Shown here: in pieces, positions 1-32,943 of the stretch
How the letters are laid out: the number at the start of each line of letters is the position of its first letter
Numbering within the stretch: the stretch's first letter is position 1
Source of the DNA: a virus
Strand: one strand, 5' to 3'
Length of the DNA: 32,943 bases
Virus record (IMG/VR): IMGVR_UViG_3300046660_000355
Coordinates: 1 to 32,943 of that record
Program-made: the position numbers and the translations under genes
The notes under the pieces: model-generated
What the model was told of the DNA's origin: nothing
Seen by the model: the letters and a program-made list of their open reading frames with translations, nothing else
The model's database searches: none

Positions 1-75
1 AAACTGGTAGACGCATGGGACTTAAAATCCCCCGCTCGTAAGGGCGTGCCGGTTCGATTCCGGCTTCGGGCACCA
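1..75 (+). tRNA. tRNA-Leu (anticodon UAA), 5' end cut off by the window
   Basis: The anticodon stem-loop GGGA-CTTAAAA-TCCC has UAA at the anticodon position. It is followed by a long variable arm (class II tRNA), the T-arm core GGTTCGATTCC and a genome-encoded CCA at 73-75. Roughly the first ten bases lie outside the window. A tyrosine integrase gene ends 82 bp downstream and points at the tRNA. This is the usual arrangement for a phage that integrates into a tRNA 3' end and regenerates an intact tRNA, so the T-arm/acceptor part is the likely attL core. The matching attR is not in the window. Confidence 0.93.
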
Positions 76-83
76 TCTTGAAT

Positions 84-122
84 CAAGGGTTTGCGGGCGA
101 AAGCTGATGCAAACCCTTGTTT
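84..122 (+). terminator. Stem-loop just after the tRNA (likely tRNA terminator)
   Basis: A perfect 11-bp inverted repeat, CAAGGGTTTGC at 84-94 and GCAAACCCTTG at 109-119, has a 14-nt loop and is followed by TTTGTTT. It fits a rho-independent terminator for the tRNA transcript, and it could also block read-through of the leftward integrase message. Because it directly abuts the attachment site, it may be phage-borne and replace the host terminator. Confidence 0.6.
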
Positions 123-157
123 GTTTCTGGTCCGCTATTTTGAAGTTGGTCCGCAAT

Positions 158-1189
158 TCACTTGGTAGGCATGACCTTTTTGCCTTTTCGATTGCGGATG
201 TACTGCTCTGTCATAACCACGGTCGTATGCCCAAGTTGATCTCTGGCTTGCAAGATGTCACCGCTGGATTCCGCCTTATCGGTACCCGCCTTGGCGCGCA
301 AGTCGCGCATCTGGAACTCAGCTTTCGGCACCCCGGCCGCCTCCCTGGCCAAGTCAAACCTCCTGCGCAACATCGCCACCGTCATTGGTGTGCCGTCCTC
401 TGTAACGATCAGCCGCGTCGAGCGGACCTTGTGTTCTGACTTTCGGGACATGATTCGATCAATCAAAACCTTCAACTCGCCCGTTATCTCGATCCGACGC
501 TTGGCCTTAGTCTTTCCCTGCAGCACCCAAATCTGCCCGTCACGCACATCGCGCTCGTCCATCAGCCTGGTGTCGGTCACCCGTTGCCCAGTCAGATAGG
601 CGAGGTCCATCGCGTCTTGCAGGCCAACATCTGCTTTGTCGTGCACGCACTTGAACAGCGCATCCTCAACATACGTGTCCCGGCCAGTTTCCTTGTTGCC
701 CTTGATGCCCGCGCACGGGTTGGCAAGAGAGGTGTAACCCTTGTCCCTCGCGTAATTCCAAATTGCACTGAGCAGCGCCTTCTCGCGGTTTGCCCGCACC
801 GGCGCGGACTTGCGCCAAGTTAGGTACTGGCGAACGTGCAATGGCTCGATCGTTTCCAGCGGTGCAGGTGGATCGTCAAAGAACGCGATCAGGTTTTTCA
901 GCTCGCGCTTGTTGTCCGCCTGCGTGGCTGTGCCTTTGGTTGGGACGATATCGACCATGTATTTTTCTGCGACGTAACGGAATGTGATGACTTTGGCGAC
1001 CAGATCGGTTGCGGTGCGATCACGCTCAAGCTTCGCGTATTCCATGATCGCCAAGCCGTAGTCGCTGCCCAGCGGAATTTCCTTGCGGTCCTTGCCGCCC
1101 GTGTCGTAGTAGTAAAACACCCGGCCGCTGGCTTTTTTGCGTTCCCGCAGCCTGGCAATCGAGCCGGGTTTGCTTGGTCGTCTTCCCAT
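158..1189 (-). CDS. int: Tyrosine-type phage integrase
   Basis: Site-specific recombinase of 343 aa that should catalyse integration and excision at the adjacent tRNA-Leu site. The N-terminal region (about 1-65) looks like the DNA arm-binding domain, about 65-165 is the SAM-like core-binding domain, and the C-terminal half is the catalytic domain. Visible active-site residues are Arg203 (TGQR), Arg298 (in MRDLRAKAGT), His321 (LGHT) and Tyr330. The first His of the usual HxxR motif appears replaced by Met/Arg at 294-295, which occurs in some phage integrases. The start at 1189 was chosen because it lies directly behind the stop of the DUF4224 gene (1-bp gap) and gives a typical MGRRPSKPG amino end; a longer frame to 1270 would overlap that gene. 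Likely co-transcribed with it. Confidence 0.92.
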   Translation of the reverse strand: MGRRPSKPGSIARLRERKKASGRVFYYYDTGGKDRKEIPLGSDYGLAIMEYAKLERDRTATDLVAKVITFRYVAEKYMVDIVPTKGTATQADNKRELKNLIAFFDDPPAPLETIEPLHVRQYLTWRKSAPVRANREKALLSAIWNYARDKGYTSLANPCAGIKGNKETGRDTYVEDALFKCVHDKADVGLQDAMDLAYLTGQRVTDTRLMDERDVRDGQIWVLQGKTKAKRRIEITGELKVLIDRIMSRKSEHKVRSTRLIVTEDGTPMTVAMLRRRFDLAREAAGVPKAEFQMRDLRAKAGTDKAESSGDILQARDQLGHTTVVMTEQYIRNRKGKKVMPTK

Positions 1190-1190
1190 G

Positions 1191-1397
1191 TCAGCTGGCC
1201 TTACGTGATTTCCATACGGGCTTTTCTGATTCAAATGCGCCGACAGCGGTGACCGCCATCGCGGTGACACTCGGCCACCCGTTCACTTTAATCGTATGGC
1301 GAACGCCATTCTTTTTCAGGTTGAGGATCTGTCCTGCCTTGGTCCGCGCGCCGGTGAGCTCGCAAACCTCCTCGTGAGATAGAAACTGGATGGTCAT
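1191..1397 (-). CDS. DUF4224 domain protein, likely excisionase / integrase partner
   Basis: Small protein of 68 aa with the DUF4224 pattern: FLSHEEVCELTG near the start, then KAGQILNLKKNGV and a short basic beta-like end (WPSVTA). DUF4224 proteins have a winged-helix-like MerR/AlpA-type fold and are usually found right upstream of phage integrases, so an excisionase or DNA-bending role is plausible by position; the function is inferred. The start at 1397 is preferred because GGAG lies 6 nt upstream; an in-frame ATG at 1409 lacks that support. The gene ends 1 bp before the integrase start, which suggests coupled expression. Confidence 0.75.
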   Translation of the reverse strand: MTIQFLSHEEVCELTGARTKAGQILNLKKNGVRHTIKVNGWPSVTAMAVTAVGAFESEKPVWKSRKAS

Positions 1398-1440
1398 GTG
1401 ATGCTCCATGCCGCGCGTGGCGGCAGAAGGTGGTGATGGG

Positions 1441-1932
1441 TTATGCGTCGGCCTTGGCCAGAACTACGTCGATCCGCTGCACAGTGACGTGCCGCGAAAT
1501 CTTTTCATCGGTGTCGAACCAGTCGGTCGCGCCCGTCTTGAGCGCCATGGCGATTACTTGCCGAGACTCGCGGAGCGTCGCAACCAGCTCTTCGTGCAGT
1601 CCGCGTTCCTCCCGGCCGATATCCCAGAAGCGCTGGCCCCAGTGTTCTGCCGGCGGCGGGTTGCTGTTCTGCGCGCCGAGTGCCAGTGCGCCGACCACAG
1701 CGTCCAGCAGGTCGCGCATATAAACGTTGTCGCCGTCGATGCTCAGGCCGCGTCGACGCAGTGTCGAAACCACCTCGTTCAAGTCGAGCCCTGTGTCCTG
1801 CAGCACGATGTCGAGTTCTGGTTTTTCCGGGGTGTAGATGGCAAGGCAAAGCTTGGCGGCGGCCGGCAAGCTGGCGCTGATTTTCTCCAGCGCATCGCTC
1901 GCTGTTTCATGGAAGCGGTTCAGTGCGGACAT
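1441..1932 (-). CDS. Hypothetical phage protein (163 aa)
   Basis: First gene of the leftward accessory string upstream of the excisionase-like gene. I do not recognise the family. The protein is mostly helical by composition, mixed charged and soluble, with no signal peptide or membrane segment. A central stretch (LDLNEVVSTLRRRGLSIDG) resembles a short helical, possibly DNA-binding unit, but this is weak. The start at 1932 is supported by GAGGA 6-7 nt upstream; an upstream in-frame start at 2022 would run into an AT-rich intergenic region and lacks a ribosome site. Probably expressed from the same leftward early transcript as its neighbours. Confidence 0.7.
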   Translation of the reverse strand: MSALNRFHETASDALEKISASLPAAAKLCLAIYTPEKPELDIVLQDTGLDLNEVVSTLRRRGLSIDGDNVYMRDLLDAVVGALALGAQNSNPPPAEHWGQRFWDIGREERGLHEELVATLRESRQVIAMALKTGATDWFDTDEKISRHVTVQRIDVVLAKADA

Positions 1933-2055
1933 ACGAATTCCTCGCCCGCCGTACACCGGCAGGCTGGTGGTGTTTAAGTCATATAAGTGTTTGTTTGGAG
2001 TGGCAAAAGTCCTTAGTATCAAGCGACTTTTAAAACCGTTGATGGAGTAGTAAGG

Positions 2056-2277
2056 ATGGCAACCCCAACAGAAGCAGTAGTACAGCTGATCAAAACTATG
2101 AATGGCAGCTCTTCGATATCAGTAGAGATAAAGGTAGCTGCGGCAGAAGGGCTTGGGTATGCGGGTGGTGCAACTGCTCGTGAAGCTTTAATTAAGATAA
2201 TCAACGGAAGTAGCAGTGTGTCTGCCGAATTAAAGGCGGCTGCTGCGAAAGCGTTGGGGCGAGCGACGTTAGTCTAA
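2056..2277 (+). CDS. Small protein made of two HEAT-like repeats (moron)
   Basis: A 73-aa protein built from two near-copies of a roughly 33-residue unit: LIKTMNGSSSISVEIKVAAA-GLGYA and LIKIINGSSSVSAELKAAA-ALGRA. The pattern of alternating hydrophobic helices with Gly/Ala turns resembles HEAT or PBS-lyase HEAT-like repeats, which normally occur in longer arrays that bind proteins. It is transcribed against the surrounding leftward operon and is preceded by an AT-rich stretch (about 1975-2045) that could hold its own promoter. GGAG lies 8 nt before the start. This layout is typical of a moron, a gene expressed from the prophage on its own. Function unknown. Confidence 0.6.
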   Translation: MATPTEAVVQLIKTMNGSSSISVEIKVAAAEGLGYAGGATAREALIKIINGSSSVSAELKAAAAKALGRATLV

Positions 2278-2351
2278 ATATTACGCGGCCGCCTTTGTAA
2301 CAGCACATGTATACCAACTGGGCAAAGCAAGGGGTGGAGCTAAGAGCAGGA

Positions 2352-2780
2352 TCATGGCTGCACCTCGCGCCGAGCCCACTGCACATACGGGCCGTCCTCG
2401 GTATCGAAAATCCCCATCAGGAACCATTCAGGCCCCGGCGATTCTGGATTCCAGGCGGTGCACGCAGCATCCTCGTCAGGTAGATCCTCGATCTCGTCGC
2501 CAGAGTGCCAGCCTTTTAGCTCCAGTCCCTGCTCCTTGACCCAGGCAATATACGGCGCCGGGTCTTCGCCTTCGCCAAAGCTCGGAATGTTCGGGTGATA
2601 CCACCAGCCGTCTGCATCGCGCTTCACCTCGACCGGCCCGAACTGCTTGCTGCCGCTGTGCGCCTCGCAGGGAGTGACGTAAAGCACGTCGGAGTAGTGG
2701 CCGCCGCCAGAGCTGAATTCCATCGTGCAGCCGCACTTGGCTGGCAAGCTGTTGACGAACGTAATCTTTTGTTCGGGCAT
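2352..2780 (-). CDS. Hypothetical phage protein (142 aa)
   Basis: Acidic soluble protein with many aromatic and acidic residues (for example DADGWWYHPN, GWHSGDEIEDLPDEDAA). A Cys-x-Cys (CGC) near residue 18 and single Cys at about 38 and 107 are present, but no complete zinc site is clear. No family recognised. AAGGA lies 8 nt upstream of the ATG, and a perfect GC palindrome (2793-2806) sits immediately before that ribosome site. Part of the leftward early accessory string. Confidence 0.72.
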   Translation of the reverse strand: MPEQKITFVNSLPAKCGCTMEFSSGGGHYSDVLYVTPCEAHSGSKQFGPVEVKRDADGWWYHPNIPSFGEGEDPAPYIAWVKEQGLELKGWHSGDEIEDLPDEDAACTAWNPESPGPEWFLMGIFDTEDGPYVQWARREVQP

Positions 2781-2792
2781 GACTTCGTCCTT

Positions 2793-2806
2793 GCCGCTAT
2801 AGCGGC
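2793..2806 (-). other. Perfect palindromic hairpin in front of a left-operon gene
   Basis: GCCGCTATAGCGGC is a perfect 14-bp palindrome ending just upstream of the AAGGA ribosome site of the gene starting at 2780. Similar hairpins precede the genes starting at 13457 and 13717, so it may be an RNA processing or protective 5' element rather than a terminator; there is no T-tract. Confidence 0.45.
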
Positions 2807-2848
2807 TGACTTTGAAGGGGGGGAGGGGTGGAACGAAAGAGTGAGGCG

Positions 2849-3049
2849 CTAATTCCAGCGAACGTCGAGTTCTGAAATTTGTTGCTGCAGTTGTTCTATG
2901 AGTTCAAACCAAGAATCGAAACCATTTGATTCGTTCTGGACCAGAAACAGGTAATAACCTCCGGTTTCACCTGCGCGGTCATCCTGAATTTCTATCGTCC
3001 AACCGGCGTATTCGCCAGTCAAAACTATTCCAGTACGAATGATCTGCAT
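2849..3049 (-). CDS. Small hypothetical protein (66 aa)
   Basis: The protein begins MQIIRTGIVLTGEYAGWTIEIQDD and continues with alternating beta-like hydrophobic stretches and a C-terminal helix rich in Gln (IEQLQQQISEL). The look is that of a small single-domain beta-alpha protein, as in many immunity-like or moron proteins. I do not recognise the family. The ATG at 3049 was chosen over an in-frame TTG at 3067; neither has a strong ribosome site, so the start is uncertain. Confidence 0.5.
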   Translation of the reverse strand: MQIIRTGIVLTGEYAGWTIEIQDDRAGETGGYYLFLVQNESNGFDSWFELIEQLQQQISELDVRWN

Positions 3050-3095
3050 GTGTTGGTCGGAATCCAATGAATGTATGAAATGGCAGCTGTACTTT

Positions 3096-3620
3096 TTACA
3101 TCAGCTTGGAAAATGTTGGTACTGCGGCATTCTCCCTCGCTATCAGATCATGGGCATTCACAACCTTCATGCCAAGGTGTTCGGCGATCATCACTTCAAG
3201 CTTGGCACGCTGAGACAAATCCCAGCCCGGAAGCAGCGCAACCATTCCGCACAGGCCGAGCCGAGTAAGGTCATAAGCCATGTAGTCGGCCCAGACCGCT
3301 CCCTCGACGGTGCCGTGGTCAGCCGGATTCTCGACTTCGTATCCAGCTGTGCGCAGCCGTTCGGCCATGGCATTGAAGGCGGGGTAGTTGAAGTCCTCGA
3401 TTCCCGTCATCGGCCCGGCCAAGTACAGGCGGTTGGCGCGAGCGGCTGCGAGCGTCACGCCAGGCGCAACCACTGCGCTAATCCGGTCCACTGCCCGGTC
3501 AATAGGGCCCTGAATGAATGGCGGCATCGGCTCGTTTGCCGGCGGCGTCGTTGAGGTAACGGCCGCGATCATCCCGGTCAAGGAGTCGGTGACGACCGCA
3601 CGGATGTTTTCTGTGGGCAT
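3096..3620 (-). CDS. DUF4406 domain protein (nucleoside deoxyribosyltransferase-like)
   Basis: Protein of 174 aa. From about residue 66 it shows the DUF4406 pattern: LYLAGPMTGIEDFNYPAFN, then AERLRTAGYEVENPAD, a WADYMAYDLTRL segment and a C-terminal GWDLSQRAKLEVMIAEHLGMKV. The domain is Rossmann-like and related to nucleoside 2-deoxyribosyltransferases; phage versions are thought to act on nucleotides or modified bases, but their substrates are not settled. The first 65 residues are a Pro/Thr/Ala-rich, probably disordered extension. AGGA lies 7 nt upstream of the ATG. Confidence 0.8.
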   Translation of the reverse strand: MPTENIRAVVTDSLTGMIAAVTSTTPPANEPMPPFIQGPIDRAVDRISAVVAPGVTLAAARANRLYLAGPMTGIEDFNYPAFNAMAERLRTAGYEVENPADHGTVEGAVWADYMAYDLTRLGLCGMVALLPGWDLSQRAKLEVMIAEHLGMKVVNAHDLIARENAAVPTFSKLM

Positions 3621-3667
3621 GGAACAGTCCTATGCCGGGGCATGCCCGGGCGGTGGAGGGTGGAATA

Positions 3668-4444
3668 TCAGGCGCTTGCGGAGAGGGAGAGGGTTTCGTC
3701 GCCACCGCGCGCAATGCCGGCGTGCAGATCAACCCTGCGGCCAGCGAGCATTCCCGCGATTTGCGCATTCAGGTCGAAATCGACGTCACGCGCCTTGCGG
3801 GCTTTGCCTACGCCTTTGTTTGCGAGGTAATCGGTGATCAGCGCCTTGTCTTGCGCTTCAACGGCGATGATGTCGCGTCCGTCGCTTGCGATCGGCGTAT
3901 CGTCTTCGCCTTTCGGAACAAGGGCGCTCAGCTTCCCGTAGACCTCGCCGACCCATGCCAGGGCGAAGTGGTCGCCTGCTGTTTCGGCTGAGTACGAGCT
4001 GCGGTGCATGCCTGCACGCACCGAAGCGACATATTGCTTGCGAGCAAATTTCAGCTTTGTCAGCAGTGCCTCGAACGCATACAGGGCTATGTGCTGGGCA
4101 GGTGTAACCCCCACGAATGATACGCGGGCGATGATCCGATCCTTTTCCTTGCAATACTGACGGCCATACAGCGAGGTGCATCCGAACACATGAGCGACAG
4201 CCCCGCTCAGGCTTCGCTCCCATGCGGGAAGGCGTTCGACTCGTGAGAACTGCGACTCGACTTCACCGACGTCGCTCAAATTCACATCCATTTCGGTCAG
4301 GCGATGCTCGCGCATCAGAGCCTGCGCCTGTCGAAGCGCCGTAGCAGCCTCGTTCTCGTTGGCACTTTGCGCCAATGCCAGGCAGTGCTTAATCTTCCGG
4401 ATCGCGCGCTCGAGTTTCTTTTCGTCTATCGGTTGTGCGGACAT
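3668..4444 (-). CDS. DUF2786 domain protein
   Basis: Protein of 258 aa. The first 55 residues match DUF2786 (KLERAIRKIKHCLALAQSANENEAATALRQAQALM), a helical domain common in phage and bacterial proteins of unknown role. The rest (about 70-220) matches the domain that usually follows it, with WERSLSGAVAHVFGC and a helical AFEALLTKLKFARKQYV segment. The C-terminal 30 residues are Gly/Ala/Ser rich. An AGGA ribosome site lies about 8 nt upstream. It is part of the leftward early operon; the divergent moron at 4492 starts 47 bp beyond its 5' end. Molecular function unknown. Confidence 0.8.
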   Translation of the reverse strand: MSAQPIDEKKLERAIRKIKHCLALAQSANENEAATALRQAQALMREHRLTEMDVNLSDVGEVESQFSRVERLPAWERSLSGAVAHVFGCTSLYGRQYCKEKDRIIARVSFVGVTPAQHIALYAFEALLTKLKFARKQYVASVRAGMHRSSYSAETAGDHFALAWVGEVYGKLSALVPKGEDDTPIASDGRDIIAVEAQDKALITDYLANKGVGKARKARDVDFDLNAQIAGMLAGRRVDLHAGIARGGDETLSLSASA

Positions 4445-4491
4445 AGGGGATCCTCGCCGGTATAGTTCCGGGATCTACAGGGGAGTGGGTT

Positions 4492-4989
4492 ATGGAATTT
4501 GCAGACGTTTTAGGCTGGATAGAGAAGCATCCAGGCCTGGCATCTTGGGTTCAGGCTATCGGGGCCATCGCAGCACTTGGGCTCGCTCTGTGGATACCAA
4601 GCCGTCAACGGTTGGCTGAACGCGAAGAGGTTGAGAGAAAGAGAAAATCAATACTGCTGGTGTTCTTGGTCGAGTGCGAATTGGTCATATCAATCACGCA
4701 GAAAGACTCTGCCACTTTGGATGTTAGAAAGAGGTTGATGCGCGAGTTGTTAACAGGAGCTCGCGCAGCGATTGACACAGATACAAATCCAGACAGCGCA
4801 GCAGATTGTTTGAGGCTCAAATACAACTTCGAAGGGCTTCTTTTCGAACTGGATGTAAATGAAGTGGAAACGGAAAGGTGGATAGAGTTGACTGATAGAA
4901 CATTAAGTAGAATTGCGGTCGTAAAAGAAATTCACTGCGCAGGCATTAAGGCGGAAACTAGTATTGGCAGCGCTTCTCGGGAGTCATGA
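4492..4989 (+). CDS. Membrane-anchored hypothetical protein (moron)
   Basis: Protein of 165 aa with one N-terminal transmembrane helix (WVQAIGAIAALGLALWI, about residues 19-36), a very charged juxtamembrane segment (RQRLAEREEVERKRK), and a helical cytoplasmic domain. The W-x-Q-A-I/G-A-I-A-A-L-G pattern is common in small prophage and defence-island membrane proteins of unknown role. GGGGAG lies 6 nt before the ATG. It is transcribed against the leftward operon, is AT-richer than its neighbours in the second half, and so is likely a moron with its own promoter. A role in superinfection exclusion or host defence is only a guess. Confidence 0.68.
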   Translation: MEFADVLGWIEKHPGLASWVQAIGAIAALGLALWIPSRQRLAEREEVERKRKSILLVFLVECELVISITQKDSATLDVRKRLMRELLTGARAAIDTDTNPDSAADCLRLKYNFEGLLFELDVNEVETERWIELTDRTLSRIAVVKEIHCAGIKAETSIGSASRES

Positions 4990-5032
4990 CCAGCAGTCGC
5001 GTAATTTCTTGCGGCTGGCGTGATTCTAGAAG

Positions 5033-5076
5033 TGGGGTATTTGTGTCCGGCCCGGCATGGAGCCGGAAGCAGAGGT
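5033..5076 (+). promoter_or_regulatory. Shared moron leader, copy 1
   Basis: GGGGTATT followed after about 15 nt by CCGGCATGGAGCCGGAAG and a ribosome site. The same arrangement (GGGGTATT then CCGACATGAGGCCGGGAG) precedes the moron at 6072. TCCGGC and GCCGGA inside this copy can form a 6-bp hairpin. TATT within GGGGTATT could be part of a promoter -10. The function is inferred from the repetition. Confidence 0.4.
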
Positions 5077-5080
5077 TTCG

Positions 5081-5341
5081 ATGAATTGCGAACTGATAGT
5101 TGATTTAGCGTCGCTGTGCACCGGCTTGCTTTCTGCCGTCTTTTGGGTGATTTCTGCGGTGATTAAGGTGGCACCACCGCCGAGCCTTGTAGGAAAACCT
5201 GATGACAGTTACTGGGACGGCATTGTCGTTAATGGTGGTGATCTGCTTAAGACGATGCGCGCTCAGTCCAAGTGGAATAGCTTGGCTGCCTTCGCTGCTG
5301 CTGCCACTGCAGTCCTGCAGATCGTGGCAAGATATATATAG
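5081..5341 (+). CDS. Small two-helix membrane protein (moron)
   Basis: Protein of 86 aa with two hydrophobic segments: LASLCTGLLSAVFWVISAVI (about 9-28) and LAAFAAAATAVLQIVA (about 68-83). The loop between them contains PPPSLVGKPDDSYWDGIVV and a conserved-looking MRAQSKWNSLAA. Proteins of this design (two helices separated by a Pro-rich, Gly/Val beta segment and an QS-W-N motif) recur in Pseudomonas and other proteobacteria as hypothetical membrane proteins. The start at 5081 has AGAGG 5 nt upstream; an in-frame ATG at 5057 lies inside the leader hairpin. Rightward, so independent of the leftward operon. Confidence 0.65.
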   Translation: MNCELIVDLASLCTGLLSAVFWVISAVIKVAPPPSLVGKPDDSYWDGIVVNGGDLLKTMRAQSKWNSLAAFAAAATAVLQIVARYI

Positions 5342-5370
5342 GTCGGTACATCGCAGTATGTAATGGCGTT

Positions 5371-5967
5371 TCAGGCCGTGATTCGCTCGCCGATCACGGT
5401 GGTGGTGAACTGAGCGGTGTACTCGGTTAATAGCTCGAATTCGCCGCCGCAGGTATCACAGGTCATGTTCTTGTCGCCGTAATCTTCCACCTCGATGTGG
5501 ATCACGGTTGCGCAATGCGGGCACGTGCATTCGTCTTGGAGACGATAGTCCCACTCGTCGTAGTCGCTCTCAGCGACCTTGGCCAGCGCCGCTTCTTTCG
5601 CAACCGCGTCTTCGGCATCTTGGCAGGGTTTGCACGTAAAGCCTTCCGGATGGCCCCACGGTGTTTCCGTCAGCTTCGAGCGGTGAGTGCCGCACAGGCG
5701 GCAAGCGTTGTGCTTGTCGCACACCGAGTAGCTGTACTTCTCACCGGTTCCGTTGCACTTACCGCAGCCAGACACCCAATACCAAGCTCCATCGATATGC
5801 TCGGCATAAAGCCCTGTTTCGGGAGGATCAAGCCTGACCTCCGGTAAGCCATTGGTGTGCGCCTTACCATGCCTTGCTTCGTTCCAGATGTTCGTTTTTC
5901 CTGAGCGCAGGCGCTGTGTCCATTCGCCTGGGATTTCCGGGATCAGGATCTTCGTGTTCTTGTCCAT
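5371..5967 (-). CDS. Multi-zinc-ribbon protein
   Basis: Protein of 198 aa with at least four Cys pairs: CGKCNGTG at about 68 (DnaJ-like CxxCxGxG), CRLC at about 89, CKPC at about 112, CTCPHC at about 147 and CDTC at about 170. The last two pairs together make a classic zinc ribbon ending GGEFELLTEY. Such proteins in phage early operons probably bind nucleic acid or protein; no specific function is known. GGAG lies 7 nt upstream of the ATG. Belongs to the leftward early operon. Confidence 0.75.
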   Translation of the reverse strand: MDKNTKILIPEIPGEWTQRLRSGKTNIWNEARHGKAHTNGLPEVRLDPPETGLYAEHIDGAWYWVSGCGKCNGTGEKYSYSVCDKHNACRLCGTHRSKLTETPWGHPEGFTCKPCQDAEDAVAKEAALAKVAESDYDEWDYRLQDECTCPHCATVIHIEVEDYGDKNMTCDTCGGEFELLTEYTAQFTTTVIGERITA

Positions 5968-6026
5968 GGATTATCTCCAGTCAGGCGCCTCCCTCCGTGA
6001 GCGGTGGTGGCAATTTGGTTTGGGTT

Positions 6027-6064
6027 GGGGTATTACGGGGACCGACATGAGGCCGGGAGAAGGA
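6027..6064 (+). promoter_or_regulatory. Shared moron leader, copy 2
   Basis: GGGGTATT, then CCGACATGAGGCCGGGAG leading into an AAGGAG ribosome site for the gene at 6072. Over the 24 bases from CCG(A/G)CATG the two copies match at 17 positions, and the 8-mer GGGGTATT is identical. TATTAC may serve as a -10 element. See copy 1 at 5033. Confidence 0.4.
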
Positions 6065-6071
6065 GTAGCGT

Positions 6072-6767
6072 GTGGCGAAAAAATTGGAGTTCTGGGGTGT
6101 CTTGGGAACCGTTATCTACCTGTCAATAATCGGGACGACGGTTTCATTTAAGCTTGATGGCTTTCTTAATCTGGAGTTGAACGAATTAGGAGACTTCCTT
6201 GCTGGAGCGTTCGGGCCTGTTGCCTTCCTCTGGCTGGTGCTGGGTTTTTTGCAGCAAGGTCGTGAATTGAAGCTCAGCTCTGATGCATTACAGCTTCAAG
6301 CACAGGAGCTCAAAAATTCAGTAGATCAGCAGCGTGAATTGGTTGAGGTGACCCGGGCGCAGGTTGAAGCAGATTTGGAAAATCTTAAAACTGTGAGGCA
6401 ATTGAGAGCTAAGGAAATCAAGCCTTTTTTTGTCGTAGACGGAGGTGGAGGCTATCACTCTGGTAAGGAGCATGAGTTGGATTTTCAGATCAGGAATCTT
6501 GGACACGCAGTCACTCGATTAGAATTCGATTTTGGATCTCGGCTATCGAATCTAAATCGGTCGCTTCATGTGCTCAACAAGAATGATTCAACTAGCTTCA
6601 AAGTGAAATTCAATGACGATGATGAAGAGATAGACGGCTGGCTAGCAGTTGAGTTTTTGAATGCCGATCAAGAGAAAAGCACCGCAATGTTCCATTACAA
6701 AGTGGAACCGCGTAGCGCAACCTCTGCATACCCACAACTCAAAGTGCAGCTGTCAGCTATAGGTTGA
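6072..6767 (+). CDS. Two-helix membrane protein with coiled coil and C-terminal beta domain (moron)
   Basis: Protein of 231 aa. Two transmembrane helices (VLGTVIYLSIIGTTVSF, about 9-25, and FLAGAFGPVAFLWLVLGFL, about 42-61) are followed by a long coiled coil (about 62-118: LKLSSDALQLQAQELKNSV and onward). After it comes a beta-rich domain (about 118-225, starting KPFFVVDGGGG). This 2TM plus coiled-coil plus soluble domain layout is widespread in prophages and defence islands and is usually of unknown function. It starts with GTG, with AAGGAG 6-7 nt upstream. AT-richer than the surrounding phage genes. The 3' end overlaps the convergent gene at 6753 by 15 bp. Confidence 0.72.
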   Translation: MAKKLEFWGVLGTVIYLSIIGTTVSFKLDGFLNLELNELGDFLAGAFGPVAFLWLVLGFLQQGRELKLSSDALQLQAQELKNSVDQQRELVEVTRAQVEADLENLKTVRQLRAKEIKPFFVVDGGGGYHSGKEHELDFQIRNLGHAVTRLEFDFGSRLSNLNRSLHVLNKNDSTSFKVKFNDDDEEIDGWLAVEFLNADQEKSTAMFHYKVEPRSATSAYPQLKVQLSAIG

Positions 6768-7094
6768 TATGTGAGCTGGAACAATAATATCGTCGCCTGG
6801 TTCACGCTTTAGTTTCGCCAGGCTTTGATTCCGAAATTCACGCGCCACGTTTCTGCTGATAACGATTTCGTGGTGCGTTTTTAATGCTTCCCGCGCACCA
6901 TCGGGGCCAAGTGAATGGACGTAACGCAGGCAGCCCTCAATCACTGAGGCTTGTTCGCTATCCTCGTTCCAGGCCATTAGCTCCTCCAGCTTCTGCCGCG
7001 TTCCGAGCCGGCACCGGTGCCGCAGCTCCTTTTCGTCGAACTCGATCCGCTTCAGTGCGGTCTTCGCTGATCGCTCTTTTCCAGTCTTGGCCAT
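6753..7094 (-). CDS. Hypothetical phage protein (113 aa)
   Basis: Basic helical protein starting MAKTGKERSAKTALKR, with a segment (ELRHRCRLGTRQKLEELMAWN, then EGCLRYVHSLGPDG) that resembles a ribbon-helix-helix-like or CopG-like regulator core. HEIVISRNVAREF follows. Proteins with this arrangement are common in Pseudomonas phages as hypothetical proteins. The start at 7094 has AGAGGT 6 nt upstream; the frame remains open to 7418, but that extension only shadows the next gene. Confidence 0.7.
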   Translation of the reverse strand: MAKTGKERSAKTALKRIEFDEKELRHRCRLGTRQKLEELMAWNEDSEQASVIEGCLRYVHSLGPDGAREALKTHHEIVISRNVAREFRNQSLAKLKREPGDDIIVPAHISTYS

Positions 7095-7168
7095 GGCCAC
7101 CTCTTCAATTCCGCTGGCCGGCAAGTCCAGCCAGGTCTGTCGTTTGCGTTGTTGGGTGCGAAAACGTC

Positions 7169-7633
7169 TCACGCTGCGACCTTCACCTGATGCCAGGCGC
7201 CGGCGGCGTAGAACAGCTTCGCGGCTTGGGCTTCGTCCATTGAGATCTCGTCCGGAATGGCGATCCAGCCTGATGCCACCAGATGAGTCGGGTTCGCGCT
7301 GTTGCGCAGCTCCAGGTAGTAATGCTCGATGGCATCGGTCAGGCGCTCGACCTTGTAGATGCCCTCTGGCGATATCTCCACCGACTTGATGTATTCGGCG
7401 CCGCGTTCGTCGCGACACATGGCGCCGATGTAAATCGTCCAGCGGTAGGAGAAGTCGAAGATCGCGTTGGCGATCGCCACACTTCGGATCTGCTTGCAGC
7501 TCTTCCAGTTCGCCATGATCTGGCTGCCGCTGGGGTCAATGTTCACCACTGCGACGTGGTTGGTGCGCAGCAGCGCCCTGCAACTGCGTTCAGCTCGGGC
7601 GAAACCGTTGTTGGGTTTGCGTTTCGACTTCAT
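7169..7633 (-). CDS. Hypothetical phage protein (154 aa)
   Basis: Soluble protein starting MKSKRKPNNGFARAERSCRA. It has a central segment (NWKSCKQIRSVAIANAIFDFSYRWTIYIG) and a C-terminal DEAQAAKLFYAAGAW. It looks like a family often seen beside the recombination genes of Pseudomonas phages, without known function. Its ATG overlaps the stop of the preceding gene in an ATGA arrangement, so translation is probably coupled. Confidence 0.72.
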   Translation of the reverse strand: MKSKRKPNNGFARAERSCRALLRTNHVAVVNIDPSGSQIMANWKSCKQIRSVAIANAIFDFSYRWTIYIGAMCRDERGAEYIKSVEISPEGIYKVERLTDAIEHYYLELRNSANPTHLVASGWIAIPDEISMDEAQAAKLFYAAGAWHQVKVAA

Positions 7634-7872
7634 AGCGAGTCCGCCATTTTTCGCAGAGCTTTGCGGTCAGCCGCCGATATCGGTTTCGGGCGCCGCTTGA
7701 GTACCGTTTCAGGGTCTACCCAATCGCGCCGCTCAGGCTTCGGCTTCATTCGAGCTGGCGGCAGCTCCTTAAAGCTGCTGCCGGGCCGACTCCAGAAGTC
7801 AGCTGTCGCCGCCGCGATCCGGTCAGACTCACCTTGTTTCGTTCGAACTGCGTTGAGATTCAGGCTGATCAT
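7630..7872 (-). CDS. Small hypothetical protein next to exonuclease (80 aa)
   Basis: Basic protein rich in Pro, Lys and Arg in its centre (LPPARMKPKPERRDW, then LKRRPKPISAADRKAL). The ATG at 7872 has AGGAG 7 nt upstream, whereas a TTG at 7878 would sit only 1 nt from it. It starts 2 bp after the exonuclease stop and overlaps the next gene by 4 bp, so it is in the recombination transcript. Function unknown. Confidence 0.68.
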   Translation of the reverse strand: MISLNLNAVRTKQGESDRIAAATADFWSRPGSSFKELPPARMKPKPERRDWVDPETVLKRRPKPISAADRKALRKMADSL

Positions 7873-7874
7873 GC

Positions 7875-8537
7875 TCAAGCTCCTAATCTATGGGCTTGTG
7901 CCCGTGCTTTGTCCGCGACCTCATCCACCATGCGATTCAGCTCCAGGTTGAATTGGACGAGCTCTCTGTGCAGGTTGGCGATGTAGTCTTCGTCGCGGTA
8001 AATCGTTTCGATATAGAGCTGACACTCCTCGTCTTGGCGGGAATCGAAGGACAGAAAGTCCCACCATTGCCTGCCCGTCACGAACATGCAGCCCTGAATC
8101 TGCGGCATATGTTCCTCGGGCATGCCCTCCAGCCAAGTCCTGACGTGGATCGCCTCGTTGAAAGGACACTTTGACTCGGTGCCACCGTCATCGTTGATCA
8201 GGCCGTCTGGCGAGCAGCCGAGCCAGTCATACTTCGGGTGAACGATGAATTCCGACGGCACGACAATGTTGCCGGTCAGCATCTCGTAGGCGTCCTGAGC
8301 CTTTTGCTCTTCTGTGTGACCCCACTTCATGGAAGCGCTGCTGACGTTGTGCTTGGACTTCTTTGCCAGTCGTTCGAAGCACAGCTCACGCATGTAGGAG
8401 GTCCGCGCGCCCATCGGCTCGCGCTTCCCATGCTTGTCAGGTTTTCCCCAAGCCATTACGTCTTTGAAGCGGCTGGCCGTCACTCGACCGGATCGGTCTG
8501 AATGCCACTTTTCAGTACCTTGCAGTTCCGCTCTCAC
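7875..8537 (-). CDS. YqaJ-type phage exonuclease
   Basis: Protein of 220 aa of the YqaJ / lambda exonuclease nuclease family. Visible motifs are GRVTASRF near residue 18, MKWGHTEE near 70, the catalytic-type GCSPDGL near 108, ESKCP near 121, and HMPQIQGCMFVTGRQWWDF near 143-161. These enzymes degrade one strand of duplex DNA 5' to 3' and hand ssDNA to an annealing protein. The GTG start overlaps the TAG stop of recT by one base (TAGTG), so the two are translationally coupled and form the phage recombination pair. Confidence 0.9.
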   Translation of the reverse strand: MRAELQGTEKWHSDRSGRVTASRFKDVMAWGKPDKHGKREPMGARTSYMRELCFERLAKKSKHNVSSASMKWGHTEEQKAQDAYEMLTGNIVVPSEFIVHPKYDWLGCSPDGLINDDGGTESKCPFNEAIHVRTWLEGMPEEHMPQIQGCMFVTGRQWWDFLSFDSRQDEECQLYIETIYRDEDYIANLHRELVQFNLELNRMVDEVADKARAQAHRLGA

Positions 8538-9526
8538 TACGCCGCTTCCTCGACCTGCGACAGGTCTTCGCCGGGGCCAGTCATGTCGGTGAAGTCAGCA
8601 TCAACAGTTGCCGCCATGCTCTTGAGTGCTTCGTGGCACTCCAAGCCGATCGCTGCACGCTGCTTAGGCTTGAGACCTGCCCAAGCCGCTGCATATGCAT
8701 CGATGTCCTGTCGCTTCGCAACGACCAGCAGGTCAGCGAATACACCGTCGATTTCCGGTGATGGGGATTTTGGGCCAAAAGACACTTCGGCTGCGGCAGC
8801 GGTGTTTGAGGCTTGCTTCGTAGGTGTGATATCGATTTCGCCACCGTAGGAGTCTTCGAACTCGTCGGGCGTGTAGACCCCAAGGATGACGTCCGGGCAA
8901 AAGAGCCGCGCCCATTTTTTCGTTACCAGGTAGGCGATTTGCTGCTTCGGATCTTCCGCCCAAAGTGTCGAGTTGCGAGTGCGAACTTGGGTTAGCAGAA
9001 GCTCCAAGGTACGCGGCTCTTCTTCGCCTTTGAATGTTGCCCAGACCTTGATACCGAGTCCTTTCTCGTCGTCGAAGCTCCACCCCGGAACGCGGTATTT
9101 TTTGAATTCGCCAGTGTCCTCGTCCTTCTTGGTTCGGCTGGTCACTTCGCGCATCTTTCCGATGACGTTTTCCCAGTTGCCGAACCATTCGAAGTTGAGG
9201 CGTCCTTTGACAGGTGCTTTGGCGGTGATCACTGCGTTTACGAGCTGCGCCTCATAACTGAGTGCACCGCCGTTCACGATGAATGTCTTCTGAGCAACCG
9301 CAAACGGGTTCATCTGCCACTGCATGGCCTGCAGGACGACCGCCATGCAGTCAGCTTGATTGCCCTTCAAATGCTTGGGCACAGTTGTCACGCCCTTCGA
9401 CATCATCAGTGCGAGGTCACTCATCGACTTCATGGTGCCCGGGTCGAGAATGAGCGCTGCCGCGTTGTGGGACGGGTCTTGGTATGTGGTAATGCCAGTC
9501 GCTGTTTGAGTGTCTGAGTCGTACAT
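8537..9526 (-). CDS. recT: RecT-family single-strand annealing protein
   Basis: Protein of 329 aa. Characteristic RecT features include the early block LALMMSKGVTTVPKHLKGNQADCMAVVLQ (about residues 39-66), QMNPFAVAQKTF, the ALSYEAQLVNAVI segment and a YLVTKKWARLFCPDVILGVYTPDEF block. It anneals complementary ssDNA during phage recombination, working with the exonuclease encoded next to it. The start at 9526 has AAGGAG 6-7 nt upstream; the in-frame ATG at 9556 has a weaker site. The C-terminal third is Ala/Glu-rich and variable. Confidence 0.9.
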   Translation of the reverse strand: MYDSDTQTATGITTYQDPSHNAAALILDPGTMKSMSDLALMMSKGVTTVPKHLKGNQADCMAVVLQAMQWQMNPFAVAQKTFIVNGGALSYEAQLVNAVITAKAPVKGRLNFEWFGNWENVIGKMREVTSRTKKDEDTGEFKKYRVPGWSFDDEKGLGIKVWATFKGEEEPRTLELLLTQVRTRNSTLWAEDPKQQIAYLVTKKWARLFCPDVILGVYTPDEFEDSYGGEIDITPTKQASNTAAAAEVSFGPKSPSPEIDGVFADLLVVAKRQDIDAYAAAWAGLKPKQRAAIGLECHEALKSMAATVDADFTDMTGPGEDLSQVEEAA

Positions 9527-9581
9527 TGCGCTCTCCTTGGCCGACGATTTGTTCATCGACCTTTAGAGGGGGAGGGAAGGG

Positions 9582-10709
9582 TTAGAAGCGAATTGCACGA
9601 AGCCAGGCGCGAGCGGTGTCGACGCTTACGTCGAAGCCCAGTGCGACGACCTCGACGATGTCTTCAACCGCAGGCGCGGTGGTGGTCACGTCGTCGAATT
9701 CAGCGGCGATCGCCGGAGTGTTGATAGGTGCGACCTCGACTTTCTCTTCGATCAGCGGCGTTACCGCGGCAATGGTCGTGGCCGGCGCGGCAGCTTGTGC
9801 GCGCAGGCGGGCCAGTTCTTCCTGATCACGTTGGTTCTGCTCGTCCTTCAAACGCTGGGCGTCTTGATCACGCTGCAGTTGCTCGCGCTGCCGGTTGAGT
9901 TCTGCCTGCTGGTCTGCAATGCGCTGGCGATCTTCTGCTGCGATCCGTTGGCGTTCCTTTTCTGCGTTTTCATCGGCAATCCGTTGCTTCTCGCGCAACT
10001 CGTTGAGCTCTTTCTGCTGGGCTGCCAGCTTGGCGGCAGCCTCTTCACGCTCGACAGCAGCCCTGTGCAGCGTTTCAAGCTGCTCAATAGCGTTGTCGCG
10101 AGCAATCGTGCCTTCCGCTTCGAACTCGGCATATTCCTCTGGCAGGATTACCGACTCTTTGACGCTCTGCAGTACGCTCGCAACATCAGCGGCGCTACGG
10201 CTTGCATATGCAGCAGCGACGGAGCTGAAGCGATTGATTTTTGCTCGGATGGCCTCGACGCGCTCAGCTTCGATGCGCTCGCGTTCGGCTTTAGCGTCTG
10301 CAATGCGCTTTTCTTCGGCCTTGATGGCTTCGTCGACAGGCGCTTCAATCACTAGTACTCGATCCTTCAGCGCCTCGCCAAATTCCTTCACCTGGTTGAC
10401 GCGAGCCTGGGCCTCTTTGACTTTTTGCTGATACGGAACAAGCGCGGTTTTGGTGGTGTTTGCCAGGGCATAGCGCACGTCGCGGATGTCTACTCGTACT
10501 TCCTTGGCATTTGCCAGTCCTTCACTGGTCGAGCAGTCAACGACGAGTTTCGCGTAACTGGTTTCCAAACGGACGATCTGTTCCTCATGCGGCCGATACT
10601 CGGCGATGTCGGTGGCTGCAACCGCAGGAGCAATAGAGTTCTTTGTGTCGCTGGTTTCGCTAGTGTCGAGGTCGGTCGATACGGCGGCTTGTTTGGCGTT
10701 TGCGGACAT
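9582..10709 (-). CDS. Coiled-coil protein of the recombination operon
   Basis: Protein of 375 aa dominated by a long coiled coil (about 90-300) with heavy Glu/Arg/Gln/Ala repeats such as ERERIEAERVEAIRAK and ADRQRIADQQAELNRQREQLQRD shorter units. The N-terminal 35 residues and the region 300-345 are Thr/Ala/Val-rich and likely disordered. Proteins like this sit just upstream of recT in many Pseudomonas and related phages, and part of the N-terminal domain resembles DUF1351-type phage proteins. The role is unknown, possibly structural in recombination. AAGGA lies 6 nt upstream, beyond which a GC-rich hairpin (10721-10737) occurs. Confidence 0.75.
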   Translation of the reverse strand: MSANAKQAAVSTDLDTSETSDTKNSIAPAVAATDIAEYRPHEEQIVRLETSYAKLVVDCSTSEGLANAKEVRVDIRDVRYALANTTKTALVPYQQKVKEAQARVNQVKEFGEALKDRVLVIEAPVDEAIKAEEKRIADAKAERERIEAERVEAIRAKINRFSSVAAAYASRSAADVASVLQSVKESVILPEEYAEFEAEGTIARDNAIEQLETLHRAAVEREEAAAKLAAQQKELNELREKQRIADENAEKERQRIAAEDRQRIADQQAELNRQREQLQRDQDAQRLKDEQNQRDQEELARLRAQAAAPATTIAAVTPLIEEKVEVAPINTPAIAAEFDDVTTTAPAVEDIVEVVALGFDVSVDTARAWLRAIRF

Positions 10710-10752
10710 GACGATTCCTTGCCGCGCCAGGCGCAGCTTGTGGTGGTGTTGG

Positions 10753-10869
10753 TTATTGAGTGACGCGGTCGGCGAGGGCGCTGAGTAGCATCAAGAGGGT
10801 GTAAACGCCGATGGCGGAGAACGAGCCGCGCCGGATCAGAACGCGGCGTGCCCGCTGAAGACTGGTCAT
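10753..10869 (-). CDS. Tiny membrane protein (38 aa)
   Basis: Short ORF not usually called by gene finders: an Arg-rich N-terminus (SLQRARRVLIRRG) followed by one hydrophobic helix (FSAIGVYTLLMLLSALA). Its ATG overlaps the TGA of the next upstream ORF (ATGA) and there is no separate ribosome site, so it would depend on coupled translation. The positive-inside pattern suggests a cytoplasmic N-terminus. Confidence 0.5.
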   Translation of the reverse strand: MTSLQRARRVLIRRGSFSAIGVYTLLMLLSALADRVTQ

Positions 10870-10991
10870 CGGAACACGTGGTAGGTGGTGGAGCGAGGCA
10901 CCTGGCACGTTCCCTGGCCATCGCGAACTACGCCGTAGGCGCCTGCGCCGCCGATCAGGATTACGACGAGAATCCAGTAGACGAGGTTCAT
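10866..10991 (-). CDS. Tiny membrane protein (41 aa)
   Basis: Short ORF beginning MNLVYWILVVILIGGAGAYG, which forms one N-terminal transmembrane helix, followed by VVRDGQGTCQVPRST. GAGG lies about 9 nt upstream. The ATG overlaps the stop of the gene at 10988 (ATGA), and its own stop overlaps the next start in the same way. The MNL-YWIL..GGAGAYG..RDGQG pattern is one I associate with small proteins of Pseudomonas phages; function unknown. Confidence 0.6.
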   Translation of the reverse strand: MNLVYWILVVILIGGAGAYGVVRDGQGTCQVPRSTTYHVFR

Positions 10992-11182
10992 GGCCGAGCC
11001 CTCACAGCGATGCGTCCGCCTTTCATGGTCACCGACAGGCGCTGCGGGAGGTTGTCGACCAGATCCTCGCGTTTGCGGCCGATCACCTCGTTGAAGGGGA
11101 GACCGAAGCCGAGGATGGCGATGCGGCGCTCAATGTCGTCGAGTTGTTCATCGGCCAGAGTTTTTACCGGTGGCGTTGTCAT
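10988..11182 (-). CDS. Small hypothetical protein (64 aa)
   Basis: Soluble protein starting MTTPPVKTLADEQLDDIERRIAILGFGLPF, then a basic segment IGRKREDLVDNLPQRL. A strong ribosome site (AAGGAG, 7 nt) precedes it. It is linked by 4-bp overlaps to both neighbours. No family recognised. Confidence 0.68.
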   Translation of the reverse strand: MTTPPVKTLADEQLDDIERRIAILGFGLPFNEVIGRKREDLVDNLPQRLSVTMKGGRIAVRARP

Positions 11183-11412
11183 GCGGCAGCTCCTTGCTTG
11201 ATCGATTCGTTGTAGGCGGCATAGATCTCGTCGATGCGCGCTCGGTAGAGGCGATGCTCATAGTTGTCGATGGCGCGGAGAAGGAAAGCGAGGGTGATGC
11301 ATGACGTCGCAGCAGCGCTGGCGTTTGGCTTACCGAGGCCGCGAACCATGTTCTCTATCTCGCCATCAATCCAAGAAATAGCCATGTCGTGATCGCGTTG
11401 TTGGGTGTTCAT
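11179..11412 (-). CDS. Small helical hypothetical protein (77 aa)
   Basis: Mostly helical protein (ISWIDGEIENMVRGLGKPN, then an Ala/Leu-rich helix around residue 35-47 and HRLYRARIDEIYAAYNESI). A GGAGG ribosome site lies 6 nt upstream, and 4-bp ATGA overlaps occur at both ends. Part of the coupled string of small early genes; function unknown. Confidence 0.68.
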   Translation of the reverse strand: MNTQQRDHDMAISWIDGEIENMVRGLGKPNASAAATSCITLAFLLRAIDNYEHRLYRARIDEIYAAYNESIKQGAAA

Positions 11413-11645
11413 TTCAACCTCCAGAACTCACCGTAAGCGACCACTGCTGCGGCGACTCGCGTTGCCCGCGCCTTGCGGTCGACCAGCTCCTGAGCTGCTA
11501 CCAGCGCTTGATGCTGAGTGCGTAGAAGCGCGGCAGCTTCGTAGTCATGGAAGTCTTCAACCTTCGGCGCCTTCGCGCGCCCCCAATCGTCGTAGCGCCG
11601 GTCCCACTCTCGGGCCTGAGCACTGTCTGCATAGCTGGTTGCCAT
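11409..11645 (-). CDS. Small helical hypothetical protein (78 aa)
   Basis: The protein starts MATSYADSAQAREWDRRYDDW and continues with a long helix (ALLRTQHQALVAAQELVDRK). The start at 11645 has GGAGG 7 nt upstream; the open frame continues to 11693 without such a site. It is the first gene of the coupled small-gene string 11645 to 10753. Function unknown. Confidence 0.66.
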   Translation of the reverse strand: MATSYADSAQAREWDRRYDDWGRAKAPKVEDFHDYEAAALLRTQHQALVAAQELVDRKARATRVAAAVVAYGEFWRLK

Positions 11646-11687
11646 GGTCGCCTCCGTGGTGGCGGGTGTTGATCCAACAAAACTCGG

Positions 11688-11737
11688 ATGCACTCATCCG
11701 CTCCGCTGGTTGCCGTTGGGCGCGGAGGGGAGTGCAT
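11688..11737 (-). other. Two-tier inverted repeat in front of small-gene string
   Basis: The outer arms ATGCACT (11688-11694) and AGTGCAT (11731-11737) enclose the inner arms CTCCGC (11701-11706) and GCGGAG (11722-11727). It lies about 43 bp before the start at 11645, in the 5' leader. The outer stem resembles the ATGC-xx-C hairpins at 13493 and 13742. Confidence 0.4.
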
Positions 11738-11827
11738 TCGGGTTGTGTCGAACGATTTGCAAAGTGGCGAGTTGAATTTTTTGATTTCACTGCCGATAAA
11801 GCACAGAACTTCTAAGGATGAATTCCC

Positions 11828-12166
11828 ATGCGTGTTATTTCGAAGGCCGTATGTCTAGTTGCTTTGGTCGCGCTCAGTAATTTAGGGCAGACCCAAGCGG
11901 GTACCGAGGATCACGACATCGCTATAACCATGGTGGCTATGGGGCGTATGTGTGCAGAACAAGAGCCTGGAATGAATTACTCGCTGCAGAACATCTTTTC
12001 CCTTCCAGACATAGCGGCAAACGCAGCTCTAAAGAAGGAGATTCTTGCAGTAGATACCAATCCGGCATTTCAGGATGAAATCAAGGCAGTTCAAGTGCAG
12101 GCCGCAGGGGATCCGTCGGCAGCAAAACAGTTCTGCCCGAGCTATGCGCCGAAAGCTAGCAAGTAA
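11828..12166 (+). CDS. Small secreted (periplasmic) protein, moron
   Basis: Protein of 112 aa with a clear signal peptide: positive start MRVISK, a hydrophobic core CLVALVALSNLG and a likely cleavage after TQA near residue 24. The mature part has two Cys (MCAEQEP and QFCPSY) that could form one disulfide, with helical DIAANAALKKEIL and FQDEIKAVQVQ. It is rightward, opposite to the operon, and is followed at once by a rho-independent terminator, so it is a self-contained transcription unit. AAGGA lies about 9-10 nt upstream of the ATG. No known family recognised; probably expressed by the lysogen. Confidence 0.7.
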   Translation: MRVISKAVCLVALVALSNLGQTQAGTEDHDIAITMVAMGRMCAEQEPGMNYSLQNIFSLPDIAANAALKKEILAVDTNPAFQDEIKAVQVQAAGDPSAAKQFCPSYAPKASK

Positions 12167-12171
12167 TCTGT

Positions 12172-12204
12172 CCCAGGCCCGCTACTGGCGACGGCCTGGG
12201 TTTC
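12172..12204 (+). terminator. Rho-independent terminator after the secreted-protein gene
   Basis: A perfect 8-bp stem, CCCAGGCC (12172-12179) with GGCCTGGG (12193-12200), is followed by TTTCT. The loop contains CGCTACTGGCG, which recurs in a hairpin loop near 14588. Confidence 0.75.
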
Positions 12205-12692
12205 TAGCATCAAATTGTCGACGTGCGTGGGGGTGGCCTACCTCATTCGGCCGATGCGCGGTGACATCGACGGCCTACTGTCCGCTGCCTGTATAAGTGA
12301 TGGGCGCCGGCCTTCAGGCTTGCCGCGCCGCGCAGGTGAATCGGTCACTGTTACATGATGGTAATCCTCCTATTGCTCGCTCTCTGGGCAGGCAGTGGCC
12401 ACCTATCGAATGCGTTGCCGGTCTTTCCCGGCTGTCACGGCGCTTGTGCCAGATCAAGGTAGCTCGCCAATACCAGGTTGGCGCTGACCCTGCGCAATGC
12501 GGGTTGAGCTATTCGCCGGTGATGCAGGTTGGCGGTTATAGGCCGCAGTTTCGTCCGCATCGGACTGCTCTCAGGCTTCCGGTGGAGGTTCTTGAAAGAT
12601 CTCAAGCCTGCCGTGAAAGGTGGAGAGCAGTCCGATGCGCTCTCATAGAGAGGATCGGGCAGTTAACGACAGGCTGTCGTGGCGCTGGTTGT
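12205..12692. other. Gene-poor stretch with structured repeat
   Basis: I see no convincing gene here. Its main content is the long stem at 12556-12639. On the minus strand an Arg-rich 41-codon frame (12435-12560, start inside the stem arm) is open but has no good ribosome site. A perfect AGGAGG (minus strand, near 12369) is followed 9 nt later only by ATG TAA, a start-stop pair. The region could be a leader or a small RNA zone of the leftward transcript. Confidence 0.4.
12556..12639. repeat. Long inverted repeat (17-bp perfect outer arms)
   Basis: CGCATCGGACTGCTCTC at 12556-12572 is exactly complementary to GAGAGCAGTCCGATGCG at 12623-12639. Inside it, CAGGCTT (12572-12578) pairs with AAGCCTG (12604-12610). 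The folded RNA would be a long stem with a 12-nt bulge on one side and a 25-nt apical loop. There is no T-tract, so it is not a simple terminator. Confidence 0.75.
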
Positions 12693-13457
12693 TCAGTCGT
12701 AGATGCCGTAGCTGAATTCATCCTGATCGCAGTCGACGATAATTTTGGATTTTCCGAAGTAGAGTGCTGCGACCATCTTTTCGAATGGAGAGCGGAACTT
12801 CAGGGTTTGGCTGATCTTCTCGTTATCGATTTTGGCGGCGTACACCGATCCGACCTCATGACCCTTTTCGTTTCGGTCTTTGCCGTGCCGGTCGAAGCTG
12901 ATGTGGATCGCGTTGTCGAGCATGTATTCGCTGCGCTCGGAGCTTCGTGAGTAGCTTGAAATCCCGTGGTCCTTGGGCTTCTTGTCGAAGTAGATGTGCA
13001 TGCCACCGTAGTCGGATGGCTGGAAGCGGATGTCTGGGGCTTCCCAATGCTCTTCGGCCGCTGACTCTTTGTGGTCTTCTACGAAGGCTTCCAGTAGATC
13101 CTGTAAACTGATCACTTCAGGCAGCGCATCTTTGTTCAGCACTTCATCGATCTGCTTCTGCGCGAGGCGCACCATGTCAGCTTCGACGCCGCTGTTTTCC
13201 CACTTCTCCTTCAAAGCAGCAGCGACCATCGCGTTGTAGCGGGTCAGCTCAAATATTTCGGTCAAATTGGCTGGCAGAGCGGCCTTGATTGCCTCCTCGA
13301 CCTGCTTGCCCATGTCGCCGTAACGGCCGAAGCAATTGTCGACCACGCTGGTGAACATCTTCTTTACATGCTCATCGATGATTTCGACTGGCTTGTCGCT
13401 GTTTGCGAAAGCAGTGACGCGCTCCGCGAGCAGCGCTTGAAGTGTTTGTTCGCTCAT
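12693..13457 (-). CDS. Hypothetical phage protein (254 aa)
   Basis: Acidic soluble protein. The N-terminal half is helical (SLQDLLEAFVEDHKESA and similar). The C-terminal half has a beta-like domain with HIYFDKKPKDHG, AIHISFDRHGKDRN and a final FGKSKIIVDCDQDEFSYGIYD. I do not recognise a named domain. The start at 13457 has GGAG 6 nt upstream; the frame continues to 13496 without support. A leader hairpin (13493-13515) precedes it. Near the start of the leftward transcript from PL, so probably an immediate-early protein. Confidence 0.74.
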   Translation of the reverse strand: MSEQTLQALLAERVTAFANSDKPVEIIDEHVKKMFTSVVDNCFGRYGDMGKQVEEAIKAALPANLTEIFELTRYNAMVAAALKEKWENSGVEADMVRLAQKQIDEVLNKDALPEVISLQDLLEAFVEDHKESAAEEHWEAPDIRFQPSDYGGMHIYFDKKPKDHGISSYSRSSERSEYMLDNAIHISFDRHGKDRNEKGHEVGSVYAAKIDNEKISQTLKFRSPFEKMVAALYFGKSKIIVDCDQDEFSYGIYD

Positions 13458-13492
13458 TTGATGCTCCGTGCTTGATCGGTTGTTTTCCCAAT

Positions 13493-13515
13493 GCACCCGT
13501 CACCAGGTGCATCAG
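13493..13515 (-). other. Covarying leader hairpin, copy B
   Basis: Read on the minus strand: ACTGATGCACC, 8-nt loop, GGTGCATTGG, then AAAACAAC. The 7-bp stem matches copy A at 13742-13764 in shape and flanks (CTGATGC...GCATTGG...CAAC), with two compensated base-pair changes. It lies in the 5' leader of the gene starting at 13457. Confidence 0.5.
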
Positions 13516-13528
13516 TGAAAAGGTCCGG

Positions 13529-13717
13529 TCAGCCTTCGCAGCCCATTTGGTAGTTGCTTGCATGCTCAGCGCTGCAAAACGGCAACTCTCGAGTGCGAAG
13601 TACTTGGCGGTTGGTGTATGGGTCGCGGGTTCGGTCGTGGATGCTGCGGCGAACCACCTTTTCGGCTGGCTTACCGCAGTAGGTGCATTTCGTTTGTGTA
13701 GCTGCTGCCTCGGTCAT
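13529..13717 (-). CDS. Small zinc-finger protein (62 aa)
   Basis: The protein carries CTYCGKPA near residue 11 and FCSAEHASNYQMG near 47, which together give a CxxC...CxxxH metal site of the treble-clef/TRASH (FCS) kind. The middle segment is very basic (VVRRSIHDRTRDPYTNRQVLRTR). Such mini zinc fingers are common in phage early regions and may bind DNA or a host protein. The start at 13717 has GGAGG 8 nt upstream. Close to PL, so probably among the first leftward products. Confidence 0.72.
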   Translation of the reverse strand: MTEAAATQTKCTYCGKPAEKVVRRSIHDRTRDPYTNRQVLRTRELPFCSAEHASNYQMGCEG

Positions 13718-13741
13718 CGTGTTGCCCTCCGTTGATTTCCA

Positions 13742-13764
13742 ATGCCGCCTCATCGAAGCGGCAT
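13742..13764 (-). other. Covarying leader hairpin, copy A
   Basis: Read on the minus strand: ACTGATGCCGC, 9-nt loop, GCGGCATTGG, then AAATCAAC and the GGAGG of the gene starting at 13717. The flanks are shared with copy B at 13493-13515 while stem positions 5 and 6 differ in a compensated way. Confidence 0.5.
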
Positions 13765-13907
13765 CAGTAAATCTTTGGTCTTTCTCCGCACCCGCTTACC
13801 AGGTCATTCACTCAGTTCGGTCAACACCTCGTCCGCCGTCGCAGTGGGCTGGCGCACTTTGCTGGCTAGTTGCTACTCTGCGATATGGCCACGGAGTGGG
13901 GTTTCAT

Positions 13908-14513
13908 ATGGACGCCGATAAGCCGCAGCGGCTGAAGCTCAAAAAGAAGTCCAGCGAGAGCAAGCCAGCGGTGCATGTGCCGGGGCAGGGGTTCAGCGAG
14001 GAGTCAGAGAAGTTCTTTTCTGATCTAGCCTCGCGCAAGGCTGCCGAGGTCGACATAGATGTTCTTTTCGATCAGTCATACAAGGCTGATTATGAACTCG
14101 ACGATGTAACCCGAGAGCTCCGATCCGAATTCGCTCTGCTCAACAAAATTATTGAGCTTCAAGAAGTCGCCAAACAGAAGGGCACGAAGCTGAGCCGCAA
14201 GGCCGCGAAGGCGGCGATTAAAGAGGCGAAAAAGGCCAGCAAGGCAGCCAATAAGCCCAAGACAGTTTCCCCAGCAAAGCGAACGAAACCCTCTACAACC
14301 GAGCCTGAGTCAAAATGGCTTCGGAAGATATGTTGGCGGTGTGGTAGCAAATTCTCAGTTCACGTGGACTGGGAACGCCCCCCAAGTCTTTGCCCTGCAT
14401 GTACGAAGGACATTAACGAAACCTATCTCCCTACCGCTCCGGATCGATCTAAGCCCGTTGGATGGGTCCACATCGTTAGTGGTGGAGCGCCAGGCATGGG
14501 CAAGCGTCGATAA
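13908..14513 (+). CDS. Lys/Ala-rich protein with C-terminal zinc ribbon
   Basis: Protein of 201 aa. The N-terminal 25 residues are Lys-rich (RLKLKKKSSESK). About 35-90 is acidic and helical. About 88-130 is a histone-tail-like Lys/Ala block (KLSRKAAKAAIKEAKKASKAA). The C-terminal part has a zinc ribbon with CWRCG near 139 and CPAC near 160. The ending GWVHIVSGGAPGMGKRR is basic. This suggests a DNA- or RNA-binding protein; no known family recognised. The ATG at 13908 follows GGAGTGGGG by about 10 nt. The frame is open upstream to 13683 but only as a shadow. Rightward, opposite to the PL transcript, so it would be antisense to PL RNA. Confidence 0.66.
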   Translation: MDADKPQRLKLKKKSSESKPAVHVPGQGFSEESEKFFSDLASRKAAEVDIDVLFDQSYKADYELDDVTRELRSEFALLNKIIELQEVAKQKGTKLSRKAAKAAIKEAKKASKAANKPKTVSPAKRTKPSTTEPESKWLRKICWRCGSKFSVHVDWERPPSLCPACTKDINETYLPTAPDRSKPVGWVHIVSGGAPGMGKRR

Positions 14514-14621
14514 CTACTGTCCAGTAGGCTTCCGAAAGCGCCCGATGCAGGCGCTGACGTGAAAATTTCTGGAGCTGCCGGTTACCCGCTACTGGCGTCG
14601 ATGACCGGCTCATTCAAATTG

Positions 14622-14735
14622 TTACTCCAGCCGCGGGCCTTTCGGCTTGCTCTCCCGCTGGATAACTGCTTTCGACGTTTTACGCTGCACGCCCGGGTCA
14701 GTTGCCAACCCTCTGAACCGTTGAGGCCGGTTCAT
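14622..14735 (-). CDS. Possible 37-aa basic peptide in the PL leader
   Basis: A short minus-strand frame starting MNRPQRFRGLATDPGVQR and ending KPKGPRLE, with AAGG 6 nt before the ATG. It would be the first product of the PL transcript, the position where lambda-like phages encode small regulators such as N. The peptide is basic and Arg-rich at its N-terminus, but no N-like motif is certain. It could also be a chance frame. Confidence 0.4.
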   Translation of the reverse strand: MNRPQRFRGLATDPGVQRKTSKAVIQRESKPKGPRLE

Positions 14736-14846
14736 CGCTGCCTTCGAATCTGGGCCGGTGGTGATCCGGCAAGGTGAAGCGGTGGAGCTAAAGAGCGGCG
14801 GGCTGTGAGGCCCTTCGCAGTGGCTGTGTGTCGCTGCGATGACTGT

Positions 14847-14875
14847 AAGTTAACCGGCGGTTTTCTAGTCGTCAA
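14847..14875 (-). promoter_or_regulatory. Leftward early promoter PL
   Basis: On the minus strand, -35 TTGACG (14875-14870), a 17-bp spacer and -10 TAACTT (14852-14847). The spacer and the -10 lie in one CI-type operator and the -35 touches the second. It should drive the leftward early operon (14.7 to 1.2 kb). Confidence 0.75.
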
Positions 14876-14888
14876 TACCGGCGGTTAA
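14850..14888. promoter_or_regulatory. Operator pair oL (two repressor sites)
   Basis: TTAACCGGCGGTTTT at 14850-14864 and AATACCGGCGGTTAA at 14874-14888, with centres 24 bp apart. Both share the core ACCGGCGGT with the three sites beside the repressor gene (17612-17675). They cover PL and abut a possible rightward promoter (TTTATT, 16 bp, TATGCT at 14889-14916). Confidence 0.82.
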
Positions 14889-14925
14889 TTTATTTTACGT
14901 AATAATTGGGTATGCTTTGTTTGTA

Positions 14926-14941
14926 CTGGATGGGTATACAG
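14926..14941 (+). promoter_or_regulatory. Possible LexA (SOS) box before the DUF1654 gene
   Basis: CTGGATGGGTATACAG matches the LexA consensus CTGTATATATATACAG at 12 of 16 positions, with a perfect right half-site and one mismatch in the left CTGT. It lies downstream of the candidate -10 (14911-14916) and 18 bp before the ATG, a place where LexA would block transcription. Confidence 0.45.
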
Positions 14942-14959
14942 CTATCGGGAGTGAAATAG

Positions 14960-15280
14960 ATGGCAATGGCGCAACAACAAAACCGGCTCGAAAGCGGTGG
15001 CATGTCAGCCCTGGAGCGTCTTGAGCTACGCGTCTCGTCAATGATCAATCATCCGGTCGCGCAGATTCAGCGCTGGGTGACGATCCATCGGTTGGACACG
15101 GATGGGCAGAGGGAATGGGATGAGGTGATGGGTGTACTGTCAGAGACAGGGTGCATAAACATGACGCTCAATGACGATGAATCGGTAACGCTCAGGTGGG
15201 ATCCTCAGGGCGATGAGGAGCGATCCGCCGAGGTGGAAAATCTGTTTGAAGTGTCGATGGAGGAAACCGCTCCGTTTTGA
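14960..15280 (+). CDS. DUF1654 family protein, candidate antirepressor
   Basis: Protein of 106 aa matching the DUF1654 pattern: MSALERLELRVSSMINHP, then AQIQRWVTIHRLDTDGQREWDEV and LSETGCINMTLNDDESVTLRWD. The family is known mainly from Pseudomonas and its phages and has no settled function that I can name. Here it sits between the oL operators/PL and the repressor gene, points rightward, has its own ribosome site (GGGAG, 8 nt) and ends at a terminator. A LexA-like box lies in its leader. That combination suggests an SOS-inducible gene, possibly one that counteracts the CI repressor; this role is inference. Confidence 0.78.
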   Translation: MAMAQQQNRLESGGMSALERLELRVSSMINHPVAQIQRWVTIHRLDTDGQREWDEVMGVLSETGCINMTLNDDESVTLRWDPQGDEERSAEVENLFEVSMEETAPF

Positions 15281-15291
15281 TGGGCACAAAA

Positions 15292-15318
15292 AAGCCCGCT
15301 CTGTGGCGGGCTTCAATT
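15292..15318. terminator. Bidirectional terminator between DUF1654 and DUF6941 genes
   Basis: AAGCCCGC (15292-15299) and GCGGGCTT (15306-15313) form a perfect 8-bp stem, with an A-run on the left and TTCAATT on the right. It can end the rightward DUF1654 message and the convergent leftward toxin-antitoxin message. Confidence 0.8.
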
Positions 15319-15339
15319 GTTGCGGGAGCAGCTAAAAGG

Positions 15340-15777
15340 CTAAATAATTTGCATGCCTTCAGGAGCCTGTGATATCTGCATTCCATTGCATTCTAGGTCT
15401 ACTCCATCAGCTATTACGGAAATTTTGATATTACCTGGTCCTGGGATGTGCAAAGGAGAGAGCACGAATTGGCCTTGCGCAGAGAGCCCCTTGGCATCAT
15501 CGATTTGATTCTTTGCATGCTCGTGCATCTGCTCTAACTGTTGCGCATCAAGTGCAACGTCGAAAAGAACTGCTTCACCAAGGGTCCCTTTGAACTGAAG
15601 AGATTTGAACGGCTGGTCGTGCTTTGTGTTTGCGGTTATCAAGACACACAATTTTGGCAGTACAGCTGGGAACGCTGGGAGGTACATCAGGTTACCCATG
15701 ATCCCGATATACGAGGTTTTGTTATTGACCTCATATCGAATGTCATCGCAGAAAATAGTGTAGGCAAACCGGTTCAT
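15340..15777 (-). CDS. DUF6941-type protein in the toxin-antitoxin operon
   Basis: Protein of 145 aa starting MNRFAYTIFCDDIRYEVNNKTSYIGIMGN, which fits the DUF6941 pattern (FCDDIR-E---K-S-IG). It is beta-rich through the middle (LPKLCVLITANT, QFVLSPLHI, IKISVIADGV) and resembles a small beta-sandwich. The function of the family is unknown to me. Its ATG overlaps the antitoxin stop by 4 bp (ATGA), so the three genes toxin, antitoxin and DUF6941 are one translationally linked operon. Expressed leftward from between CI and PL, a position that is normally active in lysogens. Confidence 0.68.
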   Translation of the reverse strand: MNRFAYTIFCDDIRYEVNNKTSYIGIMGNLMYLPAFPAVLPKLCVLITANTKHDQPFKSLQFKGTLGEAVLFDVALDAQQLEQMHEHAKNQIDDAKGLSAQGQFVLSPLHIPGPGNIKISVIADGVDLECNGMQISQAPEGMQII

Positions 15778-16181
15778 TTTTTAGCCTTCGCTTGGTAAAT
15801 TTTTTCTTGCCGATCGAGCATCTCATCAAGCTCATCCGCTGAGACGCCGAGAACCTCACGAAGCCTCTTGCACGTCGATCGCTGTAGATCAACATTTCCT
15901 TTTTCTATTCGTGCAACCTGAGCCTGAGTTGTACCTAGTAGTTCGGCGAGCTGCGTCTGATTCAAGCCTTTTTTCAAGCGCAGTGTTCTGACCGTTTTGC
16001 CTTCGTCAACCAGAAGATCGTCAGCCAGCCACGTGCGAGCATCAACGATTCCCTCTTTGTGTTCCGCGCTTTCTTCAAGGCGTGCCATGAGACGCGAAAA
16101 TGCAGTGTTTTTTTGGGCTAGTGGTGCTGGAAGGACGGATGCTTCGAATTTCAGCACAACACCAACACTGGCCGTACCCAA
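15774..16181 (-). CDS. HigA-like antitoxin (XRE helix-turn-helix)
   Basis: The C-terminal 80 residues form a classic XRE HTH: GKTVRTLRLKKGLNQTQLAELLGTTQAQVARIEKG. The N-terminal part (SRLMARLEESAEHKEGIVDARTWLADD) is the helical extension often seen in antitoxins paired with RelE/HigB toxins. It binds and neutralises the toxin and represses the operon. The TTG start at 16181, just after the toxin stop, is my choice (135 aa); the frame is open to 16277 with an ATG at 16223 that lacks a ribosome site. Toxin-first order is typical of HigBA. Confidence 0.75.
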   Translation of the reverse strand: MGTASVGVVLKFEASVLPAPLAQKNTAFSRLMARLEESAEHKEGIVDARTWLADDLLVDEGKTVRTLRLKKGLNQTQLAELLGTTQAQVARIEKGNVDLQRSTCKRLREVLGVSADELDEMLDRQEKIYQAKAKK

Positions 16182-16188
16182 TGTTTCT

Positions 16189-16611
16189 TCACCAGCCCTC
16201 TGCCTCAAGCTGCTTATAGGCATCAAGGACGCGCTGTGTGACAGGGTGGTTCGGATCATAGTTAAATGCTCTCTCAACGACAGCTAATACGAAATAAAGG
16301 TCCTTTGAAGGTATGTAGGCGTAGATAATTCGATACTCAAACCCCTCCTTGGACAGTTCGAAATCCCTCAGCCTCCAAATATTCTTTCCCGTTCTGTAAA
16401 GGGAATAGACCTTTGAAACGCTGAATGTTGCTCCCTGCTCAGGCAGGTGCGGCTTTCCACCGTACTGATCCCAGGAAAGCTTTTCGAGCAAATCCTGATC
16501 GCAACCCAGCTCCTGAAGGAAAACGCCCAAGCGATATGCCGCTGGCGCATTTTCCTCAAGAATTTCTTCAAGATCGCCAGTGGCGTCGTCGCCAACTATT
16601 AGCTCGTACAA
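16189..16611 (-). CDS. RelE/HigB-family toxin
   Basis: Protein of 140 aa with the RelE/ParE (Gp49-like) fold pattern: KLSWDQYGG, IWRLRDFELSKEGFEYRIIYAYI, then DLYFVLAVVERAFNYDPNHPVTQRVLDAY. Relatives are mRNA interferases that cut translated mRNA or, less often, gyrase inhibitors. It lies upstream of a HigA-like antitoxin, in the usual HigBA order. The start codon appears to be TTG at 16611 (GAGAAG about 5 nt upstream), a weak start that would keep toxin levels low. An AT-rich palindrome overlaps it. Confidence 0.75.
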   Translation of the reverse strand: MYELIVGDDATGDLEEILEENAPAAYRLGVFLQELGCDQDLLEKLSWDQYGGKPHLPEQGATFSVSKVYSLYRTGKNIWRLRDFELSKEGFEYRIIYAYIPSKDLYFVLAVVERAFNYDPNHPVTQRVLDAYKQLEAEGW

Positions 16612-16631
16612 TATATCTTCTCAGGTATATT
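16610..16631. promoter_or_regulatory. Palindrome at toxin start, likely autoregulatory operator
   Basis: AATATA (16610-16615) and TATATT (16626-16631) are perfect arms around TCTTCTCAGG. The site overlaps the toxin start and its ribosome site, as expected for a toxin-antitoxin operator. Confidence 0.5.
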
Positions 16632-16735
16632 CCCGCAAGGCGAGATGGCATTGATCGGTGCAAATCGGTGCTGTGCCGCTTGCCATTAAAAAGCCATGTT
16701 TTACACAGAGTCGCTGGAGCGCGCTCCGCTCCTCG

Positions 16736-17602
16736 TTAAAGCAATTGAGCGTTCCAAGCGAGCAAAACACGAGCTTGAATGTAGGTGTCACGCGCCATGA
16801 TTGTTTGTGGCGGGTGACGGTCATTGTCGGAAATCATTTTGATTTGATCATCGCCCAGCCACTGCAGTCGCTTGATATACAGGTGACCCTCCCAAGAAAA
16901 CATGTAGATCCCATCGCCTACGAATTCTCGGATGCTGATGTCGACCAGCAGCGGATCGCGATGCTTGATCGTCGGCGCCATAGACTGACCCCAGCCGGTC
17001 ACCATCTTCAGGTGGAAATGCTCTTTGAACTCGACGCCCATCTCCCGCAGATGCTGAGGGCTTACCCGAACATCCTGCAGCATCTCTGGATAGTCATGCG
17101 GGATCTGGCCGCCCCCCATCGCTGCACGGACGTCATAGTGCGCTATCCACACCTCATCACCCACAACCCCTGGCCGATAGTAGTCAATCCCAATGACGCC
17201 CCCGGCATCATCTGCTTCAGCGGCTGCCATCAATCTTTGTCTGGCTGTGTCAGTAAGCCCTTTGCCCTGCTTATCAAGCATCTGGCGGACCATATCAGCG
17301 GCTGAAAGGGTCGAAGCCGATGGCGATTCGGCGACAGTTGTCAGCCCACTGATCTCGCGCGCAAGCCGCTTACTAAATCGTTCGACTGGAACTCCAAGTA
17401 AGCGCGATAGAACCGCAGCGAACTTGGCGTTCAGAGGATTCGTTCCGTTCAGGTACATCGCTACCGCAGCGGCCGATATATCAGCCTCTGCCGCAAGGCT
17501 CGCCTGCGTCAGTCCGAGCACGTTCTTTTTCGATACGAAAAGCGCCTTCGCGGCGTCGCACTCAGCTTTCAGTTCTGGGGACAACTCTTTCTTTCTGCTC
17601 AT
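16736..17602 (-). CDS. CI-type prophage repressor (HTH + S24 domain)
   Basis: Protein of 288 aa. An XRE HTH spans about 28-72 (LGLTQASLAAEADISAAAV...). A linker is followed by a LexA/CI-type S24 peptidase fold with Ser207 in GWGQSMAPTI and Lys244 in HLYIKRLQ, the catalytic pair. The stretch where cleavable repressors carry Ala-Gly reads RAAMGGGQ (159-166), so the usual cleavage dipeptide is missing; an Ala133-Gly134 pair seems too far from Ser207. It should bind the ACCGGCGGT operators at 14850-14888 and 17612-17675, repressing PL and PR. The first operator sits 10 bp from its own start. A weak PRM with -10 TAAAAT (minus strand, about 17630-17625) is possible. Symbol left empty. Confidence 0.9.
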   Translation of the reverse strand: MSRKKELSPELKAECDAAKALFVSKKNVLGLTQASLAAEADISAAAVAMYLNGTNPLNAKFAAVLSRLLGVPVERFSKRLAREISGLTTVAESPSASTLSAADMVRQMLDKQGKGLTDTARQRLMAAAEADDAGGVIGIDYYRPGVVGDEVWIAHYDVRAAMGGGQIPHDYPEMLQDVRVSPQHLREMGVEFKEHFHLKMVTGWGQSMAPTIKHRDPLLVDISIREFVGDGIYMFSWEGHLYIKRLQWLGDDQIKMISDNDRHPPQTIMARDTYIQARVLLAWNAQLL

Positions 17603-17611
17603 CCGTGAAAT

Positions 17612-17675
17612 TTAACCGTTGGTTAATTTTATTGCGGCAACCGCCGGTATTGCTAGAAGCCTAACCGGCGGTTAA
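17612..17675. promoter_or_regulatory. Operator cluster oR (three repressor sites)
   Basis: TTAACCGTTGGTTAA (17612-17626), CAACCGCCGGTATTG (17638-17652) and CTAACCGGCGGTTAA (17661-17675), with centres 26 and 23 bp apart. They lie between the divergent CI and Cro-like genes, as in lambda oR. The first site has TT in place of GC at the centre and is likely of different affinity. Confidence 0.85.
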
Positions 17676-17678
17676 TAT
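17650..17678 (+). promoter_or_regulatory. Rightward early promoter PR
   Basis: -35 TTGCTA (17650-17655), 17-bp spacer, -10 TAATAT (17673-17678). The -10 and spacer overlap the third operator and the -35 touches the second, so bound repressor would block it. It drives the Cro-like gene and the rightward early operon. Confidence 0.75.
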
Positions 17679-17709
17679 TGGATCTGACAAAGTTTGCTGA
17701 GGCAACGAC

Positions 17710-17916
17710 ATGAAAAAGACGCCACTGCCAGAACTGGTTGAGCGAATTGGTCAGTCCGCTGTCGCCAAGGGCCTTGGCGTCAGCGCTCCAGCCATTTCAA
17801 AAGCCTTGAAGGCGGCCAGGGAAATCCTGGTCATTGAACATGAGGACGGAAAGCTGACAGCGGAGGAGGTTCGTCCATTTCCGTGCCAGTTACCGGTTCA
17901 GAGAACCGCCGCGTGA
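17710..17916 (+). CDS. Cro-like regulator
   Basis: Protein of 68 aa: LPELVERIGQSAVAKGLGVSAPAISKALKAAREI forms a helix-turn-helix of the Cro type (Q-SAVAK-LGVSAPAISKAL), followed by a short strand (ILVIEHEDGKLTAEEVRPFP). Divergent from CI across the operator cluster and first gene of the PR transcript. GAGG lies 7 nt upstream. Expected to bind the same operators and lower CI expression during lytic growth. Confidence 0.85.
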   Translation: MKKTPLPELVERIGQSAVAKGLGVSAPAISKALKAAREILVIEHEDGKLTAEEVRPFPCQLPVQRTAA

Positions 17917-17996
17917 CACTCCCGTCCGCCGATCCATTGAGCAAATGATCGTCCCTGCATCAGCAGGGCGCCACGTAAAGAATTTCGAGGTGTTAC

Positions 17997-18422
17997 ATGC
18001 AGGAATTGATGAAGGCGATCTACGACCTGGTTGATGACCACGGCACCAAGAAAATAGCCGAAGGCGCGGACTTTAAATCGCGGACGTTGCTTTCCCAAAA
18101 AGCCAACCCCGACTACGACACCCACCGCATGAACGTGGAAGAGCTGCACCGGATCATGAAGTTCACCCAAGACTTCCGTCCGCTCAAAGCATGGGCGGAG
18201 GCGTTCGGTTTTGACATGGTTCCGAAGGAAAAGCCGGAAGGCATCAATCTCAATGCCGCACTTCTGAGGCTGCACGCCGATCTTGCCGACGTTACTCGGC
18301 TTGCGTTCGACGCACAGTCTGATGGGCGCGTCTGCTCGGTCGAGAAAACGAGCCTGCTTAAGGAGGCTGAGGAAGTGATCGTCAGCCTGGAAGTGTTCAA
18401 GCAGTCCGTGAAAGCAGCCTGA
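17997..18422 (+). CDS. CII-like phage regulatory protein (Phage_CP76 type)
   Basis: Protein of 141 aa: MQELMKAIYDLVDDHGTKKIAEGADFKSRTLLSQKANPDYDTHRMNVEELHRIM contains the CP76/CII-type DNA-binding region. The C-terminal half is helical (AALLRLHADLADVTRLAF, SLLKEAEEVIVSLEVF). By position after cro it should be the analogue of lambda CII, promoting lysogeny. GAGG lies 6 nt upstream. A strong terminator follows 12 bp after the stop. Confidence 0.78.
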   Translation: MQELMKAIYDLVDDHGTKKIAEGADFKSRTLLSQKANPDYDTHRMNVEELHRIMKFTQDFRPLKAWAEAFGFDMVPKEKPEGINLNAALLRLHADLADVTRLAFDAQSDGRVCSVEKTSLLKEAEEVIVSLEVFKQSVKAA

Positions 18423-18434
18423 ATTTCAGACACA

Positions 18435-18465
18435 AAAAAGCCGACGTACGAGGTCGGCTTTTTCT
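18435..18465. terminator. Strong bidirectional terminator after the CII-like gene
   Basis: AAAAAGCCGAC (18435-18445) and GTCGGCTTTTT (18453-18463) make a perfect 11-bp stem flanked by A and T runs. It stands in the middle of the rightward early operon, so downstream replication genes need either antitermination or another promoter. Confidence 0.88.
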
Positions 18466-18492
18466 ACAGCAATAAAACAATTGGAGCCGATT

Positions 18493-19296
18493 ATGCACGC
18501 ACAGCCACAACAGGACAATACCGGACGTGTCGCGACACGTTTTTCGAATTCTGAAAACGTGTCGCGTACCACGATGTCCTCCCGCGAGATCGCTAACGTC
18601 GCCGGCAAGCGGCACGCCAACGTGAAGCGCGACATCGCTGCGATGCTGAAAGAACTAAAATTAGATGTGCTCAGTTTTGAGCACATCTATCTGGACGGCC
18701 AAAATCGGGAACAGGTTGAGTACATGCTCGACCGAGAGCATACCGACTGCCTGCTCACCGGTTACAGCGCTCCTATGCGGATGAAAGTGATCCGCCGTTG
18801 GCGCGAACTTGAACAGCAGCAGGGCGCTCGCGAGCAGGTTCTGCTCAGCGGCACCAAGGTGGTGGGCGAGATCGCCATCATGGAGTGCTTCACGCGCCTG
18901 CTGAAGCCCGCGCCGTCTTGCCAGATGGCCATGCTCACGAAGATCGCCCAGAACAACGGTCTTGATCCGAAGTTTCTCCCAGGCTACGCCGTCGACGCCG
19001 CGCCAGATGCTACCGGCGGATCCTCGATGCCCACCAAGTCAGCCACGGCCTTGCTGAAAGACAACAGCATTCGCGTGTCTCCCGCTGCGTTCAACCGAGC
19101 ACTGGAAACCAAGGGCTTTCTGAAGCAGCTCCAGCGTAAGAACTCCAAGCAGGAAATGGTTCCGTTCTGGTCGGTGACCGAGAAGGGCATGACCTACGGC
19201 AAGAACCTGACCAACCCCCAATCCCCACGCGAGACGCAGCCTCACTGGTACGTCGATCGCTTCCTCGAACTGGCCAAACTGGTCGGGAAGGCCTGA
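18493..19296 (+). CDS. rha: Rha family phage regulatory protein
   Basis: Protein of 267 aa. The Rha domain spans about 29-105: MSSREIANVAGKRHANVKRDIAAML, HIYLDGQNREQVEYMLDREHTDCLLTGYSAPMRMKVIRRW. The C-terminal part (about 185-250) looks like a KilA-C/phage antirepressor-like winged domain (NRALETKGFLKQLQRKN, PFWSVTEKGMTYGKNL). Rha proteins regulate lytic growth in some phages (in P22-like phages, interfering when host IHF is lacking). The ATG at 18493 has GGAG 6 nt upstream; a TTG at 18481 overlaps that site. Codons 12-27 contain the repeated palindrome element described separately. Confidence 0.85.
   Translation: MHAQPQQDNTGRVATRFSNSENVSRTTMSSREIANVAGKRHANVKRDIAAMLKELKLDVLSFEHIYLDGQNREQVEYMLDREHTDCLLTGYSAPMRMKVIRRWRELEQQQGAREQVLLSGTKVVGEIAIMECFTRLLKPAPSCQMAMLTKIAQNNGLDPKFLPGYAVDAAPDATGGSSMPTKSATALLKDNSIRVSPAAFNRALETKGFLKQLQRKNSKQEMVPFWSVTEKGMTYGKNLTNPQSPRETQPHWYVDRFLELAKLVGKA
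18525..18571. repeat. TGTCGCGACA element, copy 1 (inside rha)
   Basis: A perfect 16-bp palindrome ACGTGTCGCGACACGT (18525-18540), then CACGTTTT/AAAACGTG arms and a second GTGTCGCG at 18559-18566. The order and the 30-bp spacing between the two GTCGCG cores are repeated at 24232-24278 in front of the sponge gene. Confidence 0.7.
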
Positions 19297-19297
19297 T

Positions 19298-20269
19298 ATG
19301 CAATTCACCGTCACGATCAATCAGGTGAAGGCGCTGGAGTGGGGGCTGAATTCTCAGCAGGCCCTGCTGTTCGCCTTCGTCTACGGCTGCCCGAGCTGGA
19401 CAAAGCCAATCAAGACTGACGACGGGATCTTCTTCGCGCTGAGCAAGGCCAAGATCATCGAGGAGCTGCCATTGCTCACCGATAAACCGGACACCGCTTA
19501 CCGCATGCTGAAGGCCCTGGAAGAGGCCGGCTTGATTGAGCTGTCCAGCACTTCGAACATCACGCTGTTTCGCCTGACCGAGAAGGCGATCGAGTGGAAC
19601 CAGAAGCTGGATGGGTCGGAAAAATATCCGACCCCACCAAAGAACGAAGGTCGGAAAAAAATCCGATCTACCTCGGAAAAAAATCCGAGCAAGGTCGGAG
19701 AAAAATCCGAGCAAGGGTCGGAAAAATCTCCGACAAATCAGGATACCAATCATCAGGGTACCAATCAGGATACCAGTCAGGACTTGCAAGGCAGCCCGGA
19801 CAAGCCGGCCCGCAATCTGGTTCTGGTGGTTGATCGCACCGATGCGCCACGGGTTGAAATTCCCGCTGACATGCCGGGCCCCAAAGACCAGTCCTGCAAA
19901 ACCTTCAAGGCCTGGGCGAACTACGCCATGGCCTACCGCAAGCGCTACAGCACTTGGCCGGTGTGGAACGCCAAGGTAGGTGGCCAGCTCGGCCAACTGG
20001 TCGACCGCCTCGGCGCCGATGTCGCTCATCACGTCGCAGCTCACTTCCTGAAAACCAGCGATGCCGCCGTTCTGCGCAAGTGCCACAGCCTCAACGAACT
20101 ATTGGCCAACGCCGAGAGCTACCACACCCAGTGGGTGACCGGTCAGCGCATCAACGGGACAACGGCTCGCCAGATGGAACGCACTGAAGCGAACGTCTCC
20201 GCCGCCGAGCAGGCCGCGCAAATGGTCTTGGCCAAGCGCCAAGCGGGAGAGCGCAATGAGTACCTTTGA
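19298..20269 (+). CDS. Replication initiator, O-protein-like (winged helix)
   Basis: Protein of 323 aa. The first 100 residues form a winged-helix DNA-binding domain (GLNSQQALLFAFVYG, ALSKAKIIEEL, DTAYRMLKALEEAGLIELSS). About 105-165 is a Lys/Ser/Gln-rich low-complexity linker encoded by the iterons. The C-terminal half (FKAWANYAMAYRKRYSTWPVWNAKVGGQL) is the helicase/loader contact region seen in phage replication proteins. Placement of origin repeats inside the initiator gene copies lambda O. AAGG lies 6 nt upstream. The 3' end overlaps the next gene by 14 bp. Confidence 0.82.
   Translation: MQFTVTINQVKALEWGLNSQQALLFAFVYGCPSWTKPIKTDDGIFFALSKAKIIEELPLLTDKPDTAYRMLKALEEAGLIELSSTSNITLFRLTEKAIEWNQKLDGSEKYPTPPKNEGRKKIRSTSEKNPSKVGEKSEQGSEKSPTNQDTNHQGTNQDTSQDLQGSPDKPARNLVLVVDRTDAPRVEIPADMPGPKDQSCKTFKAWANYAMAYRKRYSTWPVWNAKVGGQLGQLVDRLGADVAHHVAAHFLKTSDAAVLRKCHSLNELLANAESYHTQWVTGQRINGTTARQMERTEANVSAAEQAAQMVLAKRQAGERNEYL
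19614..19735. repeat. Five origin iterons inside the O-like gene
   Basis: Five 20-bp imperfect palindromes of the form GGTCGGA-n6-TCCGACC start at 19614, 19649, 19671, 19693 and 19716. The last four are spaced 22, 22 and 23 bp, about two helical turns. Their A-rich centres and phased spacing are those of initiator-binding iterons, so this is the likely phage replication origin. Confidence 0.85.
19737..19782 (+). repeat. Direct 12-bp repeats next to the iterons
   Basis: ATCAGGATACCA at 19737-19748 and 19764-19775 and ATCAGGGTACCA at 19752-19763, then a partial GTCAGGAC copy. They encode the NQDTNHQGTNQDTSQD linker. They may be part of the origin (second protein site or unwinding zone), although they are not very AT-rich. 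Confidence 0.6.
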
Positions 20270-21053
20270 AATGAACGACCAGCAGGTTGCCGGGCTCGCT
20301 GCCGCGATCTGTGCCACCGCCGAGGCCATGGGTCAGGAAATGAACCCAGGTACCGCGGCGATCATGGCCGAAGATCTCTGTGCTTACCCGGTGCAGGTGG
20401 TGAAGGCCGCGCTAAAGGCTTGCCGCTTCGAAGTGAAAGGCAAGTTGGCCATGGCTGACATCCTCCAGCGCGTCCAGGTTGCTGATGGTCGCCCGGGCAA
20501 GGACGAAGCATGGGCGATCGCCATGACCACGAATGACGAGTTTGAAACCGTGGTGCTGACCGACGAGATTCAGCTCGCGCTGGCTGCCGCAAAACCTGTC
20601 CTCGATGCCGGCGACAAGGTTGGTGCGCGTATGGCTTTCAACAGCGCTTACGAGCGCTTGGTGGTGCAGGCTCGGGAGGACAACAAAAACGTCAATTGGC
20701 ACGTGTCGGTCGGTTTCGACGCCAACCGCCGCACCCAGGCGATCACCAAGGCGGTGCAGATGCAACGGATCCCACATGAACGCGGGCAGCTGTACTTGGC
20801 CGACTTGAGTGTCGCGCCGGTTACCGAAGACGGCCGGGCCGTCGTTGCGCTGCTGACCGGTGATGCAGCACGGCCTTCGCCAAAACTGCGCGAGAAGCTC
20901 GCCGCGGTGAAGGATTCGATGCTCGCCATGCGCCAAGCATCGGCCGAGGAAAAAACAGAACTGCGAATTCTGGCAGCCAATGAGCTGGCGGATCGCCGGG
21001 CGCTGCTTATCCAGCAGGCCGAACAATTGGAAGCAAGGAGTGCGGTTCAATGA
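20256..21053 (+). CDS. Likely helicase loader / P-like replication protein
   Basis: Protein of 265 aa directly after the O-like gene, overlapping it by 14 bp. Helical N-terminus (GLAAAICATAEAMGQEMNPGTAAIMAEDL and a VVKAALKACRFEVKGKLAMADILQRV block), a middle domain with DEAWAIAM, and a charged C-terminal helical tail. The N-terminal pattern (one-by-one testing of AAIMAEDLCAYP-x-x-V-x-AL-x-x-CR) is the one seen in phage replication proteins that partner the initiator. The P-like role rests mostly on position. GGAG lies 7 nt upstream. Confidence 0.65.
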   Translation: MSTFEMNDQQVAGLAAAICATAEAMGQEMNPGTAAIMAEDLCAYPVQVVKAALKACRFEVKGKLAMADILQRVQVADGRPGKDEAWAIAMTTNDEFETVVLTDEIQLALAAAKPVLDAGDKVGARMAFNSAYERLVVQAREDNKNVNWHVSVGFDANRRTQAITKAVQMQRIPHERGQLYLADLSVAPVTEDGRAVVALLTGDAARPSPKLREKLAAVKDSMLAMRQASAEEKTELRILAANELADRRALLIQQAEQLEARSAVQ

Positions 21054-21508
21054 CAATCGACAAACAAAAACTCCAGAAGCTGCTGTGGGCCGAAGCCGCG
21101 TCATTCCGTGCCGACTGCACAGACTGGAAGCGCAACACCGAGGCTCTGCAAGAATTCCTCGGGGAAAAGACCGTGGAGGAGGTGGCGCTGGAGTTGCTGG
21201 CGGAGAACGATCGACTTTCTGCATCGCCGGAGCGCCAGATCATCCGCGCGGCCGTTACCGAAGCGGTGAAGGGGATTGCCGATGCCGCAGCGGCGGATGC
21301 CAAGGCTGGAACGCTCAAGGAGATTGAGCAGCTCAAGGCTGAGAACGAGGCGCTGCGCAAGGATGCCGAGCGCTACCGCTGGCTTCAGCACGGTCACAGT
21401 GGCTACATCGAAGTCGTCGAGTGGATTGGCCCGCACGCGACCGGGATGACTGGCGAAGACCTCGACGCGCTTGTGGACGGTGCCATGGCCAAGGCGGTGC
21501 AGCCATGA
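21050..21508 (+). CDS. Ea22/Ead-like phage protein
   Basis: Protein of 152 aa with the coiled-coil signature of Ea22-like accessory proteins: QEFLGEKTVEEVALELLAENDRL, EIEQLKAENEALRKDAERYRWLQ, followed by a short C-terminal domain ending LDALVDGAMAK. The DAERYRWL motif is typical of this group. It starts with an ATGA overlap on the previous gene and overlaps ninB in the same way. Role unknown; non-essential in lambda-like phages. Confidence 0.7.
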   Translation: MTIDKQKLQKLLWAEAASFRADCTDWKRNTEALQEFLGEKTVEEVALELLAENDRLSASPERQIIRAAVTEAVKGIADAAAADAKAGTLKEIEQLKAENEALRKDAERYRWLQHGHSGYIEVVEWIGPHATGMTGEDLDALVDGAMAKAVQP

Positions 21509-21903
21509 CCGAGTTCGCAATCCGCAGCCAGAGCGACATCAGCCGTCTGGTGGGCGTCCTGCACGCAACCGACTTCACCAAGCCCAAGATCGTGGTCATC
21601 AAGGACGAGAAGCGCCCGGACGTCTGCAACCGCAAGATGTGGGCAATGCTCAAGGACGTATCCGAGCAAGTGATCTGGCACGGCAAGAAACTGACCAGCG
21701 AAGACTGGAAGTGCCTTTTCAGTGCCTCGCTGGAGAAGCAGCGTGCGGAGCCTGGCCTCGATGGCGGCTTCGTAGTGATGGCCGTATCGACCCGCAAGCA
21801 GTCGCAGAAGTGGTTCAGCGATCTGTTCGAACTCATGCATGCCTTCGGCGCCGAGCATGACGTGCGCTGGACCGAGCAAGACAAGTGGGGAGGGCGCTAC
21901 TGA
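21505..21903 (+). CDS. ninB: NinB-family recombination protein
   Basis: Protein of 132 aa matching NinB (lambda Orf): N-terminal IRSQSDISRLVGVLHA, central RPDVCNRKMWAMLKDVSEQVIWHGKKLTSEDWKCLFSAS, and C-terminal MAVSTRKQSQKWFSDLFELMHAFGAEHDV with WTEQ. Orf/NinB helps load recombination proteins on ssDNA and can replace RecFOR. The start overlaps the preceding stop (ATGA), and the end overlaps the ninG start (TGATG). Confidence 0.9.
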   Translation: MTEFAIRSQSDISRLVGVLHATDFTKPKIVVIKDEKRPDVCNRKMWAMLKDVSEQVIWHGKKLTSEDWKCLFSASLEKQRAEPGLDGGFVVMAVSTRKQSQKWFSDLFELMHAFGAEHDVRWTEQDKWGGRY

Positions 21904-22511
21904 TGCGCGTAGCCATCAAGGAATCGAAGGCGCCCAAGCCGAAGAGGTGCAAGAACCCAGCTTGCGGGGACTCATTCGTCCCGCAGCGCCTCGGGCAGGC
22001 GGTGTGCGGATACAAGTGCGGACTGGCCATCAAGGACGTCAATCAGGCGAAAGCCGGCAAGGCGTTAGCCCAGGTTGGGCGCCGCGAGATTCGGGTGCGC
22101 AAGGAGAAGCTGAAGTCGCGCGGCGACCACATGCGCGAGGCTCAGCAAGCGTTTAACGCATACATCCGTGCGCGTGACCAGGTCGCCGGCCACCTATGCA
22201 TCTCCAGCGGCAAGCCGTTGGACTGGAGCGGTAACGCTGTAGACGCAGGGCATTACCGAAGCGTCGGTTCCGCCCCGCACTTGCGATTCGATGAGCGCAA
22301 TTGCCATGCACAGAGCAAGCAGGACAACCGATTCCTATCGGGTAACGCCGTGGATTATCGGATAGGCCTGATCGCGCGCATCGGACAAGAAGCGGTCGAC
22401 GCATTGGAATCTGACCAGAGCGTGCGCAAGTACACCACCGACGATCTGAAGGCCATTAAGGCCGAATACCGGGCCAAGACCCGAGAACTGAAAAAGGGGC
22501 AGGCAGCATGA
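21903..22511 (+). CDS. ninG: NinG-family recombination nuclease (Rap)
   Basis: Protein of 202 aa. N-terminal zinc finger with CKNPACGDSF and CGYKCG (about 17-41), a basic helical middle (REIRVRKEKLKSRGDHMREAQ), and the NinG core ARDQVAGHLCISSGKPLDWSGNAVDAGHYRSVGSAP, then HAQSKQDNRFLSGNAVDYR. Lambda Rap/NinG is a structure-specific nuclease that resolves branched DNA. It follows ninB with a 1-base TGATG overlap. Confidence 0.9.
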   Translation: MRVAIKESKAPKPKRCKNPACGDSFVPQRLGQAVCGYKCGLAIKDVNQAKAGKALAQVGRREIRVRKEKLKSRGDHMREAQQAFNAYIRARDQVAGHLCISSGKPLDWSGNAVDAGHYRSVGSAPHLRFDERNCHAQSKQDNRFLSGNAVDYRIGLIARIGQEAVDALESDQSVRKYTTDDLKAIKAEYRAKTRELKKGQAA

Positions 22512-23188
22512 ATTACCACAACGTGATTTCAGCAGTAGTCCGGGCCTTGGCCGCCGAAACGATCAACAGTTCCGGCGGATGCAACGTCGAGCCCCGGGTG
22601 CAGGCCGGCAAGCTCAAGGGCGAGATATCCGGGAGGGATGCCGCGCTGCTGGCCGACTGCATCGTGCACAAGCTCCTGCACGCCCAGCTCGCACCTCGGC
22701 ACTGGAATGCTCTGGTGGCGAAGTACAGCACGCACCGTGGCCGCAAGGTCGACTCCATCGGCCGCCTGGTCGCCGTGGTGAAGACTCCGGCACCCCAGCG
22801 TTTCACTCAGCAGGCTGTGTTGGTCTGGGCAGTGCCGCAGCAGGTGAAAGGCATTCAGCGAGCGGTAACCCAGATAAAGGCGCCGAAGCACCGGGAGAAC
22901 AAAGAGAAAGGGCAGTGGGACTGGCGCAACGCTGCGGCAGATGCGGACATTGCCCGGGCCAACAAGCATGCGCGCGCCGTCGCAGAGGAAAAGCCTGGCG
23001 AGATGATTGTCCTAGCCGATTCGAACTACGACATGACGAACTGGGATTCCCAGGGGCTGACAGAGCGCACATACCAGCGCTGGAACAAGGCCATTAAGGA
23101 AGGCTTGGAGTCGCTTGTGAACGAGGCTCTGGTTGAGGCGCAGCACATGCTCGAAGCTGTCGGGGTGCTGGAAAGCGAAGCGGCATGA
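22508..23188 (+). CDS. Possible late-gene regulator (Q position), hypothetical
   Basis: Protein of 226 aa starting MNYHNVISAVVRALAAETINSSGG. Its middle holds a HWNALVAKYSTHRGRKVDSIGRLVAVV segment resembling proteins at the antiterminator position of lambda-like phages. The C-terminus (AEAHMLEAVGVL-type helix) is helical. It is the last gene of the nin-like region, immediately before the terminator-rich leader of the late genes, the place of Q. Direct motif evidence for a Q-like function is weak, so this rests on position. Starts with an ATGA overlap on ninG. Confidence 0.5.
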   Translation: MNYHNVISAVVRALAAETINSSGGCNVEPRVQAGKLKGEISGRDAALLADCIVHKLLHAQLAPRHWNALVAKYSTHRGRKVDSIGRLVAVVKTPAPQRFTQQAVLVWAVPQQVKGIQRAVTQIKAPKHRENKEKGQWDWRNAAADADIARANKHARAVAEEKPGEMIVLADSNYDMTNWDSQGLTERTYQRWNKAIKEGLESLVNEALVEAQHMLEAVGVLESEAA

Positions 23189-23212
23189 AATAGTCCCTCA
23201 AAAGGGCTTGCA

Positions 23213-23530
23213 ATGTCATGTCGCCATGTCGCATTATTCACCCATCCTGTCATTCCTGCGTGTATCGGGGAATGGCAAAAACTAACGCTGACAACGTGTG
23301 ACGTGACAGGTGGATTGTTAGTTTTACTGGCCATTGTCCTTGGTTTTATGTTCTTGGTTCTGATGTCTGTTTTGGTCAATGAATCGCAAGAACCGATCGC
23401 AGCGGAGTTTTCTGCGAAGGAGGATAGAAAAATGGTGAGAAAAATCGAGACTGGTGTTTATCAGGCGACTGTTGGTGTTGGGACGGGCCTATACGCTAAC
23501 TATCTACCCAAGCTGATCTTTCGAGCCTAA
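23213..23530 (+). CDS. Small membrane protein before the late leader
   Basis: Protein of 105 aa. A single strong transmembrane helix (GLLVLLAIVLGFMFLVLMSVL, about 34-54) is followed by a charged cytoplasmic or periplasmic tail (NESQEPIAAEFSAKEDRKMVRKIETG). The N-terminal 30 residues are His/Cys-containing and may be a poor start choice; the ATG at 23213 has AAGG about 8 nt upstream. AT-richer than its neighbours and followed 12 bp later by a strong terminator, so it looks like a moron. No family recognised. Confidence 0.5.
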   Translation: MSCRHVALFTHPVIPACIGEWQKLTLTTCDVTGGLLVLLAIVLGFMFLVLMSVLVNESQEPIAAEFSAKEDRKMVRKIETGVYQATVGVGTGLYANYLPKLIFRA

Positions 23531-23542
23531 GAGCTCACGGAA

Positions 23543-23567
23543 CCTAGCCAATGGCTGGGTTTTTTTT
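23543..23567 (+). terminator. Rho-independent terminator after the nin region
   Basis: CCTAGCC (23543-23549), loop AAT, GGCTGGG (23553-23559), followed by eight T. It ends transcripts from the early rightward operon and the small membrane gene. Confidence 0.88.
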
Positions 23568-23900
23568 CGCCTGAAATTCACGCTGCCAAGCCAATTTTCG
23601 GGAATACCTGGACGTCGATAGCCGGATAGTGCGACGTACGGAATCAACACCGGCAGCCCGCGCGCCCTGACCTCAAACTTGCTTTCGGGGTGGCGCGAGA
23701 CTGGATCAGCGAGATCGATGCAAAGGGGCGTCGACGTTGAGAAGGCCTTAGGCGGACAGCACGGAAAGACGTGCGCACCTATTCAGGGCCTCTGCATTCG
23801 CGGAGGCTTTTTCGTTTTCGGCTCCCCACACCCATTGCTCCGAGCTGGGAGTGCAGCGGACGCCGGATTTATCAATCTCCCCAAGGGGGAGGCAACCCGG
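23568..23900 (+). promoter_or_regulatory. Late leader region with tR'-like terminator
   Basis: About 330 bp without a gene. It contains a second strong rho-independent terminator: GCCTCTGC (23788-23795), loop ATTC, GCGGAGGC (23800-23807) and TTTTT. A terminator in the leader between a Q-position gene and the holin is the layout of lambda PR'-tR', where Q lets polymerase pass. I do not see a clear -35/-10 pair for the late promoter. An open frame from 23679 is only the upstream extension of the holin frame and has no ribosome site. Confidence 0.55.
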
Positions 23901-24233
23901 ATGCCAAACATGCCTGACAAGCCAGACACATGGGCGATAGCGCTTGCGTGGTTGAGCCAGCATTCGCCAATCCTCTATGCGGCTGCGCTGTCCTGCGCCA
24001 TGGCCGTGCTACGGATCACTTACGGTGGCGGTACTCGTCGCCAGATGCTGGTGGAGGGCGCCATTTGCGGCGGCCTCACACTAACCATTATCAGCGGACT
24101 GGACTTCTTCGGCCTGCCCCAGAGTATGGCCACCTTCGCCGGCGGCTGGGTTGGCTTCCTTGGCGTGGAGAAGATCCGCAACATTGCGGATCGGGTGACT
24201 GATTTCAAGTTGCCGAGCCGCAAGGCAGAGTAA
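23901..24233 (+). CDS. Phage holin (lambda-family, Pseudomonas type)
   Basis: Protein of 110 aa: MPNMPDKPDTWAIALAWLSQH, then hydrophobic helices SPILYAAALSCAMAVLRITYGG, MLVEGAICGGLTLTIISGLDF and SMATFAGGWVGFLGVEKI. The Y-GG-(T/S)RRQ motif and FFG-PQS-A-F-GGWVGFLGVEKIR end are characteristic of the lambda-family holins of Pseudomonas phages. It forms membrane holes at the end of the lytic cycle. A GGGAGG ribosome site lies about 9 nt upstream. No endolysin gene follows in the window. Confidence 0.88.
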   Translation: MPNMPDKPDTWAIALAWLSQHSPILYAAALSCAMAVLRITYGGGTRRQMLVEGAICGGLTLTIISGLDFFGLPQSMATFAGGWVGFLGVEKIRNIADRVTDFKLPSRKAE

Positions 24234-24278
24234 GTCGCGACACGTTTCGCGAATCAGCAAATTGTGTCGCGACACGCG
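24232..24278. repeat. TGTCGCGACA element, copy 2 (sponge gene leader)
   Basis: GTCGCGACACGTTT at 24234, then CGAAT, AAA and a perfect palindrome GTGTCGCGACAC at 24264-24275. The two GTCGCG cores are exactly as far apart as in the rha copy (18525-18571) and the intervening bases are mostly conserved. Here the element is non-coding, between holin and the gene at 24293. Confidence 0.7.
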
Positions 24279-24292
24279 ACGAGGAGAGCAGC

Positions 24293-24523
24293 ATGGATAA
24301 CCAGCACAAGAAGATCACCGGCTACCGCGACCTGACCCAGTCCGAAATCGACGGCATGAACTCGATCAAGGCTCTTGAAGCTGACGCCGGCGAACTGTTC
24401 AAGCAGATCGGCCAGATTGAAGGCGTTGATCCGCGACTGCTGACGTTGGCCAAGACCAACTTGCAGCAGGGCTTCATGTGGTTCGTTCGCTCGATCGCAA
24501 AACCCGCTGACCCTTTCAGCTGA
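24293..24523 (+). CDS. acb2: Acb2/Tad1-type cyclic-nucleotide sponge (anti-CBASS)
   Basis: Protein of 76 aa: KITGYRDLTQSEIDGMNSIKALEADAGELFKQI, then DPRLLTLAKTNLQQGFMWFVRSIAKP-DPF. This is the helical-hairpin Acb2 pattern (HKKI-GYRDL--EEID-MN-IK at the start; A-T-LQQGFM-LVR-IA-P at the end). Acb2 proteins assemble into hexamers that bind cyclic di- and trinucleotides and so block CBASS defence; some bind Thoeris signals. It is slightly shorter than the usual Acb2 because the hairpin loop is short. A GAGGAG ribosome site lies 8 nt upstream. It is coupled to the next gene by a TGATG overlap. Confidence 0.82.
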   Translation: MDNQHKKITGYRDLTQSEIDGMNSIKALEADAGELFKQIGQIEGVDPRLLTLAKTNLQQGFMWFVRSIAKPADPFS

Positions 24524-24711
24524 TGAGCAACGTAACTCGCCTGCGCCACGCGCTACCCCTGAGCCAGGACATCAACAAGGTACTGACCGAATTGGATAGC
24601 GCGATCGCCAAGGCCATCGACGCGGCCAAGGCTGCTGGACTGCCTCAGGGCCTGATCGTCGCCGAGCTGCACGGGCACGCCCACGCACAGACCCACAACA
24701 TGGTGAGCTAA
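24523..24711 (+). CDS. Small hypothetical protein downstream of acb2
   Basis: Helical protein of 62 aa: MSNVTRLRHALPLSQDINKVLTELDSAIAKAIDAAKAAGLPQGL, ending VAELHGHAHAQTHNM with a His-rich tail. It starts one base inside the acb2 stop codon (TGATG), so the two are co-translated. The pairing is common in Pseudomonas phages, but the role of this protein is unknown to me; it might assist the sponge or be unrelated. It ends in a 4-bp overlap with the convergent gene at 24708. Confidence 0.68.
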   Translation: MSNVTRLRHALPLSQDINKVLTELDSAIAKAIDAAKAAGLPQGLIVAELHGHAHAQTHNMVS

Positions 24712-25280
24712 AAGTCGATCTTTGCCTGCAAAACGCAACGACAGTAGTCGCAAGTGCAGTTCTCTTTGATCAATTGTACGAAGTCGACTTCAACCGAGAT
24801 CAGCTTTCCGTCCATTGAGGTGCACCAATCGCAGTCGCGATTATCACCGCATGACATAGGGGAATAGTGTTTGAAACCTGCGCTTTTTATGCGGGCAATA
24901 GCACTGTGACGGTTGTGATCGAAGGTTGCTTTGAGATAAAGCGATTCCAGCACCTTCTTTGGCCCGAACTCGAGTCCTGCCGGGGTTAGTACTTCGTATA
25001 GCTCACGAGTAATTTTTAGTCGGGTGTTGATGCCCAGTGAGCGTTTTTCTTCGAGCGACAGAAGCTCTCCATCTTTAAGTTTTACTTCGTGCAGGAAGTC
25101 TCTGAGCACAGCCTCACGGCCTGACTCCTTTACGAATGGAGAGTTGGAAATCTCTGCTTTGTAGTACGTCACGATTTCCGGCTGAGATATCTGCGCGACT
25201 GCCAGCTTCTCTGGCGCTGAGATGACCGAAGCGGGCTTCGCGGCGGCTTTGAACAGTTTGGAAAAGATCGCCTTGAGCAT
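24708..25280 (-). CDS. Leftward moron with Cys-rich, MuF-like C-terminus
   Basis: Protein of 190 aa starting MLKAIFSKLFKAAAKPAS. The N-terminal 20 residues could be an amphipathic or weak membrane-binding helix. The C-terminus (about 130-190) reads FKHYSPMSCGDNRDCDWCTSMDGK, then ENCTCDYCRCVLQA, a C...C..C and C-CDYC-C pattern similar to the zinc-like end of MuF/SPP1 gp7-type domains. Opposite in direction to the late genes and more AT-rich, so it is likely a moron expressed in the lysogen. A start at 25280 has weak ribosome support (GGAAA); 25316 is an alternative. Function unknown. Confidence 0.6.
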   Translation of the reverse strand: MLKAIFSKLFKAAAKPASVISAPEKLAVAQISQPEIVTYYKAEISNSPFVKESGREAVLRDFLHEVKLKDGELLSLEEKRSLGINTRLKITRELYEVLTPAGLEFGPKKVLESLYLKATFDHNRHSAIARIKSAGFKHYSPMSCGDNRDCDWCTSMDGKLISVEVDFVQLIKENCTCDYCRCVLQAKIDF

Positions 25281-25312
25281 TTTCACTGTTTCCGTCCATT
25301 GGGTTGAAGTCA

Positions 25313-25342
25313 CCATTACCGGCAGTCAGCCACTATTTCAAG
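25313..25342 (+). repeat. 30-bp direct repeat, copy 1
   Basis: CCATTACCGGCA and, after a 4-bp variable core, GCCACTATTTCAAG. The copy at 26071-26100 matches 25 of 30 bases. Copy 1 lies just before the proteasome-like gene. The repeats bracket the segment 25343-26070. Confidence 0.75.
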
Positions 25343-25360
25343 TGTCAAGGGAGGAAGAGC

Positions 25361-25804
25361 GTGACGACCATTGCCTACAAAGACGGTGTGATCGCATACG
25401 ACTCGCGCGTTACACGCGGTTCTCTCATCGACCACGACGACTACGAGAAGCTCATCCATAGGAACGGGCATCAGTTCCTGTTCACGGGTTGCGGTGCGGA
25501 CTTTGCCGCTCTGATGGATGAGTTCTTCGGCGCAAAAGTCAGCGATAAGCCGCTCGACGCGAACGGGCTGGTCGTCACCAATGGCAGGCTTTGCCAGATT
25601 GGTCGTGATGCTGAGAGCGGGTTCTGGCTGGACGAGGTGTGGATGGAGCGTCCGTTTGCCATCGGTAGCGGGCGCGACTTCGCACTCGCTGCAATGGATA
25701 TGGGCGCAACAGCCAAGGAAGCTGTCGAGCAAGCGGCCAAGCGTGATTGTTACACCGGCGGTACGATCCGCACGCTGATCATTGATCCAGGCAAGGCTGG
25801 GTAG
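25361..25804 (+). CDS. Proteasome beta / HslV-like Ntn-hydrolase
   Basis: Protein of 147 aa. After the initiator it reads TTIAYKDGVIAYDSRVTRG, matching the N-terminus of proteasome beta/HslV-type subunits, with a Thr at position 2 that would become the N-terminal nucleophile and the YDSR element equivalent to Asp17/Arg19. Later, PFAIGSGRDFALAAMDMGATAKEAVEQAAKRD carries the GSG signature, and the end has TGGTIRTLII. Such genes occur in many phages as single-subunit homologues without a known regulator ATPase. A GTG start with GGAGG 6 nt upstream. Role unknown: it could cleave a peptide or be structural. Confidence 0.78.
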   Translation: MTTIAYKDGVIAYDSRVTRGSLIDHDDYEKLIHRNGHQFLFTGCGADFAALMDEFFGAKVSDKPLDANGLVVTNGRLCQIGRDAESGFWLDEVWMERPFAIGSGRDFALAAMDMGATAKEAVEQAAKRDCYTGGTIRTLIIDPGKAG

Positions 25805-25835
25805 GTGTGCCGCAGGTGAGTGCGGCACGGCTGAA

Positions 25836-26039
25836 TCACTTCACTTTCAGCGCTGCCTGGATTTGATCCGCGTATGTAGAAAGGTTGGTGAATTCGCGAG
25901 CAAGACTGGTTGCGTCTGCACCGTTCACCCGGGTTGCAATGACTTCCAGCGCAGCTGCGACGGCATGAGCGCGGTGAATGTGCGGCTCAAGCGCAGGGTT
26001 AACGGCATTGAGAGCGGATGCATTGATCGTCGTCGACAT
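25836..26039 (-). CDS. Small hypothetical helical protein (67 aa)
   Basis: A leftward helical protein starting MSTTINASALNAVNPALEPHIHRAHAVAAALEVI. AAGGA lies 7 nt upstream. It is inside the segment bracketed by the 30-bp repeats and on the strand opposite to the late genes. No family recognised. Confidence 0.55.
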   Translation of the reverse strand: MSTTINASALNAVNPALEPHIHRAHAVAAALEVIATRVNGADATSLAREFTNLSTYADQIQAALKVK

Positions 26040-26070
26040 ACTACTTTCCTTGCTAGTGAGTTGATCTCTA

Positions 26071-26100
26071 CCAATACCGGCAACGCGCCACTATTTCAAG
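26071..26100 (+). repeat. 30-bp direct repeat, copy 2
   Basis: CCAATACCGGCA and GCCACTATTTCAAG, 25 of 30 bases equal to the copy at 25313-25342. It lies just before the metallopeptidase-domain gene, so both copies stand in the leader of a rightward gene. Confidence 0.75.
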
Positions 26101-26113
26101 CTCAGGGTGATCC

Positions 26114-26737
26114 ATGGATAGGCCAATGCCTCCGCTGTCACTGCTCGAGCTTTCAGAGTTGTCGAGCTTCGGTATACGCCTGACCCCCGCTCCAGAAGTA
26201 TGGGAATGGCTGCAAGCCGAGATCCTTGCCGACACCGGCAGCATCCACAACGAAGACCACGCCCATCTGATCGATGCGAACGTGAGAGTCATGTGGGCGT
26301 CTGCTGCCTTCACCAAGAAGGGTCGGACGGTGGTCGGCCAGGCCGAACAAGTAGCGTTCCGCGCCGGTGGATGGCAGAAGGCGCGGATGGAACAGCAGAT
26401 GCTGGATTGGTTCGGTGATGTGCCGGCCTACATCATCACGCTGGCTGCTGATTACTGCGTCGACTGCTCCGACGCTGACTTCTGCGCACTGGTCGAACAT
26501 GAGCTGTACCACATCGCTCAAGCGACCGATCAGTACGACGCACCCAAGTTCACACAGGAAGGATTGCCCAAGCTTGAGATGCGCGGACACGACGTTGAAG
26601 AATTCGTCGGTGTGGTGCGTCGGTATGGGGCGAGCCCTCAAGTGCAAGAGCTGGTGGACGCAGCAAACAATCCTGCCGAGGTGGGGAAACTGAACATTTC
26701 GAGGGCCTGCGGAACCTGTCTGCTCAAGTCGGCCTGA
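26114..26737 (+). CDS. Phage metallopeptidase-domain protein (HExxH-like)
   Basis: Protein of 207 aa with HELYH at residues 129-133 in the context ADFCALVEHELYHIAQA. This matches the HExxH zinc site of the putative phage metallopeptidase domain. The upstream Cys-rich YCVDCSDADFC (114-124) and the downstream DQYDAPKFTQEGLPKL-MRGHDVEEFVG are also typical of that family. The substrate is unknown; in other phages such genes stand near packaging genes. The ATG at 26114 is weakly supported by AGGGTGA upstream. Confidence 0.8.
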   Translation: MDRPMPPLSLLELSELSSFGIRLTPAPEVWEWLQAEILADTGSIHNEDHAHLIDANVRVMWASAAFTKKGRTVVGQAEQVAFRAGGWQKARMEQQMLDWFGDVPAYIITLAADYCVDCSDADFCALVEHELYHIAQATDQYDAPKFTQEGLPKLEMRGHDVEEFVGVVRRYGASPQVQELVDAANNPAEVGKLNISRACGTCLLKSA

Positions 26738-26767
26738 CTTTGACAGTACTTTGACGGATGCCCACTT

Positions 26768-27244
26768 ATGGCCGCACTCAGAGACGAGGTGAAAGCCTTT
26801 GTTGTACAGGCTCTCGCCTGCTTTGACACGCCATCGCAAGTGGTGGCGTCCGTCAAAGAAAGATTTGGACTCGAAGTTACCCGCCAACAGTGCGAGGCAT
26901 ACGACCCGACCAAGTACGTTGGACGCAACCTGCACGTGAAGTGGCAGACGCTTTTCAACGACACCCGCAAGAGATTCCGCGAAGAGACGGCAGAGATCCC
27001 GATCGCCAACCGAGCGTATCGACTTCGCACCTTGGGACGCATGGCCGAGAAGGCCGAGAACATGAAAAACATGGCGCTGACTGCCCAGTTGCTGGAGCAG
27101 GCAGCCAAAGAAGTTGGCGACGTTTACGTGAATCGTCGCCTCGAACCTGAAAAACCTCTGGGCTCCCAAGCGGACCAGCAGCACGCCGTTGCTGAGTACA
27201 CCCTGGAGCCTGATGAGAATGTCCCCGCTACCCCGTACCTATGA
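26768..27244 (+). CDS. Terminase small-subunit-like protein (DUF2280)
   Basis: Protein of 158 aa matching DUF2280: MAALRDEVKAFVVQALACFDTPSQVVASVKERFGLEVTRQQCEAYDPTKYVGRNL, then WQTLFNDTRKRFREETAEIPIANRAYRLRTLGRM. The N-terminal part is a helix-turn-helix expected to bind the packaging site. DUF2280 proteins stand directly before the large terminase in many phages and act as the small subunit. It overlaps the large-subunit start by about 32 bp. Confidence 0.82.
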   Translation: MAALRDEVKAFVVQALACFDTPSQVVASVKERFGLEVTRQQCEAYDPTKYVGRNLHVKWQTLFNDTRKRFREETAEIPIANRAYRLRTLGRMAEKAENMKNMALTAQLLEQAAKEVGDVYVNRRLEPEKPLGSQADQQHAVAEYTLEPDENVPATPYL

Positions 27245-28538
27245 CCCGCCGGTAAAGCTGACGCCGAAACAGGCGAACATCTACTGCTGGGGCTTCCAGC
27301 CTCAGGCGCGCTTCCGCGATGCTGTGTGTGGTCGACGGTTCGGCAAGACATTCTTGGGCAAAGCTGAGATGCGCCGAGCTGCTCGGCTGGCTGCTGAGTG
27401 GGGTGTGAGCGTCGAGGACGAGATCTGGTACGGCGCGCCGACGTTCAAGCAGGCCAAGCGCGTGTTCTGGCGACGGCTGAAGCAGGCGATCCCCGAGGCC
27501 TGGCGTGCACACCGCCCGAATGAGACGGAATGCTCGATCACGCTCAAGTCTGGCCATGTCATGCGCGTGGTGGGGCTCGACAACTACGACAATCTGCGCG
27601 GATCCGGGCTGTTCTTCGTCCTAGTGGATGAATGGGCGGATTGCCCTTGGGAAGCGTGGGAAGAAGTCCTCCGGCCGATGCTCTCGACCTGCCAATACTC
27701 GATACCAGGCATAGGCATGCGGAAGGGCGGCCACGCGCTACGCATCGGCACGCCCAAGGGGTTCAATCACTGCTACGACACGTTCCAAGATGGCCGGCCG
27801 GGGCATGAGCCTGACCACAAAAGCTGGCTCTATACCTCGCTCGATGGCGGCAACGTGCCGGCTGAAGAGCTAGATGCGGCCCGGCGCAAGATGGACCCTC
27901 GAACCTTCCGGCAGGAATACGAGGCCAGCTTTGAGAACTACGCGGGTGTCGTCTATTACACGTTCAATCGTGAGGCGAACCGCACCAGCGAAACCATTAA
28001 GCGCGGCGAGGCCCTGCACATCGGCATGGACTTCAACGTCATGAAGATGGCGGCAGTCGTGCACGTCATTCGCGATGACCTGCCACTGGCACTCAGCGAG
28101 TTTTCAGATGTACGGGACACGCCTGAGATGATCGAGAAGATCAAGCTCCGCTTTCCTGACCACAGCATTGCGATCTACCCGGACGCCAGCGGCCAGAACA
28201 CAAGCAGCAAGAGCGCAAGCGAATCTGACCTGTCACTGCTGAAAAAGGCTGGATTTACCGTAGTGGTGGATTCGACCAACCCCGCTGTGAAGGATCGGGT
28301 CAACGCCATGTGTGCGATGTTCGCCAATACCTACGGCGAGCATCGATATCTGGTCAACGTCGACCAGTGTCCGAAATACACGCAGTGCCTGGAGCGCCAG
28401 ATTTACACGGACAAGGGCGAGCCCGACAAGAAGGCCGGCTACGACCACCTGGTGGATGCCCCTGGCTACTTCATTGCCAAGCGGTACCCGATCAAAACAC
28501 GCACAGGCGGAACACGCCGAATTGGAGGCTTGGCCTGA
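27213..28538 (+). CDS. Terminase large subunit
   Basis: Protein of 441 aa. Walker A-like CGRRFGKT at about 39-46, Walker B FVLVDEWAD near 130, a coupling motif RIGTPKGFN near 180, then the RNase H-like nuclease domain with IGMDFNVMK near 271, IYPDASGQN near 321 and AGYDHLVDAPGYF near 413, supplying the catalytic acids. It powers DNA packaging into the prohead and cuts the concatemer. Start codons at 27213 and 27219 are both possible (GGAG 4 or 10 nt upstream). It ends in a TGATG overlap with the portal gene. Confidence 0.93.
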   Translation: MRMSPLPRTYDPPVKLTPKQANIYCWGFQPQARFRDAVCGRRFGKTFLGKAEMRRAARLAAEWGVSVEDEIWYGAPTFKQAKRVFWRRLKQAIPEAWRAHRPNETECSITLKSGHVMRVVGLDNYDNLRGSGLFFVLVDEWADCPWEAWEEVLRPMLSTCQYSIPGIGMRKGGHALRIGTPKGFNHCYDTFQDGRPGHEPDHKSWLYTSLDGGNVPAEELDAARRKMDPRTFRQEYEASFENYAGVVYYTFNREANRTSETIKRGEALHIGMDFNVMKMAAVVHVIRDDLPLALSEFSDVRDTPEMIEKIKLRFPDHSIAIYPDASGQNTSSKSASESDLSLLKKAGFTVVVDSTNPAVKDRVNAMCAMFANTYGEHRYLVNVDQCPKYTQCLERQIYTDKGEPDKKAGYDHLVDAPGYFIAKRYPIKTRTGGTRRIGGLA

Positions 28539-29998
28539 TGCCAGTGCAATCGACAAACCCCGACTACGACGCGCATATCGCTGAATGGGAAATGATGGAC
28601 GATGCGCTCGAGGGTGAGTGCGCCGTCAAGCGTAACGAGCGCAACCTGTCCAAGCCGAGCGGAATGGTCGAAGCTGAGAAGCTCGACGGTGCGGGCAACA
28701 AGTACCTCTACGAGAACTACACGCACCGGGCTCAGTACGAGCACTGGGTGCGCGACTCGCTTCGCTCAATGATGGGGCTGGTTTCCCGGCTGATTCCGGA
28801 GATTGAGCTGCCTTCCGGCCTGAAGGGGCTTGAGGACAATGCCACTTCTGACGGCTTCGGCCTGAAGCAACTGTTTTTCCGCATGGTGCGGCAGGCTATT
28901 TCACACGGCCGGGTGCCGCTGGTGGTGAACATCGATGAGCGCGGCGAACCGTACTTCTCGACGTACGCCACTCGCAACGCGATCAACTGGGACACGGCTG
29001 ACCAAGGCGGCCGGCAAGACCTGGTCCTCTCGGTATTCCGCGAGTTCCGAAAGAAGGGCGGCGATCGCTACAGCCATGACTGCGATATGGTGTTCCGCGA
29101 GTTCTTCATGCAAGGCGAGACCTGTTACACCGCTGTGCGGAACGAAGGTGGGGAGATCGTCGAGGAAGAAAAGCCCCTAGGCACGACTGGTACCGACAAC
29201 CGACTGGTCAAAGGCCTGTCCTACCTACCGGTGATCTATTGCGGCTCGACCGACAACTCGCCGGAAGTGGATGAGGTGCCGTTGCTCACAATGGCGCGCG
29301 CCGCGCTGAAGTCCTATCAATTGAGCGCTGACTACTTCACTGCGCTACACCAGACCAGCCATCCGCAACCATGGGTGTCTGGCCTTGATGATTCTGTAGA
29401 GCTGAGCGTGACCGGACCATCTGCAGCATGGGACCTCGGTCCAGCCGGCCAATGTGGCTACTTGGAGTTCCAGGGCGCCGGAATTGAAGCCGTTCGCAAG
29501 GCGATGGATGACCAGAAAAACGCCGCGCTTGAAGCCGGCGCCAAGGTCATGGACGTCGGCGGTACCGAGTCGGGTGAGGCACGCAAAACACGCCAGAACG
29601 ACCAGCACGCCACGTTGCACAGCATTGTCGTCACGGTGGCAGAGGCAGTGGAGCAGGGTCTGCGGTACGCGGCTGAGTGGAAGGGCTACGACCCCAAGCA
29701 GGTCAAGTTCAAGGTGAGCCCTGAATTTGTGACCCCAGTGGTCGACGCCCAGGTGCTGGCTGAGCTGCTCAAGGGCGTGATGGCTGGCACGATCAGCGCC
29801 GACACTTACTGGCAGTACCTCACCACCGGCAAGTTGCCGGATCGCCCATACGAAGACGAAGCCGACCTGATCAGCGATGAGCGCGAGTCGGCCGGCATCA
29901 ACCTGGATAAAGACGATGCCATCGACAAGCTTGGCGCAGGCGGACAGCCAACTGCTGGAGCAGACGACGCGCCACTCGGTAATGCTGGAGCGGCTTAA
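28538..29998 (+). CDS. Portal protein (DUF4055 type)
   Basis: Protein of 486 aa of the DUF4055 portal group: an N-terminal WEMMDDALEGECAVKR segment, KYLYENYTHRAQYEHWVRDSLRSMMGLVSRL, a central REFFMQGETCYTAVRNEGG, the LSYLPVIYCGSTDNSPEVDEVPLLTMARAALKSYQLSADYFTALHQTSHPQPWVSGL stretch and a final disordered Gly/Ala tail. The portal forms the dodecameric ring for DNA passage at one vertex. Begins one base inside the terminase stop. Confidence 0.88.
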   Translation: MPVQSTNPDYDAHIAEWEMMDDALEGECAVKRNERNLSKPSGMVEAEKLDGAGNKYLYENYTHRAQYEHWVRDSLRSMMGLVSRLIPEIELPSGLKGLEDNATSDGFGLKQLFFRMVRQAISHGRVPLVVNIDERGEPYFSTYATRNAINWDTADQGGRQDLVLSVFREFRKKGGDRYSHDCDMVFREFFMQGETCYTAVRNEGGEIVEEEKPLGTTGTDNRLVKGLSYLPVIYCGSTDNSPEVDEVPLLTMARAALKSYQLSADYFTALHQTSHPQPWVSGLDDSVELSVTGPSAAWDLGPAGQCGYLEFQGAGIEAVRKAMDDQKNAALEAGAKVMDVGGTESGEARKTRQNDQHATLHSIVVTVAEAVEQGLRYAAEWKGYDPKQVKFKVSPEFVTPVVDAQVLAELLKGVMAGTISADTYWQYLTTGKLPDRPYEDEADLISDERESAGINLDKDDAIDKLGAGGQPTAGADDAPLGNAGAA

Positions 29999-31028
29999 AG
30001 CCGGCGAGGTCAAGAAGTTCGAGAAGTACCTGCGCCAGATCGACACGCTTGTGCGGGTGCAGTTGACCCGCAAGGAGCTGACCACCTACAGCCGGGATCG
30101 TCTTGAACAGTTTCTGGCCAGAGTGGACGGCAAATTGCTCGAGATCTACAAGGCCTACGGTGATTTGGTGCAGGCCGATCTGGTTGATATCGCGTTGTAC
30201 GAGTCAACCTTCGAGGCCAACAGCCTGAGCAATGCGCTGTCCATCGACGCGGTGGTGCCGAGCAATACAGTAATCCGCGCGGCAGTGTTTTCCTATCCGC
30301 TGCAAGTGAAAGGCATCGACGGCGGCAAGCTGCTGAAGAGTTTCGTCAGTGGCTGGACGCGCGCGGAGACGATGCGGGTCACTAACACCATCAGGCTCGG
30401 CTTCGGCCAAGGCCAGACCAACGCCCAAATCATTCAGGCGATTCGTGGTACAGCCGCGCAGAACTTCACGGATGGCGTCTTGGCGGTGAGCAATCGCAAC
30501 GCTGCGGCCGTGGTTCAGACGGCAATCCAGCACGTGGCCACGACGGCGCGGATGGAGACGCTGAAAGCCAACAGCGATGTGGTGCTGGGCTACCGCTGGG
30601 TGTCGACACTCGACCGCAAGACCTCGCAGCAATGCAAGGGCTTGGATGGCATGCGCTTCGACCTGGGCAAAGGACCGCTGCCCCCGGCGCACATTAACTG
30701 CCGGTCAACCACCGTGCCTACAACCAGGCTTTCGGAGATGTTCGCGAAGGACGCTACGCGTGCTGCGGTAGGTGAAAACGGCGGGGCGCAGGTTGATGCG
30801 AGCCTGAACTATTACGAGTGGCTGGCAACACAACCGGCGAGTTTTCAAGACCATGCGCTCGGGCCAGTGCGAGCCAGGTTGTTCCGCGATGGCGGACTGA
30901 CCCCGGAAAAGTTCGCCAAACTGCAACTCGACAAGTCGTTCAAGCCGCTGACGCTGGCGCAACTGAAGGCGGCTGAGCCTGACATGTTCATCCGCGCAGG
31001 AGTTACACTCGGCGCTCCACCGGGTTGA
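29916..31028 (+). CDS. MuF / SPP1 gp7-like head morphogenesis protein
   Basis: Protein of about 370 aa. The long helical N-terminus (QLLEQTTRHSVMLERLKAGEVKKFEKYL) is followed by NAQIIQAIRGT, then the MuF core RNAAAVVQTAIQHVATTARMETLKANSDVVLGYRWVSTLDRKTSQQCKGLDG and HINCRSTTVPT. It is a minor head protein that typically follows the portal gene, overlapping it here by about 83 bp. The start is uncertain (ATG 29916, TTG 29931 or ATG 29877); none has a strong ribosome site, consistent with translational coupling to the portal. Confidence 0.85.
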   Translation: MPSTSLAQADSQLLEQTTRHSVMLERLKAGEVKKFEKYLRQIDTLVRVQLTRKELTTYSRDRLEQFLARVDGKLLEIYKAYGDLVQADLVDIALYESTFEANSLSNALSIDAVVPSNTVIRAAVFSYPLQVKGIDGGKLLKSFVSGWTRAETMRVTNTIRLGFGQGQTNAQIIQAIRGTAAQNFTDGVLAVSNRNAAAVVQTAIQHVATTARMETLKANSDVVLGYRWVSTLDRKTSQQCKGLDGMRFDLGKGPLPPAHINCRSTTVPTTRLSEMFAKDATRAAVGENGGAQVDASLNYYEWLATQPASFQDHALGPVRARLFRDGGLTPEKFAKLQLDKSFKPLTLAQLKAAEPDMFIRAGVTLGAPPG

Positions 31029-31036
31029 GAAAGCCG

Positions 31037-31522
31037 ATGCAGATCATCGTTGAAGACGGAAAGGGCAGGCCGGACGCCAATAGCTTCGTGCCGCTGGAGA
31101 AACTGACCTTCTACCGCGACTACTATGGGTTCCGGATACCTGAAGCGGAGGCCGACCAGATCGAGCTGATGCTGCGTGCTGCGAACGACATCAACGGTCG
31201 ACAGTGGAAGGGTCGAAAAGCCAATCCTAATCAGGCGATGGCTTGGCCTCGCCGTGACTGCAAGATCGAATACCAGACGCTGTCCGAAACGTTCGTGCCT
31301 TTTGAGATTGAGTGGGGGCAGGTGCGGCTCGCTGCCGAGCTGTACGCTGCCGAGCAAGGATTCCAGATCGAGGAGCCGACGCATTGCACTGAGCCGAATG
31401 GCCGGCGCACTCGACTCAATCGTGATACGCCGGGGCTGCGCATGCGTCCGCCACCATACGCGCCGAGTAGGACGCAGTTTGCCGATTTTCTGCTGATGCG
31501 CGGGCTGAGTGTCGCGAAGTAG
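31037..31522 (+). CDS. DnaT-like ssDNA-binding / head-tail connector protein
   Basis: Protein of 161 aa. It starts MQIIVEDGKGRPDANSFVPLEKLTFYRDYYGFRIPEAEADQIELMLRAANDINGRQWKGRKANPNQAMAWPR in the usual pattern of phage DnaT-like/connector proteins (D-G-x-x-x-x-x-AN-S, ...Y...G, ...D....W.G), with each segment shorter than a full domain. It stands between the MuF-like and capsid genes, where such a protein is normally found. The ATG at 31037 was preferred over the overlapping TTG at 31025. Confidence 0.78.
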   Translation: MQIIVEDGKGRPDANSFVPLEKLTFYRDYYGFRIPEAEADQIELMLRAANDINGRQWKGRKANPNQAMAWPRRDCKIEYQTLSETFVPFEIEWGQVRLAAELYAAEQGFQIEEPTHCTEPNGRRTRLNRDTPGLRMRPPPYAPSRTQFADFLLMRGLSVAK

Positions 31523-31576
31523 CGTGGCTGCAGCGACTTGTTATTTGGTATAACGCCACCTTTAAATGGAGGCGTC

Positions 31577-32092
31577 ATGAAGTGGATTACAGTGGCATGT
31601 TGCTCAGTAGCGCTCCTGATAATCGGAGGGTTTGCCGGACTTACTATGGGAATAAATCTTCATCCTGAGTCTACTGTTAGATTTGTTCCGAACTGGGGGA
31701 GTCTAGGGGATTGGGTTGCTGGTATTGCTGCAGTGCTGACATTCGGAGCGGCTTGCTTCGCGATGACTACCTGGAGAGTTCAAGAGCGTAATCGTCTGGT
31801 GCTTTTGTGGAAAGCTGACCTCGTAGATTATGCATTTACGTTGCCTTATTTGAAGGAGCGACTTGTTTACTCTGACGACAAGGATCTGGTAGATAAAATT
31901 GCAGCTAAATTCTACTGCTGTGTCAAAAGTTATATGTTAATGATTGAGTATGCCACTCCCGAAAAAGCTGAGTTCTACAAGCTGATATGGAGCCAGGTTT
32001 TCCATGCTCATAATGGATACGTAACAGGCGAGATCGACCGGTCCGTCACTAAGGAAGCTTTTACCAGCGCTTACCTAAATCAGTTTATTTAG
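31577..32092 (+). CDS. Two-helix membrane protein moron inside the head operon
   Basis: Protein of 171 aa. Two hydrophobic helices: ITVACCSVALLIIGGFAGLTMGI (about 4-26) and LGDWVAGIAAVLTFGAACFAM (about 43-63). A helical cytoplasmic part follows with DLVDYAFTLPYLKERLVY. The LGDWVAGI-AVLTFGA motif resembles the DFLAGAFGP helix of the 6072 protein and other prophage 2TM proteins. GGAGG lies 5-6 nt upstream. AT-rich compared with neighbouring structural genes and followed by its own strong terminator, with a possible extended -10 GGTATAAC at about 31548. Likely a lysogenic-conversion or exclusion gene. Confidence 0.7.
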   Translation: MKWITVACCSVALLIIGGFAGLTMGINLHPESTVRFVPNWGSLGDWVAGIAAVLTFGAACFAMTTWRVQERNRLVLLWKADLVDYAFTLPYLKERLVYSDDKDLVDKIAAKFYCCVKSYMLMIEYATPEKAEFYKLIWSQVFHAHNGYVTGEIDRSVTKEAFTSAYLNQFI

Positions 32093-32109
32093 TTGAGATC
32101 ATTCACACC

Positions 32110-32133
32110 AAACCGCCCAATGGGCGGTTTTTT
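32110..32133 (+). terminator. Terminator after the head-operon moron
   Basis: AAACCGCCC (32110-32118), loop AAT, GGGCGGTTT (32122-32130) followed by TTT. It is a strong rho-independent terminator, although the late operon must continue past it, which points to antitermination of the late transcript. Confidence 0.88.
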
Positions 32134-32176
32134 ATTGCCTGCAAAGCGGGCCGACCAAACCCAAGGGGTGCACCAA

Positions 32177-32914
32177 GTGGCAGACGAAAACCAGATTGAT
32201 CTTGAAGACCCGGCAGTTCAGACCGCCATTGCTGCAGCTGTTGATGCTGCGACCTTGGGCCTCAAGAACAAAAACACCGAGCTGCTTGGCTCGCTCCGGA
32301 CCACCAAAACTGAGCTGGACGGTTTCAAGTCCCAGTTTGAAGGTTTGGATATCGCGGCTGTGAAAGGACTGCTGACCAAGGTTGGCCAGGATGAAGAGAC
32401 CAAGCTGATTGCCGAGGGCAAGCTGGACGAGGTTATCACTCGCCGTACCGAGCGCCTGCGCACCGACTACGACACCAAGCTGGCAGCCGAGAAGGCTCGC
32501 GCCGACAAGGCCGAGCAATTCGCTGCCAAGTACAGCGACAAGGTTCTGGCTGATTCCATCCGCGCCGCCGCCATCAAGGCCGGCGCACTCTCCGAGGCTG
32601 CCGAAGACATCATCTTGCGCGCCCGGGGCACTTTCAAACTCAGTGAAGACGGTGAGGCAATTGCCACCGACCGTGACGGCGAGGTCGTTTACGGAAAGGA
32701 CGGGAAAACCCCTCTGTCGCCGCTCGAATGGGCGGAATCGCTGCGTGAAACAGCAACACACCTGTGGCCAAGGGCTCAGGGTGCCGGTCCGACCGGTGAT
32801 CAAGGTGGCAAGGCCACGAAAAAATGGGGCGAGTACACGGAAACCGAGCGCGCTGCGATCGCCCGTGACAACCCCGAGCTGTTCAAGAAAATCCAGGCCA
32901 CCAAAGGAACCTAA
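32177..32914 (+). CDS. Scaffolding protein
   Basis: Protein of 245 aa, almost wholly helical and highly charged: VADENQIDLEDPAVQTAIAAAVDAATLGLKNKNTELLGSLRTTKTELDGFKSQFEGLD, coiled-coil EEKLAAEKARADKAEQF-type repeats, then ILRARGTFKLSEDGEAIATDRDGEVVYG and an ATHLWPRAQGAGPTGDQGG end. Composition and its place directly before the capsid gene fit the scaffold that guides prohead assembly. The GTG start at 32177 follows AAGGGG; an upstream extension to 32093 would span the moron terminator. Confidence 0.8.
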   Translation: MADENQIDLEDPAVQTAIAAAVDAATLGLKNKNTELLGSLRTTKTELDGFKSQFEGLDIAAVKGLLTKVGQDEETKLIAEGKLDEVITRRTERLRTDYDTKLAAEKARADKAEQFAAKYSDKVLADSIRAAAIKAGALSEAAEDIILRARGTFKLSEDGEAIATDRDGEVVYGKDGKTPLSPLEWAESLRETATHLWPRAQGAGPTGDQGGKATKKWGEYTETERAAIARDNPELFKKIQATKGT

Positions 32915-32917
32915 TTC

Positions 32918-32943
32918 ATGGCAACTACCCAACTGACCGACAT
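32918..32943 (+). CDS. Start of the presumed major capsid gene (partial)
   Basis: Only 26 bp are in the window; they encode MATTQLTD. It follows the scaffold gene by 3 bp, in the position where the major capsid gene normally stands. Identity is inferred from position only. Confidence 0.55.

Follow-up and report, generated by a model that had tools for sequence, protein, structure and literature searches.

A short-form Acb2 gene beside a conserved palindrome at a probable joint between modules of Pseudomonas temperate phages

The T4 protein Vs.4 is a hexamer that binds cGAMP via Y8, H11, K23, R79 and F82 (PMC10097602), and Tad1 has an N-terminal beta-sheet besides its hairpin (PMC12043709). 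In lambdoid phages, the borders of exchanged patches are said to lack particular signals, barring a few short conserved sequences; short shared sequences of this kind have been proposed to mediate the exchange, and diverged DNA was recombined well by the Red system (PMC2327257). Here we describe a gene of the Acb2 family and the palindrome directly ahead of it in a viral DNA stretch of 32,943 nucleotides (IMG/VR record IMGVR_UViG_3300046660_000355), hereafter the window, and compare both with these systems.

The gene, at 24293-24523 (+), encodes a product of 76 residues that a preliminary description of the window had read as an Acb2/Tad1-type sponge encoded in the lysis region. The open reading frame exists with the quoted motifs inside it, and its placement in the lysis region is supported. 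The product matched the PF24729 (Acb2_Tad1_hairpin) profile with E=3.2e-18 and 66.1 bits (cut-off 27), and phmmer against the PDB retrieved Acb2 (8h2j, E=5e-13; 8ixz, E=3e-12) and T4 Vs.4 (7uq2, E=5e-4). The same description had proposed structure prediction of a hexamer as a check; a single-chain AlphaFold2 model gave the helical hairpin, with two anti-parallel helices (residues 16-40 and 47-69; pLDDT 85). When this model was compared with the PDB using Foldseek, the top nine matches were Acb2 or Vs.4 chains only, 8h2j_A matching with probability 1.00 and TM 0.70 on the query. Profile, phmmer and Foldseek searches hence agree on the Acb2 half of the earlier assignment. The Tad1 half does not stand: only the Pfam hairpin name PF24729 is common to Tad1 and the window protein, whose model is all-helical and has no strands, so that the beta domain that defines Tad1 (PMC12043709) is absent.

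In a residue mapping of our own, read from the phmmer alignments, Y8, K23 and R79 of Vs.4 correspond to Y11, K26 and R66 of the window protein, which therefore retains these cGAMP-contact residues, and H11 and F82 correspond to L14 and A69. The latter two differences are not diagnostic, because 8h2j likewise has Ala where Vs.4 has F82. Y11, R66 and A69 never vary among 20 aligned relatives, and K26 hardly does. Alike in sequence family, two-helix hairpin and Tyr/Lys/Arg positions to 8h2j, 8ixz and 7uq2, the window protein is a genuine and ordinary Acb2-family member, merely one more gene in a known family. Judged from its sequence, it would act as a sponge: the product would assemble into an Acb2-type hexamer and bind CBASS cyclic nucleotides, and abortive infection would thereby be blocked.

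Compared with the 93-residue Acb2 of 8h2j, the window protein is shorter by about 17 residues, which the alignment places at the hairpin tip, just as the preliminary description had noted in remarking on the lack of a longer loop. Sequences of a Rhodospirillaceae bacterium, Alteromonas, an epsilonproteobacterium, Pseudovibrio and Sphingomonas have the short loop too, and those of Litchfieldella, Endozoicomonas and Parashewanella a longer one; the alignment is dominated by close relatives and hence gives no frequencies for the two forms. The suggestion that loss of the loop alters the ligand range finds no support, since the short form is common, and nothing special, and none of the cGAMP-contact positions mapped from Vs.4 falls within the loop that is lost. 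The gene itself is common too, being found in 229 phage records and at least 327 IMG/VR stretches. Two probable misannotations came to light among these relatives: an antisense 'Rz-like spanin' overlying acb2 in PP003914.1 (L003; 2480-3175, -), and the label 'NAD/FAD-utilizing enzyme' given to Acb2 homologues in Pseudomonas phages MR5, MR6, MR7 and phiB1_1.

Upstream of acb2 lies a holin gene (Phage_holin_3_1; 23904-24233, +; PF05106, E=4.7e-31), itself preceded at 23580-23658 (+) by a Proteo-phage-1 RNA (RF03044; 60.7 bits, gathering threshold 42) that is also present in loci L135, L143, L152 and L176. No sigma-70-like promoter was found near acb2, which has its own ribosome-binding site directly 3' of the palindrome; acb2 is most likely a late accessory gene, transcribed by read-through from the lysis genes. 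The next gene, P0002 (24523-24711, +; phrog_15190, function unknown), begins with the final base of the stop codon of acb2 (TGATG). This overlap recurs in 70 of the 78 related loci with both genes, which makes translational coupling likely. P0002 is no obligate partner, however, since acb2 is missing from 62 of 140 P0002 loci. P0002 has a weak helix-turn-helix (HTH)-like match (phrog_686, E=0.003). A proteasome/HslV-like peptidase gene (25304-25804, +; PF00227, E=1e-6; phrog_1040, E=3e-38) lies beside these accessory genes, and in phages Cruim01 and Medea1 a 'proteasome subunit beta' comes next after P0002.

The palindrome is a hairpin of 36-37 bp with the form CGCGMCAC-N20-GTGKCGCG. At the lysis site it occupies 24236-24271 (also delimited as 24234-24273; covariance model E=1e-12), separated by 2 nt from the stop codon of the holin gene and by 21 nt from the acb2 start. 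A second copy, at 18531-18566 (E=3.5e-9), lies in frame in the N-terminal leader of a Rha-like antirepressor gene (18493-19296, +; PF09669, E=6.8e-15), whose start at 18493 was picked by eye from its ribosome-binding site. The third, degenerate, is at 6841-6877 (E=6e-4), in the 3' coding part of a gene of unknown function (6753-7094, -; phrog_5439, E=8e-24). The window thus has two copies of the extended exact palindrome, at 18531 and at 24236, against 0 expected from 100 shuffles; its 10-base core TGTCGCGACA alone is not over-represented there. In the viral loci examined, the regions upstream of acb2 contain one hairpin in three variants. The repeated palindrome reported ahead of acb2 is accordingly real, with two exact copies and one degenerate copy, but its distribution does not depend on acb2 and is much wider. 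We found no description of it in the literature searched, a search that mostly did not reach subscription papers.

Among 42 related phage and prophage records, selected mostly via acb2 or P0002, 40 have the palindrome. A simple scan, which missed some copies that the covariance model detected, gave two to four copies per genome in the 26 sequences, the window among them, that were inspected over a long stretch and had any copy. Nearly all copies are at three homologous places: after the lysis gene, in the antirepressor (Rha) leader and in the phrog_5439 gene, where the copy is less well preserved and often degenerate. A pattern scan of IMG/VR made independently of acb2 returned 214 matches, mainly in the same contexts; the 60 that lack the inner A/T pairs are probably due to chance. 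The palindrome was present in genomes of 27 of 59 Pseudomonas species, with 0 to 6 matches per host genome, and in 0 of 74 genomes of other Gammaproteobacteria. Where acb2 is absent, it also occurs behind other lysis genes and ahead of other small genes. At L152:2954-2989 and L191:2954-2989, the palindrome loop has exactly the opposite orientation to that at almost every other lysis site, as though the element had been turned round.

What adjoins the palindrome varies at all three places. At the lysis site, 148 elements are preceded by about 19 families, among them holins and Rz-like spanins, and followed by 12, in many combinations. Because short peptides were grouped by BLAST, these family counts are approximate, and a small number of groups may represent spurious reading frames. 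The spacing from the upstream stop codon to the palindrome is exactly 2 nt in 112 of the 132 cases. The commonest downstream families, acb2 (89) and P0002 (27), are over-represented because the loci were fetched via these two genes. Several small families without known function occupy the acb2 position in other loci (for example L199, L194, L165 and L147); these are candidate accessory genes and perhaps serve in anti-defence. At the antirepressor site, a single leader (NTP..VATRFSNSENVSR or APRFSQSENVAR) runs through the palindrome directly into any of at least five unrelated domains, of which only Rha is named here, names for the others being by-eye calls; several of these domains have no start codon after the palindrome, which must therefore form part of the translated frame. 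Either arm type of the palindrome (see below) is found there with similar downstream families. Across site 3, in the phrog_5439 gene, N-terminal types and tail types likewise occur in varied combinations, and the reading frame through the palindrome is a different one (PRHEIVISENVAR), so that what the sites have in common is DNA and not a peptide.

We consider it probable that acb2 is an accessory anti-defence gene of Pseudomonas temperate phages located at a conserved palindromic recombination joint. The 36-bp palindrome, with about three copies per phage genome, would join upstream or N-terminal modules to differing downstream or C-terminal ones. To judge from the present-day combinations, exchange would proceed by short-homology recombination inside the palindrome, carried out by the phages' own recombination genes, and cruciform formation might aid it; something further, perhaps a bound protein, would hold the arm sequence fixed. 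That the product of the NinG/Rap-type resolvase gene recognised by profile match at 21885-22511 acts on the palindrome is a conjecture.

Integron attC sites are imperfect hairpins with a variable loop right after the stop codon of a gene. The palindrome resembles them in being a hairpin with a variable loop just 3' of a stop codon, but no attC core sequences were seen in it, and it is also sited inside coding sequence. There are no cassette arrays of the integron kind, each site having one palindrome and each genome about three distant sites, and no element stands between acb2 and P0002, the spacing of which was scored as 3 nt in 70 of 78 loci. The boundary sequences of lambdoid phages are likewise short common sequences that flank exchangeable modules and could be used for homologous recombination (PMC2327257). 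The element described here differs from them in that one palindrome, strongly conserved and with two arm types, recurs at three loci of a genome and at two of these is an in-frame part of coding sequence.

In 45 diverse copies the arms are nearly invariant, a single outer pair varying between A-T and C-G, and the arm type agrees between the lysis and antirepressor sites in 32 of 33 genomes despite their differing loops, a count in which the genomes are not independent. This near-invariance and the concordance of two sites are more than a neutral homology patch needs, and count against a plain joint. The concordance suggests one recogniser acting on both sites, and the palindrome may, from these sequence patterns, also bind a protein. 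An operator is the strongest rival, to which we give somewhat less than an even chance: a dimeric or tetrameric protein of phage or host would bind the arms at two or three sites and control the antirepressor and the late accessory genes, with module exchange a side effect of the common homology. Such a role is compatible with a joint. Besides the behaviour of the arms, the two or three fixed sites per genome favour it, as does the weak or absent sorting by arm type of the genes between the lysis and antirepressor sites. The concordance nevertheless has to be set against some population structure by arm type (P0002, 20/21; rep1, NinB and TerL, p ~0.03-0.04), and site 3 is often of the other arm type. 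Moreover, two of the sites lie within coding sequence. Stoperators, such as those of phage L5, are dispersed repressor sites. The palindrome is like them in that a few recognisable sites are spread through a phage genome at a distance from promoters, but L5 stoperators are short, asymmetric and more numerous, and we know of no repressor for this palindrome.

No recogniser was identified among the candidates considered, namely CI/Cro, the phrog_5439 protein, P0002 and a small 'MISNHL' protein. The likely CI/Cro sites (TAACCGNNGGTTAA, by eye) look different from the palindrome, which is therefore not favoured as a CI operator. The phrog_5439 gene is absent from several element-bearing phages, and the strand residues of its protein do not separate cleanly by arm type. 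By eye only, this protein has a ribbon-helix-helix-like pattern; its AlphaFold2 model is of modest confidence, with one insignificant Foldseek match, and no PDB profile match was obtained. P0002 was rejected because some phages of the C-G type carry an A-T-like P0002. The small 'MISNHL...DPETVLKRR' family, encoded at 7630-7878 (-), has a C-terminus that differs consistently between A-T and C-G phages, and in G009 and G021 a longer, HTH-like sequence stands in its place. It thus sorts by type, but two A-T phages have a quite different C-terminus and several lack the gene.

A dedicated joint system would go further than the joint we favour. One palindrome family at three fixed loci would be recognised by a trans-acting protein with two incompatible specificities (A-T and C-G), which would also direct the in-frame exchange of antirepressor domains and the exchange of accessory anti-defence genes such as acb2. 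We regard this as unlikely, at perhaps a fifth of our belief.

That the palindrome acts at the RNA level, its transcribed hairpin being a processing site, a stabiliser or the target of an RNA-binding protein for downstream genes, we think improbable. The fold is stable (z-scores -3.3 and -3.9), stem positions covary and the palindrome is always within transcribed regions. The paired changes are no proof of RNA, since the structure was derived from those same sequences and a protein-bound DNA dyad would covary likewise; unlike in most structured RNAs, few stem pairs vary, the outer one in just two states. Either strand folds as well as the other, the orientation with respect to the gene varies between sites and is flipped in L152 and L191, and Rfam gave no gathering-level match at the palindrome, the best permissive match having E=0.92.

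We give still less credence to a short mobile or selfish repeat that has inserted at a handful of sites, similar to REP sequences or to the in-frame palindromic elements of Rickettsia. One hairpin at several loci, in frame within coding sequence at two, would suit such a repeat, but a phage has just two to four copies, nearly all at homologous sites, the matches in host genomes are as few as stated above, and no empty sites were observed beside intact flanks. Least credible of all, and largely refuted, is a regulatory site specific to acb2, bound for example by P0002 in the manner of anti-CRISPR-associated (Aca) repressors, which the position directly ahead of acb2 in the window and the weak HTH-like match of P0002 might suggest: the palindrome precedes many other genes, also where acb2 is lacking, it recurs at the antirepressor and phrog_5439 genes, and P0002 types fit arm types only imperfectly.

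The palindrome, real and widespread, is a more interesting result than the Acb2 protein beside which it was noticed. One recognisable hairpin marks module borders at three loci in the phages of about half of the Pseudomonas species sampled, and so offers a concrete means of testing how anti-defence genes and antirepressor domains pass between phages. Its copy at the lysis site is, in addition, a marker for finding new accessory genes downstream of the lysis gene.
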